This document shows, one piece after another, positions 1 through 64,000 of a stretch of 64,000 nucleotides of DNA. The notes beneath the pieces were generated by a model. That model did not search any database and was not told the origin of the DNA. It saw only the letters and a program-made list of their open reading frames with translations. The position numbers and the translations under genes were made by a program. Origin of the DNA: Actinomycetota bacterium (GTDB taxonomy: Bacteria; Actinomycetota; Thermoleophilia; BMS3ABIN01); NCBI GenBank assembly GCA_016235065.1, contig JACRMB010000001.1, positions 62,001 through 126,000 on the forward strand, written 5' to 3'. The first letter of the stretch is position 1. Every line of letters starts with the position of its first letter.

Positions 1-254
1 ACCTCCCCTGGTTTTAAGGCCGCGATTGCATGGGGATTGCCACAGCCAAGCCCCATATTGGAACTCTCCGGCATGTCCTTGAGATCATCCTTGGAGTAAC
101 CGATCAATGCCGATAATTTGTCAAGTTCGCTCTCAACCGGCCCGCAACAAGAGGACGCAGGAGAGCAGCCACAGGATGAAGCGCCGCGCTCGGCGACTTG
201 TGCATAGTTCCTGCGAACAGCATCGCGTTTTTCATCAGGTCCAAATTCTTTCAT
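1..254 (-). CDS. arsM: Arsenite S-adenosylmethyltransferase ArsM, N-terminal part (cut by window edge)
   Basis: About 84 codons are visible, running off the left edge. The start ATG (252-254) is preceded by a good ribosome binding site (AGGAAG, 5 nt spacer). The N-terminus has the form expected of ArsM: a Cys-rich stretch (SSCGCSPASSCCGP), then SNMGLGCGNPHAIAALKPGE, which leads into the SAM-binding loop of this methyltransferase family. The family methylates As(III) to mono-, di- and trimethylarsenicals in the cytoplasm. It lies 30 nt downstream of arsR on the same strand, so both probably form one arsenic-responsive operon. The catalytic core is outside the window, so intactness cannot be judged. 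Confidence 0.88.
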   Translation of the reverse strand, partial: MKEFGPDEKRDAVRRNYAQVAERGASSCGCSPASSCCGPVESELDKLSALIGYSKDDLKDMPESSNMGLGCGNPHAIAALKPGE

Positions 255-284
255 GCTGCTTCCTTTCATTGTCATTTTAAACTT

Positions 285-644
285 CTATTTATCGCTGACT
301 GGAGGATTACCGGCAGAACGCTGGTCGGCTTCCAGAAAAAACTCTGTTATGGCATGCAGTATCTCCGGGTCAACCCAACACTCGATCATCTGCCCGCGTC
401 TTTGCGTATTAATGAGACCCGCCTGACGAAGTTCCTTGATGTGATGAGAGACTGTTGACGGAACGATCCCGAGATCCTTTCCGAGTTCTCCGATGCATGT
501 GCCCATGCCAGCGTCGATATCACAGGTAGTTCCCGGCTTACAGCAGTTTATGAGACGTAGAAATATACTGAGTCTGCTCGGGCTCGACAGGGCCTTAAAA
601 ATGGCAGAATATCTGTCTATGTCTATATTTTGATTGTTCGACAT
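285..644 (-). CDS. arsR: ArsR/SmtB-family metalloregulator
   Basis: This is a 119-residue winged-helix repressor. The recognition-helix region reads VPSTVSHHIKELRQAGL, typical of ArsR. Cys residues cluster as C34-C35, C41 and C50, with one more near the C-terminus. That spacing differs from the classic CxC/CVCDL metal site, so the ligand set is unclear; arsenite is likely from its partner arsM. The ATG at 642-644 is chosen because a near-perfect promoter lies directly upstream, with the expected transcription start at the ATG itself. An upstream in-frame TTG at 680 lies inside the -35 element and is rejected. It is probably autoregulated, with arsM as second gene. Confidence 0.9.
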   Translation of the reverse strand: MSNNQNIDIDRYSAIFKALSSPSRLSIFLRLINCCKPGTTCDIDAGMGTCIGELGKDLGIVPSTVSHHIKELRQAGLINTQRRGQMIECWVDPEILHAITEFFLEADQRSAGNPPVSDK

Positions 645-651
645 GTTTCGA

Positions 652-680
652 AGTATAGTGGAAGTAAATCTCCCTGTCAA
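652..680 (-). promoter_or_regulatory. Promoter of arsR-arsM, probably leaderless
   Basis: On the minus strand TTGACA (680-675) and TATACT (657-652) are separated by exactly 17 bp. Only 7 nt lie between the -10 element and the arsR ATG, so transcription should begin at or within 1-2 nt of the start codon, and no Shine-Dalgarno sequence is present. The ArsR operator is probably within this stretch, but no clear palindrome was identified. Confidence 0.75.
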
Positions 681-731
681 GATATGTATGAGAACGGTGG
701 ACCTGACTGAATGCTGTTAGAATTCTTCCTG

Positions 732-998
732 TCAGCTGAACCGGCGAACAGCCCTAGCGTGCGCTCTGGCCTCCTCCTCAGCTCTGTTGCGCGGAGGGCT
801 GGCGGTCACGAGAGAGTCAATAAGCTTCGAGGAAGCCTGCGCAATCTCGCTCACCGCTCGCTCGTACACCTTCTCGTTCGCGGCAGAAGGCTTGGCAAAT
901 CCGCTGATCTTTCTTACGTACTGAAGCGCCGCATTTCTGACTTCCTCCTCTGTGACTGGAGGTTCGTAGTTGAATAGCGGCTTGATGTTTCTGCACAT
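732..998 (-). CDS. DUF2277 family protein
   Basis: An 88-residue protein beginning MCRNIKPLFNYEPPVTEEEV and continuing NAALQYVRKISGFAKPS, the conserved signature of DUF2277 (function unknown). The ATG at 996-998 has GGAGGG 4 nt upstream; the longer start at 1010 would put that site inside the gene. It is acidic and basic mixed, with no signal peptide or membrane segment, so cytoplasmic. It follows the DUF1801 gene by 28 nt on the same strand and is probably co-transcribed with it. Confidence 0.85.
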   Translation of the reverse strand: MCRNIKPLFNYEPPVTEEEVRNAALQYVRKISGFAKPSAANEKVYERAVSEIAQASSKLIDSLVTASPPRNRAEEEARAHARAVRRFS

Positions 999-1026
999 GG
1001 TGCCCTCCATTCACACGAGGATCGCC

Positions 1027-1482
1027 TCAGCTCACCGCTTTCTTCACGAGCGCGATTATCTTCGCCCCTTCGGTGGCGGTCAATTCCTTCAGCGCGTACG
1101 CGGTCGGCCACATGGAACCTTCGTCGAGGTTCGCCTCGTCGCTGAAGCCTAATGTCGAATACCTCGCTTTGAACTTCTGCGCGCTCTGGAAGAAACATAC
1201 GACCTTGCCACCTTTGGCATACGCGGGCATCCCGTACCAGGTTTTTGGCGTGAGGGCCGGTGCGCTGGCTTTGATGATGTCATGGAGCTGCGTGGCCATG
1301 GAGCGATCCGGTTCCGGCAGCTCGGCGATCTTGGCGAGCACAGCGGTTTCGCCTTCAGCATTGCCCGAACCTAGCTCCTGGGCGCGCTCCTTCATCGCAG
1401 CCATTTCCTCGTCGGAGAATCCCTTGGACATCTTTTTGATCGGGATTCTGGTGGTCTTCTTCGTGTCCTTCTTCGAGTTCAT
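1027..1482 (-). CDS. DUF1801 / YdhG-like protein
   Basis: A 151-residue soluble protein. After a basic N-terminus ([16 protein letters not shown]) comes a helical part with [17 protein letters not shown], then the typical C-terminal core with [20 protein letters not shown] and [20 protein letters not shown], matching the YdhG/DUF1801 (frataxin-like fold) family. Function is unsettled; some relatives have been called iron chaperones. The ATG is preceded by GAGGAGG with a 5 nt spacer. First gene of a likely two-gene unit with the DUF2277 gene. Confidence 0.85.
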
Positions 1483-1655
1483 GGCAACCTCCTCAGCATA
1501 TGGACTTGAATATATCCCCTATATTCACCTGAGTAACATATTCATTCTCAAGATAAAGAACATCGGGCAAACAGAAGCCAGGATCCTCTCAATGGAGGAA
1601 ATACCGATTTCAGATAATTACTCCATGGTTCTGTTAACGAAAATGGAAATCTGAA

Positions 1656-1701
1656 ATGGCTTAACAAGTCATTTTTCAAAGGTCGGAGTTTGGTGGACCT
1701 A
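1656..1701. repeat. att-like direct repeat, copy C
   Basis: Begins AATGGCTTAACAAGTCATTT and ends TTTGGTGGACCTA. The same outline (AATGGCTTA...TTGGTGGA) recurs at 4693-4740 and next to tRNA-Ala at 5757-5800. On the minus strand the end reads TCCACCAA, like the tRNA 3' CCA end plus flank. Confidence 0.55.
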
Positions 1702-1769
1702 TTCTTCTTTTTACCACGTCAGTCCCTGCTTTGATTGCTCCTCTTGGTGACTCCATGACAATTTACATA

Positions 1770-1828
1770 ACCATTACATTTAGACAACATTTCTCAATAT
1801 TTTTACGTATACCATTAAGTAACCATTA
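1770..1828 (+). promoter_or_regulatory. Putative operator: repeated ACCATTA, two copies 11 bp apart
   Basis: ACCATTA occurs at 1770-1776, 1811-1817 and 1822-1828. The last two are spaced exactly 11 bp, the period typical of tandem sites for OmpR/PhoB-type response regulators. It lies 37-95 bp upstream of the permease ATG. The assignment to a regulator class is inference. Confidence 0.4.
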
Positions 1829-1864
1829 GTTAATTGTTGATCTCATTTTGTTGAAAGGAAGAAG

Positions 1865-3262
1865 ATGAATTCATTTACTCGAGGAATAAGGAACGCGTTC
1901 AGGAACATCATCAGAACAAGTTCGGTGGTGGTCATCCTGGCCATCAGCATCGGTCTCGCCCTGATCATGTTGATTTCGTTATTTGCCGTCAATGACCGCA
2001 TCGACAGCGTCCGGGGTTCGTTAGGCACCACAATTACCGTTTCACCCGCCGGCATCCGCGGATTCCAGGGAGGCGGCGAACTGCTGACCCAGGCCGACTC
2101 CGACAAAATCTCATCGCTTGACCATGTCACCACCGTGGAACAGAGCTTTCAGAAGATGCTGACCACAGATACTGATACGTCGCTTAAGTCCGGCATAGAT
2201 CCGGGAAGCTTCGGCCAGCAGAATAACAGCTCCGGCAACGGAAGCAGTGGCGCAGGAAATCAGGATGTTCCTCCGGCCGGGGGCATGCCTGGTGGCGCCG
2301 TGGGGGGCCAGCAAATGACGATGCCGGTAATGGCCACAGGTGTCGCACAGAATGCCAGTCTGCAGAGTCTCGGAGTTGACAAACTTGATATCACTTCCGG
2401 CGACGGTCTCGCTGCGGCGACTGAAGACAACGTCGCCCTCGTCGGTTCCACGCTGGCCAGCAAGAATAATCTGCAACCAGGTTCGACGTTCACTCTTTTC
2501 AACACCCAGATCAAGGTGATAGGTATATTTGATTCCGGCAACCAGTTCAGCAACGGCTCGCTGCTAATGCCGATCGACTCCCTGCGCAAGCTCGCATCCA
2601 GCGAGGGACAGATCAATTCTCTCGTGGTCACGGCCGACTCATCCGCCAACGTGCAGACCGCAACAGACGAGATCAAGGATGCTTTGGGAAGCAAGGTTGA
2701 TGTGACTTCCCAACTGGACTCCACCAAGCAGGCGCTTTCCTCACTCGAGGGCGTAAAAGGCATCGCCCGCTACAGCCTTGCCGGCTCCCTGGTGTCTGCC
2801 TCCGCAATCCTATTCCTGATCATGCTGATGATAGTGCGCGAGCGGCGTCAGGAGATCGGTGTTTTAAAAGCAATCGGGGCCTCCAACATCAAGATCATGA
2901 AACAGTTCATCACGGAGTCTTTGACATTCACGTTGTTGGGCACTCTCGTTGGAGTTGTGCTCGGGGTTGTTTTCAGCAATCCCGTATTGAACATGCTAGT
3001 GAGTAGCTCCAGTTCTCAGTCATCCCAGGTTGCGCAAGGACCATTTGCCGGCGGACCACCCCCTGGCGCCCGAGGTCCGGGAGGGCCCGGGTCGCTAGTG
3101 TCAGCATCGCAAAGCGCAATGGAAAATCTAAACGCGGTTATCAACTATCAGCTACTACTCTACGGACTGGTAGCAGCCATCTTAATCGCAGTGATTGGTA
3201 GTTCAATCCCGGCATGGAGCATTTCCAAGATACAGCCGGCCGAAGCCATGAGGGGAGAATAA
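1865..3262 (+). CDS. MacB-like ABC transporter permease (FtsX family)
   Basis: A 465-residue membrane protein with the MacB/FtsX layout: one N-terminal helix (about 19-42), a large extracytoplasmic domain, then three helices (about 303-325, 350-373, 427-450). The segment RERRQEIGVLKAIGASNIKIMKQF is the conserved FtsX cytoplasmic loop, and the C-terminus ends SISKIQPAEAMRGE as in this family. Low-complexity inserts rich in Gly, Met and Pro lie near residues 118-155 and 385-415, unusual for the family and similar in composition to the third gene of the cassette. The ATG has GAAAGGAAG upstream. The gene ends 2 nt before the ATPase start. Predicted role: efflux or envelope-stress export; substrate unknown. 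Confidence 0.88.
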   Translation: MNSFTRGIRNAFRNIIRTSSVVVILAISIGLALIMLISLFAVNDRIDSVRGSLGTTITVSPAGIRGFQGGGELLTQADSDKISSLDHVTTVEQSFQKMLTTDTDTSLKSGIDPGSFGQQNNSSGNGSSGAGNQDVPPAGGMPGGAVGGQQMTMPVMATGVAQNASLQSLGVDKLDITSGDGLAAATEDNVALVGSTLASKNNLQPGSTFTLFNTQIKVIGIFDSGNQFSNGSLLMPIDSLRKLASSEGQINSLVVTADSSANVQTATDEIKDALGSKVDVTSQLDSTKQALSSLEGVKGIARYSLAGSLVSASAILFLIMLMIVRERRQEIGVLKAIGASNIKIMKQFITESLTFTLLGTLVGVVLGVVFSNPVLNMLVSSSSSQSSQVAQGPFAGGPPPGARGPGGPGSLVSASQSAMENLNAVINYQLLLYGLVAAILIAVIGSSIPAWSISKIQPAEAMRGE

Positions 3263-3264
3263 CA

Positions 3265-3945
3265 ATGTTAACAGTCAAAGGTCTGGTAAAAGAGTTCAAG
3301 ACTGCCAGTGGCACAGTTCATGCTGTCAACGATATTGACATGCAGGTTGAAGATGGTAAGTTCGTCGCTCTGGTCGGAGAAAGTGGAAGCGGCAAGAGCA
3401 CACTGCTCTCATTGCTGGGCGCGCTGAGCAAACCAGACGCCGGCAGTATCCATGTTGGTGACGAGGAAGTGACCAGGCTCCATGATCACGGTCTGATTCG
3501 ATATCGGAGAGACCGGATTGGTTTCGTCTTCCAAAACTACAGTCTGGTACCCAACCTTTCCGCATTAGAAAACGTCATGCTACCAATGGAGTTTTCCGGG
3601 ATGACGCGCGCGGAAAGAAAAAAGCGCGCCTCTGAGCTTCTGGATCAAGTCGGGCTGCCCAATGACAAACAGCAAAGGAAGCCCGGACGCCTCTCCGGTG
3701 GAGAGCAGCAGCGGGTCGGCATCGCCCGCGCCCTGGCCAACCGCCCCAGCCTGATTCTGGCCGATGAGCCTACCGGGAACCTGGACAGCAAGACCGGTCA
3801 GAACATCATCAGCTTGCTCCATGACCTGTCACAATCAGAGAAGACGACTATCATCGCCGCCACGCACGACCTGTCGGTCGAAGAGCAGTGTGACCACATC
3901 TACCGGATAAAAGACGGCCATTTTATCCAAGGAGACGAAAGTTAA
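3265..3945 (+). CDS. ABC transporter ATP-binding protein (MacB/LolD type)
   Basis: A 226-residue ATPase with Walker [10 protein letters not shown] (38-46), Q-loop [18 protein letters not shown], signature [15 protein letters not shown], Walker [14 protein letters not shown] and a switch His in AATHDLS. It is full length for a LolD/MacB ATPase and lacks a permease domain, matching the separate FtsX-type permease just upstream. The ATG at 3265 is preceded by AGGGGAG; an in-frame upstream start at 3214 would overlap the permease and is rejected. It energises the transporter from the cytoplasmic side. Confidence 0.92.
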
Positions 3946-3990
3946 CATCCGCATCGACTCGCAACTAATAAACATGTCAGGAGAAAGGCA

Positions 3991-4515
3991 ATGGCAAAAA
4001 TAGAAAGTAACATCCTTAGTATTTTCATCGTGGTGCTGCTGGCGGTGGGGGGCGGTATGTTCCTTGCCGGCATGAAATACCAGGAAAGCAGGGGCACAAC
4101 GGTCGCCTCTGGCACGCAGGGACCCGGAGGTGCTCGCAACGGCAACATGCAGGGCGCCCCTGGTATGCAGGGTGGTTCCGGGAACATGCAGGGGCCACCC
4201 AACATGCAGGGCGGCTCCGGCAACATGCCCGGCGGTTTCGCGAGTGGCGAAGTCCTGTCCAAGGACAACCAGAGCATTACCATCAAACTCCAGGACGGCA
4301 GCTCGAAGACAATCTATTTCTCGGGCTCAACCATAGTCAGCATAACTGACACGGGCAGCGTCAGCGACCTTAAGGCCGGCCAGACGGTAACAATAATCGG
4401 CTCCAACAGCTCCAACGGCAGCGTCACGGCTCAGAACATCCAGATCAGACCCGCAGGCTCAGAGGATTACGGTCCTGGTGGGATGATGGACGCCGGAGCT
4501 GGCACAGGAGTCTGA
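3991..4515 (+). CDS. Membrane-anchored Gly/Met-rich protein with a DUF5666-like domain
   Basis: 174 residues: an N-terminal hydrophobic anchor (about 8-28), a low-complexity stretch with repeated GNMQG / GGSGNMQG units (about 48-82), then a beta-rich domain GEVLSKDNQSITIKLQDGSS...VSDLKAGQTVTIIGS resembling DUF5666 (OB-like). It is the third gene of the efflux cassette, 45 nt after the ATPase, with AGGAG upstream of the ATG. By position it could be a periplasmic or surface partner of the permease. The regular Met spacing is compatible with soft-metal binding, but this is speculation. Confidence 0.75.
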   Translation: MAKIESNILSIFIVVLLAVGGGMFLAGMKYQESRGTTVASGTQGPGGARNGNMQGAPGMQGGSGNMQGPPNMQGGSGNMPGGFASGEVLSKDNQSITIKLQDGSSKTIYFSGSTIVSITDTGSVSDLKAGQTVTIIGSNSSNGSVTAQNIQIRPAGSEDYGPGGMMDAGAGTGV

Positions 4516-4532
4516 CTCTCAAGCGTCAAGCA

Positions 4533-4565
4533 GCCCGGCTGGGGCTCTAATAACCCCGGCTGGGC
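4533..4565 (+). terminator. Hairpin ending the efflux cassette
   Basis: GCCCGGCTGGGG (4533-4544) pairs with CCCCGGCTGGGC (4554-4565) over 12 bp including two G-U pairs, with a 9 nt AT-rich loop. No long T-run follows, so it may be a weak or Rho-assisted terminator. Confidence 0.55.
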
Positions 4566-4650
4566 CGTTCCCCCGTAACAGAATGTTCTACTGTGCCTTC
4601 TTCTGCTTACGAATATCCTCGGCCGGAAGGTCATTTTTGCACTTGGTTGA

Positions 4651-4740
4651 GAGTTCGAATCCGCTGTGGTGTTTACGATATATGCACAAAAGAATGGCTT
4701 AGGTAAGCCAAAAATGAGGGGTCATAATTTGGTGGACCTA
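4651..4740. repeat. att-like direct repeat, copy A
   Basis: Starts GAGTTCGAATCCGCTGTGGT and ends ATTTGGTGGACCTA. It aligns over its whole length with 5714-5800 (copy B), and its right half with 1656-1701 (copy C). It contains the hairpin GGCTTAGGTAAGCC. The rest of the gap 4516-4824 is AT-rich and shows no gene. Confidence 0.55.
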
Positions 4741-4824
4741 ATGGGATGTTATTCGAACTTCTCCTTCTGGATGAGCTTATAGCGGCGGTTTCAAAATAAT
4801 TCAGCCGTTTGTTCTCGTCTCGGA

Positions 4825-5085
4825 TTATGCCGCTGCTTCTTCTTCAACGTCCCAGCCTGGAAATACCAGAACGGCCGGATGGCAATTCAGAGCTCGAGCG
4901 AGAACTTTTGCCCTCTCTACTCCCAGCTTCACTCTATCGTTCTCTATGGCGGAGATAGTCGACTGAGGAATGCCGGTCAGTTCAGAAAGCTGGTTCTGGC
5001 TCAGGCCCTGAAGCTCTCGTATTATCCTCACGGATTCTCCGACCGAAACCTCTATTCTCTTTTTTGCCTTCCGATAATCCTTCAT
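4825..5085 (-). CDS. HigA-type antitoxin (XRE helix-turn-helix)
   Basis: An 86-residue XRE-family DNA-binding protein. The helix-turn-helix reads LSQNQLSELTGIPQSTISAIENDRVKLG, followed by a short C-terminal tail (FPGWDVEEEAAA). It overlaps the upstream toxin gene by 4 nt (ATGA type), so the pair is translationally coupled. In HigBA systems the antitoxin both neutralises the ribosome-dependent mRNA interferase and represses the operon promoter. Toxin-first order is typical of HigBA. Confidence 0.88.
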   Translation of the reverse strand: MKDYRKAKKRIEVSVGESVRIIRELQGLSQNQLSELTGIPQSTISAIENDRVKLGVERAKVLARALNCHPAVLVFPGWDVEEEAAA

Positions 5086-5366
5086 CTTTTCCTCCGGTAA
5101 TCATGCGCTGTCAAATCAACGACTTCGACCAGGACTTGTTGCGCCTTGATACGGTAAATAATTCTGAAGCCGAGCCCCAGCCTGGAAGATCTATGGCCTT
5201 TCCACTCTCCCTTAAGGCTCTCGTCGTGAAGACCTTTGATCTTACGTAATCCGGAAGGACCTGAGATCATGACGATGTCTTTCCATTTCTCATAGCGCTT
5301 CAAAACTTCATTTGGCGCTTTTTTGAGAGCTTTATCGGCTCGACGGTGCTCGTATACTTCCCACAT
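5082..5366 (-). CDS. HigB/RelE-type toxin (mRNA interferase)
   Basis: 94 residues with the RelE/HigB fold signature: KALKKAPNEVLKRYEKWKDIV, GLRKIKGLHDESLKGEWKGHRSSRL and GFRIIYRIKAQQVLVEVVDLTAHDY. The arginine- and lysine-rich face and C-terminal HDYRRKR fit ribosome-dependent mRNA cleavage, as known for the family. The start ATG (5364-5366) lies 6 nt downstream of a -10 element, so the transcript is probably leaderless. It sits between att-like repeats A and B, suggesting carriage on a small integrated module. Confidence 0.88.
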   Translation of the reverse strand: MWEVYEHRRADKALKKAPNEVLKRYEKWKDIVMISGPSGLRKIKGLHDESLKGEWKGHRSSRLGLGFRIIYRIKAQQVLVEVVDLTAHDYRRKR

Positions 5367-5372
5367 ATCATT

Positions 5373-5401
5373 TTTATACTATATTGATTATGATATATCA
5401 A
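5373..5401 (-). promoter_or_regulatory. Promoter/operator of the HigBA operon, probably leaderless
   Basis: TTGATA (5401-5396), 17 bp, TATAAA (5378-5373), then 6 nt to the toxin ATG. The spacer contains the inverted repeat TTGAT...ATCAA overlapping the -35 element, a plausible antitoxin operator. No Shine-Dalgarno sequence precedes the ATG. Confidence 0.65.
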
Positions 5402-5442
5402 GGCTCGAATGCAAAAGCTCAGAGAAAACAGAATTCAGTTAA

Positions 5443-5670
5443 TTAAGATTGCGATTTAATTGCAATTTCATCTCTATCTTGTAGCAATTTCCCGCAGAAA
5501 GGACAGTAAATGACAGCCTGCTCAAACCAGCCCGGGCCCTGTTCCGTTTGAATATAACCAACTGTCAGATAAAGAATATCTTTTTCATCTACAAGAATGA
5601 ATGAATTGGGTGGCGAAGTCATTGCATCTTTAAGATCCTGACAGCATCTCCCGAATTCAGGTTTCGTCAT
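5443..5670 (-). CDS. Small zinc-ribbon-like protein, function unknown
   Basis: 75 residues. It contains an N-terminal Cys pair (FGRCCQDL) and a C-terminal CPFCGKLL motif that could form a zinc site. The middle segment (NSFILVDEKDILYLTVGY) looks like a beta hairpin. The ATG has GGGAG 6 nt upstream. It lies 76 nt upstream of the toxin gene's promoter on the same strand, between att-like repeat B and the HigBA pair, and shares their lower G+C. I do not recognise a named family. Confidence 0.65.
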   Translation of the reverse strand: MTKPEFGRCCQDLKDAMTSPPNSFILVDEKDILYLTVGYIQTEQGPGWFEQAVIYCPFCGKLLQDRDEIAIKSQS

Positions 5671-5713
5671 AATAATCTCCCGTAGCGAGTTATCTCATAT
5701 ATGTTCGAGCTGA

Positions 5714-5800
5714 AGAGTTCGAATCCCCTGTAGTGTCATTGATAAGCCAACAATAAATGGCTTAACAAGGTCATTTGCGAGGGTAATAAGTTGGTGGAGG
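5714..5800. repeat. att-like direct repeat, copy B, abutting tRNA-Ala
   Basis: Starts GAGTTCGAATCCCCTGTAGT, contains TAAGCC...GGCTTA (a hairpin) and AAATGGCTTAACAAGGTCAT, and ends in TTGGTGGAGG, which is the encoded 3' end of the tRNA-Ala gene. It aligns with copy A over its length and with copy C in its right half. Confidence 0.55.
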
Positions 5801-5867
5801 ATAGGGGATTCGAACCCCTGACCTTTTGGCTGCCAGCCAAACGCTCTCCCAGCTGAGCTAATCCCCC
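5792..5867 (-). tRNA. tRNA-Ala (anticodon GGC)
   Basis: 76 nt including an encoded CCA. The acceptor arms GGGGGAT and ATCCTCC pair with a G3-U70 wobble, the alanine identity element. The D arm is GCTCAGCTGGGAGAGC, the anticodon arm is TTTGG-CTGGCAG-CCAAA with anticodon GGC, and the T arm is GGGGTTCGAATCCCC in form. It reads GCC (and GCU by wobble). Its 3' flank is repeated at 4651-4740 and 1656-1701. Confidence 0.95.
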
Positions 5868-6061
5868 ACGTGAGGTGAGATGCCGTCGGATGCGGTGGTT
5901 GTTTCCGGGCGGCGGACTGGACGCCTTTACACGATTCCAGCCTTAAAGATTATAGAAGTGCCGGCGGATTGGCGCAAGCTGGAAACATCACCCGCTGCTG
6001 GCGCAAGCTGGCGGAACATCAGACCGTCGCTCGATGACCGCCGGTTCAGCCGGCTAGCGGA

Positions 6062-6856
6062 TCACCCCGCCGCGGGCTCTGCTTCCCCCATGACGACCTT
6101 CTGCTCTCCCAGGGCCATCACTACGTCCTTGCGTATCTCCCGGGCCACCTCGGGATCCATAAAAGGCTCGGTGCGGGCGATCACGCGGATCTTCACTGTC
6201 TTGCCCACGACTTCCTCGATGCCCAGCACTTCCGGGCCGCCGATGATGAACTCCGCAACCGGCGATGAGGACTCGGCAGCTTTTTTCGCGGCAGCGTCGA
6301 TCAGCTCAATCACCTTCGGAAGATCCTCGCGGTAATCGATGGCGAAGTCCAGGTTCACACGGCTCCAGCCCTTGGTGAGATTGGAGACCACCCGCATCTC
6401 GCCGTTGGGGATGATATGGAGGATGCCCTCGCCATCACGCGCGAGGGTAGTCCGCAGCTTTATTGCCTCGACCTTACCCTTGACCGCGCCTACCTGGATC
6501 ACATCTCCCACGTAGAACTGGCCTTCGCTCAGAACGAAAAATCCGCCGATGACGTCCTTCACCAGCGTCTGGGCGCCGAAACCGATGGCAACGCCGACGA
6601 TTCCGGCCGTGGCTATCAGCGGACCGATATCGTAGCCGAGTTCCCGCAGGATCATCAGCGAGACCACGGCGATCAGGGCGCCGATTATGAGGCTTCTCAT
6701 GGTACCGGCCAGCGTACGCGCCCGCATCTCCTGCTCACGGGAGACCAGGTCGCTGTCGCTCACCTTGCGGCCGGCCACCTTGATCAGACGCCGTGAAGCG
6801 GTGCGGATGATGTAATACAGAATGATCGCGCCGACGATCATGGCGGCGATGCGCAC
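6062..6856 (-). CDS. MscS-family mechanosensitive ion channel
   Basis: 264 residues from a GTG at 6856. It has an N-terminal membrane helix (IVGAIILYYIIRTASRR), two further helices (SLIIGALIAVVSLMILRELG; IGPLIATAGIVGVAIGFGAQTLVKDVIGGFFVL, the Gly/Ala-rich pore helix), the beta domain (QFYVGDVIQVGAVKGKVEAIKLRTT; IIPNGEM) and an alpha/beta C-terminal domain. It releases solutes under membrane tension. The GTG has no ribosome binding site. The frame is open further upstream to a CTG at 6907 that sits 7 nt after AAGGAG and would add LDTSWADRLYDWAITSG, plausible for an MscS N-terminus. Confidence 0.9.
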   Translation of the reverse strand: MRIAAMIVGAIILYYIIRTASRRLIKVAGRKVSDSDLVSREQEMRARTLAGTMRSLIIGALIAVVSLMILRELGYDIGPLIATAGIVGVAIGFGAQTLVKDVIGGFFVLSEGQFYVGDVIQVGAVKGKVEAIKLRTTLARDGEGILHIIPNGEMRVVSNLTKGWSRVNLDFAIDYREDLPKVIELIDAAAKKAAESSSPVAEFIIGGPEVLGIEEVVGKTVKIRVIARTEPFMDPEVAREIRKDVVMALGEQKVVMGEAEPAAG

Positions 6857-7013
6857 GCCGCTGGTTATGGCCCAGTCATATAGCCTGTCCGCCCAGCTGG
6901 TATCCAGAAGAGCACTCCTTGCCTTAAATCAATGTTGTTACGGCCTGGCTTCCCGCCTGGCCCGTATATTATCCATGATAACGCAATATTCCTGCCAGTG
7001 ACCTGGGAACCGG

Positions 7014-7022
7014 TGATATACT
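7014..7022 (+). promoter_or_regulatory. Extended -10 promoter, probably leaderless transcript
   Basis: TGATATACT is an extended -10 element (TG-n-TATACT). Seven nt separate it from the ATG at 7030, the same geometry as the arsR promoter. No good -35 element is seen. Confidence 0.45.
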
Positions 7023-7029
7023 CCGTTTC

Positions 7030-7194
7030 ATGACGATCGAACTCGTAATTTTCATATTTTTCGCGATGGCGCTCGGGCCGGTCGTGATAACGCTCGTTTA
7101 CTGTGGTTTCAGGGGTTGTAACGGGGCTGGAGAACCCAGCCGCGAGACTGATGTAGTGAAGGACGACTCCGAACAATCCGGCTCAGGCAGCTGA
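7030..7194 (+). CDS. Small single-pass membrane protein, 54 residues
   Basis: It begins MTIELVIFIFFAMALGPVVI with a membrane helix of about 22 residues, followed by YCGFRGCNGAG and an acidic, Ser-rich tail ending SEQSGSGS. There is no Shine-Dalgarno sequence, but an extended -10 element lies 7 nt before the ATG, consistent with leaderless expression. It is divergent from mscS and 55 nt upstream of the DUF192 gene on the same strand. No family recognised; supported by composition and promoter geometry only. Confidence 0.5.
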   Translation: MTIELVIFIFFAMALGPVVITLVYCGFRGCNGAGEPSRETDVVKDDSEQSGSGS

Positions 7195-7249
7195 CTGCGA
7201 CTCCTTGTTTCCTTCTCGCCGACATAATCCTCCGCCTGGAGCAACCCTC

Positions 7250-7741
7250 ATGGGCAGAACACATCTGCTCGCTGCCGGCATCTCATTTCTGCTACTCGCT
7301 TTTTTGCTGATAGGTTGGGGTCCCGGTTGCGGCGATTCGCCGGAAGATGCGAATGTTGCCGCCTCAGCGGCCAGGGGCCGGGTCGCTTTTTACTCGGATG
7401 ACGACCGTGTCGCCGAACTCAAGGTGGAGGTAGCGCGAACCGGGCCGGAAAAAGCCCTCGGATTGATGAAGCGCGACAGGCTGGATGCCGACAGCGGCAT
7501 GATTTTCGTCTACGATAATCCCACCCAGGGAGGATTCTGGATGAAGGATACTTACATCCCGCTATCGATCGCTTTCATCTCGGAGGATGGAACCATCGTG
7601 GATATCCAGGACATGCAGCCGCTCGACCAGTCCAACCACATGCCGAAGTCACCATATATCTATGCAGTGGAGGCGAATCAGGGATGGTTTGGGCAGAATG
7701 GCATCAGAATCGGGGACCGCGCCGAATTCCTGGAAGGATAA
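7250..7741 (+). CDS. DUF192 family secreted protein
   Basis: 163 residues. An N-terminal hydrophobic signal (RTHLLAAGISFLLLAFLLIG) ends in GWGPGC, an imperfect lipobox, so it may be a lipoprotein. The DUF192 core is clear: KVEVARTGPEKALGLMKRDR, SGMIFVYDNP, FWMKDTYIPLSIAFIS and IVDIQDMQPLD. The family's role is unknown; members are small beta-rich extracytoplasmic proteins. The ATG at 7250 has GGAG 9 nt upstream; the in-frame TTG at 7205 has none. Confidence 0.85.
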   Translation: MGRTHLLAAGISFLLLAFLLIGWGPGCGDSPEDANVAASAARGRVAFYSDDDRVAELKVEVARTGPEKALGLMKRDRLDADSGMIFVYDNPTQGGFWMKDTYIPLSIAFISEDGTIVDIQDMQPLDQSNHMPKSPYIYAVEANQGWFGQNGIRIGDRAEFLEG

Positions 7742-7772
7742 AGACGCTCAGCTAAATGCTTACCCACATCAC

Positions 7773-7821
7773 CAATTAAGTAATGTGTCCCCCGAATAGG
7801 CAATTAAGTAATGTGTCCCCC
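7773..7821. repeat. Two tandem copies of a 21-bp sequence
   Basis: CAATTAAGTAATGTGTCCCC plus C occurs at 7773-7793 and again identically at 7801-7821, 28 bp apart. It lies between the convergent DUF192 and whiG genes. Similar GTCCCCC-ended motifs are often associated with REP-like elements; no transposase is nearby. Confidence 0.7.
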
Positions 7822-7837
7822 AGGTTATCCTAGGGAA

Positions 7838-8626
7838 TCAGCTTAGAGCCGCTGGCTCCACCTGGTCCTTGAGACGTCCCTTCAGGCGGAGGATCGCCTT
7901 GGTGTGCAGCTGTGAGATCCTCGATTCGGTGACGCCGAGGACGTCGCCGATCTCCCGCAGGGTCAGGCCTTCGTAATAATAGAGGGCGATGACGATCTTT
8001 TCCCGCTCGGGGAGGTTCGAGATCGCCGACGCCAGCCGCTCCTTCACTTCGTTGATATCCACCACTTCGGCGGGATTCTTGCTCTGCCGGTCCTCGATGG
8101 TGTCTATCAGGGCGACCGACTCGGTGCCGGTGCTGGAGATGGTCCAGAGTTCTTCCAGGGCGACGATGGAGCTGGAGCTGATCTTGGTCAGCGCTTCCTG
8201 GAACTCCTGATCCGTGAGCCCCATGTCCTTGGCCATCTCCTCATCTGTGGGCGCCCGGTGGAGTTTGTTCTCCAGGGCGGCACTGCACTTCTCGATCTGG
8301 CGGGCCATGCTGCGTACCGAACGCGGCACCCAGTCAAGCGAGCGCAGCTCGTCCAGGATCGATCCCTTGATGCGGGTGATGGCATAGGTCTCAAACTTTA
8401 TGTTACGTTCCGGTTCGAAGCGCTCGAGGGCGCCGATCAGACCCAGCAGCCCGTAGCTTATGAGGTCGGATTCGTCTACATGGGATGGGAAATTGGTGCC
8501 CATGCGGCCGGCTACATACTTGACGAGCGGCGCATACGTCAGGATAAGACGGTCCCTTGCCTTGGGGTCGCCCTCTGACTTATACAGGCGCCATAACTCG
8601 AGTATTTCCTTATCTTCTTCTGGCAT
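7838..8626 (-). CDS. whiG: RNA polymerase sigma factor of the FliA/WhiG (sigma-28) family
   Basis: 262 residues with regions 2 (YAPLVKYVAGRMGTNFPSHVDESDLISYGLLGLIGALERFEPERNIKFETYAITRIKGSI), 3 (ELRSLDWVPRSVRSMARQIEKC) and 4 (LPEREKIVIALYYYEGLTLREIGDVLGVTESRISQLHTKAILRLK). Length and LDWVPRSVR match WhiG/FliA, which directs motility or differentiation genes. It follows xerC/dprA, the usual actinobacterial position of whiG. No flagellar gene is in the window, so its regulon cannot be told. The ATG has CAGGAG 4 nt upstream. Confidence 0.93.
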   Translation of the reverse strand: MPEEDKEILELWRLYKSEGDPKARDRLILTYAPLVKYVAGRMGTNFPSHVDESDLISYGLLGLIGALERFEPERNIKFETYAITRIKGSILDELRSLDWVPRSVRSMARQIEKCSAALENKLHRAPTDEEMAKDMGLTDQEFQEALTKISSSSIVALEELWTISSTGTESVALIDTIEDRQSKNPAEVVDINEVKERLASAISNLPEREKIVIALYYYEGLTLREIGDVLGVTESRISQLHTKAILRLKGRLKDQVEPAALS

Positions 8627-8720
8627 GTGTCTCCTGTTCGGACTTTCTCCCTTAAAACCTTATACCACGAACGTGGGTAATACCTAACGCATCACGGATT
8701 CGCCCGGACCCCGAAGCATT

Positions 8721-8743
8721 AAAAAACCGCCGCTTTTACGGTG
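8721..8743 (-). terminator. Weak intrinsic terminator after xerC
   Basis: On the minus strand ACCG...CGGT forms a short hairpin directly followed by TTTTTT. The stem is only 4-5 bp, so it may be partial, allowing read-through to whiG. Confidence 0.35.
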
Positions 8744-8813
8744 TCTGCAATTACCGGATACAACGAAATTCAGCGATTCGCAGCGGCTGCCGAGCCCTTG
8801 ATTCAGCGAAAAA

Positions 8814-9761
8814 TCAGCGCCTCGCCCTTGGATGGGACCGTTCGTATACCCGCCGCAGATGGGCGCCGCTCACATGGGTGTAGCGCTGAGTGGTAGAGAT
8901 CGACGCGTGCCCCAGCAGCTCCTGCACCGCTCTCAGGTCTGCCCCGCCTTCGAGAAGATGAGTCGCAAAACAGTGCCTGAACACGTGAGAAGAGGTCTTC
9001 GTCTCGACTGCGGCCTTCCTGACGTATTTTATAGTGCGCCGGCGGATATCCGAAGTCCCCAGAGGGTTTCCCCTGGCTGACAGAAAAAGAGCTGCCGGCT
9101 CTGGCGCCCCTTCTTCGACTTCCTCGGGAACCAGTTCCGGACGGCCTTTTTCCAGGTATTCCCTTACAGCCTGCAAAGCAATCTCCCCAACTGGAAGTAC
9201 CCGGGTCCGGTCACCCTTGCCGGTCACGGTGAGCTCATCCTCCTCGTAATCGATGCTGCCAAGCTGCAGGTTGATGACCTCCTCGCTGCGAAGACCGCAA
9301 CTGTACATGAGTTCGAATATGGCGCGATCGCGCATCCCCAGCGGCTTTGCGGTATCGATTGCTTCGAGGAACGCCTCGACCTCACGCGGCCGCAGTACTA
9401 TCGGCAGCTTCTTGGGCTGCTTGGGCGAGCTCAACGAATCGGCCGGACTGTGCTCCAGAAGCCCTTCCGAGCGGCAGAAACGGAAAAGCCCGCGTACGGC
9501 TGAGAGCTTGCGGCTGACGCTGGATTTCTCGTAATGGAAGCTGGCCATGTGGGCGGCGTAACGTCGCAGGAACCGGTAGTCGACACCGCCCGGGAACTCG
9601 CGGCCGTCCCTGGCGACATAGCGCAGGAAGTGTCTGCAGTCGCGGCGATATGCCACGACTGTTTTTTGCGAGCAGCCGGACTGGTTCAGGGAGTCGAGAT
9701 AGCGCTCCAGAATGGCCAGATCCTGCTCCCGCGCCTCGCCTGGTTTGTAAGAGGCTTCCAT
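8814..9761 (-). CDS. xerC: Tyrosine recombinase XerC/XerD
   Basis: 315 residues: N-terminal core-binding domain (about 12-110) and C-terminal catalytic domain. All catalytic residues are visible: Arg in YSCGLRSEEV, Lys in VTGKGDRTR, HxxR in SHVFRHCFATH, His in ELLGHASI and the nucleophile Tyr in TTQRYTHV. It resolves chromosome dimers at dif with a partner recombinase. Position beside dprA suggests XerC, but XerC and XerD cannot be separated safely by sequence alone. No obvious ribosome binding site precedes the ATG. Confidence 0.92.
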   Translation of the reverse strand: MEASYKPGEAREQDLAILERYLDSLNQSGCSQKTVVAYRRDCRHFLRYVARDGREFPGGVDYRFLRRYAAHMASFHYEKSSVSRKLSAVRGLFRFCRSEGLLEHSPADSLSSPKQPKKLPIVLRPREVEAFLEAIDTAKPLGMRDRAIFELMYSCGLRSEEVINLQLGSIDYEEDELTVTGKGDRTRVLPVGEIALQAVREYLEKGRPELVPEEVEEGAPEPAALFLSARGNPLGTSDIRRRTIKYVRKAAVETKTSSHVFRHCFATHLLEGGADLRAVQELLGHASISTTQRYTHVSGAHLRRVYERSHPRARR

Positions 9762-9895
9762 TTGATTAGAATTCGATTGTAACTGTCATCTTTTCGACGC
9801 GAGTGCCTCCTGTTCCTTGAAATAGCCTGAAGCACGGCTCATTCAGGTGCGGCTGAAATCGGCATGCCAGCGCTGTCGTTCGCAGAATATATCCG

Positions 9896-11011
9896 TTATG
9901 TCCTGCGATAGCCGCGGCCAGTTTCGAGCCGCGCCAGCCCCTTCAGTTCCAGCGATATCAGGGCTGTCACAGTGCTGGAGCCGTCAAGGCCGGCCTTTGA
10001 CGCCAACAGATCAGGATGGCGCGGCAGAGCTTCGAGTTCCCTGAACAGCCGCTGCTCATCATCGCTGAGCCCGGACGGTATTCCGGCCGGGCTGCCGGAA
10101 TCACCGAGCGGCAGGCTCTGCTGGGAAAGCTCCAGGCCCAGACTCTCGAGCACCTCCTCGGCGCTGGTCACGGCTGCGGCGCCGTTTCTGAGAAGTGAGT
10201 GAGGGCCGGTCGAGAGCTTTGAGAATATGCTGCCCGGCACCGCGAACACCTCGCGGCCTTCTTCGAGCGCGAAATCAGCGGTTATCAGGGAGCCGCTTTT
10301 TTTAGCGCCCGCCTCGACGACTATTACCGCGCTGGCGAGGCCGGCCATTATCCGGTTCCGCGCCGGAAAACGCCAGGGCATGGGCTGGGTCCTCGGCGGG
10401 TATTCGGAGACGATCAGACCGCGTTCCAGAAGCGAGGAGTGAAGGCCGCGATTCGCCGCCGGGTAAACTACATCAGGCCCACAGCCAAGCACAGCCAGAC
10501 TTCGACCTTTGTAGTCGAGGGAACCGGTATGAGCTGCGGCGTCGATCCCCAGAGCCATGCCGCTGATCACACAGACGCCATGGGCGGAGAGGCCGCGGGC
10601 GATGATCGTAGACGCGTCAAGACCGTAGCGCGATGCGGAACGGGCGCCGACGATGGCGACGCAGGGTTGCTCCGAAAGTTCAGCGAGAGGCGTTGCGCCC
10701 TTCATAAAGAGAGCCGGTGGCGGGTCGTGTATCTGGGCGAGGCAGCAAGGGTAATCGGGCTCGCCCAGCGTGACGATGCGGGTTCCTTCCCTTTCGAGCT
10801 GCTCGAGCATTTCAGGCGCTGAGAACCTCGACCTGAATTCCGCCAGCTGGGGGAGGTTCTTTTCCGGAAGCCTGAGCAGACTGGCCAGCAAAGGGTCCGG
10901 GCAGTTCCAGAGCCGGGAGAGGCTCATCTTCCTGGTGGGGACTCGCAGGGGCCAGTTGTATTCCGCGAGGAAGCAGGTGAGGGCGAGGGCGGCGTTTCGC
11001 TCAGTTTCCAT
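9896..11011 (-). CDS. dprA: DNA-processing protein DprA
   Basis: 371 residues from the ATG at 11009-11011, which is preceded by GGAAGGGGTGGG and overlaps the 3' end of comM by 11 nt. The Rossmann core shows VAIVGARSASRYG, VISGMALGIDAAAHTG, LAVLGCGPDVVYP, PARNRIMAGLASAVIVVEA, KKSGSLITADFALEEGREVFAVPG and a C-terminal winged-helix-like region. DprA loads RecA on incoming single strands during transformation. A longer in-frame extension into comM is spurious. Confidence 0.93.
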   Translation of the reverse strand: METERNAALALTCFLAEYNWPLRVPTRKMSLSRLWNCPDPLLASLLRLPEKNLPQLAEFRSRFSAPEMLEQLEREGTRIVTLGEPDYPCCLAQIHDPPPALFMKGATPLAELSEQPCVAIVGARSASRYGLDASTIIARGLSAHGVCVISGMALGIDAAAHTGSLDYKGRSLAVLGCGPDVVYPAANRGLHSSLLERGLIVSEYPPRTQPMPWRFPARNRIMAGLASAVIVVEAGAKKSGSLITADFALEEGREVFAVPGSIFSKLSTGPHSLLRNGAAAVTSAEEVLESLGLELSQQSLPLGDSGSPAGIPSGLSDDEQRLFRELEALPRHPDLLASKAGLDGSSTVTALISLELKGLARLETGRGYRRT

Positions 11012-12551
11012 CCCACCCCTTCCGGTCGATGCTGCGGTAGCTGATGGCCTCGGCCAGGTGCGCCGGGCCGATGTTGGTGGCGCCATCCAGGTCCGCAATC
11101 GTGCGTGATACCTTGAGGATGCGGTGATGGGCGCGGGCGCTGAGGCCAAGGCGGTCGATGGCGGCGCCCAACAGCTCTGCGGCGGCTGCATCCAGGCGGC
11201 ATAGCTTCTCAGCCTGGGCGGAACTCATCCGGGCGTTGCAGAAGACGCCTTCGGTATCAGAGTTCTCCGACAGGCGGGCAGCCTGCCGTTCGCGAGCGGC
11301 GCTCACCCTGGCAGCGATCGCAGCTGATGATTCGCGCCTGCCTGCCGATACCATCTGCTTCCTGCTAAGACCAGGGACCTCAACCGCTACGTCGATCCGG
11401 TCCATGAGCGGGCCGCTGACACGCCCCCTGTAAGCGGCGACGCGATGGGGCAGACAGATGCACTGCTGGCGGGTATCTCCCAGATGGCCGCAGGGACAGG
11501 GATTCATCGCCGCCACCAGCATGAAGCTGGCGGGATAGGTCACTCGCGCGAGCGCGCGGGAGATGGCGACCCGGCCATCCTCCATCGGCTGGCGAAGTGT
11601 CTCCAGGGCCATCCGTGAGAATTCAGGGAGCTCATCGAGGAAGAGGACGCCCAGGTGGGAAAGGCTGACCTCGCCGGGCTGAGGCGTCCCCCCTCCCCCG
11701 GTCAACCCGATGTGCGAGATCGTGTGATGGGGCGAACGGAATGGACGGGTCGTGACCAGCGGTCGGCCGTCGCGAAGCAGCCCGGCGACGCTGTAGATGC
11801 GGGTGACCTCGATGGCTTCGCGGATGTCCAGCGGCGGCAGGATCGATGGCAGGCGGCGGGCTAGCATGGTCTTGCCGGAACCGGGCGGACCCATCATCAG
11901 CAGGTTGTGGCCTCCGGCGGCGCAGACCTCGAGCGCCCGGCGCGCCTGCTCCTGGCCTTTGACGTCAGCCAGGTCGAGCCGGCTGGCGGCGCCTTTTGAG
12001 AGCAGAGATATGGTGTCTACGGTCGTGGGAGCGATCGCAGTCTCATCATGAAGGAATTCCACCGCCTGCGTGAGGGTCTCGATAGCGATGACCTCGATCC
12101 CATCGACCAGGGCCGCCTCGGTGGCGTTAGCTGCGGGAAGGAGGACTCCCTTGTGCCCCATACGCGAGGCGCCTTCAGCAATGGAAAGGGCGCCGTTGAT
12201 CTGGCGCACGGTCCCGTCGAGGGATAGCTCGCCGGCTGCGCTATATTCCGCTAGCCTGCCTGACTTAAGCTGTTCCGAGGCTGCAAGCAGAGACAGGGCG
12301 ATGGGAAGGTCGAAGGCAGGGCCGGCTTTGCGGACATCCGCGGGGGCAAGGTTCACCGTGATCCGCCGCAGGGGGAAATCGTAACCGGAATTGGCCATGC
12401 CGGCGCGGACCCGCTCCCTTGATTCACGGACAGCGGCGTCGGGAAGCCCAACGATGCTGAATGCGGGAAGGCCCCATCCGAGATCGGTCTCCACTTCCAC
12501 CGGGTGGGCGTCCATACCTATGACCGCGTGGCTGTGCAACCTGGCAAGCAT
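11001..12551 (-). CDS. comM: ComM/YifB-family Mg-chelatase-like AAA+ ATPase
   Basis: 516 residues: an N-terminal Lon-protease-like domain (LPAFSIVGLPDAAVRESRER, NLAPADVRKAGPAFDLPIAL), then an AAA+ module with Walker A GPPGSGKT, Walker B LGVLFLDELPEF and a C-terminal Mg-chelatase domain (SARAHHRILKVSRTIADLDG). A Cys cluster (NPCPCGHLGDTRQQCICLP) is also typical. ComM is a branch-migration helicase in transformation. The ATG at 12551 lies 8 nt after AGGAG; upstream ATG and GTG are too close to that site. It is coupled to dprA. Confidence 0.93.
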   Translation of the reverse strand: MLARLHSHAVIGMDAHPVEVETDLGWGLPAFSIVGLPDAAVRESRERVRAGMANSGYDFPLRRITVNLAPADVRKAGPAFDLPIALSLLAASEQLKSGRLAEYSAAGELSLDGTVRQINGALSIAEGASRMGHKGVLLPAANATEAALVDGIEVIAIETLTQAVEFLHDETAIAPTTVDTISLLSKGAASRLDLADVKGQEQARRALEVCAAGGHNLLMMGPPGSGKTMLARRLPSILPPLDIREAIEVTRIYSVAGLLRDGRPLVTTRPFRSPHHTISHIGLTGGGGTPQPGEVSLSHLGVLFLDELPEFSRMALETLRQPMEDGRVAISRALARVTYPASFMLVAAMNPCPCGHLGDTRQQCICLPHRVAAYRGRVSGPLMDRIDVAVEVPGLSRKQMVSAGRRESSAAIAARVSAARERQAARLSENSDTEGVFCNARMSSAQAEKLCRLDAAAAELLGAAIDRLGLSARAHHRILKVSRTIADLDGATNIGPAHLAEAISYRSIDRKGWDGN

Positions 12552-12647
12552 TTGCATCACTCCTTTTAGGGGAGCATGCTTCCGCCGCGGGGCAGGTCAG
12601 GGTGGGAGCGCCAGATTATCAGAAGGCTTGCGGGATGGCAAAGAAAT

Positions 12648-12676
12648 GGGAGGCGCGACCGCAGGTCGCGCCTCCC
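12648..12676 (-). terminator. Strong hairpin after the RiPP-like peptide gene
   Basis: GGGAGGCGCGACC and GGTCGCGCCTCCC form a perfect 13-bp stem with a 3 nt loop. On the minus strand it is followed by ATTTCTTT, so it probably ends the peptide transcript before comM. Confidence 0.7.
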
Positions 12677-12727
12677 ATAAACTGACAACAATATTCTGTT
12701 TATTTTACTGAATTCGTATCTAAGCTA

Positions 12728-12850
12728 CTAAGCCGGTGGCGGCGGCACTACGACACTGCACTGCCACTCAGGGCACTCAAAGGTGATATCGCGCAGGTTC
12801 TGCACCTTTTTTAAAGCCGGCTTCTCGTAAGTCTTTTTAATCGATTCCAT
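12728..12850 (-). CDS. 40-residue peptide resembling a RiPP precursor
   Basis: The peptide starts MESIKKTYEKPALKKVQNLR and continues DITFECPEWQCSVVVPPPPA. The first half matches the YxxPxLxxx(G)xxxxxT leader motif recognised by RRE domains in lasso-peptide and related pathways (Y8, P11, L13, T23; Gln replaces the usual Gly at 17). The second half is a short Cys-containing core, CPEWQC, followed by a Val/Pro tail. Translation is well supported: GAAGGAGG lies 11 nt before the ATG, and a 13-bp hairpin ends the transcript. It stands alone between yraN (92 nt upstream) and comM. No RRE protein, radical-SAM maturase, cyclase or protease is adjacent. A lasso ring is unlikely because no Asp/Glu falls at core position 7-9. 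Confidence 0.65.
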   Translation of the reverse strand: MESIKKTYEKPALKKVQNLRDITFECPEWQCSVVVPPPPA

Positions 12851-12942
12851 ATTGGTTCTAGCCTCCTTCTGTTCGTCCGAGAGTCTATCATATTTTTATT
12901 TAAGGAAAATCCGTCGCCGCGCCTGACCCAAATTCGCTGCGC

Positions 12943-13401
12943 TCATCTGAACGCGTCTTTCATGTGTACGATGCCAGAATCGCATTTTCCTTCTCCACGG
13001 CTCTCATTCGAGAACGTTCCCATCTCAGCTTCTCGCCCCGAGAGATAGATAGAGATCACATCAAACCGGAACTCACATTGACGCAACTCCGGATCTCCCT
13101 GATTCGCAGCCACCCACATGGACGCCATCCGCCTTATCTGATTCTGCTTTCGAGGCCCCACTGCTTCAAAGCGTTCCCCGTGATGGCGTCCTAGCCTGGA
13201 TTTGACTTCGATGAACGCGAGGGTCCTTCCCTTGCGGGCGATTATGTCGATCTCACCATATCGGCTTCGATGATTGGTCTCGACGATCTCGTAGCCGCTC
13301 TGTTCGAGGAAACGGCAGGCAAGCACTTCGCCAGCCCTGCCGCGGCTATGACGGAGGTCATTCATGGAGCGCCCAGCTCCGACTTCGCGGCCCTGGCTCA
13401 C
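12943..13401 (-). CDS. yraN: YraN / UPF0102 nuclease-fold protein
   Basis: 152 residues from a GTG that overlaps the rnhB stop codon by 4 nt (GTGA). An alternative ATG at 13365 has GGAG 11 nt upstream. The UPF0102 core is RGRAGEVLACRFLEQSGYEIVETNHRSRYGEIDIIARKGRTLAFIEVKSR, with the GEIDIIA...FIEVKSR catalytic-type motif of the PD-(D/E)xK fold. Its biological role is unsettled; it is usually linked to rnhB and comM as here. Confidence 0.88.
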   Translation of the reverse strand: MSQGREVGAGRSMNDLRHSRGRAGEVLACRFLEQSGYEIVETNHRSRYGEIDIIARKGRTLAFIEVKSRLGRHHGERFEAVGPRKQNQIRRMASMWVAANQGDPELRQCEFRFDVISIYLSGREAEMGTFSNESRGEGKCDSGIVHMKDAFR

Positions 13402-14054
13402 ACCGTCCCGGGAAGCGAAACGTTGAACGAACGCCGGTGCAGCGGCGAATATCCAAACTGGACGATAGCCTCCCGATGGCTCAGGGAGCCGTATCCCACA
13501 TGGCCGTCAAATCCGTATTCAGGATATCGCTCGTGCAGCTTCATCATCAGGCGGTCACGAGTCACCTTGGCGAGGATCGACGCCGCGGCTATGCAGGCGC
13601 TTTTAGAGTCGCCTTTCTTAACCGGGCGATGAGGCACCGTGCATTCCGGCAGACTCAGATGTCCGTCGACCAGGGCGACAGCCGGCCAGTGCTCCAGCGC
13701 TTCGAGGCTACGGGCGAGCACCCGGAGGTTGGTTTTCTGCAGGCCGTCGCGGTCGATCGTGCGGCTGCTGTAACTGATGATGGTGAAACGGGATGCATGG
13801 CGGATTATCAACGGAAAAAGTTGCTCCCGCACTTTGGGGGTGAGTTTCTTGGAGTCGCTGAGGCCGCTGAGTAGTGGCGAGATCACTTCCGGCTTCATCA
13901 GGGTGTAATCGAAGACGACCGCGGCGGCTACGATCGGCCCGGCCAGGCAGCCCCGCCCCACCTCGTCGGCGCCAGCCACGTCCCCATCCCCGCCGCACGA
14001 CTCCAGGTCGAACTCGAAGAGCGCGCTGGTGTCGGCAGTGGCGGTCCCGGCCAT
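13398..14054 (-). CDS. rnhB: Ribonuclease HII
   Basis: 218 residues. The catalytic N-terminal motif GADEVGRGCLAGPIVAAAVVF supplies Asp-Glu, with the further acidic residue in ALVDGHL and the conserved KGDSKSACIAAASILAKVTRDRLM and YGFDGHVGYGS. It removes misincorporated ribonucleotides and RNA primers from DNA. It lies between lepB (7 nt) and yraN (overlap), the usual rplS-lepB-rnhB-yraN order. Confidence 0.95.
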   Translation of the reverse strand: MAGTATADTSALFEFDLESCGGDGDVAGADEVGRGCLAGPIVAAAVVFDYTLMKPEVISPLLSGLSDSKKLTPKVREQLFPLIIRHASRFTIISYSSRTIDRDGLQKTNLRVLARSLEALEHWPAVALVDGHLSLPECTVPHRPVKKGDSKSACIAAASILAKVTRDRLMMKLHERYPEYGFDGHVGYGSLSHREAIVQFGYSPLHRRSFNVSLPGTV

Positions 14055-14061
14055 GGAATAA

Positions 14062-14592
14062 CTAGTTCAGTGTGCCCATGCGACTGGGCGGCCAGTAGGT
14101 GAAGAATGCCTTGCCGATGACGTTTTCTACCGGCAGCCAGGGTGGCTTCCAGAAACGGCCGTCCTGACTGTTGGTGCGATTGTCTCCCATAACGAACACG
14201 TTCCCTTCCGGGACGGTCTGCATGGGGAAAGTGCTTAGGTCGATCGCTTCCGGATTGGTATAATTCTCGATCTGCGGCTCGCCGTTGACGATGACGCCGC
14301 CGCGCTTCACCTCGACCGTGTCGCCGGCTACGGCGATGACCCGTTTCACAAAGTCGGTTTCCGGATCGCTGGGAGACTTGAAGACGATGATGTCACCGCG
14401 CTTGATGTCGCCATAGCGGTACGCGAGCCGGTTGATGAGGATGCGGTCGCCGGGATTGATGGTAGGGACCATCGACTCTGAGGGGATCTGGAAAGGTTTT
14501 ATCAGGTAAGCCTGGATCACCCAGGCGGCGATGATCGCGCCCAGAAGGATCCCGATGACTTCGAGGGTGCTGCGAGCGGCGCTACGCGACAT
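14062..14592 (-). CDS. lepB: Type I signal peptidase
   Basis: 176 residues with one N-terminal membrane anchor (IGILLGAIIAAWVIQAYLI). The catalytic serine is in QIPSESMVPT and the lysine in DFVKRVIAVAGD, with NVFVMGDNRTNSQDGR near the C-terminus. It cleaves signal peptides on the outer face of the membrane. It is compact, like Gram-positive SipS enzymes, and co-transcribed with rplS and rnhB. Confidence 0.95.
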   Translation of the reverse strand: MSRSAARSTLEVIGILLGAIIAAWVIQAYLIKPFQIPSESMVPTINPGDRILINRLAYRYGDIKRGDIIVFKSPSDPETDFVKRVIAVAGDTVEVKRGGVIVNGEPQIENYTNPEAIDLSTFPMQTVPEGNVFVMGDNRTNSQDGRFWKPPWLPVENVIGKAFFTYWPPSRMGTLN

Positions 14593-14607
14593 CGGCTTGA
14601 CCGAAGC

Positions 14608-14952
14608 CTAGCGCTGCTTTTCCCGGACCTTGGCCTTCTTGCCTACCTTGCCGCGCAGGTAATACAGCTTGGCCCGGCGCACTGCACCGATGCTCATGAC
14701 CTCGATCTTGTCGATCTTGGGGGAATGTACCGGGAACGTCCTCTCGACGCCCACGCCGAAGGAATGCTTGCGGACGGTGAATGTCTCGCGCGCGCCCTCG
14801 CCCTGGCGCTTGATGACGATGCCCTGGAAGACCTGGATGCGGCTGCGCGTGCCTTCAATGACCTGGAAATGGACCTTGACGGTATCCCCGGCCTTGAACT
14901 GGGGGATCTCGCGAAGCTGCTGCTTTTCAATTAGTTCGATTACCTGACTCAT
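14608..14952 (-). CDS. rplS: 50S ribosomal protein L19
   Basis: 114 residues with the L19 signatures [29 protein letters not shown] and [22 protein letters not shown]. Full length. The ATG has AGGGAGAAG upstream. A TTGCAT/TAGAAT promoter candidate lies in the 154-nt gap behind it. Confidence 0.97.
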
Positions 14953-15048
14953 GGCTTCTCCCTGCTAAACGGCCGCTCCATGCGGCCTCACTTCGCCAGA
15001 TCCGGCTCAGGACTGGCGGTTCATTAGTTCAGTAGTGCCAAGTTCGAA

Positions 15049-15077
15049 ATTCTAGAGGTTTTTGGGGCGATATGCAA
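15049..15077 (-). promoter_or_regulatory. Candidate rplS promoter
   Basis: TTGCAT (15077-15072), 17 bp, TAGAAT (15054-15049) on the minus strand, about 95 nt upstream of the rplS start. Confidence 0.4.
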
Positions 15078-15106
15078 TTCGAAGCGCGATTTGGCCCTGT
15101 TTTCCG

Positions 15107-17866
15107 CTATTTCGGCATCAGACCCAGATCCTGCTTCAGCGACTCCAGCGTGATCATTGCGCCTGATTCCAGGGTTCTCAGAGCGATCAGGCCGGCGGCC
15201 AGGATCAAAATAGTCAGCAGCGGCAGGACAAGCGCCCGCCAGCGGCTTATCTTCAGCGCCTCGACCGCTGCCATCCAGGTGGCGACAAAACCGATCAGCA
15301 TGGCGGCAATCCGGGCCAGCGGCCCTACTTCCGGCAGCAAGGCCAGCAGATACAGGAAATGTGGCACCCGGGCGAAACTGACCGCGCGGAATGCCTGGGT
15401 GAAATCGGCCCTGCTTCTCAGAAGGCGCCCGGCCCAGTAGATTCCCAGGACCGTGGCCAGCCATGAGGCGATACCCGCGGCGATTGCGGCAGGGCTCAGG
15501 CGGTCAGCCAGAACGTAGGCCATTATTACGGAACCAACGAGCCCCAGCAGTAAGGCAGGCCCAGTCATCAGTGGCTCACGGGAGACCTCGCGATAGGCGC
15601 TACGGTCGAGGAACAGCGCCCTCAGCGCCAACCCGGCCCAGTCGCCGGCCTGATGAAAAACACCTCTGATCAGCGTCGACAATGACCAGGCATCGACTTC
15701 TGCCAAGCCGGCTCGAACGCCAGCCGCAACGGTTCCTTCCCCAGAAACACCGGCCTGCTTTCCAGCCGCTGCCTGTTCCTCAGCCGTCCCACCCTGTTTC
15801 TCAGCCGCGACAGCCCGCCCGGCCCGCGGCTCCCCGACCGATTCACCTCGCCTCGCGTTGAAGATCGCAAAGACATCCGCCGAGTTGCGGGTCGGCGGCA
15901 CATCCATGTCGCCGGGATGGAAGATGAAGGCGTCGGTCTGCTCGCCGCCCATGCCGCCGTGGCTGCCGATGAGTTCCTCCATGGCGGCGACGGTGCCGTC
16001 AGCATAGACAGTACTGTTGACGATAAGATCACCCGCATGGGGGAAATCGGCAATCCGCCGGACCTGCCAGGCGCGCAGCTCCGTATCGCCATAAGGCTCC
16101 AGCGGATCCTCACCACTGACCTCGCCAGTATGGAGATTACGCATACCACCTTTGCCTAATGCGATCGGGGTTCCTTCCTCATCGTAAGCCACGACGAAAC
16201 CCACACCGTCATGCTGAACCACCGCGTCGACCATTCCAGGGTAGGTTTCGTTCAGCTCACCGAGGGTGATCTTGCGCGGAAAGAGGTCGAAGTAGACCTG
16301 GGCGATGTTGCCGCTGCCGCAGACGATCACCGGCTCTACTTTTTCCAGGTCAGCCGGCGCCTGCTCACGCATGGAGCGGTCAGTGACGCGCCGGACCTGT
16401 TTCAGCAAGGCGCCGCCTGCACGGCCGCTGGTGCCCTGCTCCTGGATATTCTTCAGTTCCCCGGATATGGCCGCCACCGCGACCGTGCCATCGTCGCCGC
16501 CGAATGTATGCGCTACCCCAATACCCTCAGGCAGCTTCTCCTCTATGAACTCCTGCAGCGTGTAACCGTAGCGCTGCAGAAAAGTCGGCCCAAAGGACTG
16601 TCCATGGTCGGAAAGCACGATCAGGTCATAAGGACGCGGCGCCTTGCGCTCGATTATATCGCGCACGTGGGCTATCACCCGGTCGTATTTACGCAGCGTG
16701 GCCAGGGCGTGTCTTGACCAGGGTCCCGAATGATGGGCAACCTCATCATATCCCGGCCAGGTTATATAGAGAGACGGCGAGCCGCGGACGATGTCCATGA
16801 TCGTCAGATAGGCCGCCAGATCGCGCATGAAGACAGTGGTCGCCGCGCGCACTGCAGGGTAAAAATGGCGCTGGCGATTCAGCAGTGGATAGACTTTGTT
16901 AGCCTTGTCGCGCCGGTACTGCCAGACCTCGAGTGCCATCTCGTTGATGAACAGCACCAGGGTCCTCATGATGAAATACGGATTCAGCATCAGCAGGTAG
17001 ATGTCCCTGGCCCGCTGGCGCTTTTCCTCCCGGCTGCCACTGGTCAAGTCGGCCAGGGTCAGGATCGACTTCTCAGCGTCGCCGTTGAGCATGTTGTTGA
17101 TGCTGGAGCCGCCGCGCATCAGGCCTTCCCCACTGGCATAACGCTCATTGATCAGGGGCGCATCCTTGCTGGAGACGAACAGCTTGCCCTCGTCTTTGCC
17201 ATACCAGCGGAAAGACGGGATATCATAGTTGTCGCCGAACATGATGCCGGCCTGGCAGGCGGATGTCTGCGACGGCAGGCCGCAGTCCATGAGCGAGAGT
17301 GCGTAGCCTTCCCTCTCCAGCATCTGGCTCAGCTCCGGCATGTATCCTTCCTCCAGGGCTTTCTGCAGGTGGTGGAAACTGAGCCCGTCGATCTCCATCA
17401 TCACCAGGCCCCGGCTTTGATCGCCGGCCCCATCGAACTTCCTGCGCCCGGCCAGCCGCTCGATCACACCCTGGTAGAACGAATCGTCGTCGCCGACACC
17501 GGTAAGCCCGATGATCACGGTGTTCACGGCAGATATGAAGATGCCGGCGAAAAAGGCGGCGGCAAAATCTCTTACCTCAAAAGTTGGAAGCAGGTCGCTG
17601 GCGATTATCAGGGCGAAGGCGTTAGCCACGAAGCCTACGGCAAAGATGGCGAAGAAACCAAAAGGAAGAGCCAGCATCAGGATCAGCGGCCGGATGACCA
17701 GGTTTACGATGCCCAGCATCAGCGCCGCCGCAGCCGCACCGGTCATGCCGCCGGAGATAGTGATGCCCGGCAGGACCATGGAAGCGATGATGAGCGAGAC
17801 CGCGTCGACAATCCAGAGGAAGATGAACCGGAAGAATATCCGGAATGCGTAGCCTATGGATTTCAA
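15107..17866 (-). CDS. Phage-holin-like / alkaline-phosphatase-superfamily / Yip1-like fusion membrane protein
   Basis: 919 residues in three parts. Residues 1-130 form four membrane helices of the mycobacterial phage holin superfamily IV type (IVNLVIRPLILMLALPFGFF). Residues about 145-650 form a type I phosphodiesterase/alkaline-phosphatase domain with metal-site motifs MMEIDGLS, CGLPSQTSACQAGIMFGDN (probable nucleophile Thr), WPGYDEVAHHSGP, IVLSDHGQSFG and GSHGGMGGEQTDAF. Residues about 735-905 hold four to five helices resembling Yip1, joined by an Ala/Gly/Glu-rich linker. The phosphatase part should be a membrane-attached hydrolase of unknown substrate. It sits between trmD and rplS, a position normally without such a gene. 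Confidence 0.8.
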   Translation of the reverse strand: MKSIGYAFRIFFRFIFLWIVDAVSLIIASMVLPGITISGGMTGAAAAALMLGIVNLVIRPLILMLALPFGFFAIFAVGFVANAFALIIASDLLPTFEVRDFAAAFFAGIFISAVNTVIIGLTGVGDDDSFYQGVIERLAGRRKFDGAGDQSRGLVMMEIDGLSFHHLQKALEEGYMPELSQMLEREGYALSLMDCGLPSQTSACQAGIMFGDNYDIPSFRWYGKDEGKLFVSSKDAPLINERYASGEGLMRGGSSINNMLNGDAEKSILTLADLTSGSREEKRQRARDIYLLMLNPYFIMRTLVLFINEMALEVWQYRRDKANKVYPLLNRQRHFYPAVRAATTVFMRDLAAYLTIMDIVRGSPSLYITWPGYDEVAHHSGPWSRHALATLRKYDRVIAHVRDIIERKAPRPYDLIVLSDHGQSFGPTFLQRYGYTLQEFIEEKLPEGIGVAHTFGGDDGTVAVAAISGELKNIQEQGTSGRAGGALLKQVRRVTDRSMREQAPADLEKVEPVIVCGSGNIAQVYFDLFPRKITLGELNETYPGMVDAVVQHDGVGFVVAYDEEGTPIALGKGGMRNLHTGEVSGEDPLEPYGDTELRAWQVRRIADFPHAGDLIVNSTVYADGTVAAMEELIGSHGGMGGEQTDAFIFHPGDMDVPPTRNSADVFAIFNARRGESVGEPRAGRAVAAEKQGGTAEEQAAAGKQAGVSGEGTVAAGVRAGLAEVDAWSLSTLIRGVFHQAGDWAGLALRALFLDRSAYREVSREPLMTGPALLLGLVGSVIMAYVLADRLSPAAIAAGIASWLATVLGIYWAGRLLRSRADFTQAFRAVSFARVPHFLYLLALLPEVGPLARIAAMLIGFVATWMAAVEALKISRWRALVLPLLTILILAAGLIALRTLESGAMITLESLKQDLGLMPK

Positions 17867-17922
17867 GATCCGGCTCCCTTCAAACCGTCACCAACGGCGC
17901 AGGTTCCGCTATTGCCAGCTCG

Positions 17923-18585
17923 CTATCCCAGGTTCTGCTGCCGCCATTTCTCGATCTCGGCATGATTACCCGAAAGCAGGACCTCCGGAACCTTCCATCC
18001 CCGGAATTCTGCCGGTTTCGTGTAATGGGGATATTCCAGCCGGCCGCCAAGCTCGCTGGAAAAAGATTCGTAGACAGCGCTCTCCTCGCTGCCGAGAGCT
18101 CCAGGCAGGCGCCTGGTTAGCGCGTCGATGACCACCATCGCCGGTAACTCGCCGCCGCTGACCACGTAGTCGCCGATGGAGATATCGCCGGTTACCAGAT
18201 GGTCGGATACCCGCTGGTCGAAGCCCTCGTAGCGGCCGCACAGGAGCGTGAATTCTGAAAGGCCGGAAAGCTCAGTAAGCAGGGAATCATCGAGCCGCCG
18301 GCCGCGGGGAGACAGCATGAAAACGGGGCGCTGTTCCTTAACCGCTACACAGTCGACGCCATACACTCCCTCGAGGGCGGCGCAGACCGAGTCGACCCTG
18401 AGGACCATCCCGGCGCCGCCGCCACAGGGCGTGTCGTCGACCTGGTTATGTTTCAGGGGGGTGAAGTCGCGGTAATTGTGCAGCCTTGCCTCCAGGCTGC
18501 CGGCCTGTACCGCATTGGTGACATGCCGCTGATCGAAGAACCAGTTGAACCATTCCGGGAAGAGGGTGAAGACGTCGATCTTCAT
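17923..18585 (-). CDS. trmD: tRNA (guanine-N1-)-methyltransferase TrmD
   Basis: 220 residues with the SPOUT knot: [48 protein letters not shown] and [36 protein letters not shown]. It methylates G37 of tRNAs reading CNN and prevents frameshifting. The N-terminus [13 protein letters not shown] is typical. Slightly shorter than most family members because the C-terminal helix is cut after EKWRQQNLG. Confidence 0.96.
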
Positions 18586-18640
18586 GAGGATTCACGCATC
18601 AAGCCGGGCGATATTCCATGAAGACATATCACCATGGCGG

Positions 18641-19246
18641 TCACACCGCGAAGCCTTCCGCGAGCTCGATGCGCCGGTTCTCGACGTCGACCGAGAGGAT
18701 CGCCTGGCTGATGAACGGCACCAGCAGCAGTTTTTCCTCCTCGCCTTCCGGTTCGATCTCGATGTAGGGATTGGCCTTGGGTGATTCGACCAGCCGGAAT
18801 ACGGTGCCGACCAGCCGCTCTCCCTCGTAGACCTCGCAGCCTTCGATCTGAAAAGCGTAGTATGAGCCTTCCTCCGGCTCGTCCAGTTCCGTTGCTCTTA
18901 TGAACAACGATGCGCCGAACAGCGGCTTCGCTTCTTCCTGCGAACCGATGCCCCTGAACCTGACGATCGGTCCCCGATCCGACGTTCGGCTCGTTTCTAT
19001 TATCACCGGCGTACGCTCCTCCTCACGTTTGCGCATGAGATGAAGTTCCGACCCGGCCGCGAATCGCTCGTCCGCCTCGGTGAGCTGCTTTATCAGCATC
19101 TCGCCGGCGGTCCCGTGGATCCGCTTCACCATCCCGACCAGGATCCATTCAGGCGCTCCCACCGGGGCTCGGTCAGTTCCGCCGGCTGATTTGCCGGTGG
19201 CCTCGCCCCTGGAGCCACTGATGGAGTCGCTGGCCGGGTCAGTCAA
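18641..19246 (-). CDS. rimM: Ribosome maturation factor RimM
   Basis: 201 residues from a TTG that overlaps the khpA stop region by 8 nt; a GTG at 19162 is an alternative that would drop 28 non-conserved residues. The RimM N-terminal domain (WILVGMVKRIHGTAGEMLIKQLT) and the PRC-barrel domain (GSYYAFQIEGCEVYEGERLVGTV; LLVPFISQAILSVDVENRRIEL) are clear. It assists 30S head assembly. Order rpsP-khpA-rimM-trmD is conserved. Confidence 0.92.
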   Translation of the reverse strand: MTDPASDSISGSRGEATGKSAGGTDRAPVGAPEWILVGMVKRIHGTAGEMLIKQLTEADERFAAGSELHLMRKREEERTPVIIETSRTSDRGPIVRFRGIGSQEEAKPLFGASLFIRATELDEPEEGSYYAFQIEGCEVYEGERLVGTVFRLVESPKANPYIEIEPEGEEEKLLLVPFISQAILSVDVENRRIELAEGFAV

Positions 19247-19469
19247 CTATTTCGACGATCGCCCGTTTGCCGTTCTTGACCGCGCTCGCCTTGACGATGG
19301 TCCTCAGCGCCCTGGCGATACGGCCCTGCTTGCCGATGACCTTGCCGATGTCATCCTTGGCCACAGTCAGCTCCAGCACTACGGTGGTGTCAGTCTCGGT
19401 CTCCTGCACCTTGACCTCGTCCGGCTTGTCCACCAGGGACTTGGCCAGGTATTCGAGTAGATCCTTCAC
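19239..19469 (-). CDS. khpA: KH-domain RNA-binding protein KhpA
   Basis: 76 residues from a GTG at 19467-19469 with GGAGG 6 nt upstream. Sequence DLLEYLAKSLVDKPDEVKV is followed by a type II KH motif with GKVIGKQGRIARALRTIVKA (GxxG loop = GKQG). A longer frame reaching 19628 overlaps rpsP and is spurious. The protein binds RNA, and in Gram-positives affects cell size and small-RNA networks. Confidence 0.93.
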   Translation of the reverse strand: MKDLLEYLAKSLVDKPDEVKVQETETDTTVVLELTVAKDDIGKVIGKQGRIARALRTIVKASAVKNGKRAIVEIVD

Positions 19470-19503
19470 TTTCTTCCTCCGTTTTCGCTTTAGAGTTTCA
19501 ACT

Positions 19504-19746
19504 TCAGGATATCCCCTTGACCGACAGCAGCTTGGCGACGGTTTCCGTCGGCTGGGCACCCTTGGCCAGCCAGTCGCGTGCCTTGTCCTCATCGACTTCG
19601 ATGAGCGACGGGTCTTCCTGTGGTGCATAGCGACCGATATTCTCGATCACCTTGCCATCCCTGGGGGAACGGGAATCGGCTACCACGATCCGGTAGATCG
19701 GCTTCTTCTTGCGGCCGACCCGGCTCAAACGTATCTTCACTGACAT
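19504..19746 (-). CDS. rpsP: 30S ribosomal protein S16
   Basis: 80 residues starting [20 protein letters not shown] and [20 protein letters not shown], diagnostic for S16. Full length. GAGGAGGTGA precedes the ATG. It follows ffh by 78 nt, the standard order. Confidence 0.97.
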
Positions 19747-19824
19747 TCAATCACCTCCTCTGGAACTTGCGTTTGTTTACTCGTGTCTTGTTCCGCTTTG
19801 AGCATCTCAACTCGTGCGCGGCGA

Positions 19825-21168
19825 TCAGAAACCGCCCTTCAGCATTTCAGGCGGGATATTAGGCATTCCTTTGCCACCCTTGCCGCTTGCCAGCTGCTTC
19901 ATCATCTTCTGCATCTGCTTGAAACGGCTGATCAGCTGGTTCACGGCCTGGACACTGGTGCCGCTGCCGGCGGCGATGCGCTTGCGGCGGCTGCCGTTGA
20001 TCATGTCCGGCAGGCGGCGCTCCTCGAGAGTCATCGACCGGATGATAGCCTCGACCCGGTCGAGCTCACGCTCGTCGATCTGCTGGTTCTTGAGCGCCTT
20101 GGGCACTCCCGGGATCATGGAAAGCATGCCGGCCAGCGGGCCCATCTTGCGCATGCTCTGCATCTGGTCCAGGAAATCGTCGAAGGTGAACTGGGCCTTG
20201 CGGAGCTTCTGCTCCAGCTCCCTCGCCTTCTTCTCATCCACCTGCTCCTGCGCCTTCTCGATCAGGGTGAGCATGTCGCCCATACCGAGGATGCGGCCGG
20301 CCATCCTCTCGGGATGGAAGTAGTCGAACGAGTCAAGCTTCTCGCCGGTGGAGGCGAACTTGATCGGCTTGCCGGTCACGGCCTTCACTGAGAGCGCGGC
20401 GCCACCACGAGCGTCGCCGTCGAGCTTGGTGAGGACGACTCCGTCGAAATTCACCTGCTGCATGAACTCCTCGGCCACGTTGACCGCGTCCTGGCCGGTC
20501 ATGGAATCGAGAACCAGCAAAATGTTGTGGGGCTTGACCTCGGAGCGGATGCTCACCAGTTCCTGCATCAGCTTCTCATCTATGTGCAGGCGGCCGGCGG
20601 TATCGATGATGACTACGTCGCGCCCGGCGCCGGCGGCATCCTGCACGCCCTTTGTGGCGATCTCCACCGCGTCGTCGCTGCCATCGATAGAGAAGACCGG
20701 CACGTCGAGCTGGGTTCCCAGCATCTTCAGCTGGTCGATGGCTGCCGGCCGGTAGATGTCGCAGGCGACCATCTCCACCTGCTTACCCTGGGCCTTGAGA
20801 AAGCGCGCCAGCTTGCCGCAGGCTGTCGTCTTGCCGGAACCCTGCAGGCCTACCATAAGGACTACTGTAGGCGGACGGGGTGAGAAAGTAAGTTTGGTGG
20901 AAGCGGCACCCATGAGGTTGCCGAGCTCCTCATGGACTATCTTTACTACCTGCTGGCCGGGGGTCAGGCTTTCGAGCACCTCGGCGCCCATCGCCCGCTC
21001 CTTGACGGCGGCCACGAACTGCTTGACCACCTTGAAGTTGACATCGGCTTCCAGCAGGGCCAGGCGGATCTCCCGCATGGCCTTGTTGATGTCGTCCTCA
21101 GTCAGATGCCCCTGTCCCTTGAGGCCGCCGAGAACACTCTGTAATTTTTCAGATAATGTGTCAAACAT
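19825..21168 (-). CDS. ffh: Signal recognition particle protein Ffh
   Basis: 447 residues: N domain, G domain with GLQGSGKTTACGKLA, DTAGRLHIDEKLM and TKLDGDARGGAALS, and a Met-rich M domain (MQSMRKMGPLAGMLSMIPG; the SRP RNA-binding NGSRRKRIAAGSGTSVQAVNQLI). It targets nascent membrane and secreted proteins to FtsY. The SRP RNA gene was not found in the window. Confidence 0.97.
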   Translation of the reverse strand: MFDTLSEKLQSVLGGLKGQGHLTEDDINKAMREIRLALLEADVNFKVVKQFVAAVKERAMGAEVLESLTPGQQVVKIVHEELGNLMGAASTKLTFSPRPPTVVLMVGLQGSGKTTACGKLARFLKAQGKQVEMVACDIYRPAAIDQLKMLGTQLDVPVFSIDGSDDAVEIATKGVQDAAGAGRDVVIIDTAGRLHIDEKLMQELVSIRSEVKPHNILLVLDSMTGQDAVNVAEEFMQQVNFDGVVLTKLDGDARGGAALSVKAVTGKPIKFASTGEKLDSFDYFHPERMAGRILGMGDMLTLIEKAQEQVDEKKARELEQKLRKAQFTFDDFLDQMQSMRKMGPLAGMLSMIPGVPKALKNQQIDERELDRVEAIIRSMTLEERRLPDMINGSRRKRIAAGSGTSVQAVNQLISRFKQMQKMMKQLASGKGGKGMPNIPPEMLKGGF

Positions 21169-21505
21169 ATTTATTCCAGGATATCAGGAGGTGAGGACGG
21201 AAGAAGATCGCATTGACTATCGTGGCGTTGTGGAACGCCAGTGCGGGAGACAAGACATGCCCTGCCGTCACGTCCAGGTTAACGGACATGATCCGGGCAT
21301 GGGTAATCCATCTGTAAAACAATCTCACCGCTGCAATCCACATTCCACTTTGCGAGCATCCACAGTCACTGTCCTCGGCAGGGAGCTTTTTGAAGCCGCC
21401 AGCCCGTATGGGCCGTCGTTGTCCCGGTTCGCTCCCGGCACCTCGCGGGCGTGTGCAAAAACGCCCTTCTACAGCTCTTAATATTAGGAAGTAGTAGTAG
21501 AAGTG
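21169..21505. other. 337-nt gap between the hybrid kinase and ffh
   Basis: No gene is supported. It should carry the ffh promoter on the minus strand, but no clear -35/-10 pair was found. A perfect 7-bp hairpin TGGCGTT-GTGG-AACGCCA lies at 21223-21240, about 55 nt before the ffh start. No SRP-RNA signature was seen. Confidence 0.5.
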
Positions 21506-24500
21506 TCAAGCAGGGAGGCGTGGCTGGTCCAGCAACTCCCTCAGCTGCTTCAGCAAAGCCTGTAACTGATACGGCTTCTGAAGAAACGGATAACCTTTGT
21601 CCTGGATTGTCTCCTTGCCGCTGATATCACTATAACCGCTGGCAAGCAGGACCTTCAGCTCCGGTTTGTCCTCAAGCAGGTGACCCACGAGAGTGACCCC
21701 GTTCTCTTTTGGAAGGATCACATCGCTGAAAACGAGGTCGAAATCTCCCTGCGGGTCATCGAATATCGCCTTGGCTTCCTCGGCATCAGACGCAACCGTA
21801 ACCGAATAGCCATTTCTGGTCAACATCTTTTCAGCAAGCTTTCTGACTACTCCCTCATCCTCGACAAGCAATATTCTTTCGCCGCGACCCTGTAACTGCT
21901 CAATTGGAATATTTACTGATTCGACGCTGCCAGTCTGAAAAGGCATCGCCGGCAGGGAGATGTTAAAGTTCGTGCCCTGCCCGGGAGTGCTCTCCACGTT
22001 GATCCACCCTCCATGCTGCGTGACGATCCCGTAGACGACCGAAAGACCGAGGCCGGTCCCATAGGCGGCGGCCTTGGTCGTGAAAAATGGCTCGAATATA
22101 TGCGATATGGTCTCTGCGTCCATGCCGCATCCCGCATCCTCGATCTGCATATGGACAAATTCACCCTGCTTTGAACCCGGGTGAGTGCTGGCGTATTCAG
22201 CGTCAACAGGAAGATTTCCAGTGCTGATGGTGATCTCACCGCCACCCGGCATGGCATCCCTGGCATTGACTACCAGGTTCATGATCACCTGCTCGATGTG
22301 TGAAGCGTCGGCATTGATCGTCCAGAGTCCTTCTTCAAGATGCGTGATCAGCCGGTACTGCTCACCTATCAGGCGGCCGAGCATCTTGAGTAGATCAGTT
22401 ATGACGGCATTAAGGCTCACGGGTTTCGGATGCATGGGCTCCCGGCGGCTGAATAACAGCAGCTGACGTGCCAGATTGGCCGCTCGATCTGAAGAATGAC
22501 GCGCTTCCTTGAGCTCCTTGTAGGCCGTTGAATCTTCACTCAGTTCCAGCATGGCGAGGTCGGTATAACCCTCGATCGCGGTCAGGTAGTTATTGAAGTC
22601 ATGAGCCACGCCACCGGCCAGCATACCGATACTCTCGAGTTTCTGGCTCTGGCGCAGCTGTTCCTCAAGGCGGCGGTGCTCGGTCATATCATGAAGGATG
22701 CCCCTGATTGCCTTGATCTCGCCAGCCGTATCCAGCATCGATGTCAGCGAAGCTGAAAGATACAGCCTTTTACCGTCTTTAGACTGAAATTCCAGATCAT
22801 AATTTTTCAGAAATCCCTGACGCTTAAGGTTTTCAAGCATCTTCTTCCGGTCTTCAGGGTGCGAGTAAACCCTCTTGGCGATGTTGACCTGAAGCAGCTC
22901 CTCCCTGGAGCCGTAGCCAAGCAGTTCGACACCGGCTGCGTTTATGTCCAGAATCTCGCCTGCGGGAGAAGTCATTATGACTGTGTCCTTTGAGTCCTCA
23001 AACAGGGTACGGTATTCCGCTTCACTCTGCCGCACTGCTTCTTCAGAGTGTTTGCGGTCGGTGATATTCTGCGCCGTTCCTCGCAGCCCCACGATCTTGC
23101 CGTCTGCATCACGCTTGGCTTCACCGCGGGCGGAGATCCATCTTGTAGTGGATGTGGGCCGGGCGAGCTCCAGATCCAGCTCGTATGGCGTTCCATCCTC
23201 CATGGCTTTCTTCACTACGGCGTCGAGCCGCTCGACACTTTCCGGGGTATATGCCTTGAGATGTTCAAGATAACCGATCGGGGGCGAACCGATTTCGAAG
23301 CCATAGATCCGGTAGTATTCGTCCGACCAGTAAATCGTGTCGTCGATCGCATCCCAGTCCCAGCTGCCGATCTTTGCCAGATGCTGGGCTTCCCTGAAGC
23401 CAGCTTCGCTTACTTGTAGCGACTGTTCCGCCTGCCTGCGCTCGGTGATGTCGGTAAACATCCCGAAGGTCTCTTTGAAATTCTGATCGGCATCATAGGT
23501 CGGCACGGCAGATGCCAGGGTCCACACCGCCAGCCCGTTCTTGTGGCGGAACCGGCGTTCGAAAATCTCCGACAGGCCCTCACGGCGTTCATCCATTTTT
23601 CCCAGATGATTGGACAGATCCTCCTCGAACATGAAAGCTGTCGCCGGTTGGCCGATCATTTCCTCGACCTGATATCCGAGCATCCCGGCCATCCTCGCGT
23701 TTACAAAAGTGATCAGAAGATCCTCTCCCAGCATCATGATGCCTTCGTAAGCCGTGTCCACGATCCGGCGGTACCTGTTCTCGCTTTCCATCAAGTCTCG
23801 ATGAGCCAACATGCTTGTCAGCCCATCGGTCAGTCGCCCGCTGATCTCCTGAAAAAGGCGCTGCTCTTCCTGTGTCCATACCCTTGCATAAGAGCACTGG
23901 TGCACACCGAATACCCAGGGTATGCCTGTTTTGGGATAAAGGGCGATCATCATCTGAGACTTGACACCAAATTGCTCTGCACTCACCTTGTTGACTGGTT
24001 TTTCCGACCCGGCTCCATACATCACCGGATTCGCAGATTCCAGGGCTTCCCGCAGATTCTGGGCCATGTCCGGGAGCATCGGTACTTCTTCCCTCAATAT
24101 CCCCGCGCCCGGAAACTCAGGTTTGGCGACCTCCATTGGAACCCGAAACGATGGCGCATCCGGATCGCACGGATAGAAGAGCCAGGCCCGGTCGCAATCA
24201 AAGATAGCCAGCACTGAGTCGAGCACATCACTCAGCATCTGCTCGAGGTCACTAGTACCCTCAATGGCACGACTGACCTGATCTATGCTTTCGAATAACC
24301 TCAAACGGGCCTGACGTTCCTCCGCCGCCCGTTTGGATTCGGATATGTCCAGAAATACCACAACGGCGCCCACAACCTGACCATCTTCCCGCATTGGCGT
24401 GGTAACACATCCTACCGGGAAATATGTACCATCCTTCCGCCAGAATATCTCACTGTCCCCCCGAAAAGCCTCGCCCGTTGTGACGGCCGTATAAATCGGA

Positions 24501-27500
24501 CACTCTTCCGGGGGATACTCAGTGCCGTCAACCTTATGGTGATGGAAAGTCTCATGGCTTCGGCGGCCTAGAATTTCCTCTGCTTTGTAACCTAGCAGGT
24601 CCGACGCCGATGGATTGACGAAGGTAACCTTGCCCTCCATATCAAGACCGAAGATTCCCTCGCCGGCTGAGTTGAGCACCATCTCGTTCTTGTAGCTTAT
24701 CCGCCGCAGCTCTTCCTCCACCCGCTTATGCTCGGTGATGTCCGTAACAATTCCTTCAATAGCGATGGGGTTTCCTAAATTGTCACGCACCAGGATGTTG
24801 CGCTGATTCAACCAGCGAACATCTCCTGATTCATGAATGATCTGATACTCATACGTGGGAGGCATCTCGCCTTTGACAAGATTTGCCCATTGCACTTTAA
24901 AATACTCTTTCCAGTCAGGGTGAATCGCCTTGTTAAAGAGCCCTGAATCTTCATAGAATTCTTGCGGGGAGTGCCCGAACACGAAAAGGGCCGCGGGACT
25001 CACATATTCGTATTTCCCATCAGGCAACGACATTCTGTAAATCACATCCTGAGCGTTTTCTGCTAACCGACGGAAACGCTCTTCGCTTTTATGCAACGCT
25101 TCTACCGCCTGTTTTCGCTCGGAGATATCAGAGAAAACCACCACAGCACCGACAGCCTGATCTGCTTCCAGAATCGGCGTGGCGACACACTGGACGGGAA
25201 AGCTTGTTCCATCCTTGCGCCAAAATATCTCATCCGTCTCCCGAAGGACTTCCCCCTTTTTGACAGCGCTATGAATTGGACATTCTTCCGATGGGTATTC
25301 TGTTCCGTCGGCCCTGTGGTGGTGAAAAGTATCGTGATGCCGGCAGCCAAGTATCTCTTCGACTTCGTAACCGAGCATGTTTGCCGCGGACGGATTTGCG
25401 AAGGTCACCCTCCCTTCCAGATCCAGCCCGAAGATTCCCTCACCAGCGGAATTCAGCACCATCTCATTCTGGTAGCTTATCCGGCTGAGCTCTTCATTTG
25501 CCCGCTTGCGCTCAGTGATGTCATAGGCTACTGAGAGAAGGCACGGCTCTCCCTGGAATTCAATAGTCCGGGCGAAATCGATAACCGTGAGGATAGCGCC
25601 GTCCTTACGCCGGAGAGTCGTCTCAAAATCTGAGACCTGGCCGAACTCCTCCAATCCTGCTACAAGGGCTTCGCGGTTTGCAGGATCAGCCCAGATTGAG
25701 AGCTCGGTAGTAGTCTTGCCGATGGATTCGTCATGTGAATAACCGAGTAGCCGCGAGTAGCCCTCATTGACCTCCAGAATCCTGCCGTCAGAGATACTGG
25801 TTATAGCCATCAGGTTCGGCGTCGCCTGGAAGGCCGCGGAAAACTTCCGTTCGGACTCGCGCAATTCCCGCTCGTCGCGCAGTCGTTCCGTGATGTCGAT
25901 GAAGGTTACAATCACTTGGATCAATTCATCTTCTTTGACAAAAACCGGATCGGCATTTACCAGCACCCACACATCATTTTCGTTCCCGGGACGGTGGACT
26001 CCACAAATAAAGTTCCTTAGCGCCTGACGCGATGCAATAACCTGGTTCACCGGATATTCTTCACGGGGCATGACGTATCCATCCTCGCGGAAGAAATGCC
26101 AGTCCGGATCGATCCCCGTTTTCCCCAGCAGTTGCTCTTCCGTCAGACCAAGCAGTTCCTGCGCCAGAGAATTGGATGTCAGTATTTTAGAGTCAGCTCC
26201 ATGCACGACGACTGCCGCCTGGATTTTCTGGATCAATGTTCGATATTCTTCTTCGCTCTTCTTCAGTGCTTCCTCTACCTGTTGCCGTTTTGCCCGCGAG
26301 CGCAGCACAGTAATACCATAGGCAAGATCGCTTGCCAGCTCTCCCAGGATCTCGGTTTCTCTGTCATCGAATGCATCCGGCTCAGCGGAATAGATGCTCA
26401 GGACTCCAAACGGTCGTACTTCAGAGATGAGTGGCAAAGCAATGCTGGCCTGATAGCCTTGCTGCAATGCCTCCACACGCCAGGGAGCAAAAGCCGGGTC
26501 TGCATGAATATTACGCGCCAGGCACGGTTTCCCGGTGCGGATCGCGGTCCCGACCGGTCCGCGACCACGTTCGTTATCAGCCCAGGTAAGTCCGGCGGAT
26601 TCGATATATAGCGATTCGATTCCAGCGTGGGCTACCGGCCGCAGGGTCCTGGCCTTATCCTGGTCTGCGAAAGCGACCCAGGCCATGCGGTAACCTCCCA
26701 CCTCGACAGCTATCCTGCAGACCTCGTCCAGTAATCCTTTTTCATCAGTGACACGGATAAGCGTCTGATTTATGTCACTTAACATGCGAAGCGCGCGGTT
26801 GATACTGGCAAGCTCCATTTCCGTCTGCCAGCGTTCAGTGATGTCCTGCACGGTACCCACAGACCGGATCGCCATGCCTAGTTCATCGTAAAAAGTCTCA
26901 CAGCTCTCGCGAACGTACTTGACCCTGCCGTCAGGGAAAAGCAGGCGGTGCTCGATGGAATATGGCGTCCTGGTCTTGAGGGAATTGCTGTAGGCATGAT
27001 CCACGGCTTCCCGGTCTTCCGGGTGTATGGCATCAAGAAAGGCTTCATACGAAGCTCCGAACTCTGCCTGGTCGATCTCGAACATTCGATAGATCTCATC
27101 CGACCAGACGAGGATGTTGTTGACGATATCCAGCTCCCAGCTGCCTATCTGGCCGATGCGTTGAGCCTCGTTCAGGCGGGCCACTGATTCCTCCATGGCA
27201 TTTTCCACCAGCATGCGCCCTGTCACGTCAACCATGATCACAAGGGTCTTTTCGCCAAAGGAAGAGAAACAGCACTGGATACGGCGCTTCCCGCCGTCTT
27301 TGCATGCCATCGATACTTCAAATGGTTCGATCTCGGATTTCGACTCAAAGGCTCTGGCGACTCTGGTCATCCACAATGAATACATTTCTTTCCTGTACTG
27401 GTCTTCAGGAAAAGCCAGGCGCGCCCAGTGAGGAAGGTCTGGGATATCACCGATCGTGTAGCCGAACAGGTCGGTGAACTTTCGGTTGATAAAAATGACC

Positions 27501-27583
27501 CGGCCATCAGCGGCAGTGAAGACCGCCATCGCAATCGGTGAGTTCTTTATCAGTTCAGTGAATTGTCCGTCAGGTCTGGCCAT
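21506..27583 (-). CDS. Giant soluble hybrid histidine kinase: about ten PAS, two GAF, HisKA-HATPase, receiver
   Basis: 2025 residues, no membrane helix. Approximate order: PAS 10-125, PAS 140-255, GAF 270-425, PAS 440-560, PAS 570-690, PAS 700-820, PAS 830-945, PAS 955-1075, GAF 1085-1255, PAS 1260-1380, PAS 1390-1505, PAS 1515-1630, HisKA with phospho-acceptor His in GGVAHDFNNYLTAIEGY, HATPase with NLVVNARDAMPGGG and GTGLGLSVVYGIV, and a C-terminal receiver with Asp in VFSDVILPKENG. The PAS at 700-820 and 955-1075 are close copies (about three quarters of residues the same by eye). It probably integrates several cytoplasmic signals (redox, ligands). Output partner is not encoded nearby. It interrupts the usual smc-ftsY-ffh order. 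Confidence 0.93.
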   Translation of the reverse strand: MARPDGQFTELIKNSPIAMAVFTAADGRVIFINRKFTDLFGYTIGDIPDLPHWARLAFPEDQYRKEMYSLWMTRVARAFESKSEIEPFEVSMACKDGGKRRIQCCFSSFGEKTLVIMVDVTGRMLVENAMEESVARLNEAQRIGQIGSWELDIVNNILVWSDEIYRMFEIDQAEFGASYEAFLDAIHPEDREAVDHAYSNSLKTRTPYSIEHRLLFPDGRVKYVRESCETFYDELGMAIRSVGTVQDITERWQTEMELASINRALRMLSDINQTLIRVTDEKGLLDEVCRIAVEVGGYRMAWVAFADQDKARTLRPVAHAGIESLYIESAGLTWADNERGRGPVGTAIRTGKPCLARNIHADPAFAPWRVEALQQGYQASIALPLISEVRPFGVLSIYSAEPDAFDDRETEILGELASDLAYGITVLRSRAKRQQVEEALKKSEEEYRTLIQKIQAAVVVHGADSKILTSNSLAQELLGLTEEQLLGKTGIDPDWHFFREDGYVMPREEYPVNQVIASRQALRNFICGVHRPGNENDVWVLVNADPVFVKEDELIQVIVTFIDITERLRDERELRESERKFSAAFQATPNLMAITSISDGRILEVNEGYSRLLGYSHDESIGKTTTELSIWADPANREALVAGLEEFGQVSDFETTLRRKDGAILTVIDFARTIEFQGEPCLLSVAYDITERKRANEELSRISYQNEMVLNSAGEGIFGLDLEGRVTFANPSAANMLGYEVEEILGCRHHDTFHHHRADGTEYPSEECPIHSAVKKGEVLRETDEIFWRKDGTSFPVQCVATPILEADQAVGAVVVFSDISERKQAVEALHKSEERFRRLAENAQDVIYRMSLPDGKYEYVSPAALFVFGHSPQEFYEDSGLFNKAIHPDWKEYFKVQWANLVKGEMPPTYEYQIIHESGDVRWLNQRNILVRDNLGNPIAIEGIVTDITEHKRVEEELRRISYKNEMVLNSAGEGIFGLDMEGKVTFVNPSASDLLGYKAEEILGRRSHETFHHHKVDGTEYPPEECPIYTAVTTGEAFRGDSEIFWRKDGTYFPVGCVTTPMREDGQVVGAVVVFLDISESKRAAEERQARLRLFESIDQVSRAIEGTSDLEQMLSDVLDSVLAIFDCDRAWLFYPCDPDAPSFRVPMEVAKPEFPGAGILREEVPMLPDMAQNLREALESANPVMYGAGSEKPVNKVSAEQFGVKSQMMIALYPKTGIPWVFGVHQCSYARVWTQEEQRLFQEISGRLTDGLTSMLAHRDLMESENRYRRIVDTAYEGIMMLGEDLLITFVNARMAGMLGYQVEEMIGQPATAFMFEEDLSNHLGKMDERREGLSEIFERRFRHKNGLAVWTLASAVPTYDADQNFKETFGMFTDITERRQAEQSLQVSEAGFREAQHLAKIGSWDWDAIDDTIYWSDEYYRIYGFEIGSPPIGYLEHLKAYTPESVERLDAVVKKAMEDGTPYELDLELARPTSTTRWISARGEAKRDADGKIVGLRGTAQNITDRKHSEEAVRQSEAEYRTLFEDSKDTVIMTSPAGEILDINAAGVELLGYGSREELLQVNIAKRVYSHPEDRKKMLENLKRQGFLKNYDLEFQSKDGKRLYLSASLTSMLDTAGEIKAIRGILHDMTEHRRLEEQLRQSQKLESIGMLAGGVAHDFNNYLTAIEGYTDLAMLELSEDSTAYKELKEARHSSDRAANLARQLLLFSRREPMHPKPVSLNAVITDLLKMLGRLIGEQYRLITHLEEGLWTINADASHIEQVIMNLVVNARDAMPGGGEITISTGNLPVDAEYASTHPGSKQGEFVHMQIEDAGCGMDAETISHIFEPFFTTKAAAYGTGLGLSVVYGIVTQHGGWINVESTPGQGTNFNISLPAMPFQTGSVESVNIPIEQLQGRGERILLVEDEGVVRKLAEKMLTRNGYSVTVASDAEEAKAIFDDPQGDFDLVFSDVILPKENGVTLVGHLLEDKPELKVLLASGYSDISGKETIQDKGYPFLQKPYQLQALLKQLRELLDQPRLPA

Positions 27584-27780
27584 CTAAGAGACTTCTTCCT
27601 TGATTTCAGGAAAATTAACCCTTTTGCAGGGAAGTCAGCTGTAGAATGGTCCTTTTCCTCGGAGACAAGTAGTTGATTCTTAAATCGGGTTTTAGCTGAA
27701 GACCGAGGACTGAAAAACGAGAAACGCGATGAAAACGAGGGCAATGATAGTGATTGCGATGGCGATTATGATGTCGAAGA

Positions 27781-28776
27781 CTACGCCTCCAGCAGCGCCT
27801 TGGCGAAATCCTCGGGATCGAACGGCCTGAGATCCTCCATCTGCTCTCCCACTCCGACCAGCTTGATGGGCAGACTGAGCTCATGGGAGATGGCCACAGC
27901 GATGCCACCCTTGGCGGTCCCGTCCAGCTTGGTGAGCACGGCGCCGGTGACATCCACAGCCTCGCCGAATAGCCGCGCCTGGATGAGGCCGTTCTGGCCG
28001 GTGGTAGCGTCGACGGTGAGCAGGGTCTCGTGAGGAGCGTCTGGGATCTGCTTGACCACGACGCGCCGGATCTTCTTTAGTTCCTCCATCAGGTTCACTT
28101 GCGTATGCAGGCGCCCGGCCGTATCGACTATGACCACGTCAGTGCCACGCGATTTCGCCGCCGTCAGCGCGTCGAAGACCACGGCGCCGGGATCGCTTCC
28201 ATGTTCCTGGGCGATCACCGGGGCATCCACCCGCCTGCCCCACTCCTGCAGCTGCTCGATGGCGGCAGCGCGGAAAGTGTCGGCGGCGGCCAGCATCACG
28301 GTCTTGCCTTCCTGCCGCAGATGCCAGGCGATCTTGCCGATGGTGGTCGTCTTGCCGGTGCCGTTTACCCCAACGACGAGGATGACCGAGGGCTGGTGGG
28401 AGACGTCGATCTGATAGTCACCCACCGCGAACATATCGGCGACAGCTTCTTCCAGGTGGGAATAGAACTGGTCCTTGCCCATGATCTTGCCGTCGTTGGC
28501 CGCCTGCTCCATGCGCTCGACGATCTCTACAGTGCTGTTCACGCCACAATCAGCGAAGATAAGGGTCTCTTCGAGGCGCTCCCAGAGGTCGGCGTCAATC
28601 TTGTCGAACATGACCGCCGACAGATGCTGCTGCATCGTCTGACGGCTCTTGGAAAGGCTTTCCTTGAAGCGCTTGAGCCAGCCGCGCTTCTTTTCCTGCT
28701 CCTCTTCAGACGGTTCGGCGGCGGCCTCTTCAGGCGCGGCGACTCCCTTGAATACTTCGTGCCAGGATCTGGTCAT
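27781..28776 (-). CDS. ftsY: Signal recognition particle receptor FtsY
   Basis: 331 residues: a short acidic N-terminal region (EEAAAEPSEEEQEKKRGWLKRFKESL), NG domain with GVNGTGKTTTIGKIA, AADTFRAAAIEQL, DTAGRLHTQVNLMEEL and TKLDGTAKGGIAVAI. It receives the SRP-ribosome complex at the membrane. Only 3 nt separate it from smc, so the two are co-transcribed. Confidence 0.97.
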   Translation of the reverse strand: MTRSWHEVFKGVAAPEEAAAEPSEEEQEKKRGWLKRFKESLSKSRQTMQQHLSAVMFDKIDADLWERLEETLIFADCGVNSTVEIVERMEQAANDGKIMGKDQFYSHLEEAVADMFAVGDYQIDVSHQPSVILVVGVNGTGKTTTIGKIAWHLRQEGKTVMLAAADTFRAAAIEQLQEWGRRVDAPVIAQEHGSDPGAVVFDALTAAKSRGTDVVIVDTAGRLHTQVNLMEELKKIRRVVVKQIPDAPHETLLTVDATTGQNGLIQARLFGEAVDVTGAVLTKLDGTAKGGIAVAISHELSLPIKLVGVGEQMEDLRPFDPEDFAKALLEA

Positions 28777-28779
28777 GGC

Positions 28780-31700
28780 TCAGCTTGCTACCGCGGTCGC
28801 TTCGATGTCTTCCTGGGCAGCGGGCGTATCGGCAAGCTCGCCGCCATCGGCATTCTCAACCGCCATCTCGCTCTCGCCACCATCATCGACAGTTTCAGCA
28901 GCCTCGGTCTGAGCCACCGGCTCGGCGCCATCAGAGTCTGCACCGATTTCTGCCGCCGGCATCTTGCGCGAGAGCACTTTCGAAGTGCCGTCCGCGCCCA
29001 TGCTCACACCGTAGAGCACATCCGCGACTTCCATGGTGCGCTTCTGGTGGGTGATGACGATGAACTGGGTCCGGTTCTGATAACGGCGCAGCATCGACAG
29101 CAGCCGGTCGATGTTGAGGTCATCCAGCGCCGCCTCGACTTCGTCAAGGATGTAGAACGGCGCCGGCCTCGCCAGAAAGATGGCGAAGAGGAAGGCGATT
29201 GCGACCAGCGAGCGCTCGCCACCGGAAAGCAGCTGCAGGCTTCGCAGGGCTTTGCGGGCCGGCTTTACCGAGATCTCGATGCCGCGGCGATCGCCGGTGG
29301 AACCGGCTTCCTTCTCGATTGCCTCGGATTCTTCGCTCGGTTCACCATCTGCGTCCACAGAGTTCGTTTCCGGCTCCACCAGGGTAAGGCGGCCTTCGCC
29401 TCCGGGGAACAGGGTTCCCACAACATCAGAGAAATGCTGGCGAACCGCTTCGAAAGTCTTTGAGAAGTTGGATTCGATGCGGTCGGTGAGCTCGCGGATA
29501 AGTCCGGTCAGCTCGTCAAGGCTCTTCTCCAGGTCAGCGCGCTGCTCAGTGAGGAAACTCTGACGCTCCACCATCTCCTCGTATTCCTGCTGGGCCAGGG
29601 GGTTTACCGGGCCGATGAGTTCGCGGCGCCGCTCCAGGCGTTCGATCTGCTCTTCGAATATCTCCAGCTCCGATTGCGGTGCCGGCTCGAGTTCCTCCAG
29701 CCCGGCGTCGGGATGGCGTTCCTTCAAGACTGCCAGCCGCGAACCTTGCTCCTCAACATGGTCGCGCAGGCGGGTGACGCTGACCTCGCGCTCGGTGGAG
29801 GCGTCGCTGGCGCGGCTGAGTTCCTGCTGCAGGCCGGCCTCTGCGGTCGACAGTTCGCGCAGGCTGGTGGAATGCAGGTTGCTCTGCTCCTCGCCCTCGC
29901 GTAGCTGGGACTCGAGACCGCCGGCCATGTTCTCGAAGATGGTGGAAAGTTTCTCGATGCTGGCATGGAGCGCGACGCACGCAGGCTCCAGGCGCCGGTA
30001 GGCGGGAAGCTGCCGGGCTGATTCTTCCTGCTCGCGGCGGAGGCGCTCCAGCGACGGGCCGATGCGCTCGATCGCCTGGCCGCCGACACGCTCCCGCTCG
30101 CGGACACGGGCTGCCGTTATCTGCAGCTCGGTGACCTTGCCGGAAAGCTCCTGGCGGCGGGCGGCGAGTGCCTCGTCGTCCTCGTCCGGGGCAGCCCCGG
30201 AGGCGACGCCCGCTTCGGCGAGCGCACGCTCTGTCTCCTCAAGGCGCCGGGCGGTCTCGCCCAGGTCCTCATCGATCTTGCGGTCTTCAGCCTGCAGGTG
30301 CTCCCGCGATGCTTCCTTGATCTCTGCCTCCTGGATGAGCACGCGGCGCTTGCGTTCTACGCCTGTCATAGACGCCTCGACCTCGCGCATCTCTTCCAGG
30401 ACCTCACGCGCCTGCTTTTCGGAGTCGGCATGCCGGCGATCCACATCGGCCAGCTCCATGACCATCCTCTCGATCTGGGTCTCCAGCTCCACGTGGCGCG
30501 CTTCAGCCGTCTCGCGTTCGTCTTCCAGATGACGGCGCTCGTTGCGCTGCCTGAGGACCACCGAAGACGGCGGGTCCGCCTTGTAGCTGAGCAGCCTGCG
30601 GCCGGCGTGGAAGACGACGCCGTCGCGGGTCACCAGAGTGCCTTCAGCCGAGGAGATGGCGCTGGCAGTGATTCCGGCACCACCGCTGCTGCCGCTCACG
30701 TCAGCGATATCATTGACGACCCGCACACCGGCGAGCAGGGCGGCCACGCGGCTTTCCTGGCCTCCGGATACCTTCACGTGGTCGATGAGATAATCTTCGC
30801 CGTCCCGCCGGACATCGCCGGCTACATTCTCCTGGGGAAGCAGGAACTCGACGCTGCCGAGCCTGGCGGTGCGCGCCTGGGCCAGCAACTCGCCGGCCTG
30901 GCCGATCCCTTCCACCGCGAGGGCAAAGAGCATATTGCCGAGCACGGCAGAAACAGCCTGCTCGTAGCCGCTTTCCACATCGATCAGCTCCACCAGCGCC
31001 TTGACGCTGTGGTCGATGGCGATCTGCTTAGCCGCAGGCGGCAGGCCTGAGCGGTCACGGTCGCTGTCGCCGATAAAAGTAAGCCGGGCCTTGGCGATCT
31101 GAAGGTCCTCGCCCACGCGGCGAAGCTCCGAGACGATCTCTTGCCGGCGGGCTTCCAGTTCGGACCGCTGGGCGATAAGTTCCTTGAGGGCGGTTTCAGC
31201 GGCAGCGGATTTCTCACGCCACGACTGGAGCCGCCGCTCTTCTTCCTGAGTCTGTTCGTCCAGCGAGGCGATCTCGCGACGGTGCGCCGCGGCCTCCTGG
31301 GTCGCGCCCTCGATCGAAGCCGCCAGTTTCTGTTTACGCTGGGAAAGATATTCCTGCTGATGGGTGTAGCGGTCACGCAGAGCAGCGAGTTCCCCGACTT
31401 TGCGGGTCTTCTCCTCGCTGGCCTCGCGGCGGCGGTTCAGCTCGGCCTCGGCCGTGGCCAGCTCGCCCTGCTTTGCCGTCAATGTCGTTTCCAGCTCGAC
31501 CAGGCGGGCGACATCAAGCTCGTGCTCGCTGATCGTGCGCTCCAGTTCGGACGCGACCCGCTCGGCCTGCCCTTTGAGGTTCTCGATCCTGGCCTCGGCA
31601 CGGCGGGCAGCCTGGGAAAGCATGTCCCGGCGCTCGGCCATCGCCTCGCGGCGGTTCGAGAGACTGTCCTTCTGGGACTTGAGGCTGTAGAAACGCGCCG

Positions 31701-32559
31701 CCAACCGCTTGTGCTCCTGCAGCGATGACGAGAGCAGTTCCTCGGTGCGCCGCCGCTCCTCGGCGGTGGCGGCCAGTTCCTGCTCGAGCTCCGCCCTGCG
31801 GGCGCCAGCGCTCTGCGATGCCGCTTCCGCGGCTTCGAGCTCGGCCGTCAGTACCTCGAGCCGCCCCTTGATCAGGCGTGTCTGCGCCAGGGCGATCTGC
31901 TGTTCCAGCTTCGACGAGCGCTCGGCGGCTGTCGCCTGGCGCTTCAGGGGCCGGAGGTTGCTCTTCACTTCCTCTTCGACATCGGCCAGACGTTCCAGGT
32001 TGCGGCGGACTGCCGCAAGCTTGTGCTCCGCCCGGCGGCGGCGCTTCTTGAACTTGCCGAGGCCGGCGGCTTCCTCGATGTGGGAACGCCGCTCGATTGG
32101 TTTGCTTTCAAGGATGGAATCGACCTTGCCCTGGCTGATGATGGAATGGCCGTCGCGGCCGAGACCCGCATCAGAAAGCAGTTCGGTCACATCGATCAGC
32201 CGGCAGGCGGAACGGTTGATGAAATACTGGCCCTCGCCGTCGCGGTAGAGCCGGCGCGAGACCATCACTTCAGAGAACTCAATCGGCAGAAGGCCCTGGC
32301 TGTTGTCGAGCATGATCTCGACTTCGGCCATACCGGCGGGCGCCATCTTGTCGCTACCGGAGAAGATGATGTCCTGCATGCTGGCGCCGCGGACCGCCGA
32401 CGGGCTCTGCTCGCCCATGGCCCAGACCACGGCATCGGAGATGTTGCTCTTGCCGCTGCCATTCGGACCCACCACCACGGTGATGCCCGGCTGAAAACCG
32501 AACTCGACCGGGCGCGCGAATGATTTGAAACCCCGGGCTTTTATGGACTTGAGAAACAT
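28780..32559 (-). CDS. smc: Chromosome segregation protein SMC
   Basis: 1259 residues: Walker A GPNGSGKSN near residue 35, long coiled coils, a hinge around residues 510-650 (VKALVELIDVESGYEQAVSAVLGNM), a second coil, and the head with LSGGERSLVAIAFLFAIF and YILDEVEAALDD. An acidic insert precedes the signature motif, and a tail of about 80 residues rich in Ala and Glu follows it; both are seen in actinobacterial SMCs. It condenses and segregates the chromosome with ScpAB, which are not in the window. An intrinsic terminator lies upstream, so it has its own promoter or relies on read-through. Confidence 0.97.
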   Translation of the reverse strand: MFLKSIKARGFKSFARPVEFGFQPGITVVVGPNGSGKSNISDAVVWAMGEQSPSAVRGASMQDIIFSGSDKMAPAGMAEVEIMLDNSQGLLPIEFSEVMVSRRLYRDGEGQYFINRSACRLIDVTELLSDAGLGRDGHSIISQGKVDSILESKPIERRSHIEEAAGLGKFKKRRRRAEHKLAAVRRNLERLADVEEEVKSNLRPLKRQATAAERSSKLEQQIALAQTRLIKGRLEVLTAELEAAEAASQSAGARRAELEQELAATAEERRRTEELLSSSLQEHKRLAARFYSLKSQKDSLSNRREAMAERRDMLSQAARRAEARIENLKGQAERVASELERTISEHELDVARLVELETTLTAKQGELATAEAELNRRREASEEKTRKVGELAALRDRYTHQQEYLSQRKQKLAASIEGATQEAAAHRREIASLDEQTQEEERRLQSWREKSAAAETALKELIAQRSELEARRQEIVSELRRVGEDLQIAKARLTFIGDSDRDRSGLPPAAKQIAIDHSVKALVELIDVESGYEQAVSAVLGNMLFALAVEGIGQAGELLAQARTARLGSVEFLLPQENVAGDVRRDGEDYLIDHVKVSGGQESRVAALLAGVRVVNDIADVSGSSGGAGITASAISSAEGTLVTRDGVVFHAGRRLLSYKADPPSSVVLRQRNERRHLEDERETAEARHVELETQIERMVMELADVDRRHADSEKQAREVLEEMREVEASMTGVERKRRVLIQEAEIKEASREHLQAEDRKIDEDLGETARRLEETERALAEAGVASGAAPDEDDEALAARRQELSGKVTELQITAARVRERERVGGQAIERIGPSLERLRREQEESARQLPAYRRLEPACVALHASIEKLSTIFENMAGGLESQLREGEEQSNLHSTSLRELSTAEAGLQQELSRASDASTEREVSVTRLRDHVEEQGSRLAVLKERHPDAGLEELEPAPQSELEIFEEQIERLERRRELIGPVNPLAQQEYEEMVERQSFLTEQRADLEKSLDELTGLIRELTDRIESNFSKTFEAVRQHFSDVVGTLFPGGEGRLTLVEPETNSVDADGEPSEESEAIEKEAGSTGDRRGIEISVKPARKALRSLQLLSGGERSLVAIAFLFAIFLARPAPFYILDEVEAALDDLNIDRLLSMLRRYQNRTQFIVITHQKRTMEVADVLYGVSMGADGTSKVLSRKMPAAEIGADSDGAEPVAQTEAAETVDDGGESEMAVENADGGELADTPAAQEDIEATAVAS

Positions 32560-32648
32560 TAGTCTCCTTTCCGGCTACCTGCCGACGGATCCGGCCGGCC
32601 TCGACCGGCGGCCCGGATACCTGCCCTTATACATGCCTGTCACCTTCC

Positions 32649-32683
32649 AAAAAAAAGAGCCCGCAACCTCTGGGGCTGCGGGC
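32649..32683 (-). terminator. Intrinsic terminator after rnc
   Basis: On the minus strand GCCCGCA...TGCGGGC forms a 7-bp stem with an 11 nt loop and is followed by TC and eight T residues. It lies between rnc and smc. Confidence 0.8.
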
Positions 32684-32689
32684 GGCGGG

Positions 32690-33373
32690 TCAGGAAGAAC
32701 CTGTCTTCCGTGCCCGCAGTACGTCCAAAGCTTCCTTCGCCGCCTCCTGCTGGGATACCTTCTTGGTCTTGCCGGTGCCCCGGCCGAGGATCTCCCCGTC
32801 AAGAGCGACTTCTGAGGTGAAGACCTTCGCGTGAGGCGGGCCATCGGCCTCGACAACCTCGTATGCGACTTCATGGCCGGCCTTGGCCACTTCCTCCTGG
32901 AGCACGGTCTTGTAGTCAACATGCTCACTGGCTGCGTAGATGATGTGCTCGTCGAACACCTCGATGACAGCGTCGATGATCCCGTCAAGTCCGAACTGCA
33001 GATAAACGGCGCCTATCAGCGCTTCCACGACGGCGGCGAGGACGTTGGAGTTCTCGGCCAGCTGCTCTACATTGGCGGCTTCTGCCTCTTCAGCTGAATG
33101 AGCCAGCTTTGCTGACAGGTCCAGGGCTCTGCCTACCTTGGCACAGGTATAGCGGCTGACGACATAGGCGCGGATCTTGGCCAGCTCGCCCTCATTGTAG
33201 TCAGGATAGCGCTGGTAGATCTCGGTGCTGATGCAGATGCCCAGCACGCTGTCGCCTAAAAATTCGAGTCGTTCGTAGGAGAGCGTCCTCTCGGACGCCC
33301 AGGAGGAGTGTGTGAACACCTGCAGTGCCAGTTCCGGCTGCAGCTGTTCTGCTAGTTGGGCAAGTGATGCCAC
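32690..33373 (-). CDS. rnc: Ribonuclease III with one active-site Asp replaced
   Basis: 227 residues from a GTG at 33373, 16 nt after the acpP stop. The GTG at 33424 would overlap acpP by 35 nt. The RNase III signature YERLEFLGDSVLG carries the expected Glu and Asp. The second metal site reads VLAAVVEALIGAVYL: the Glu is kept, but the Asp three residues before it (Asp114 in E. coli) is Ala (codon 33032-33034). The C-terminal dsRNA-binding domain is intact (DYKTVLQEEVAKAG; KKVSQQEAAKEALDVL). It should process rRNA and double-stranded RNA, if activity survives the substitution. Confidence 0.9.
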   Translation of the reverse strand: MASLAQLAEQLQPELALQVFTHSSWASERTLSYERLEFLGDSVLGICISTEIYQRYPDYNEGELAKIRAYVVSRYTCAKVGRALDLSAKLAHSAEEAEAANVEQLAENSNVLAAVVEALIGAVYLQFGLDGIIDAVIEVFDEHIIYAASEHVDYKTVLQEEVAKAGHEVAYEVVEADGPPHAKVFTSEVALDGEILGRGTGKTKKVSQQEAAKEALDVLRARKTGSS

Positions 33374-33389
33374 AAGTAACGTTGCCTTG

Positions 33390-33629
33390 CTAGGAGCGGG
33401 CCGATACAAACTCCACTGCTTCACTGACAGTGCGGATATTTTGCGCTTCCTCGTCGGAGATCTTGACGCCGAACTTGTCTTCCATCTCCATTATCAGCTC
33501 TACCAGGTCGAGGGAGTCAGCATCCAGGTCATCCTGGAATGATGCTTCCATTTTGACGTCATCTTCGTCGACGCCAAGCTGATCCACCAGCATGGCCTTT
33601 ATTTGGTCGAAAACTTCCTCTTTGGTCAT
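33390..33629 (-). CDS. acpP: Acyl carrier protein
   Basis: 79 residues with the phosphopantetheine site DADSLDLVELIM (Ser) and acidic helices (EDDVKMEASFQDDLD). It carries acyl chains in fatty acid synthesis. It follows plsX and precedes rnc, the usual order. GGAGG lies 7 nt before the ATG. Confidence 0.96.
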   Translation of the reverse strand: MTKEEVFDQIKAMLVDQLGVDEDDVKMEASFQDDLDADSLDLVELIMEMEDKFGVKISDEEAQNIRTVSEAVEFVSARS

Positions 33630-33677
33630 GCAAGAACCTCCGTAGCTTTTGTTTTAAGCGTAATTCTCGTTCGGGTG

Positions 33678-33706
33678 AATCTACCACGAAGGACGGTATA
33701 TTTCAA
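33678..33706 (-). promoter_or_regulatory. Candidate acpP promoter
   Basis: TTGAAA (33706-33701), 17 bp, TAGATT (33683-33678) on the minus strand, about 45 nt upstream of the acpP ATG and 65 nt after the plsX stop. Confidence 0.5.
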
Positions 33707-33771
33707 AACCCCGGGGCGAGGCAGAGATTCCCGGCGCCGCGCCCTGAGATAGCTGCTGCAGTTTCCTGGAG

Positions 33772-34809
33772 TCAGCCGACGTCACCCAGATTTTTGATGC
33801 GGTCCTCCAGCCTGCTTATGAGCCTCTGTTCTGAGGCGCGGGCCGCATATTTGAGGGCACTGGCAATGGCCCTGCGGCTTGAATTACCATGACAAACGAC
33901 CGCAAGGCCGCGGACTCCCAGCAGATAGGCTCCGCCATGCTCCTCATTGTCGATGCTGTCCTTGAACGCCATCAGCTGTTTCTTGAGCAGCAGGCCGCCG
34001 ATCTTCGCCATGATCCCCCGGGAGGCCGCCTTTTTTACCTCTTCCACGATCAGCGATGAGGTGCTCTCCATGAGCTTGAGGCTGACGTTACCGGTGAAGC
34101 CGTCGGTGACGACGACGTCGACCACGTTCCTGACCATGTCGCGACCTTCGATGTTGCCATGGAAATTAAGGTAAGGCGACTCCGCCATAAGCCTGTGCGC
34201 CTCCAGCACCAGGTCGTTGCCCTTGATCGACTCTTCGCCGATGGAGACCAGCCCCACCTTCGGGTTCTTCACGTCGAGTACGAACTGGGCGAAAATACTG
34301 GCCATGTTTGCGAATTCGAGCAGATGGACCGGCCTGACCTCGGCGTTGGCGCCTACATCGATGAAAAGGGTCGGCTTTCCCGGCGTCGGAAGCACGGCGC
34401 AGAGTCCCGGCCGCTTGAGCCCCTCGATACGCTTGAGGTTGAAGAGGGCCGCGGCCAGCATGGCGCCGGTGTTGCCAGCGGAGATCACACCGTCGGCGCG
34501 GCCTTCGGCGACCTCCCGGCAGGCCATCACCAGGGAAGAGCCGGTCTTGTCCCGCACCGCCTTGACCGGGTCTTCGTCGAAGCCGATGACTTCGGGTGCG
34601 TCGACCACAGTAATATGTTCGCGGATCGGATCACCGGCAGACTCGAGGCAGCGCTCGATCTCGCGCCGGTTTCCGGTAAGAATGACTTTCAGGGATGGGC
34701 CAGCGGCCGCGACTGCGCCATGTACTATCTCGTCCGGCGCGAAATCACCGCCCATGGCGTCCAGCGCCATGGTCGTCACTGAACCTCTTTTTGAATCGTC
34801 TGGAATCAT
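33772..34809 (-). CDS. plsX: Phosphate acyltransferase PlsX
   Basis: 345 residues. MALDAMGGDFAPDEIVHGAV, VISAGNTGAMLAAALF, VDVGANAEVRPVHLLEFANM and DGFTGNVSLKLMES are PlsX signatures. It makes acyl-phosphate from acyl-ACP for phospholipid synthesis, matching the neighbour acpP. GAGG lies 6 nt before the ATG. Confidence 0.95.
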   Translation of the reverse strand: MIPDDSKRGSVTTMALDAMGGDFAPDEIVHGAVAAAGPSLKVILTGNRREIERCLESAGDPIREHITVVDAPEVIGFDEDPVKAVRDKTGSSLVMACREVAEGRADGVISAGNTGAMLAAALFNLKRIEGLKRPGLCAVLPTPGKPTLFIDVGANAEVRPVHLLEFANMASIFAQFVLDVKNPKVGLVSIGEESIKGNDLVLEAHRLMAESPYLNFHGNIEGRDMVRNVVDVVVTDGFTGNVSLKLMESTSSLIVEEVKKAASRGIMAKIGGLLLKKQLMAFKDSIDNEEHGGAYLLGVRGLAVVCHGNSSRRAIASALKYAARASEQRLISRLEDRIKNLGDVG

Positions 34810-34970
34810 GGTTGTCCTCGATGAGCCTTGATTTTCACTCCAATACGTCGCGTCGGCTTGAGCGCCAGCATCTGCGCCGCCACCTCAGCCTACTCCACAA
34901 GCATGAATTATAATATGATGAAATCCGGGAAAGTAATCTGAATCGATGTATCTCAAAGGAGACGGGGAGT

Positions 34971-35105
34971 TTGCCAAGGATAGCTTACCTTATCATAACC
35001 ATAGGCTGTTTCATCACAGCCATCTCCCTGTATTTCTCCGGATACATCGGCTACAGCGGGCTGATACTGGCGATCGGCCTGGCTTCGGCGATCAATCTGA
35101 AGTGA
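34971..35105 (+). CDS. 44-residue membrane protein
   Basis: TTG start with AAAGGAG 9 nt upstream. The sequence begins MPRIAYLIITIGCFITAISL and ends GLILAIGLASAINLK: two short hydrophobic helices separated by YFSGYIGYSG. It is divergent from plsX and convergent with the glycosyltransferase gene. No named family recognised. Two-helix hydrophobicity and a good ribosome binding site support it being real. Confidence 0.55.
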   Translation: MPRIAYLIITIGCFITAISLYFSGYIGYSGLILAIGLASAINLK

Positions 35106-35183
35106 GATCCTGAGGCAACGGCGATCGCCGCTTCGGCGCCGGGCGTCCCTCGTTTGGGCCTGCGGTAAGGCTGCGCCTCCGGT

Positions 35184-36425
35184 TCAATCCATTGCCGGCA
35201 TCGCCACTGATGAAACCAGCTGCGCCATCTCCTCGCGAAGGTTATCCATGGAAAAGTGCTTCTTGCCTATCTCGAAGTTCCGATCAACCATCTCCTGCAT
35301 CAGCTGAGGATATTCCAGCATCTTGACCGCCCGGTCAACCGCCCGGTCGTCGAGGGGCAAGAACTGGAAGCCGAACTCGCGAAGCTCCTCCAGCACCGGA
35401 TAGTCGGCCACCAGAAGCAGCTTGCGGTGCACTACCGATTCCAGCACCGGATTGCCGAAACCCTCACGCGAGCTGGGGAAGGTAACCATGTCGCAGACCG
35501 CGTAGGCGTCGCGCACATCGTACTGTGAAGCCGCCGCCGGGTGGTTGCGGAAGCTTCCCAGCCAGTTGGGCACATGCAGCACCTCCGCCTTGGAATTGCG
35601 GCACATGCGGCCGAACTTGCCTTCGTAGCCCTGCTCGCATGGTCCTGTGACCACCAGCCGCGCCGGTTTACCGCTGGCTGCGGCAAAATCCTCCACGAAC
35701 TGGATCGACTGGCCTATCCCCTTGCGTTCGATAGCCCTTGTCGGCTGGAGGAACATGGCGGCGGCGTCATCGAGGCCCAGGTCAGAACGCAGGTCAGCGT
35801 TGAAATCGTCAGGCTCCCGGGGAGCATCAAAATCGAAGCAGTTATGGATGCACGTGGCTGCGACGCCGGTGCGCCGGTAGAGCTCCTCACGGCTCTGCTG
35901 ATTGATCGTCACATGCTTCATATGTGGCAGTGACGCCGGAAAATAATTACTGAGCAGTTCCCCGAAGTGGCACTCTCCCAGCCTGGGATCCTGCCAGTAA
36001 AAATCGTGGTGGACGGCGAAACTGGGGATGTTCGCCTCTTCGAGGTACTGACAGAGGACAACGCTGAATGGCATGTTGAGCGGCAGTGAGAAGATGTTCT
36101 CGGCGATCAGGATGTCGGGAGCGATATCGTCCAGCACCGGAAGCAGCCGCCTCCTGATCTCCTGTTCGAGGATCTCATACTCGAGTTCGACCTTGCCGCG
36201 ATCCTGCCCGGCGTCAAACGCTTTGGCTGTGAATGATTCAACCTGGGGATCGAGGAAGCTCAGCTCGGTGATCACGTGGTCGTTCGTTCCGGGATCCGGG
36301 ATGTGGCCGGCTACCCTGTGGACCTCACAGCCCCATTCCTCGAAGACGCTGACCCATTTTTCCGCCTCCGCGGACACGCCATCAAGAGCCTTGAGGCGAA
36401 AAGAAACAAAGACGACCTTCGTCAA
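35184..36425 (-). CDS. Glycosyltransferase, GT4-like (GT-B fold)
   Basis: 413 residues from a TTG at 36425 with GGAGG 6 nt upstream. The N-terminal Rossmann half starts TKVVFVSFRLKALDGVSAEA. The C-terminal half has ATRAIERKGIGQSIQF, ARLVVTGPCEQGYEG and the retaining GT4 motif PSSREGFGNPVLESV. A cytoplasmic sugar transferase acting on an unknown acceptor, perhaps a glycolipid, compatible solute or cell-wall glycan. No other glycan genes adjoin it, so the product cannot be inferred. Confidence 0.85.
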   Translation of the reverse strand: MTKVVFVSFRLKALDGVSAEAEKWVSVFEEWGCEVHRVAGHIPDPGTNDHVITELSFLDPQVESFTAKAFDAGQDRGKVELEYEILEQEIRRRLLPVLDDIAPDILIAENIFSLPLNMPFSVVLCQYLEEANIPSFAVHHDFYWQDPRLGECHFGELLSNYFPASLPHMKHVTINQQSREELYRRTGVAATCIHNCFDFDAPREPDDFNADLRSDLGLDDAAAMFLQPTRAIERKGIGQSIQFVEDFAAASGKPARLVVTGPCEQGYEGKFGRMCRNSKAEVLHVPNWLGSFRNHPAAASQYDVRDAYAVCDMVTFPSSREGFGNPVLESVVHRKLLLVADYPVLEELREFGFQFLPLDDRAVDRAVKMLEYPQLMQEMVDRNFEIGKKHFSMDNLREEMAQLVSSVAMPAMD

Positions 36426-36537
36426 TCCATTCCTCCATAAGCCCAGGGCCGGCGGCCTCAACTGGGGACAACCGGATATTTAATTTTTCCGGACTAGTAA
36501 TTATATTGCGCGGGAGCCGTATCGCACAATCATTATT

Positions 36538-36834
36538 GAAGCGGTTGCTTTACTGGGGTTAGTTGTGTTTGCGGCTGGGATGTGTTTCCGCAGGAAACAG
36601 TTGGACACCGACTGTTATACCCGGGAAACATCTAAAGGAATCCGGGACTCCGCCGATAAAGCAAGTGCAGGATGCCATGGTGGGTACGAGAGACCAGTTT
36701 CGTCCAAGCCAACTGATGAGTTGAAACCGGCCGAAGCTTCCCGTTCTCCGCAGACGGACACCGAGAAAACCTGCAAAACAGCTAAATACCCTTCATCCTC
36801 CAAAAAAGGAAGCCCGGTCAGCTTCCTTTTTTGA
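36538..36834 (+). other. Unassigned plus-strand unit: structured RNA or small membrane-protein gene
   Basis: The frame from 36538 reads EAVALLGLVVFAAGMCFRRK, like a signal anchor, then a long polar Lys/Ser/Thr/Pro tail, and stops at 36834. The only standard start in this frame near the beginning, GTG at 36565, cuts the hydrophobic part and has no good ribosome binding site. The DNA also forms hairpins (AACAGTTGG-ACA-CCGACTGTT at 36595-36615; CCCGG...CCGGG further on) and ends in a strong intrinsic terminator, as a small RNA would. I cannot decide between the two. Nothing else is seen in the gap 36426-36885. Confidence 0.3.
36802..36832. terminator. Bidirectional intrinsic terminator
   Basis: Six A, GGAAGC, 7 nt loop, GCTTCC, six T. 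It works on the plus strand for the unassigned unit and on the minus strand for the pfkB transcript, which ends at 36886. Confidence 0.85.
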
Positions 36835-36885
36835 TGCCCTGATTCAGGGTAGTGACAAAAACGTTCCGCGGGAAACTTCCCAGGG

Positions 36886-37845
36886 TCAGGCAGCGTCCCC
36901 CAGGCCGGCCTCTTCGACCTTTGTCTTCGCTACAAAGCGCTTCACGTCATGGACATCGAAGACACCGGCGCCGTATTTCTGAGTGTTGGCGGCGCCGCAG
37001 GCAACGGCGTAGCGCAGGCACTCGGCGTCGCTCTTGCCCGATACCCGGGCCGAGACATAGCCCGCCAGGAAGGCGTCACCTGAACCGACCGTGCTGATGG
37101 GGTCCTGCGGTGGTATCTTGACCGAGTAGGTCTTCTGGGTGCCTTCGCCGTCATCGAGATAGGCGAAGCAGCCGCCGGGATGGGTGATGATCGCCGAACC
37201 GGCGCCCATGCGGTTGAGCTGCACGGCGGCGTGCAGCGAATCCTCGTCTTCGGCGAATTCGTGCCCCACCAGCGCCTCGGCCTCGAAGATGTTCGGCGAG
37301 ACCAGCCCCGGGTTGGCCTTGATGGCCATCCGCAGCGGCTCGCCGGCGGTATCGAGCACGGTCAGAGCGTCAGTCGCCGCCAGCGCCCCGATGATCTCCT
37401 TGTAGAAAGAATCCTTGACCTTGCGTGGCAGCGATCCGGCGATGATGACCACGTCCGCGCCCTTGGCGATATAGGTGAACTTCTCCATGAAGGCATGAAG
37501 CTCACGGGCAGTGACCACAGGACCATACTCGTTGAGCTCGGTCTGGGTATTGCTGGTGGGATCGATGATGGCGGTCGAGGTACGGGACTCGCCGCGGATG
37601 CGGACAAAATCATTGAGGATACCCTCGGCCGTCAGATCTTCCACGATGCGGATGCCGGTCTTGCCACCCGCCAGCCCGGTGGCGATCACCGGCTGCCCCA
37701 GTGACTTGAGGGCGCGGGCGATATTGACGCCCTTTCCTCCTGGAAGGGTCAGGCTCTCGCTGGCGCGGTGCCGGAAACCCGCCTGAAAGTTGGGCACGGT
37801 CAGCGTGCGGTCCAGGGCTGCATTCAATGTAACGGTAACGATCAT
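36886..37845 (-). CDS. PfkB-family sugar kinase, 1-phosphofructokinase-like
   Basis: 319 residues from an ATG with GGGAGGAA 7 nt upstream. MIVTVTLNAALDRTLTVPNF is the start typical of 1-phosphofructokinase/tagatose-6-phosphate kinase. PGGKGVNIARALKSLG (substrate site) and STVGSGDAFLAGYV (anion hole and catalytic Asp; GSGD instead of GAGD) follow. It phosphorylates a sugar phosphate in the cytoplasm. No PTS or transporter gene is next to it, so substrate is open: fructose-1-P, fructose-6-P or tagatose-6-P. Confidence 0.87.
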   Translation of the reverse strand: MIVTVTLNAALDRTLTVPNFQAGFRHRASESLTLPGGKGVNIARALKSLGQPVIATGLAGGKTGIRIVEDLTAEGILNDFVRIRGESRTSTAIIDPTSNTQTELNEYGPVVTARELHAFMEKFTYIAKGADVVIIAGSLPRKVKDSFYKEIIGALAATDALTVLDTAGEPLRMAIKANPGLVSPNIFEAEALVGHEFAEDEDSLHAAVQLNRMGAGSAIITHPGGCFAYLDDGEGTQKTYSVKIPPQDPISTVGSGDAFLAGYVSARVSGKSDAECLRYAVACGAANTQKYGAGVFDVHDVKRFVAKTKVEEAGLGDAA

Positions 37846-37944
37846 CCGGTAGTTCCTCCCCCCAGAGCCGCCGAAACGGCGCTGGCGATATTCATGTCGC
37901 TGAGGCCGGGCATGCCGCAAAAGCCGCCGGGCATGCCCTCCACC

Positions 37945-39126
37945 CTAGCCGGGCTTGACTGCCGAAATCAGGAATCCAAAAGCCGATTGCACATAGTATG
38001 TCACACGCTCGCCCATGCCAGGCTCGGTTATATCCTCGGCCGCGAGCAGGTACGAACTCCCCAGGTACTTGCCGTTCTCGTAGACCTCGATAAGACCTAC
38101 CTTATCACCCTTGTGGATCGGGAGCTGAAGCTCATTAGGCAGCACGATCTTCTGCTCGACGCTGTCCTTGATATAGACGGTGCGGCTGAGGTCATCCGCT
38201 GCCACCAGCGAAAGCTGTTTGTTGTAATAGAAGGGTACCTCCACGGAGGCATATTCAGTCCCCCTGGCGATCACCGTCTTCTGGGTATAGCTGGCGAAGC
38301 CGTAACGCGCCAGGTTGATGACGTCAGAATCGCGCTCTCCGAGCGACGGCCCGCCCATGTAGGAGATGATCAGGTTGACCCCGTTCTCGCTGGCTGAGAT
38401 GACGATGCACTGGCCTGCGGCGTCGGTGAAACCGGTCTTGATACCGTTGATGAAGGGATAGACGTCGAGCATGTGGTTATGGTTCACCAGCGAGCGCGGC
38501 CAGGGCTGTCCCGGCCAGGGGATGGTGTATTCGGAGCGTTTGACGATCTCGCGGATCTCCGGATACTTCATCAGTTCACGGCCGAGCTTGGCGAAATCGG
38601 CGGCGCTGGTGTAATGGTTGGGATCGTCGAGCCCGTGGGGGTTGGTGAAGTGGGTGTTGGTCATGCCGAGCTGGGCTGCTTTTTTATTCATCATCTCGGC
38701 AAAAGCCTCGACGCTGCCGCCCTGGTACTCGGCGAGGGCGGTGGCGGCGTCGTTACCGCTCTGGATGAGCATGCCGTTCAACATCTCCCGCACGGTGAGG
38801 GTCTCTCCCGCCTGAAGGAAGATGGACGCCTCCCCCACTTCGGCCGCCCGCTGACTCGCCGTGACCTTCGCGTTCAGGTCCTTGCAGTTCTCCATGACGA
38901 GCAGCGCTGTCATCATCTTGGTGGTACTGGCCATGGCCCGCTGCTCGTCGGGATTGACACTATAGAGGACCTGGCCGGTATCAGCGTTGATCATCACGAC
39001 CGAGCCGGCGGCGGTTGCTGGCGGCGCCGGGGCTTCCTGGGCGGCACCGATCGGCGCAACCAGCAGGAGAAGGGATATGGTTAAGAGTATTGCCGCTAGC
39101 AGGTGGTTCTTGTGCTGAAATCTCAT
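37945..39126 (-). CDS. D-alanyl-D-alanine carboxypeptidase (DacA/DacF, PBP5/6 type)
   Basis: 393 residues with a cleavable-looking signal (LLAAILLTISLLLLVAPIGA-AQ). Peptidase S11 motifs are complete: SxxK in AMASTTKMMTALL, SxN in IQSGNDAATALA and KTG in INGIKTGFTDAAGQ. The C-terminal beta domain ends in a hydrophobic helix-like tail (YYVQSAFGFLISAVKPG). It trims pentapeptide stems outside the membrane. The upstream LysM gene ends 3 nt before its ATG, so they are co-expressed. Confidence 0.93.
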   Translation of the reverse strand: MRFQHKNHLLAAILLTISLLLLVAPIGAAQEAPAPPATAAGSVVMINADTGQVLYSVNPDEQRAMASTTKMMTALLVMENCKDLNAKVTASQRAAEVGEASIFLQAGETLTVREMLNGMLIQSGNDAATALAEYQGGSVEAFAEMMNKKAAQLGMTNTHFTNPHGLDDPNHYTSAADFAKLGRELMKYPEIREIVKRSEYTIPWPGQPWPRSLVNHNHMLDVYPFINGIKTGFTDAAGQCIVISASENGVNLIISYMGGPSLGERDSDVINLARYGFASYTQKTVIARGTEYASVEVPFYYNKQLSLVAADDLSRTVYIKDSVEQKIVLPNELQLPIHKGDKVGLIEVYENGKYLGSSYLLAAEDITEPGMGERVTYYVQSAFGFLISAVKPG

Positions 39127-39129
39127 GAT

Positions 39130-39489
39130 TTAAGGGATTGTTATCCTGAGGCCGGAGGTAAGGTTCTGGGGATCGACGTTAGGGTTCAACTGCTGGATCT
39201 CGGAGATGGTGACGTCATATTTGCGGGCGATGCTGTAAAAGCTGTCGCCGTCGGCGACCACGTGGGTACGGGTGCCGGTCGTCGGTGTGGTGGCGGCCGG
39301 CTCGACCCGGGATTCCGCCGGCACTGCTGCCGAGGCGCTGTCCAGGACCTCCACCGATTCGGATGAGCTGGAACCGTTGCCGCCAAGGATCCCTGAATTG
39401 AAAGTGATGATAGCAACGAAAAGGAATGCCGCAGCCAGGGCGATGACCGCCAGCGATCTCAGGATTATCGGTTCATATTGTGAAAACAT
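39130..39489 (-). CDS. LysM-domain membrane-anchored protein
   Basis: 119 residues from an ATG with GGGAGG 7 nt upstream. One membrane helix (ILRSLAVIALAAAFLFVAII), a Ser/Ala/Pro-rich spacer, and one C-terminal LysM domain (THVVADGDSFYSIARKYDVTISEIQQLNPNVDPQNL...LRITIP) that binds peptidoglycan. Coupled to the carboxypeptidase gene, suggesting a wall-bound cofactor for it. Confidence 0.88.
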   Translation of the reverse strand: MFSQYEPIILRSLAVIALAAAFLFVAIITFNSGILGGNGSSSSESVEVLDSASAAVPAESRVEPAATTPTTGTRTHVVADGDSFYSIARKYDVTISEIQQLNPNVDPQNLTSGLRITIP

Positions 39490-39509
39490 CTGCGTTCCTC
39501 CCAGAACTC

Positions 39510-39571
39510 CTGGGGTCAGCTCCCTGGGGTCAGGTCTTGAATCGTGAATCACACCGGTGAATATCCTGACC
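39510..39571. repeat. REP-like palindrome with direct repeat
   Basis: CTGGGGTCAG occurs at 39510-39519 and 39524-39533, and GGTCAGG (39529-39535) is inverted as CCTGACC (39565-39571). The ATATCCTGA half also occurs at 57762-57770. Lies between pyrF and the LysM gene. Confidence 0.45.
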
Positions 39572-39576
39572 TGGTT

Positions 39577-40518
39577 CTACTGCCGCTGGCTTGCCCGCCA
39601 GAGATCGTCGCGCATGCTCTCTGCCGCATCGGCGGCCTTAGCAGCGAAATCCTCACCTTCTCCAGCGTAGATTATACTACGAGAAGCCGTCACGAGGGCA
39701 CCCAGACCCTCTGAGTCGAAGGCTGATGCCACATCAGCGGCGCCGGCGCCCTGCGCTCCATAACCGGGCAGGAGGAAGGGTGTAGCCGGCAGTTGTTGCC
39801 TGAGAGCGGCAAGGATCTCGGGATGGGTGGCGCCGACCACGGCGCCGATACTGCTGTAACCTGATTCGCCGATGAGGTCTGAGCCCCATTTATCGACGAG
39901 CGATGCGATTTTTTCGTATATTTTGCGGGGATTTTCCTGCCCCGGCACGACATCCAGGTCCTGCAGCTCGGCCGATCCCGGATTCGATGTCTTGACCAGC
40001 ACGAAGATGCCGGCGCCATATTCCCTGCAGTCATCGATGAACGGCTGCATGCCGTCACTGCCGAAAAGCGGGTTCACTGTGAGGGCGTCGGCGTTGAAAC
40101 CATCGATTGTGCCGTCGAGCCCTTCGGGCCGGCCGATGAAGGCGGATGAATAAGCTGCGGCGGAGATGCCGATATCGCCTCGCTTGGCATCGGCGATTAT
40201 GATCAGGCCAGCCTTGGCGGCATGTTTGCAGAGGTGTTTGAAAGCTTTGATACCCGGTGGCCCGTACTGCTCGAAGCAGGCCAGCTGGAGCTTGATGGCG
40301 ACGGCGGATGGCGCCACGGCGTCGATGATGGCCGCGCCGAACTCGTGGAAGCACTCACCGATCTCGTGGCGCCCGCATCCGCAGCCCTTGCGGGGCTCGG
40401 CGCGGTAACGGTCGACGAGTGAATCCGGCATGCGGGACAGCCGCGGATCGAGGCCAACACAGACCTGAGACTTCTTTTTGAGTATTGCGGCGTTTAATCT
40501 GTCGGCGAAGTTATTCAT
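39577..40518 (-). CDS. pyrF: Orotidine 5'-phosphate decarboxylase (type 2)
   Basis: 313 residues from the ATG at 40518, 13 nt after the obgE stop; a longer frame into obgE is spurious. Signatures of the longer PyrF subfamily: SQVCVGLDPRL, AIKLQLACFEQYG, IIADAKRGDIG, GFNADALTVNPLFG and FLLPGYGAQGAG. It makes UMP. A Cys-rich insert GCGCGRHEIGECFH is seen near residue 45. The lone pyrF here is separate from other pyr genes. Confidence 0.93.
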   Translation of the reverse strand: MNNFADRLNAAILKKKSQVCVGLDPRLSRMPDSLVDRYRAEPRKGCGCGRHEIGECFHEFGAAIIDAVAPSAVAIKLQLACFEQYGPPGIKAFKHLCKHAAKAGLIIIADAKRGDIGISAAAYSSAFIGRPEGLDGTIDGFNADALTVNPLFGSDGMQPFIDDCREYGAGIFVLVKTSNPGSAELQDLDVVPGQENPRKIYEKIASLVDKWGSDLIGESGYSSIGAVVGATHPEILAALRQQLPATPFLLPGYGAQGAGAADVASAFDSEGLGALVTASRSIIYAGEGEDFAAKAADAAESMRDDLWRASQRQ

Positions 40519-40531
40519 CTGATTCGTGATT

Positions 40532-41893
40532 CTACCAAAGTTCGAACTCCATCTCCCCGATAACCACATCTTCACCAGGAGCGGCACCAGCTTCGCGCAG
40601 GGCCTCACTGACGCCGAGATGTTCGAGCCGCTCCTGGAGGAAGCCGACTGCCTCTTCGTTCTCGAAGTCAGTGCGGGCCACGAGGCGCTCGATTATCTTG
40701 CCGGTCACCCGGAAGCGGCCTTCCTCCTCCACAACTTCCCAGTGGTCCTCGGCACCGGGGCGGTAGGTCATATGGCCTTCGGGCTCGGCAGTGATTACCG
40801 CAGGCTCCCTCAGCCAGGCCCTCTTAAGCAGGCTGTATGCCTGACGCACAAGGTTCTGAGAGCCGGCGCCGGTCGCGGCTGACAGCTTGAGGATCGCCCG
40901 CCTGCCGTCCACCTCATCGGGGTCGCCGTCGGCGTCTTCCAGAAGCCAGGCGAATGCGGGGTCATGGGTGCGGCAGCGGCTGACGATCTCGGCGGCGAGG
41001 CGATCGACCAGCTCGCCGGCCTCTTCCTCACCAACAAGATCGACCTTGTTCACCACGACCAGCTGCCACTTGGCCGCAAGCTCGGGACTGAAACCGGCGA
41101 GCTCGCGATTGATGATCGTGAAATTATCGAGAGGGTCCTTGCCGTAATATCCGGTTGCATCCACCAGGTGGATCAGCAGCCGCGTCCGCTCGAGATGCAC
41201 CAGGAACTCATCGCCGAGCCCGACACCATCGCTGGCTCCCTCCAACAGCCCGGGGATGTCGGCAACGGTGAACTGATTGCGTTCGTCAGGCTCCTCGACG
41301 GTACCCAGCATGGGCGCGACCGTTGTAAAAGGATAGTCCGCCACTTTGGGCTTCGCGTGGGAGATCACCCTCAGCAGGGAAGACTTGCCGGCGTTGGGGA
41401 AGCCAAGGAGGCCGGCGTCAGCCAAGAGCTTGAGTTCGAGGGAAACAGTGAGTTCTTCGCCGGCGAGCCCCAGCTCTGAGAAACGAGGCGCGCGGCGGGT
41501 TGATGTGGCGAATCGGGCATTGCCGCGGCCGCCCTCGCCACCTCGGGCGATGAGGAAGCGCTGCCCGTCTGCCATCAGGTCGGCTAAGAGCTCGCCGTCC
41601 TCGTCGATGATCTGAGTGCCTAGCGGTACCAGCACTACGGCGTCATCGCCGCGCTTGCCATGCCGGTTGGAACCCTGACCGTGACCGCCGTTGCTGCCGC
41701 GAAAATGCCGCTGGCGCTGGAAGAACATCAGGTCACGCAGACGCAGAGACGCCTCGATGACGACATCGCCGCCATCGCCGCCATCGCCGCCATCCGGCCC
41801 GCCCTTGGGCACGAACTTCTCCCGGCGGAAACTGACACACCCCGAGCCGCCCCGGCCAGCCCTGATCTCGATTGTCGCGCGATCATAAAACAA
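40532..41893 (-). CDS. obgE: GTPase ObgE/CgtA
   Basis: 453 residues from a TTG. The Gly-rich Obg fold (1-158; KGGPDGGDGGDGGDVVIEAS, GGEGGRGNARFATS), the G domain with GFPNAGKSSLLRVISHAKPK, DIPGLLEGASDGVGLG and NKVDLV, and a C-terminal OCT domain (ERLVARTDFENEEAVGFLQERLEHLG). A ribosome assembly and stress GTPase. It is separated from rpmA by a terminator and a large inverted repeat, unlike the common tight rplU-rpmA-obg unit. Confidence 0.95.
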   Translation of the reverse strand: MFYDRATIEIRAGRGGSGCVSFRREKFVPKGGPDGGDGGDGGDVVIEASLRLRDLMFFQRQRHFRGSNGGHGQGSNRHGKRGDDAVVLVPLGTQIIDEDGELLADLMADGQRFLIARGGEGGRGNARFATSTRRAPRFSELGLAGEELTVSLELKLLADAGLLGFPNAGKSSLLRVISHAKPKVADYPFTTVAPMLGTVEEPDERNQFTVADIPGLLEGASDGVGLGDEFLVHLERTRLLIHLVDATGYYGKDPLDNFTIINRELAGFSPELAAKWQLVVVNKVDLVGEEEAGELVDRLAAEIVSRCRTHDPAFAWLLEDADGDPDEVDGRRAILKLSAATGAGSQNLVRQAYSLLKRAWLREPAVITAEPEGHMTYRPGAEDHWEVVEEEGRFRVTGKIIERLVARTDFENEEAVGFLQERLEHLGVSEALREAGAAPGEDVVIGEMEFELW

Positions 41894-41928
41894 ATCTCAG
41901 AGTCGCCTTATGTTGTTTTTTAATGACC

Positions 41929-42007
41929 GCAGGATGGGATAGGTATTTTCCGCTGTAACGACTGTCGAAGACCTAAGTGGAAGCGGGAAATACCTATCCC
42001 ATCCTGC
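41929..42007. repeat. 26-bp near-perfect inverted repeat in the obgE leader
   Basis: The arms at 41929-41954 and 41982-42007 are complementary at 25 of 26 positions; the exception is a G-T pair. They start GCAGGATGGGATAGGTATTT. The 27-nt loop is unrelated. The element ends 36 nt upstream of the obgE start. It is not a normal terminator since no T-run follows on the minus strand beyond a short one in TTAAAAAACAAC. No target-site duplication is evident. Confidence 0.85.
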
Positions 42008-42017
42008 CGCCCTCAAC

Positions 42018-42042
42018 AAAAAAGCCGCCATAAAGGCGGCTT
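42018..42042 (-). terminator. Intrinsic terminator after rpmA
   Basis: On the minus strand AAGCCGCC, 5 nt, GGCGGCTT followed by a run of T. It ends the rplU-rpmA transcript. Confidence 0.85.
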
Positions 42043-42075
42043 AAAGATACACTATCGATGCGCACGAATGAAATC

Positions 42076-42336
42076 TCAGGCGCCTTCCTCAACCGGAACC
42101 ACACTGATCGTACGCGAAGCGCCCTGGGCGAAGACCACCCGGCCGCTAACCTTGGCGAAGATGGTATCGTCGCCGCCGAGTCCCGCTCCCGGTCCCGGAC
42201 GGAACCGCGTGCCGCGCTGGCGGACGATGATGGTGCCGGCCGTGACGACCTGGCCACCGAAGCTCTTGCATCCCAGCCGCTGCGCCGCTGAGTCGCGCCC
42301 GTTCCTGCTTGTACCTGCACCTTTTTTATGAGCCAT
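42076..42336 (-). CDS. rpmA: 50S ribosomal protein L27
   Basis: 86 residues: [40 protein letters not shown] and [20 protein letters not shown]. It starts directly with the mature-type N-terminus, with no Firmicute-style cleaved peptide. Starts immediately after the rplU stop. Confidence 0.97.
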
Positions 42337-42804
42337 TTATTCCTTCTCCGGCTTCGTTTCTTTTTTAGCTGTCTTGGTTTCGGCCTTGGCTGATTTTGTT
42401 TCCGCCTTGGCCTTCGCTGCCTTCGGCTCGGCTTTTGCAGCCGCTTCAGCTTTCGGAGCGGCCTTCGTCTCAGCCTTCGCCTCGGTCTTCTTCCCGCCCG
42501 GACCGGTTATGGTCTGGATGGACACCTTCGAGAGACGGCTGCGATGGCCCTTTGTGCGCCGGTAGCCGCTCTTGGGCTTGTACTTGAAAACGCGGATCTT
42601 CTCGCCAAGCAGGTGCTCTTCCACCTTGGCCTTGACCTTGGCGCCCTTGAGCTCAGCCGCAGTCACGGCCTTCTGCTCGCCACCCAGGAGGAGCGGAGTC
42701 AGTGACAGGGATTTGCCCTCGTCGAGATCGACCCGGTCTACCAGCAGCTCGTCGCCCTGTGAGACTTTATATTGTTTTCCGCCAAGTTCTATTACCGCGT
42801 ACAT
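42337..42804 (-). CDS. rplU: 50S ribosomal protein L21 with Lys/Ala-rich tail
   Basis: 155 residues. The L21 core (about 1-102) shows MYAVIELGGKQYKVSQGDEL, EKIRVFKYKPKSGYRRTKGH and RSRLSKVSIQTI. The remaining about 50 residues are a Lys/Ala/Glu-rich tail (KAETKAAPKAEAAAKAEPKA), absent from typical L21. Such tails occur on actinobacterial nucleic-acid-binding proteins. A promoter lies 60 nt upstream. Confidence 0.95.
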   Translation of the reverse strand: MYAVIELGGKQYKVSQGDELLVDRVDLDEGKSLSLTPLLLGGEQKAVTAAELKGAKVKAKVEEHLLGEKIRVFKYKPKSGYRRTKGHRSRLSKVSIQTITGPGGKKTEAKAETKAAPKAEAAAKAEPKAAKAKAETKSAKAETKTAKKETKPEKE

Positions 42805-42862
42805 ATGAGTTCCTTAGATTTCTTCAGATTCATGATGATTGGCCGGAATTTGAGCCTTTGGG

Positions 42863-42871
42863 ATTATAACA
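42863..42871 (-). promoter_or_regulatory. Extended -10 promoter of rplU-rpmA
   Basis: TGTTATAAT on the minus strand (TG-n-TATAAT), 59 nt upstream of the rplU ATG; no good -35. Confidence 0.55.
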
Positions 42872-43025
42872 GCGAGGGGATGTTAATGCCAGCTTTGGGA
42901 TTTTCCGCGCTTAGAGACTGAAATGAACAATCGAAATAGCACGTATCCAGGGTTGGCGCTCCAATGATAGATGACACCTGCAACCCCGGCATATCCAAAT
43001 GGCAAAGGAATACAGCCTGGAATAA

Positions 43026-43397
43026 TTATGGCCTGCTGACGGTATTTATCCCGATCATCTTCCGGAAAAATGAGCTCCAGGAGGCATGTCGAATGATTAT
43101 GTATAGCGGAAAAACGGTTATCACTATAAAAGCAGATAGGGTTAGGGAACCAGAATAGAGGTTCAGATATCCCAAGCTGAAGATCGCGAACCATATATGA
43201 TCGCCTGCTTCCCAGGAAACCGTCAGTGCGGCGGCCAAAGCAAAGATGATGGCCCAAATCATAAGTTCGTCACTTATTGAAAGTTCAATCGCTTGACCAG
43301 ATGGTCTTGTCGTGCCCCAAATAAGGAGTATCAAGAAGGGCAGCGTAGAGAAAACAAGAATGGCGATCGTTGATTTTCTCAGCCCAAGCGAAGACAT
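43026..43397 (-). CDS. Small polytopic membrane protein, unknown, possibly frameshifted
   Basis: 123 residues with four hydrophobic helices (TIAILVFSTLPFLILLIWG; LMIWAIIFALAAALTVSWEAG; HIWFAIFSLGYLNLYSGSL; LTLSAFIVITVFPLYIII). It is clearly lower in G+C than its neighbours, suggesting transfer. After its stop, the next frame continues with a fifth hydrophobic stretch (IPLPFGYAGVAGVIYHW...GYVLFRLF, to 42883), so the gene may be frameshifted or the sequence may contain an indel. ATG at 43397 has GAGG 11 nt upstream. No family recognised. Confidence 0.55.
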   Translation of the reverse strand: MSSLGLRKSTIAILVFSTLPFLILLIWGTTRPSGQAIELSISDELMIWAIIFALAAALTVSWEAGDHIWFAIFSLGYLNLYSGSLTLSAFIVITVFPLYIIIRHASWSSFFRKMIGINTVSRP

Positions 43398-43503
43398 TCG
43401 GATCAAGGCCTCGACTCATAGTGATCCGGCACTTCATCAATGCCGTTTTGCTGTCCCCACCTGTCGCTAAAATCAAAGCTGCCTGTTAGGAGAAAAACTG
43501 CCG

Positions 43504-45282
43504 TCAATGCTCCTCACGGTTGATGCTCCAGTCCTGCCGCTTGGGAACGTCGACATCATCGCTCTTGTCGCCGGCGCCTGAATCATCACGGCTCGCCGCC
43601 AGGCTTTCATCCACTACGGACCCGTAAGCTGCGGTGCGGCTGACGCTGTCGATGTGTACCTTCTTGTCCTGGCCGACCATCTTGCCGGCACCGGAGATGC
43701 TGATGACGTAGCCGTCGATGCGGGCGATGCCGTCCTTAGTGTTATACATGTGCGGCTCTTCGATGCGCAGGCGAACCTCGTCTCCCTCGGCCACAGGCAG
43801 TGAAGCCCTCTGGATTGCCTCGCGGCTCCCTTCGGCTGATACCTCGAAGGTATCGATGGGGATGGTGTCCAGCCCCTCGAAACTGAAATATTTCTTGGTC
43901 TCTTCCTCGATCTCCTTGAGCTTGGCGCCGCCCTGCCCGATGAGCATCGCCGCCACCTTGGGGTGCACTTCCACCAGGAAAGCCTCGTTATTGGAGGTCT
44001 CCGCCAGGCGTCTGAGCCGCCGCTCGATGTCGAAGGCCATGGATTCCTCGGAGATTATGACGCCCTCGCCGTTGCAGGTGGGGCAGGTCTTGGTGAGGAT
44101 TCCGCGCAGACCTTCGGTGACGTTCTGCCGGGTCATCTCCACCAGGCCCAGGGGCGACAGCTCGACGATATAGGTCTTGGTGCGGTCGGTCTCCAGTTCC
44201 GCGCCCAGCGTGTCCAGCACCTGCTGGCGGTTGCGGGGCCGGGCCATGTCGATGAAGTCGATGATGATGATGCCGCCGATGTCGCGCAGGCGCAGCTGGC
44301 GCACGACTTCCTTGCAGGCCTCGATGTTGGTCTTGACGATGGTGTCTTCTAGACGGGTGCGGCCGACGTAACGGCCGGTGTTCACGTCGATGATGGTCAG
44401 CGCCTCAGTGAACTCGACGATGAGATAACCACCGCTGGGCAGATCCACCCGACGGAGCAGCGCCTGCTTGATCTCCTCGTCGACCCCGTAGGTCTCCATG
44501 AGTGGCTTGCTGCCCTGGTACATCTCCACCCGCTCGGCCAGTTTGGGTGAGGTCTTCTTGATGAAGGAGCGGATCTTGTCATATTCCTTCTGCGAATCGA
44601 CCAGCACCCGCTCGTAGGTGTCGTTGAAGATGTCGCGGATGACCTTGAGGGAGACTTCGGCTTCGGAGTAGAGCATCGCCGGCGCCTTGGAGCCCTTGTC
44701 GCGGCCCTGGATCGTCTGCCACATCTTCTCCAGGAACTTGACGTCGTTGAGCAGTTCCTTTTTTGTGACACCTTCGGCGGCGGTGCGGACGATCAGCCCT
44801 GCGCCCTTGATCTTTAGTTCCTTGCAGAGTTGCCGCAACCGCTGGCGCTCTTCGTCCGGCAGGCGGCGCGAGACTCCCACGCCGTCGCCGCCGGGAACAT
44901 AGACCATGAAGCGGCCGGGAATGGATAACTGGGTAGTGAGACGGGCGCCCTTGGTGCCCATGGGGTCCTTGACTATCTGAACGAGGATCTCCTGCCCCGA
45001 GCGGAGCATCTGGGTGATCTTCTTGGGGCGCTTGTCTGGATCTTCGTGGACCATTACTTCCTCCACGTAGAGGAAACCGTTCTTCTCGAGTCCGATGTCG
45101 ACGAAGGCCGCTTCCATGCCGGGGAGCACGTTCTCGACCTTGCCCTTGTAGATGTTGCCCGCCAGGGGCCGGCGGCCCTTCCGTTCTACGTAGATCTCGC
45201 AAAGCCGTCCATCCTCAAGTACTGCTACCTTGAGTTCGTTCGGCTCGGCGCTCACCAAGATCTGCTTGGCGCGACTAGCCAT
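43504..45282 (-). CDS. rng: Ribonuclease E/G
   Basis: 592 residues. S1 domain (GNIYKGKVENVLPGMEAAFVDIGLEKNGFLYVEE), RNase H-like and DNase I-like parts with ALTIIDVNTGRYVG, IIIIDFIDMARPRNRQQVL (catalytic Asp) and the zinc-link CPTCNGEG. A C-terminal TRAM-like segment (EGDEVRLRIEEPHMYNTKDGIARIDGYVISISGAGKMVGQ) and short acidic tail follow. It processes rRNA and degrades mRNA. Its position upstream of rplU is typical of Gram-positive/actinobacterial genomes. A leader of about 280 nt precedes it. Confidence 0.93.
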   Translation of the reverse strand: MASRAKQILVSAEPNELKVAVLEDGRLCEIYVERKGRRPLAGNIYKGKVENVLPGMEAAFVDIGLEKNGFLYVEEVMVHEDPDKRPKKITQMLRSGQEILVQIVKDPMGTKGARLTTQLSIPGRFMVYVPGGDGVGVSRRLPDEERQRLRQLCKELKIKGAGLIVRTAAEGVTKKELLNDVKFLEKMWQTIQGRDKGSKAPAMLYSEAEVSLKVIRDIFNDTYERVLVDSQKEYDKIRSFIKKTSPKLAERVEMYQGSKPLMETYGVDEEIKQALLRRVDLPSGGYLIVEFTEALTIIDVNTGRYVGRTRLEDTIVKTNIEACKEVVRQLRLRDIGGIIIIDFIDMARPRNRQQVLDTLGAELETDRTKTYIVELSPLGLVEMTRQNVTEGLRGILTKTCPTCNGEGVIISEESMAFDIERRLRRLAETSNNEAFLVEVHPKVAAMLIGQGGAKLKEIEEETKKYFSFEGLDTIPIDTFEVSAEGSREAIQRASLPVAEGDEVRLRIEEPHMYNTKDGIARIDGYVISISGAGKMVGQDKKVHIDSVSRTAAYGSVVDESLAASRDDSGAGDKSDDVDVPKRQDWSINREEH

Positions 45283-45621
45283 GAAAATTCATCTGCCTTT
45301 CGTAAAATCATGCGGTCCGGCGGCGCCTTTAGAGGAATCGCGCTTCGGCGAGACCCGGCATCTGCCACCGGCCAAAAATTTACAGGAACAAAACTTTGGA
45401 AATACACTTCCACAAATCCACCCACGGGAAACTCTTTTCTCATGAATGCGTGCTTTGGATGAATTTCCGCACGCTGCTTCATGAATCTTCCGTCACGGCC
45501 TTTCGGGCCGCCGCGGGGCGAAAAACTTTTCAGGGGTTGTCCAGCTTGAAGCGCCCCCTCGATTGTCATTATATATTATTTAGCGGAAGCGGCGCCAGAA
45601 ATCGAGGCTGCCGCAGGGTTT
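45283..45621 (-). promoter_or_regulatory. rng promoter and long 5' leader
   Basis: A -10 TATAAT lies at 45573-45568 (minus strand), giving a leader of about 280 nt before the rng ATG. The -35 element is poor. The leader contains the hairpin GGCCCGAAAGGCC and no convincing ORF. RNase E transcripts are often autoregulated through such leaders (established for E. coli); here it is inference. Confidence 0.45.
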
Positions 45622-46323
45622 TTAGCGCCGGCGGCCGTGGGGGCGTGGCCGCCCTCCCGGTCTGGGAGCCCTTGGCTGCTCTTCCTCGGTCAGCCTGATC
45701 TCAGTGCGGACGATGCGCCCGGGTGCCAGCTCGCTGCCGGCGAATCCGGAAAGAGCCGAGATGATCTCATCGGGCCGGGCTGTGCCTTCCGGGGTCACCT
45801 TCATGTCGAAGGTTATCCCGTTGCCGTCATCACGCAGGTCGATCTTTTCCACATATTTTTTTATGTCGACTTCCTTGTCCCCCTTGGGGCGATGCCGCAT
45901 CAAAACCAGTTCTCGCTGTGAGTTGTACTTGCCTACGGCGTCTTCATAGGCCGAAGCCGGCCCGGCGAATTCGATGCGGTAGGCACAGGAATCCACCCGC
46001 GCCGCCGCCTTGGCCCGGTCGTAGGTCGGACCGACGGATTTGAGTTCGATCCCCTGAGGCAACTCGTGGCTGATCTGCTTGGCCAGCTCCGTGAGCGGCG
46101 CCCGGGACTTCAAAGAAAAATCGCAGATCTCGTCCTCGCCCTCGACGCCCACGCCCAGCGGCATTGCCAGGCTGAGGATCGGCTTGGGCCGCATCCCCTG
46201 TGAAAACGCCAGCTCGACGCCGGTACGGCGCAGCGCCCGCACCAGGCAACTCAGGGTATCCAGGTGGGAGATGAACCGCGCCCGCCCGGTCTTGGAATAA
46301 CGCATCTGGTAGTTGAAGTTCAT
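45622..46323 (-). CDS. TIGR03936/DUF2344 family protein
   Basis: 233 residues. FNYQMRYSKTGRARFISHLDTLSCLVRALRRTGVELAFSQGMRPKPILSLAMPLGVGVEG is the family signature. The C-terminus is a basic Arg/Pro/Gly tail (EEEQPRAPRPGGRPRPHGRRR), likely nucleic-acid binding. It overlaps the upstream radical-SAM gene by 4 nt. In many genomes the two are fused or adjacent, and lie next to rng; function is not established but an RNA-related role is likely. Confidence 0.88.
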   Translation of the reverse strand: MNFNYQMRYSKTGRARFISHLDTLSCLVRALRRTGVELAFSQGMRPKPILSLAMPLGVGVEGEDEICDFSLKSRAPLTELAKQISHELPQGIELKSVGPTYDRAKAAARVDSCAYRIEFAGPASAYEDAVGKYNSQRELVLMRHRPKGDKEVDIKKYVEKIDLRDDGNGITFDMKVTPEGTARPDEIISALSGFAGSELAPGRIVRTEIRLTEEEQPRAPRPGGRPRPHGRRR

Positions 46324-48077
46324 TGCTTCGCTATCCTCATCCCGACGTCATCGACGCAGACGCCACAGTCCTCACAGGAGCCGGTGCGGCAATCCTCAGT
46401 GACCTCGCCGCGCTCAGCGCGCTCTTTTTCTTCCAGCAGGAATTCCTTCGTCACCCGCGAGTCGATGTCATCCCAGGGAAGCTCGGCATCGACGGCAAAA
46501 GAACGGGTCGCTTCCTGCTCGACACTGCTACCGGATGCGGCAAAGGCGGTCTCCCAGGCTTCCAGACTGAACTTCTCGGTCCAGGCGTCGAAGCGGGCCC
46601 CGGCACGCCAGGCGGCCTCGATGGCTGCGGCGGTATCGTCTCCGCCGCGGGCGATAGCGCTCTCCACCAGGCTCGGCTCGAGGTCATGGACGCTTAGCTT
46701 GATCTGCTTGCGGGGCATGTTGCGCCGCAGGAATTCGTGTTTGGCCGCGATCTCAGCGCGGCTGTTCATCCTGTACCACTGGAACGGTGTGTGGGCCTTG
46801 GGCACGAAGCTGGCGACGCTGACGTTCACCTGCACCCTGCCGGCGCTGGCGGCCTCCTGACGGCCGATACGCCTGGCCAGCTCGGCGATCTCGATTATCC
46901 CCTGCAGATCTTCCTCGGTCTCAGTGGGCAGGCCGATCATGAAATAGAGTTTTACGGTCGTACAGCCGCCGCGGAAGGCTTCGGCGATGGTCTCCTCGAT
47001 GTCCTGCGCGGTGACCTGCTTGTTGATGGCGTCGCGCAGGCGCTGGCTGCCAGCCTCCGGCGCAAGGGTGATCGAACCGCGGCGCGACGAGGTCAGCCTC
47101 AGCAGCCTGATCGCGTTCGGGTCCACCCGCAGCGAGGGAAGCGATACGGTCAGCCCAGGTTGCGACTGGGACAGGCTGGTGAGTGCTTCCTGGATGCAGC
47201 TGTAATCGGTAGTCGAGAGCGAGCTCAGCGAAGCTTCCTCGTAGCCGGTGCCTGCTACCATCTCGCCGATGGCGCGAACCACATCTTCCACAGGGCGCTC
47301 GCGGACCGGGCGGTACCAGGTGCCGGCCATGCAGAAACGGCAACCGCGGGTGCAGCCGCGCATTATCTCCAGGGCGGCGCGGTCATGGATCGCTCCCATG
47401 GAAGGAATCACCGGACGCACCGGGATCAGCGAGTAATCGAGTTCGGCCACCACCGCGCGGGTGACCTGGCGAGGGAAAGCCGGCACGTAGATGCCTTCGA
47501 TATCCGCGAGCCGCTCGAGAAGTTCGCGGCGCGGCTTACCCTTGCCCGCCTTGCAAGCTTCGAGCACCTGGGGGACCACCTGCTCGCCATCGCCGATGAG
47601 CATGAAATCAAAGAAGCGGGCGACCGGATGCGGGTTGCTGGCGCTGGGACCGCCAGCGAATACCAGCGGGTCGCCGTCGCCTCTGTCTTCCCAGTGAAGG
47701 GGGACCCCGGCGAGATCGAGCATCTCCAGGATGTTGGTATACGTCAGTTCATGCTGCAGCGTGAATCCCCAGAGGTCAGCAGTCGATACCGGCTCCCAGC
47801 TTTCCAGGGCGAACAGCGGCACGCTTTCTTCTCTCATAAGCGCAGAGAGGTCGGGCCAGGGGCAATAGGCGCGCTCGGCCCAGGCGTCGCTGTGATTGTT
47901 GATGAGCGAATATATGATCTGCACTGCCTGGTTGGCCGTGCCGATCTCGTAGACGTCGGGATAGCTGAGGACGATCCGCAGGGAATATTCCTGCTTGACC
48001 ACGCTGCCGACTTCGCCGCCGATATAGCGGGCGGGTTTCTCTACCCTCTCGAGGAGGGATTCGATTCTTTTTTCCAT
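46320..48077 (-). CDS. B12-binding-like radical SAM protein, TIGR03960 family
   Basis: 585 residues from an ATG at 48077 (a GTG at 48089 is also in frame). N-terminal B12-binding-like domain (LRIVLSYPDVYEIGTANQAVQIIYSLIN), then radical SAM core with the 4Fe-4S motif RGCTRGCRFCMAGTWYRPVRER, and GSITLAPEAGSQRLRD, KLYFMIGLPTE. The C-terminus has a second Cys cluster CRTGSCEDCGVC, probably another metal site. It forms a coupled pair with the DUF2344 protein. The reaction is unknown; RNA or ribosome modification is suspected from the linkage to rng, rplU and rpmA. Confidence 0.9.
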   Translation of the reverse strand: MEKRIESLLERVEKPARYIGGEVGSVVKQEYSLRIVLSYPDVYEIGTANQAVQIIYSLINNHSDAWAERAYCPWPDLSALMREESVPLFALESWEPVSTADLWGFTLQHELTYTNILEMLDLAGVPLHWEDRGDGDPLVFAGGPSASNPHPVARFFDFMLIGDGEQVVPQVLEACKAGKGKPRRELLERLADIEGIYVPAFPRQVTRAVVAELDYSLIPVRPVIPSMGAIHDRAALEIMRGCTRGCRFCMAGTWYRPVRERPVEDVVRAIGEMVAGTGYEEASLSSLSTTDYSCIQEALTSLSQSQPGLTVSLPSLRVDPNAIRLLRLTSSRRGSITLAPEAGSQRLRDAINKQVTAQDIEETIAEAFRGGCTTVKLYFMIGLPTETEEDLQGIIEIAELARRIGRQEAASAGRVQVNVSVASFVPKAHTPFQWYRMNSRAEIAAKHEFLRRNMPRKQIKLSVHDLEPSLVESAIARGGDDTAAAIEAAWRAGARFDAWTEKFSLEAWETAFAASGSSVEQEATRSFAVDAELPWDDIDSRVTKEFLLEEKERAERGEVTEDCRTGSCEDCGVCVDDVGMRIAKQ

Positions 48078-48136
48078 TGTCTCCGTCACCAGGATTCGAA
48101 CCCGGGAGGACCGCGGCGGCCGCTATCCCCTGAGCT
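48078..48136 (-). other. tRNA-like remnant overlapping the end of the DUF697 gene
   Basis: On the minus strand a D-arm-like AGCTCAGGGGATAG (48136-48123) is followed by a T-arm-like CCGGGTTCGAATCCTGG (48105-48089) and then CGGAGACA. The anticodon region is about 9 nt too short, and no 5' acceptor strand matches. It is not a working tRNA; it could be a decayed tRNA gene or coincidence. Confidence 0.35.
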
Positions 48137-48986
48137 GTTTCAGTTTATCTACCAGCGGCGCCAATCGTGATGGCGTTACGCGCACGGAACCGTCGAAATA
48201 AGCTTTTGCTGATTCGCCGACGGCGCGGGTGCCGGCCCAGGCGATGCCGCCCTTGACCACCCATCCGGGACCAGGCATAAAGCTCAGCGCCTGCCTGGCG
48301 AAAGCCCTCAGGCCAAAACCGGTGCCTACGACACCAAGGAGCTCAAGCGCCCGCTCCGAACCGACCGATTCACCATGAGCGGCGGCCATGCGCAGTATCA
48401 TCCGCGCCTCGTTAAGGGTCATTACCGGCATGTCGGCGCCGGGGATTATAAAAAGACAGCCCACTACCGCGTTCTGGTTGGCGGTGCGGTGGATCAGCTG
48501 GCGGCATACCTCGTCCCTGAGGGCCGGCAGTCTCGCGGCCAGGGCGACGCCTGAGTCACCAGCGGCATCAGCCACGGCCTCAGCCAGCACATCCGCGGGC
48601 GGAATACCTCCGGGGGCCATACCGACGACCCTCCTGGGACCCACACCCGGGAAGGAAACCTGCACGCCGGGCGCCTCGGTCAGCACCACGACCACGGGAG
48701 CGCCGGCGGCTTCTGCTTCGGCCAGCCTGCTCCCGAAAGAATCCGAATCCATGTCAGCCGGGGACGACACCAGGATTATCACGTCACCCTCGCCGATCCC
48801 GGAGAGCGGCGGCACCTCGGTGCCGGAGGCGGCATCGACCAGGCAGGCGGACTGGCTGGCGGATGCGCCGGCGATCAGCGCCTCGTAGACTGCGTCGACG
48901 GCATCACGATCCGAGCCCGTCACCAGCAGCCGCGCCGGGCCGTTACTGAGATCTCGGACCTCACTGAGGGCCGAATAAAGCTTCAT
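48123..48986 (-). CDS. DUF697-domain protein
   Basis: 287 residues. The N-terminal half resembles a degenerate GTPase-like Rossmann fold (RLLVTGSDRDAVDAVYEAL; DVIILVSSPADM; APVVVVLTEAPG) lacking a clear P-loop. The C-terminal half is DUF697-like (FIIPGADMPVMTLNEARMILRMAAAHGE, AFARQALSFMPGPGWVVKGGIAWAGTRAVGESAKAYF), as in YcjF. It starts 4 nt after the rodA stop (ATG; in-frame starts at 49001 and 49010 are also possible) and is thus the last gene of the mre operon. Function unknown; a membrane-associated role in the elongasome is possible. Confidence 0.78.
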   Translation of the reverse strand: MKLYSALSEVRDLSNGPARLLVTGSDRDAVDAVYEALIAGASASQSACLVDAASGTEVPPLSGIGEGDVIILVSSPADMDSDSFGSRLAEAEAAGAPVVVVLTEAPGVQVSFPGVGPRRVVGMAPGGIPPADVLAEAVADAAGDSGVALAARLPALRDEVCRQLIHRTANQNAVVGCLFIIPGADMPVMTLNEARMILRMAAAHGESVGSERALELLGVVGTGFGLRAFARQALSFMPGPGWVVKGGIAWAGTRAVGESAKAYFDGSVRVTPSRLAPLVDKLKQLRG

Positions 48987-48990
48987 CGGT

Positions 48991-50151
48991 TTAAGCGGCA
49001 TCCTGGGCACGCATATACCTCCTGTCGCCGATCAGCTTGCTGCGCACATGGATGCTCTCCAGCAAACCGATGGCCATCAAGTTGACTACCATCGAGCTCC
49101 CGCCATAGCTGACAAAGGGCAGCGGGATACCCGTGATCGGCATGATGCCGATAGTCATGCCAATGTTAACAAAAACCTGAAACAGCAGCATACTGACTAT
49201 GCCGCCCGCAATCAGACTGCCGAAGAGGCTCTCAGAGATTATGGCTATCCTGAGCCCCCGCCAGATGACCAGTATATACAACGTCAGCAGAACGGATACA
49301 CCGACGAAGCCCAGCTCTTCGCCCAGTACCGAAAAGACGAAATCGGTATGGTGCTCCGGCAGGAAGTTCAGCTGGGTCTGGGTCCCTTCGTAAAGCCCCT
49401 TGCCGGCCATCATCCCCGAACCGATGGCGATCTTCGACTGCAGCAGATGATAACCGACGCCGCCGGGATCATGCTCCGGGTTCATGAAGACCAGCAGCCG
49501 GTCGATCTGGTATGGCTTGAGCACCTGGATCCCGATCATGGGCAGCACCTTGATAATCATGAACAGCGCCCCGGTCACCGAGGCGGCAATGATGCCGAAG
49601 TGCAGCCAGCGGGTGCCGTAAAGGAACAGCAGCGCCAGGGTGATGGCGCCGAGCACCAGGGCGGTACCGAAGTCAGGCTGGATGAAGACCAGGAATGCGG
49701 GAACGGCGGCGATGCCGAGTGTCGTCAGGGTCGTCTGGGTCTCCAGTTCCCCACGGGGCCGGTCGGCAAGCCAGGCGGCCAGCACCACGATCATGCCTAT
49801 CTTCGCCAGCTCCGACGGCTGCAGGTTGAAAAATCCCAGGGGGATCCAGCGGGTGGAGCCCTTGGCTTCGGCTCCAATGACAAACAGCAGCAGCATCAGC
49901 CCGATGATCCCTAAATATATGTGCTGCCTGTAGTTCCTCAGCCCGCGGAAGTCCATGAAAGCAAGCAGCATGAGAAAGACCGAACCGATCAGGGCGGCGA
50001 TGAGCTGCACCCGCATATAATAAAAAGGACTCGGCAGGTTGGGATCTGAATGGGTCGCGCTGTAAATGATCAGCGAGCCGTAAGCCACCAGACCGGCGAC
50101 CGAGGCCAGCAGGGCATAATCGAAATGTCTCAGGTAAGTACGGAACTCCAT
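48991..50151 (-). CDS. rodA: Peptidoglycan glycosyltransferase RodA (SEDS)
   Basis: 386 residues with about ten membrane helices. Signatures STRWIPLGFFNLQPSELAKIGM, FIQPDFGTALVLGAI, LNFLPEHHTDFVFSVLGEELGF and GIPLPFVSYGGSSMVVNL are those of RodA/FtsW. It polymerises lipid II during elongation with the class B PBP next door. Confidence 0.96.
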   Translation of the reverse strand: MEFRTYLRHFDYALLASVAGLVAYGSLIIYSATHSDPNLPSPFYYMRVQLIAALIGSVFLMLLAFMDFRGLRNYRQHIYLGIIGLMLLLFVIGAEAKGSTRWIPLGFFNLQPSELAKIGMIVVLAAWLADRPRGELETQTTLTTLGIAAVPAFLVFIQPDFGTALVLGAITLALLFLYGTRWLHFGIIAASVTGALFMIIKVLPMIGIQVLKPYQIDRLLVFMNPEHDPGGVGYHLLQSKIAIGSGMMAGKGLYEGTQTQLNFLPEHHTDFVFSVLGEELGFVGVSVLLTLYILVIWRGLRIAIISESLFGSLIAGGIVSMLLFQVFVNIGMTIGIMPITGIPLPFVSYGGSSMVVNLMAIGLLESIHVRSKLIGDRRYMRAQDAA

Positions 50152-50157
50152 CAGTTA

Positions 50158-52035
50158 TCAGCCGTCCGTCGCGGGCGGCGCTGCCGGCTGCGGGAAGATC
50201 GCCTCCAGCACCTTGCGGGCGGTCGGCGCTGCCACCGAGCCGCCGCCGCCGCCCTGTTCGATGAGGATGGCCACTACATATTGCGGATTGTTCGCCGGAG
50301 CATAGGCGACATACCAGGCATAATCGGCCTTGCCGGCTACCTGGGCGGTGCCGGTCTTGCCTGCTACCGGCGTGTTGAATCCGACAAAAGTGTCATTGAC
50401 GGTGGTGCCCGGAGCTGTGGCGCCTGCGAGACCTTCCTGGATCGCCCTGAGGTTCTCGCTGCTGACCGGCAGCTCCATCGCGTCCTCGGGCTGCAGACTG
50501 GCAGCGGTCTTACCGGTCACCTGGTCCTCGACCCTGAGGCCGACGTGCGGCTTTACCTGGCGTCCGCCGTTCGCGATCGATGAATAGACTGACGCCATCT
50601 GCAGCGGCGTCGTCAGGATGTCACCCTGGCCGATCGAGAAGTTGATGCTGTTGCCAGGCATCCACATACGGTCGATCTCGGTCTCCCCCACCCGCGCTTT
50701 CCACTCGGGGTCGGGGATGCGGCCGACTGCTTCACCCGGCAGGTCGATGCCGGTCTCTTTGCCCAGCCCCATCTGCCGCGCCCAGTTCTGCATGCCGAGG
50801 CTGTCAGCCTGGTAGAAACGGTAACCCACGTTATAGAAATATGTGTCGCAGGACTGGATGATCGCCTGCCTCAGATCGACGCTGCCGTGGGTGCTCCAGC
50901 ATTTGAACGGTTGAGACAGCACGTCCCAGACGCCGGTACACGAAAAGTCGGATAGCTGACTGATCACGCCATCCTGAAGACCCGCTATGGCGGTGATGAC
51001 CTTGAAAGTCGAACCTGGCGGATACTGGCCTGACATGGCCCGGTTGAGCAATGGGTCGTTGGCGCCCTCCTGGGTGAGCTGCTGGTAGGCGGTGTCGCTC
51101 ATGCCGCCGACCCAGACCTTGGGGTCGTAGGTCGGCAGGCTGGCCATCGCCAGGACCTCGCCGTTCTGCGGATTCATCACTACCGCGGCGGCGCCGGTCG
51201 CCGGATATTTCTTATCGTGCGCCAGGTCGATCCCCCAGGCGAGCGCTTCCTCGGTGGCCTTCTGGATATTGGAGTCGATCGTCAGCACCACGTTGTTGCC
51301 CGGCTGGGATTTGATGTTCCTGATGTCGCTCTTGGGGCGCCCGGCTGCGTCGACTTCGACCTCGCGGCCGCCATCGATGCCCTTAAGATACTTGTCGAAC
51401 TGGTACTCGACCCCATCCTTGCCGATCTCGTCGCCAGCCTTGTAATCTTCATAGCGCGGCTCGGCAAGTTCCGTCTCATCGATCTGCCCCACATGGCCGA
51501 GAACATGCGCGGCCTGGGTGCCGTTGGGATAATCCCGCAGCGGGAATTTCTTGATGTCCACGCCGGGGAAATAAAGCGGTATGCGCTCAATAAGGAAACT
51601 CTTCATCTCCGGGGTGATGTCTTTCTTGACCACCACAGAACGGTAGGTATCTTCCTTGTGCAGCTCCAGCTGCCGGTTGATCTCCTCGACCGGCACACCG
51701 ATTATCTGGCTCAGCTCCGCGAGTTCCTTCTCCGGCTCCTTGAGCGCCGGCGGGAATACGGTCACGGCAAGTCCGGCCCGGTTCTCCACCAGCGGCACCT
51801 TGTTACGGTCGTAGATTATTCCGCGGGGAGCTTCCTCGAGGATGAAACGAGTGCGGTTGTCCTCGGCCATGGCCACATACTCGTCTCCGGAAAGGATCTG
51901 CAGGAACCAGATGCGGAAGATGAGGATGGCGAAGAGCAGCACCGCCATGCCGCCGATTATCCCCGCCCTCAGGGCGATGGAAGGCTGCTTGCGTTCGTTG
52001 TTCTTCCGGGGCTTACTGTTCAGAAAAGAGACCAT
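50158..52035 (-). CDS. mrdA: Penicillin-binding protein 2 (elongation class B PBP)
   Basis: 625 residues from an ATG at 52035 with GGGAGGTGAG upstream, overlapping mreD by 23 nt. One N-terminal helix (AGIIGGMAVLLFAILIFRIWFL), a PBP dimerisation domain (EEAPRGIIYDRNKVPLVENRAGLAV) and a transpeptidase domain with SxxK in YPPGSTFKVITA, the SCDTYFY motif (SxN-like position) and KTGTAQVAGK. It cross-links the wall with RodA. Ends in a Pro/Ala-rich tail. Confidence 0.95.
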   Translation of the reverse strand: MVSFLNSKPRKNNERKQPSIALRAGIIGGMAVLLFAILIFRIWFLQILSGDEYVAMAEDNRTRFILEEAPRGIIYDRNKVPLVENRAGLAVTVFPPALKEPEKELAELSQIIGVPVEEINRQLELHKEDTYRSVVVKKDITPEMKSFLIERIPLYFPGVDIKKFPLRDYPNGTQAAHVLGHVGQIDETELAEPRYEDYKAGDEIGKDGVEYQFDKYLKGIDGGREVEVDAAGRPKSDIRNIKSQPGNNVVLTIDSNIQKATEEALAWGIDLAHDKKYPATGAAAVVMNPQNGEVLAMASLPTYDPKVWVGGMSDTAYQQLTQEGANDPLLNRAMSGQYPPGSTFKVITAIAGLQDGVISQLSDFSCTGVWDVLSQPFKCWSTHGSVDLRQAIIQSCDTYFYNVGYRFYQADSLGMQNWARQMGLGKETGIDLPGEAVGRIPDPEWKARVGETEIDRMWMPGNSINFSIGQGDILTTPLQMASVYSSIANGGRQVKPHVGLRVEDQVTGKTAASLQPEDAMELPVSSENLRAIQEGLAGATAPGTTVNDTFVGFNTPVAGKTGTAQVAGKADYAWYVAYAPANNPQYVVAILIEQGGGGGSVAAPTARKVLEAIFPQPAAPPATDG

Positions 52036-52603
52036 GACGCGTCTCACCTCCCAGCCACCAGCGGCAGACAACAAAAATTGGCGCGGCCAGCAGGGCGTTT
52101 AGGATCGCTGTCGGCAAGACGATCCTCAGGAGCACGAAATAAATCGACGCTTCGACTCCCAGCAGGTACATCATCACCGCGTGAAGCAGCTGGACCACCA
52201 GCGTGCAGACAAAAACGATGAAGATCGGCGGGAACCAGGATGTGGGATCCACGCCCTCAGCGTAACGCCCGCTGAAATAGCCGGCGAGAGTGAACAGGAA
52301 TGAGGAGATCCCCATCGTCTGGAACAGGGCGATGTCGATGAGCAGGCCGGCGGCGAAGCCGACGGCCGCCCCCCATATGGGACCCCGCATCATGGCAAGG
52401 CAGACAACCACGACCATGGCGGCGTCCGGCTTGGCTCCCAGCACAGTCAGATACGGCGCGACCGAAGTCTGGACGATCACAGCCACGATGACCAGCGCCA
52501 TGACCTTCAGTGGGAAGAGCGAGCTTTCGTGGGAGGCCGGCAGCGCCGCCTCGCCGCCGCGGTGAAGGAATCTCAACCGCTTTTTGGGCATCCTGATAGC
52601 CAC
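52013..52603 (-). CDS. mreD: Rod shape-determining protein MreD
   Basis: 196 residues from a GTG overlapping the mreC stop by 1 nt. Five to six membrane helices (VMALVIVAVIVQTSVAPYLTV; DAAMVVVVCLAMMRGPIWGAAVGFAAGLLIDIALFQTMGISSFLFTLAGYFSG; FIVFVCTLVVQLLHAVMMYLLG; LPTAILNALLAAPIFVVCRW), matching MreD. Confidence 0.92.
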   Translation of the reverse strand: MAIRMPKKRLRFLHRGGEAALPASHESSLFPLKVMALVIVAVIVQTSVAPYLTVLGAKPDAAMVVVVCLAMMRGPIWGAAVGFAAGLLIDIALFQTMGISSFLFTLAGYFSGRYAEGVDPTSWFPPIFIVFVCTLVVQLLHAVMMYLLGVEASIYFVLLRIVLPTAILNALLAAPIFVVCRWWLGGETRHGLFSEQ

Positions 52604-53475
52604 TAGCGCTCCCTCTCGTTGACGAGCGGCGGCTGGTCTGCACCGGCTGGCGGCATCAAGACCATGACTTCCTCCAGCCGTCCGAAATCGACGAACGGCG
52701 AGATGGAAACGCTCTTGAAATACTCGATCTCCTGGTCGGCGGTCTCATCGACCACGCCGATCTGGATCCCCTTCACAAAAAGTTTGCCGCTGCCGGAGGT
52801 CACGACCACATCGTTCTTCATGACCTTCTGGTTCTTGTCGACGAAGTCCATCTCCAGCAGGCCGTTGATGCTGCCGAGCACAGTGCCGGTCGTGGCGCCG
52901 TTCTGGAGCTTGGCCTCCACATGGCTGTTCTGGTCGATGATCAGCAGGACCTGTGCCGAGTTGGTGGTGACGGCAGAGATCTGCCCCACCAGCCCCTGGC
53001 CGCTGACCACGGTCTGGCCAAGCTGCACACCGGTATCGGTTCCGCGGTTGATGGTGATGGTGGCATTCCAGGCCGAACCCGACCGCCCGATGACGCGGGC
53101 GGGGATGAACTTATAGTCCTCGGGGAAGGAAGGCTGGTTGACGAAACCGAGCATCTCGCGCAGCCGCTTGTTCTCCTCAGCCTGCTCCCGCAGGGAGACG
53201 ACCTCGGTGCGTAGGGCATCGGACTCTTCCCGCAGACGTTCATTATCGCTCTGCGCCGAAAGCAGGCCGGTCACCCAGTTGTAGGAATTACGGAAGGGGT
53301 CGAGAGCAGTGGAGATGCCGGATTCCACCGGGGAGATGACCCGGAGTCCGCCGCGCTGGGTGGAGTGGAGCACTCCTCCCATCGGTTCACGGAAGTACCA
53401 GGTCAGCATTGCCATGGATACCAGCAGCAGGGCCGCCAGCACCGCTTGACGTTTGACTACAGTCTTGCGGGCCAA
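52603..53475 (-). CDS. mreC: Rod shape-determining protein MreC
   Basis: 290 residues: a membrane helix (RQAVLAALLLVSMAMLTWYF), a coiled coil (NERLREESDALRTEVVSLREQAEENKRLREMLGF) and the MreC beta domains (IPARVIGRSGSAWNATITINRGTDTGVQLGQTVVSGQGLVGQI; VVVTSGSGKLFVKGIQIGVV). It links MreB to PBP2-RodA outside the membrane. Confidence 0.95.
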   Translation of the reverse strand: MARKTVVKRQAVLAALLLVSMAMLTWYFREPMGGVLHSTQRGGLRVISPVESGISTALDPFRNSYNWVTGLLSAQSDNERLREESDALRTEVVSLREQAEENKRLREMLGFVNQPSFPEDYKFIPARVIGRSGSAWNATITINRGTDTGVQLGQTVVSGQGLVGQISAVTTNSAQVLLIIDQNSHVEAKLQNGATTGTVLGSINGLLEMDFVDKNQKVMKNDVVVTSGSGKLFVKGIQIGVVDETADQEIEYFKSVSISPFVDFGRLEEVMVLMPPAGADQPPLVNERER

Positions 53476-53496
53476 AATCTACCTAACGGTCTGAGC

Positions 53497-54597
53497 TTAA
53501 AATCGTCTCTTCGACTTCGCGTGGCGGGAAGTCTTGTGCAGCGCCTCGAACTCCTCGAGGGAGCGGCCTGAGCCTACGGCCACGCAGGTGAGCGGCGACT
53601 CGGCCATGTGGATCGGCATGCCGGTCTCCTCACGCAGGCGTTCGGGCAATCCCTGCAGAAGGGCGCCGCCGCCGGCCAGCATGACGCCACGGTCCATGAT
53701 GTCGCTGGCTAGTTCTGGAGGAGTCTTGTCGAGGGTGGTCCTGAGCGCGTCGATGATAGCCGCCACTGGTTCTGCCAGGGCGTCGCGGATCTCTTCTGAA
53801 GTCAGGACTATCGTCTTGGGCAGGCCGGTGACCAGGTCGCGGCCGCGGATCTCGGCCTGCTCCTCTTCCTTGAGGGGATACGCCGAGCCGATCTCCAGCT
53901 TCAGCTCCTCCGCCGTCTGGCTGCCGATCATCAGTTTGTACTCTTTCTTGACATGGGCCATGATCGCCTCGTCCATCTCATCGCCGCCAACACGGATCGA
54001 CTGGGAAGTCACGATGCCGCCCAGCGATATGACAGCGACCTCACTTGTGCCACCGCCGATATCCACGATCATGTTCCCGGTCGGCTCGCTCACGGGAAGC
54101 CCGGCGCCGATAGCGGCGGCCATGGGTTCCTCGATCAGATAACAGAGGCGGGCTCCGGCCGAGAGCGTTGCTTCCTCGACAGCGCGTTTCTCGACACCGG
54201 TTACTCCGGAAGGCACACAGACGACTACACGCGGATGCGCCCAGCGGTTCTGGTGGACCTTCTGGATGAAGTGGCGGAGCATCTGCTCGGTGACGTCGAA
54301 GTCAGCGATGACGCCGTCCTTGAGCGGGCGGATGGCGCTGATGGTGCCTGGCGTGCGGCCCAGCATTCGCTTGGCCTCAGCGCCGACGGCATGTACCTCG
54401 CCAGTGCGCTGATCGATCGCAACCACGGATGGCTCACTGAGAACGATACCCCGTCCACGCACATATACGAGGGTGTTGGCGGTACCGAGATCGACCGCCA
54501 TGTCGCGGCCACCGAAACCGGAAAAATACGACAGGAAACTTATGGGGAACTCCTTTCGGATGCCGGCCCTGATTGCCTCGCCGGCCTTATCATGCAA
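53497..54597 (-). CDS. mreB: Actin-like rod shape protein MreB
   Basis: Up to 366 residues. [88 protein letters not shown] and [17 protein letters not shown] give the actin-type ATPase signatures. Start is uncertain: the TTG at 54597 has AAGGG 6 nt upstream, but the conserved part begins near [11 protein letters not shown], where AAAGGAG lies 6 nt before an ATA (54543). The operon mreB-mreC-mreD-mrdA-rodA-DUF697 is transcribed from the promoter at 54767-54794. Confidence 0.95.
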
Positions 54598-54766
54598 ACA
54601 CAGCCCTTATCCGGGGCCGTGTCAGGTTCTTATGGTAACAAAGAGGAGGCGTGTGTCCATAATGCCCGCGCCCGTTACAGGCGAGGCATATGGCCCGATA
54701 CCCCCTCAATACCCTTGAATTGCAGCCAATATTGGCTACCACTCAGGCTCCTTGAAGGAGCAAGGT

Positions 54767-54794
54767 ATTATACATCAATAACCATGGGGGTCAA
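54767..54794 (-). promoter_or_regulatory. Strong promoter of the mre operon
   Basis: TTGACC (54794-54789), 16 bp, TATAAT (54772-54767). The transcript would start near 54760, and its first bases contain the hairpin GCTCCTTCAAGGAGC. Leader length to mreB is 165-215 nt. Confidence 0.8.
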
Positions 54795-54866
54795 AATAAA
54801 GGCAGCAAACTCTCAAGTGTGGCTTGAAGCAGGAGGGTGATTCCCGGAGAAGTCTAAAGTAAGGGT

Positions 54867-57656
54867 TTAGGGATATGAGTAAGTCGAGCCAGCGCCGTCC
54901 ATCGCGCTCGCTGTCATCGTCGAGCGCCAGCTGCCGATGCCAGCCGGAACCTGGTACCTGAACGTCAGAGTCGCCGATGAACCCGCGGCAATGTCGCCCG
55001 CCGATGCAGGCAGCTGAGTCAGAAGGCTGACCCCGTTATTGTTGTCATTACCAGTGATGCTGACCGAGTGGCCGACGATCGTACCCGTGTTGCGGATCGT
55101 CCAGTCGACCGAGAGCGTCCGCGCCTGATAGTCGGCATATGATCCCCAGAAGGGAACCGGTGCGCTCAGCTTCAGCGACGGTTTGCCGATCTGCGCGGGA
55201 TCGACAGGCTCCTGCGTAGCCCAACCGCTCTCCACCGTCCAGGGCAGGCTGTCCTGGAAACCGTACTGCGCGTACGCCGCGTCGCAGAATGAATCGCCGT
55301 TGCCGTTACTGCAGCCCTCTCCTGGAACATCAAAATCGCTCCAGTAATTACCGCCGGCAGGCGCCGCCTGGTTGAAGCTGTTGCCACTGCCGCCGGAGCT
55401 GTAAGCCTGGGTGGTGTTGCCAAGGAAATTGTTGTTGAAGATGCTGTTGCCACTCGAGCCTGACAGGTACAGGCCATACTTGTTCCCGGAGAGCGTGTTT
55501 CCGGAGATCGAATTGCTGGACGACGCCAGCAGATAGATACCGTAACCGAAATTGACGATCGTGAGATTCCTGATTGTGACACCCGACTTGAGTGACATGG
55601 AACCGCCGGTAGTGAAGGCGTCGGCTCCGGTGATCGTGTGGCCGTTGCCGTCGAGGGTGATGCCGTTATCGGCGATCTCGATGCCATTTCGGTTGAAATT
55701 GAGATCCATGGTCAGCGTACAGGTCTTGCTGTACTGGTCCCAGGCACCGATGGCCGTGCAGTCGCCGCCGGTAGCGTTATCCCTGATGTAACGCGTCGGT
55801 GATATGGGCGGCGTGCTGGTATCGACCGTGAAGGAGCCGGCGCCGCTGCCCTGATTGCCCGCCTGGTCGCTAGCCCTGACCATGATCGCATGATTGCCGT
55901 TGGCAAGTCCGCTCACCGGGCAGCTGGTACCCACCGACGTGACGGTGCAGCCGGATAACCGGGCGCTGTCCAGATAGACCGCGACTGTAGCTGTATCTAC
56001 TCCCGAACCGGAACCATCTGAGTAATTGGCGCTGACAGTGGTCGAGCTGACATTGATGGTGCCTGACGGCAGGATACCGCTCACCACTGGAGCGGTGGAA
56101 TCCACGAAAATGAACGATCCGGTTATCGGGCTGCTGTTGCCGGCGATATCGGCCACGGAACCGCCGATCGTGTGGGTGCCGGTTGCCAGACTGGAGACCG
56201 GACAGCTTACCCCGATCGGGCTTTTCGTACAGCCGGCTAGCAGAGCGCCATCCAGATAGACGTTCACCGATGCGAGGCTCACGCCGCTGCCAGAATCTGA
56301 ATAATTGGCCGAGACTGTCAGGGAACTGGTGCTGACAGTACCAGACGGAAGAACGGCGCTCACAACCGGGGCAGTCTTATCAACCAGGAACGAACCAGTG
56401 CCGGACCCATGATTGCCGGCGTTGTCATCGACCGAGACGTCGAGGGAGTGGCTGCCGTCTGCCAAGCCGGATACAGGGCAGCTGACACCTGAAGATGTTG
56501 CCGTGCAACCGGCGACTCTGGCGCCATCAAGATAAACTGCCGCTGTCGAGCTATCGGGCCCTGAGCCGGAGCCATCGCTGAACAGGGCGCTTACAGTAGC
56601 AGATCCGCTGCTTACCGTACCCGAAGGCTGGATATGGTAGACAATCGGCGACACCAGGTCTGAGAAGTTGAAAGCCCCGCTGATCGGGCTGGTGTTGCCA
56701 CGGTTATCCGATACCGAGCCGCTGATCGTGTGGGCGCCCAGGGCAAGTCCGGAAACCGGGCAGGCTGCGCTTTCCTGGGTGATGGTGCAACCGGTCATGG
56801 CGCTCCCGTCCAGATATACATAGACAGAAGCCAGGTTGATATTGCTTCCCGGATCCTGGTAGTAAACCTTCACAGTCGCCGAATTGCTGTCTATGTTGCC
56901 AGACGGCAACACGCTGAGAATCTCAGGAGGCGTCGTGTCGGGAGGATGGACGGCATTCCAGCCATCCTGTGAAGTGTAGGGCTGGCTGTCCTGGCCGCCG
57001 CTGAATGTAAATGCCGCATCACAGAAAAAGTCGCCGTTGTTATCGCTGCATCCCTGCGCCGGCGTGCTGAAGTTGTTCCAGAAATTGCCGCCAGAACCAG
57101 GCAGGCTGAAAAGGTTGCCGCTACCGCCCAGGACGAATGCCTGGGTCGTGTTGTTGATGAAGTTGTTGTTATAGATGCGGCCATTGACCGAAGCGATTGC
57201 GTAGATACCGTAAGTGTTGTTCTCGAGGGTGTTGCCGGTTATGGTGCTTCCGGTGGAGGAAAGGATGTTGATCCCGTAGTTGAACTGCCTGATCGTGAGG
57301 TTCTTGATGGTGATCCCGGTACGGGCTGAAAAGGCGCCGCCGCTGGTGTAACCGCCGGAATCGGTGATGGAGTGGCCGTTGCCGTCAACAGTGATGTTGT
57401 TGTCGACGATCTCGATCCCGTTCTTGCCGGTGACGACCAGGTCGGTATTGAGCGTACAGGTGAGTGTGGCGGGATCCCAGGCGCCGATGGTTGTACAGTC
57501 GCCACCAGTGGCACTGTTGCGGATGATCTTTGCGGATGCCGCATTAGCCGGCTCAGGGAAAACGGCCAGAATCAGTGCGACAGAAAATATCAGCGCGAAA
57601 ACAGAAAGGTTTGGCCAGACCCTCCTGTCCGCCCAGACAGGATAAAACTCCCTCAT
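54867..57656 (-). CDS. Large secreted protein: two NosD-like beta-helices flanking Ig-like repeats
   Basis: 929 residues with a signal peptide (SVFALIFSVALILAVFPEPANA). Order: beta-helix 1 (about 40-205; GIEIVDNNITVDGNGHSI, GITIKNLTIRQFNYGINI, NTLENNTYGIYAI), four Ig-like repeats of about 95 residues (240-640), each with a GC...CPVSGLA-G-H cysteine pair, beta-helix 2 (650-785) closely similar to the first, and a CARDB-like C-terminal domain. After each helix is a Ca-site-like loop: CSDNNGDFFCDA and CSNGNGDSFCDA. No sortase or membrane anchor is visible, so it may be released or wall-associated. Likely a surface or carbohydrate-interacting protein; function unknown. Confidence 0.82.
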   Translation of the reverse strand: MREFYPVWADRRVWPNLSVFALIFSVALILAVFPEPANAASAKIIRNSATGGDCTTIGAWDPATLTCTLNTDLVVTGKNGIEIVDNNITVDGNGHSITDSGGYTSGGAFSARTGITIKNLTIRQFNYGINILSSTGSTITGNTLENNTYGIYAIASVNGRIYNNNFINNTTQAFVLGGSGNLFSLPGSGGNFWNNFSTPAQGCSDNNGDFFCDAAFTFSGGQDSQPYTSQDGWNAVHPPDTTPPEILSVLPSGNIDSNSATVKVYYQDPGSNINLASVYVYLDGSAMTGCTITQESAACPVSGLALGAHTISGSVSDNRGNTSPISGAFNFSDLVSPIVYHIQPSGTVSSGSATVSALFSDGSGSGPDSSTAAVYLDGARVAGCTATSSGVSCPVSGLADGSHSLDVSVDDNAGNHGSGTGSFLVDKTAPVVSAVLPSGTVSTSSLTVSANYSDSGSGVSLASVNVYLDGALLAGCTKSPIGVSCPVSSLATGTHTIGGSVADIAGNSSPITGSFIFVDSTAPVVSGILPSGTINVSSTTVSANYSDGSGSGVDTATVAVYLDSARLSGCTVTSVGTSCPVSGLANGNHAIMVRASDQAGNQGSGAGSFTVDTSTPPISPTRYIRDNATGGDCTAIGAWDQYSKTCTLTMDLNFNRNGIEIADNGITLDGNGHTITGADAFTTGGSMSLKSGVTIRNLTIVNFGYGIYLLASSSNSISGNTLSGNKYGLYLSGSSGNSIFNNNFLGNTTQAYSSGGSGNSFNQAAPAGGNYWSDFDVPGEGCSNGNGDSFCDAAYAQYGFQDSLPWTVESGWATQEPVDPAQIGKPSLKLSAPVPFWGSYADYQARTLSVDWTIRNTGTIVGHSVSITGNDNNNGVSLLTQLPASAGDIAAGSSATLTFRYQVPAGIGSWRSTMTASAMDGAGSTYSYP

Positions 57657-57703
57657 ACCCCCCTCGCTCCTTTGCTTCCGGGGACGAGCAAACGACTTTG
57701 CAA

Positions 57704-57732
57704 CTTTAATATCTGACCGAGGGGAATGTCAA
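57704..57732 (-). promoter_or_regulatory. Candidate promoter of the secreted beta-helix protein
   Basis: A perfect TTGACA (57732-57727) is followed, 15 or 17 bp later, by TATTAA or TTAAAG; the -10 is weak. About 48 nt precede the ATG, which has GGAG and GGGGGG upstream. Confidence 0.45.
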
Positions 57733-57741
57733 TAGGGTTTG

Positions 57742-57770
57742 TCAGGTATTCGTCAATCCGAATATCCTGA
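57742..57770. repeat. Hairpin between maf and the secreted protein gene
   Basis: TCAGGTATTCG and CGAATATCCTGA are complementary except for one bulged base, with a 6 nt loop. The right half matches part of the palindrome at 39510-39571. Confidence 0.5.
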
Positions 57771-57838
57771 TGTCCATCCGGCTGTCCTGTGGGGTCAGCC
57801 GGCCAAGCTGGATTACTCCCTGGAAAATCCTGCCTGTT

Positions 57839-58447
57839 TCAACCGGCTCTCCATGACTCCGGCGGCCATTGACCCCGCTCGCGGAGCATCGCCGCCATCA
57901 GCGGCACGGGAAGTCCAACCACGTTGGTGTAGTCGCCGCGGATCTCCTCGACGAATGCAGAAGCCCGGCCCTGGATGGCGTAGGCGCCGGCGCGTTCGCG
58001 CCATTCTCCGGTTGCCAGGTAGCTCTCCATCTCCTGTTCGGTCAGGTGGCTGAAGCGTACCTCGGTGACCGAATGCGATGTTGCCTCCACCCTCTCCCCC
58101 GGGCCGCCACCCGACCAGAGCAGGGTCAGACCGCTGTAAACCAGGTGGGTCCTGCCTGACATCTGCCGGAGGAAACTGAGAGCTTCTGCTTCATCTTCCG
58201 CCTTGCCCACGGTCTGACCATGGATCACGACCATGGTGTCTACGCCGAGGATGGGCCTTCCGGACGGCATCGGCTCCACGGATGAGAGTATCGAATAGGC
58301 TTTGCCGCGGCTATGCCGCTCAACCTGCTCAGCCGGGAGATGATCGTCGGTGCTCTCCTCTACATAGTCAGGAGGCACTACCTCGAAGTCTATTCCAAGT
58401 GACTCCAGCAAGGCCTTTCGCTGAGGTGACTTGGAGGCAAGATACAT
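57839..58447 (-). CDS. maf: Maf-family nucleotide pyrophosphatase
   Basis: 202 residues. MYLASKSPQRKALLESLGIDFEVV, ILGVDTMVVIHGQTVGKAEDEAEALSFLRQMSGRTHLVYSGL and GEWRERAGAYAIQGRASAFVEEIRGDYTNVVGLPV are Maf signatures. It hydrolyses non-canonical or modified NTPs. It follows ndk by 33 nt. Confidence 0.92.
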   Translation of the reverse strand: MYLASKSPQRKALLESLGIDFEVVPPDYVEESTDDHLPAEQVERHSRGKAYSILSSVEPMPSGRPILGVDTMVVIHGQTVGKAEDEAEALSFLRQMSGRTHLVYSGLTLLWSGGGPGERVEATSHSVTEVRFSHLTEQEMESYLATGEWRERAGAYAIQGRASAFVEEIRGDYTNVVGLPVPLMAAMLRERGQWPPESWRAG

Positions 58448-58480
58448 GAGGGACTTTGCTGGACTTTGGGAACCTGGGCG

Positions 58481-58894
58481 CTAGACGATCTCGTCTTCGC
58501 TGAAGTAGAGAGCTATCTCACGCTCGGCGCTTTCGGGGCCATCGGAACCGTGGACGATATTAGCCTCTATGTCGAGACCGAAATCGCCGCGGATCGTGCC
58601 AGGTTCGGCGGCAAGAGGATTGGTGACCCCCATCATCTTGCGAACCACTGAGATGGCCTCGGGGCCTTCCAGCACAAAAGCAGCTACGGGGCCTGAAGTT
58701 ATCGAGCTCACCAGGTCGCTGAAGAAATCCTTCTCACGGTGTTCGGCATAATGCTCTGAGGCAAGCTCCCGGTCCACCTGCAGGAATTTCATCGCCCTGA
58801 TCCTGAAACCGCGGCGCTCGAATCTGACCAGCACCTCGCCAACAAGTCCTCGGGCTACCGCCCCGGGTTTTACCAGCATGAATGTACGTTCCAA
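58481..58894 (-). CDS. ndk: Nucleoside diphosphate kinase
   Basis: 137 residues from a TTG with GGAGG 4 nt upstream. [39 protein letters not shown] and the catalytic His in [20 protein letters not shown]. The usual KPD is KPG here. It equilibrates NTP pools. Confidence 0.95.
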
Positions 58895-58949
58895 TGTTCC
58901 TCCTAATTTATCGGGTCAGGTACTGCCCGGGGATTGCCTCGAACGCGGA

Positions 58950-59489
58950 TCAGGCGAAGAGTTCGTCTTCTTCCCCGATGACCGCCTTGGCTTTACTGGC
59001 GGTACTGCCGATCTCCGTCGCGCAGTAGGGGCAGATCTTCCAGGATGGATCAAGCGGCCTATCACAGCTCGCACAGGCCACCTTCAGCTCACGACGGCAC
59101 TTGGGGCAGACAAGGAATTCGTCACGGACCGGATTCCGGCAAGCCGGGCAGCGATTGGCTCCGCCAACAAGCTCCTGCTCCCGGGCCCGGATCTCCAGGT
59201 CACGTTCGAGCACGTCCTCCAGATATTCCGGCGGCCGCAGTATCACATAAAAAAGTGTTCCCACGTAAGGAAAGACCAGCGAAGTCGCCACCGCGACGCC
59301 GATCATCAGCGGATCGGTGATACGCCGCTTGGCGTCCTTGTAGGTCCAGAAAGCCAGCGCCAGCCACATGGCGACAAGCATGGCCTTGGCCATCATGGTC
59401 GTGAACCTCCACCAGGGCGAATCGAAAAAGCTGGTCGCGCTCTCGGTGGCTTCAGCCTGCAGGATGAGGAATCTCATGGCTCCCGTCAT
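58950..59489 (-). CDS. Membrane protein with double zinc ribbon
   Basis: 179 residues: two membrane helices (MMAKAMLVAMWLALAFWTY; PLMIGVAVATSLVFPYVGTLFYVIL) and then two zinc-ribbon pairs (CPACRNP...CPKCRREL; CASCDRPLD...CPYCATEIG). Conserved in several Gram-positive lineages as a zinc-ribbon protein of unknown role. It lies between folC and ndk, starting 7 nt after the folC stop. Confidence 0.8.
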   Translation of the reverse strand: MTGAMRFLILQAEATESATSFFDSPWWRFTTMMAKAMLVAMWLALAFWTYKDAKRRITDPLMIGVAVATSLVFPYVGTLFYVILRPPEYLEDVLERDLEIRAREQELVGGANRCPACRNPVRDEFLVCPKCRRELKVACASCDRPLDPSWKICPYCATEIGSTASKAKAVIGEEDELFA

Positions 59490-59496
59490 TTCTTTG

Positions 59497-61455
59497 TCAC
59501 GCCATCCGCTTCTTGATGTCTGACAGAAGGTAGAGCGATCCAGTCACGAGTATCACGTCGCGCATCGAGGCCAGCTTGAACGCACTTTCCAGTGCCGACT
59601 GGCTCTCCCGGGCAACGAATGTCTGGACATGACTCTCCTCCACCACCGGGAGCCTGGACAGCTCCTGAGCGGTCATGCAGCGTGGATTGGAGTTCTCGGT
59701 GACGAATAAGATATCACAAAATTCCAGGAGCTGCCCCAGCATTCCCGAGGCGTCCTTGTCTTTGAGAATCGACACTACCCCGATGATGCGCTTGCCCGCC
59801 ACCAGTGGCTGAAGGGATTCGATCAGCTCGGCGATCCCGCTGGGATTATGAGCCCCATCGAGGATGACCAGAGGCTTCTCATCGATGATCTCCAGCCGCC
59901 CGGGGATGGTGATCCGCGGCAGGGCCCGCTTCATCTTCTTCTCATCAAGCTCTTTGCGCAGGAAAAGCTCAGCGGCCTGGATGGCCACGGTGCAGTTCGT
60001 TCGCTGGTAATGCCCGACCAGGGCCATCTGGAGGTCTTCGTATGAGTGTTTGCCGGTCATGACATCGAACTTTTCCCCGCTGCCGCGCAATAACGAAAAA
60101 TCGTCGTCATATATCTGTACCTTGGCGTTCTTCGCCAGGCAGATCTTCCTGGCTTCTTTCAGCGCTTCAGGTGACAGCGCGCCAAGGACCACGTTCCCCT
60201 TCTCAGGTATTACCGCGGTCTTTTCCTTGAGGATCGCGGATATGGTCTTGCCAAGCAGGTCGGTATGCTCGAGCTCGATATTGGTGAGCACCTGCACCTT
60301 TGAGTCGATGACGTTGGTCGCGTCGTATCGGCCTCCGAGTCCGGCCTCGATCACAGCGCAATCCACCTTCTGCTGATGGAAGTAAAGGAACGCCGCCGCT
60401 GTCAGGATCTCGAACTGGGTGAGGGGGCCGCTGCTGCGGGACCTCTTGTTGACCTCTTCCGCCTTGTTGCGGACGTCGACGATCAGCTTGTTGAAACGCG
60501 GCTCGGGGATCTCCTTGCCGTTTATCAGCATGCGCTCGGTGAAGGTGACCAGATGTGGAGACAGATAGGCGCCCGCCTTCAGCCCCTGGGAGGCCAGGAT
60601 CGCGGCTATCATGCGGGCGGTCGACGATTTGCCGTTAGTTCCTACCACATGGATGGTCTTGATCTTTTTCTGGGGGTTCCCGAGGGCGTCCAGGAGTTTA
60701 TTGATCCGGGCCAGCCCCAGCTTCATCCCCAGGCGATCGAGGTCAGCCAGATATCCCTGAACATCGAACTGCGGCTCTGGCGGCGGTTTCGGTCTGGATG
60801 GCTTCGGTGGGGCTACAGGAGCCGCCGCGGCCTTCAACTTGGCAGCCGCCTTCGGTTTCGCGGCTGTCTTCGGCTTGACAGCTGCCTTTGTTTTCCCAGG
60901 TGCCTTCGGCTTCGCAGCGGCTTTCGGCTTCGCGACGGCTTTTTGTTTCGCAGGCGCCTTCGGTTTCGCAGGCGCCTTGGCTTTCGCGGCGACCCTGGTC
61001 TTCGTTACAGCCATCGGTTTCGCGGCTGTCTTCGGTCTGGCTGTTACTTTCTTCCTTGCTATGCCCTTCGGCTTTGCTACTGACTTCGTTTTAACGGCGC
61101 TCTTTGATTTCACGGCGGCCTTTGGTTTCGTGGCAGCCTTGGTTTTGACGGCGGCTCTTGATTTAAGGGAAGATTTTGCCTTGACGGCTTTTGTTTTTCT
61201 GCCAGCCTTGGTTTTTGCTGCAGGTTTCGGCTTGACGGCAGTTTTCGTCCTGACTGCAGTTTTTGCTTTAGCGGTGACTTTTACTTTCGCAGGAGCCTTC
61301 GCCCTGGCGGCAGTCTTCTTTTTTGCCGGAGCCTTGGCCTTCTCGGCGGCCTGTTTCGGCTTGGCTTTCGCAGCGGTTTTCGCCTTCACAGCGGCCTTCG
61401 GCTGTGCTTTTTTCCCTGCAGTTCGTGTTTTTTTGGTTTTTGCCGTAGCCGACAC
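59497..61455 (-). CDS. folC: Folylpolyglutamate synthase with histone-H1-like N-terminal extension
   Basis: 652 residues from a GTG at 61455, 1 nt after the valS stop. Residues 1-215 are a repetitive Lys/Ala/Pro/Thr sequence (AKAKAPAKPKAPAKQKAVAK) like the C-terminal tail of histone H1. A Pro-rich hinge (PPKPSRPKPPPEPQ) follows. The FolC core from about 229 is complete: GLARINKLLDALGNPQKKIKTIHVVGTNGKSSTARMIAAIL, GAYLSPHLVTFTERMLINGKEIPE, DCAVIEAGLGGRYDATNVID, TNIELEHTDLLG, LVILDGAHNPSGIAEL. It adds glutamates to folates. The basic tail is not a family feature and may bind nucleic acid or polyphosphate. Confidence 0.9.
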   Translation of the reverse strand: MSATAKTKKTRTAGKKAQPKAAVKAKTAAKAKPKQAAEKAKAPAKKKTAARAKAPAKVKVTAKAKTAVRTKTAVKPKPAAKTKAGRKTKAVKAKSSLKSRAAVKTKAATKPKAAVKSKSAVKTKSVAKPKGIARKKVTARPKTAAKPMAVTKTRVAAKAKAPAKPKAPAKQKAVAKPKAAAKPKAPGKTKAAVKPKTAAKPKAAAKLKAAAAPVAPPKPSRPKPPPEPQFDVQGYLADLDRLGMKLGLARINKLLDALGNPQKKIKTIHVVGTNGKSSTARMIAAILASQGLKAGAYLSPHLVTFTERMLINGKEIPEPRFNKLIVDVRNKAEEVNKRSRSSGPLTQFEILTAAAFLYFHQQKVDCAVIEAGLGGRYDATNVIDSKVQVLTNIELEHTDLLGKTISAILKEKTAVIPEKGNVVLGALSPEALKEARKICLAKNAKVQIYDDDFSLLRGSGEKFDVMTGKHSYEDLQMALVGHYQRTNCTVAIQAAELFLRKELDEKKMKRALPRITIPGRLEIIDEKPLVILDGAHNPSGIAELIESLQPLVAGKRIIGVVSILKDKDASGMLGQLLEFCDILFVTENSNPRCMTAQELSRLPVVEESHVQTFVARESQSALESAFKLASMRDVILVTGSLYLLSDIKKRMA

Positions 61456-61456
61456 C

Positions 61457-64000
61457 CTACTTCCCAAAATAGCGGTTGAACTGCTGTTCGAGTTCCGCAA
61501 GTTCCCGAGAATGCTGTTCCAGCTTGGCTTTTTCCTTCTCTACCAGTTCTGGAGGGGCCTTGGCGACAAAGCTCTCGTTGCCCAATTTTCCCTCCGCGCG
61601 CGAAAGTTCCTGCTTTTTCTTGGAAATCGTGGCTTCCAGGCGCGCTTTTTCCTGCTCTATGTCGATAAGTTCTGCCAGTGGCACCAGCAGCTTGCCGCCC
61701 GGGATCAGGGCTACAGCAGCCTGTCCGGCAGCCGCTGACGCCTCGCTTTCCTCGGCGACGCTCTCGACGATGACCGTTCTCGAAAGCGATTCTATCAGAG
61801 AGGCGTTGCTTTCTACCACACTTCTTACCTCAGCTTCCTGGGAAACAAGGACAGCGCGGGCTTCTTTCTTGGGTGAGACGCCCAGCTCGTTGCGCATTGT
61901 CCGGATGGCGACGATGGTCTCCATCAGCTCATCCATCTCCTTTTCCACGCTGAGATCGCGGGCGGAAGCGTCGCCGCGGGGATATTCCGATTCGATGAGA
62001 TAGCCCTTGTTGCCCGGCATCAGCGCAGCCAGCTCCTCAGTCAGGAAAGGCATGAACGGATGCAGCAGCCTGAGGATGCCGTCGAGCAGGTGCAGCAGAT
62101 GACCGGATACCTGGCTTTTCAGGGCTTCATCCTCGCCATAAAGCCGGATCTTCGCTATCTCCACATACCAGTCACAGAATTCGTTCCAGACAAACCGGTA
62201 AAGGACCCGGGTGGCTTCGGAGAAATCATATGCGTCCAGTAGCTGGTTCACTTCGATGGCGGTAGCCTGAAAACGGCTCTCGATCCAGCGGTCGGCCAGG
62301 GTAGCGTCTGAGAGCGCCGGCTCTACATCCGCGACCCCCATCAGCACGAAACGCGCGGCATTGAAGATCTTGTTACAGAAGTTGCGGCTCATCTCGATTC
62401 GCTCGTCGGCGAAGCGGACGTCCTGGGTGCTCGCCATGTTGAGCAGGCCGAAGCGGGTAGGGTCAGCGCCGTAAGTCTCTATCAGCTCCAGAGGGTCGAC
62501 TCCGGTACCGAGCGATTTGCTCATGCGGCGGCCGTCCTTGGCCATGATGGTGGGATTGATGATGACATCGCTGTAGGGGATGTCGCCGGGGAACTCCAGG
62601 CCCATCATGATCATGCGCGCCACCCAGAGGAAGATGATGTCACGCGCAGTCACCAGCGCGTCGGTGGGATAGAACCTCTCCAGCCGCTCGGTGGTCTCCG
62701 GCCAGCCTAGCGTGGCGAAAGGCCACAGCGCCGAACTGAACCAGGTATCGAGTACGTCCTCCTCCTGCCGCAGCTCCGCTGAACCGCAATGGGAACAGGT
62801 CGCCGGCGGTTCCTCAGCGACGGTTATCTCAGAGCAGTCATCACAGTACCAGACAGGAAGGCGATGACCCCACCACAGCTGGCGGGATATGCACCAGGGC
62901 CTGATGGAGCGCATCCAGTCGAGATACACGCCTCCCCAGCGCTCCGGGTAGAACTTGACCTTGCCCTCCTCGACGACCTTGATGGCGGGCCAGGCAAGCT
63001 CATCCATGCGCATGAACCACTGCAGGGATATATAAGGTTCGATAGCGGTGCTGCAGCGGTAACAGACGCCGACGGAATGGGTATATGGCTCGACCTTCTC
63101 CACCAGGCCGTCGCGCTCCAGCCGGTGCATGACCTGCACCCGCGCTTCTTCCAGCGTCAGCCCGGCGAACTCGCCGCCGGCTTCATTGATATGCCCGTCA
63201 GAAGTGAAGATGTTGATCTCGTCCAGATCGTGCTTCTTGCCGAGCTCGAAATCGTTGGGATCGTGTGCGGGAGTCACTTTGAGGGCGCCGGTGCCGAAAC
63301 TCACGTCCACATACTCGTCGGCGATGATGGGTATCTCGCGTTCAGTCAGTGGCAGCTCGATCCGCTTGCCGACCAGATGCGAGTAGCGCTCGTCGTCGGG
63401 ATTGACTGCGACCGCGGTATCGCCGAGCATCGTCTCGGGCCTCGCTGTGGCGATGATCACATATTCGTCCTCGCCGATCACCGGATAGCGCAGGTAATAG
63501 AGTTTATCTTCCTCCTCCTCGTGCTCCACCTCAAGGTCGGAAAGGGCCGTGTGGCACCTGGTGCACCAGTTGACCATGTACTCATCGCGATAGATGTAGC
63601 CCTTTTTGTAGAGCGCCGTGAAGACCCGGTAGACGGCCTTAACGTAGCCGTCGTCGAGAGTGAAACGCTCACCCTCGTAGTCCAGGGCACAGCCCATGCG
63701 CTTGAGCTGGTTGATGATGGTGGACCCGTACTCGCCGCGCCATTTCCAGACCCGTTTCTCGAATTCCTCGCGGCCGATCTCCTGACGGGTCAGCCCTTCG
63801 CCCGCCAGCTGTTTCTCGACCTGGTTCTGGGTTGCTATGCCGGCGTGGTCGGTACCGCAGACCCAGAGGGCATCCTTCCCACGCATCCGGGCGAGTCGTA
63901 TGAGCAGGTCCTGCATGGAAGAGTTGAGTGCGTGGCCCATATGGAGCAGCCCGGTGACGTTAGGAGGGGGTAGAACGATGCAGTATGATTCCTTGCCGGA
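61457..64000 (-). CDS. valS: Valyl-tRNA synthetase (5' end beyond window)
   Basis: 848 codons to the edge; about 40-50 N-terminal residues are missing, and the frame is open through 64000. HIGH-type motif in VLPPPNVTGLLHMGHALNS, KMSKS-type motif in MAKDGRRMSKSLGTGVDPLEL, editing domain (ATARPETMLGDTAVAVNPDDERY), two zinc-like Cys pairs (CTRCHTAL...; CDDCSEI...CSHCGSAEL), and the C-terminal coiled coil (EQEKARLEATISKKKQELSRAEGKL) typical of ValRS. It charges tRNA-Val. Followed directly by folC, a common pair. Confidence 0.95.
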   Translation of the reverse strand, partial: SGKESYCIVLPPPNVTGLLHMGHALNSSMQDLLIRLARMRGKDALWVCGTDHAGIATQNQVEKQLAGEGLTRQEIGREEFEKRVWKWRGEYGSTIINQLKRMGCALDYEGERFTLDDGYVKAVYRVFTALYKKGYIYRDEYMVNWCTRCHTALSDLEVEHEEEEDKLYYLRYPVIGEDEYVIIATARPETMLGDTAVAVNPDDERYSHLVGKRIELPLTEREIPIIADEYVDVSFGTGALKVTPAHDPNDFELGKKHDLDEINIFTSDGHINEAGGEFAGLTLEEARVQVMHRLERDGLVEKVEPYTHSVGVCYRCSTAIEPYISLQWFMRMDELAWPAIKVVEEGKVKFYPERWGGVYLDWMRSIRPWCISRQLWWGHRLPVWYCDDCSEITVAEEPPATCSHCGSAELRQEEDVLDTWFSSALWPFATLGWPETTERLERFYPTDALVTARDIIFLWVARMIMMGLEFPGDIPYSDVIINPTIMAKDGRRMSKSLGTGVDPLELIETYGADPTRFGLLNMASTQDVRFADERIEMSRNFCNKIFNAARFVLMGVADVEPALSDATLADRWIESRFQATAIEVNQLLDAYDFSEATRVLYRFVWNEFCDWYVEIAKIRLYGEDEALKSQVSGHLLHLLDGILRLLHPFMPFLTEELAALMPGNKGYLIESEYPRGDASARDLSVEKEMDELMETIVAIRTMRNELGVSPKKEARAVLVSQEAEVRSVVESNASLIESLSRTVIVESVAEESEASAAAGQAAVALIPGGKLLVPLAELIDIEQEKARLEATISKKKQELSRAEGKLGNESFVAKAPPELVEKEKAKLEQHSRELAELEQQFNRYFGK

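Follow-up and report, generated by a model that had tools for sequence, protein, structure and literature searches.

A 40-residue gene in the window, the 64,000-nucleotide stretch of actinobacterial DNA analysed here, raises the question of whether so small a product is a modified peptide and, if so, which genes mature it and what it works with. The gene lies between a ComM-like gene (11001-12560, minus strand) and a YraN-like gene (ending at 12943, minus strand). A sequence-only reading had described an orphan gene at this place, between yraN and comM, with a strong ribosome binding site and its own hairpin terminator. Location and signals are as described: an ATG-initiated frame, an AGGAGG motif 11 nt before the start codon and a 15-bp hairpin. 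The features are the following.

12728 to 12850, minus strand: precursor peptide gene, 40 aa, class 1, the copy at the comM site (ORF translation, paralogues, family homologues and codon conservation)
12779 to 12850, minus strand: predicted leader, residues 1-24, with Y8-x-x-P11-x-L13 and T23 (invariant Y8, P11 and T23 in 56 coding variants, and the lasso register)
12731 to 12778, minus strand: predicted 16-residue core, ECPEWQCSVVVPPPPA (sequence and conservation)
12862 to 12867, minus strand: Shine-Dalgarno-like AGGAGG (sequence; SD-like sequences precede 54 of the 56 peptide copies)
12646 to 12678, minus strand: terminator-like hairpin with a T-rich tail (sequence and RNA fold; similar hairpins lie behind 44 of the 56 copies)

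The peptide and its family

The product of the gene is MESIKKTYEKPALKKVQNLRDITFECPEWQCSVVVPPPPA. The hairpin behind it has a GC-rich stem and a short T-rich tail, its stretch folds at -36.8 kcal/mol (z -4.8), and there is no second terminator-like site between 12500 and 13100. No Pfam or NCBIfam model scores above its cut-off on the 40-aa peptide, the faint hint being DUF5972 at E 0.05.

The term orphan does not apply. Eight close copies, the window copy included, and three remote ones are found in the genome (2.37 Mb, 10 contigs), which gives 11 in all; the seven paralogues match the window peptide at E 2e-16 to 3e-13. Homologues were found in all 19 sampled family genomes, at 4-12 matches per genome, and in none of 280 other genomes of the same class at E 1e-4. 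Among public genomes, the relatives are MAGs filed under Thermoleophilia, Gaiellales, Actinobacteria or Actinomycetes, together with Bacterium BMS3Abin01. BMS3ABIN01 is an order of Actinobacteriota (PMC9948709), and the literature on this lineage amounts to a single passing mention. Judged by sequence comparison, the short peptides are a multi-copy family confined to one lineage of uncultured actinobacteria.

Across 56 distinct coding blocks of class 1, the leader residues Y8, P11 and T23 are invariant, as are C26, W29, C31, S32, V33, V35 and P36 of the core. Pairwise differences over these blocks are 0.145, 0.134 and 0.408 at codon positions 1, 2 and 3. The high value at third positions, 41% as opposed to 13-15% at the first two, marks the peptide as being under purifying selection. 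This codon pattern, together with the paralogues and the homologues in every family genome, rules out a chance ORF.

The remote copies constitute a second class of precursor, in which the class-1 leader is followed mostly by a W-x-C-S core motif and by a hypervariable tail rich in Asp, His, Gly or Ser. The first Cys is absent in most class-2 cores, and in several of these precursors predicted core position 3 is Ser. Their genes are scattered, without adjoining maturation genes (class-2 loci are L220-L239, L014:7216-7467 and L015:7507-7689). A conserved leader with a variable core had been expected of homologues. The leader is indeed conserved; the core is near-invariant in class 1, and the variability lies in the class-2 tails.

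An HprK-PqqD-B2 locus elsewhere in the genome

The sequence-only reading had recognised an RRE-type leader pattern and, finding no maturation gene nearby, had proposed either modification in trans or a peptide that works unmodified. The genome supports the leader type and the placing of maturation genes elsewhere. It encodes a single PqqD-like RRE and a single B2 that score above the family cut-offs, adjoining each other behind an HprK-like kinase gene, at a locus unlinked to the peptide genes. The gene order HprK-PqqD-B2 is kept in most family genomes, usually with a DUF2079 membrane protein next; in G010, about 20 kb separates the RRE from B2. The B2 protein scores above the NCBIfam lasso_biosyn_B2 cut-off, retains the catalytic Cys and His, and has no match in the PDB by sequence.

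The RRE is nearest to the NCBIfam lasso PqqD models, yet below their cut-offs, and resembles the TbiB1, PbaB1 and LppB chains; it is 68-89% identical to its family orthologues. Its residues N37 and D74, invariant in 16/16 aligned RREs, align with N33 and D70 of LppB, which fix the binding of Tyr-type leaders (PMC13381572), and also with the PbaB1 chain. The RRE profile finds 17/19 family genomes (13/13 of the high-quality ones) at E<1e-47 and, outside the family, one genome weakly (1e-14). As evidence against its proposal, the earlier reading had named a lack of homologues, or uniform conservation without an RRE pathway. Homologues occur in 19/19 family genomes, and class 1 is uniformly conserved, but an RRE is present in 17 of the 19.

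In the operon neighbourhoods, no transporter or exporter and no other peptidase recurs around the RRE operon, and no macrolactam cyclase is among the recurrent neighbours of the RRE locus or of the peptide genes. An NTP transferase (NTP_transf_5) lies near the operon in just 4 loci.

The main peptide cluster contains a second HprK-like gene, preceded by a lipoprotein gene (L009:9563-10120, plus strand, and homologues). The lipoprotein has a low-complexity linker and then a conserved end, G-W-(x)-x-G-x-I-x-I-x-V-P-x-x-P, which resembles W-Q-C-S-V-x-V-P-x-x-P of the peptide; the likeness is short, with V-x-V-P-x-x-P as the common tail. This tail pattern occurs in 10/660 ORF ends, nine of which belong to this lipoprotein.

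The C-terminal domain of paired secreted proteins

The gene directly upstream of the peptide encodes a secreted protein with a common C-terminal domain (CTD) in 42 of the 50 distinct peptide loci whose upstream sequence was long enough, a figure that describes peptides and not CTD genes, since the loci were fetched via the peptide; a minority of CTD members have a peptide gene. The upstream CTD gene ends 32-113 nt before the Tyr codon of the peptide gene. The domain comprises ~110 residues with the pattern W-A-S-Y-A-D-Y ... Y-x-Y-P. The own genome contains 39 CTD profile matches in ~35 proteins, nearly all at the C-terminus. A CTD-like domain near the protein start, with a propeller-like part after it, was seen at L033 and L051.

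The CTD is present in 19/19 family genomes, with one match elsewhere. That match (G104:C202:9022-9351) comes from a genome 76% complete with 5% contamination and possibly lies on a foreign contig. Among 191 high-quality genomes, peptide, RRE and CTD are all present in 13 and all absent in 178, a co-occurrence which, being confined to one clade, may go back to a single event in evolution regardless of the number of genomes.

Six of the eight close copies in the own genome stand behind a CTD gene; the two that do not include the window copy. The window copy was considered as a fixed partner of comM and this was rejected: a peptide copy is found at comM in 3/16 family genomes whose comM match is long and has sequence available on its upstream side, and in G017 a CTD gene precedes that copy. 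In several genomes (L010:7563-7868, L025, L069, L087) a second peptide site without a CTD gene adjoins hemC, as well as a TIGR00725-like gene where one was seen. Elsewhere in the window lies an unpaired CTD protein, secreted and with Ig-like repeats before the domain.

54870 to 55196, minus strand: CTD of the secreted 929-aa protein (ORF 54867-57656, minus strand), from a CTD profile match; no peptide gene downstream

The CTD falls below the cut-off of every Pfam and NCBIfam model and has weak likeness to CARDB and DUF11. Its AlphaFold model is a seven-strand Ig-like fold (mean pLDDT 96) with a short helix at S-Y-A-D-Y. A sequence search of the PDB returned nothing, and Foldseek gave no match to the model at E<0.001. 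VIA-align related the model at Z 8-10 to the Ig-like domains of adaptin ear/GAE, COPI appendage and TRAP-beta; this likeness is one of common fold and implies no function. Several domains of these types bind short aromatic peptides. Complementation of the CTD by a donor strand from the peptide appears less likely, as the seven-strand model looks complete. Nor could the peptide-paired CTDs be accepted as one clade: they cluster in the whole set, but this is confounded by orthologues, and within the own genome the clustering is not clear (26/500 shuffles as low).

Shared C-terminal domains of secreted proteins are familiar from the T9SS CTD, PEP-CTERM and CARDB/DUF11-like Ig domains. The present CTD resembles them in that one C-terminal domain is found across many unrelated secreted proteins per genome, and differs in that it pairs with RRE-leader peptide genes, is lineage-restricted and is without a library model at cut-off. 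The cargo of peptide-paired proteins includes EB_dh (L013, L031, L032, L040) and rhodanese (L011, L049), and at L012 a C_GCAxxG_C_C protein adjoins the paired locus; other paired proteins are propeller-like or phosphatase-like. Unpaired CTD proteins carry, among others, glycosidase, lipase, PD40 and beta-helix types.

Close association with CTD genes, and a class-1 leader and core that are uniformly conserved, are what would be expected of a small protein that is left unmodified and binds either the CTD or some partner at the surface, with the RRE-like leader as a fortuitous N-terminal stretch. This is nevertheless unlikely: the leader is also kept in class-2 peptides with unrelated tails, the same genomes encode B2 and a Tyr-type RRE (N37/D74) whose strong profile matches are found only there, and the peptide has no signal peptide for export. 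The nature of the cargo suggests another role, that of a peptide-derived cofactor whose C-P-x-W-Q-C pair would provide the paired secreted enzymes with redox or metal chemistry. Redox or sulfur modules are frequent at paired CTD loci, and both Cys and the Trp are invariant in class 1. But the propeller- and phosphatase-like partners do not suit this role, the part common to paired proteins is the CTD and not the catalytic part, and most class-2 cores are without the first Cys, so that such a cofactor seems quite improbable.

Relatives of the system and a proposed pathway

Phosphorylated lasso peptides (paeninodin, Bsf; PMC10368454) share with this system an RRE B1, a B2 peptidase, an HprK-type kinase, the Tyr/Pro/Leu leader and a Thr at predicted position -2. 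The lasso leader register has YxxPxL at -17 to -12 and Thr at -2 (PMC10368454), and the placing of T23 at -2, the penultimate leader position, depends on the predicted cleavage site. The differences are that here no cyclase is linked, the ring acceptor is absent, the precursors are scattered and the core is invariant. Core positions 7-9 are C-S-V in all 56 variants, with no Asp or Glu acceptor, in keeping with the earlier argument against a lasso ring. The system falls outside the lasso peptides because both the ring acceptor and a linked cyclase are absent.

A true lasso peptide with its ring closed by an Asn-synthetase-like cyclase encoded elsewhere would suit the lasso-type RRE, B2 and HprK, and the own genome does contain three full-length Asn-synthase homologues. 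Two of the three begin CGI, as in ordinary glutamine-dependent AsnB, and all three lie away from the RRE locus and from every peptide copy; with Asp/Glu at core 7-9 in 0/56 class-1 variants, this explanation is very improbable. At L126 (G000:C9:1-19000), two adjoining Asn-synthase homologues were observed near radical-SAM-like genes, the second of which begins VSGIAGIF, without the usual N-terminal Cys. It is hardly credible that the gene acts in cis on the CTD operons, as a regulatory peptide or mRNA element whose product is unimportant, for although the short gene lies directly downstream of CTD genes and has its own hairpin, conservation is strong at the amino-acid level alongside synonymous change, and some copies, such as that in the window, are away from CTD genes.

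The nearest relative in kind, going by the RRE, the HprK and the absent cyclase, is the recently described linear polyphosphorylated peptides (LPPs) of Popov et al. 2026 (PMC13381572). Both systems have a discrete RRE with an Asn/Asp pair for Tyr-type leaders, an HprK-like kinase and no macrolactam cyclase, and in both the leader is YxxPx[V/L] with equal Tyr-to-Thr spacing. Further, most peptide copies share with LPPs a His eight residues past the Tyr (the window copy has V), some family genomes have an NTP transferase nearby, and the class-2 tails recall LPP precursors, whose leaders are conserved and C termini variable (PMC13381572). The peptidase differs, being a B2 cysteine type here and the SpI-like serine leader peptidase LppS in LPPs; LPP clusters also carry an MsbA-like pump (PMC13381572), and none adjoins the RRE locus here. 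In addition, the many scattered precursors of the present system appear to be matured in trans, its class-1 core is invariant and paired with CTD proteins, and it occurs in Actinobacteriota, whereas LPPs were reported as restricted to Bacillota (PMC13381572). The system cannot be counted among the LPPs because its peptidase is B2; the claim made is that it probably operates in LPP fashion, using a lasso-type peptidase. The earlier suggestion of an undescribed system is supported.

The best reading, which we consider probable, is a cyclase-free, lasso- and LPP-like phospho-RiPP pathway that acts in trans and whose invariant product works with CTD surface proteins. The genes point to leader removal and phosphorylation, with a disulfide as a possible addition. 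The discrete PqqD-like RRE would bind the leader via Y8, P11 and L13, and the HprK-like kinase would phosphorylate the core, most likely at Ser32 (12755-12757) within the invariant W-x-C-S. The B2 cysteine peptidase is predicted to cut after F24, removing residues 1-24 and leaving the linear 16-mer E-C-P-x-W-Q-C-S-V-x-V-P-P-P-P-A, in which a C26-C31 disulfide may form. Ser32 is the sole universal hydroxyl residue in the class-1 core; as the phosphosite it is a guess, because the phosphorylated residue in the LPP and Bsf systems is Ser3 (PMC13381572, PMC10368454) and most class-1 cores have Pro there, with Ser in a minority of copies only. The product would be exported and act at the cell surface with the secreted CTD proteins, and the lipoprotein with the V-x-V-P-x-x-P tail may be a competitor for the same binding element or may itself present it. 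A more specific and only tentative version is that the invariant product of the HprK/RRE/B2 machine is a phosphopeptide which binds or caps the lineage-specific CTD of the ~35 secreted proteins per genome, the lipoprotein of the same tail being its membrane-side counterpart.

The usual interpretation of short RRE-dependent peptides is that of secreted antibiotics or signals whose cores vary. Here, an invariant core, up to a dozen copies per genome, fixation in the lineage and the tie to the CTD suggest a housekeeping or surface role. The work newly defines a C-terminal domain without a name in the searched libraries and a second class of precursor, and the family offers a natural setting for testing the open function of linear phospho-RiPPs. 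If the more specific version is true, a RiPP maturation pathway would have been recruited into a cell-surface protein system.
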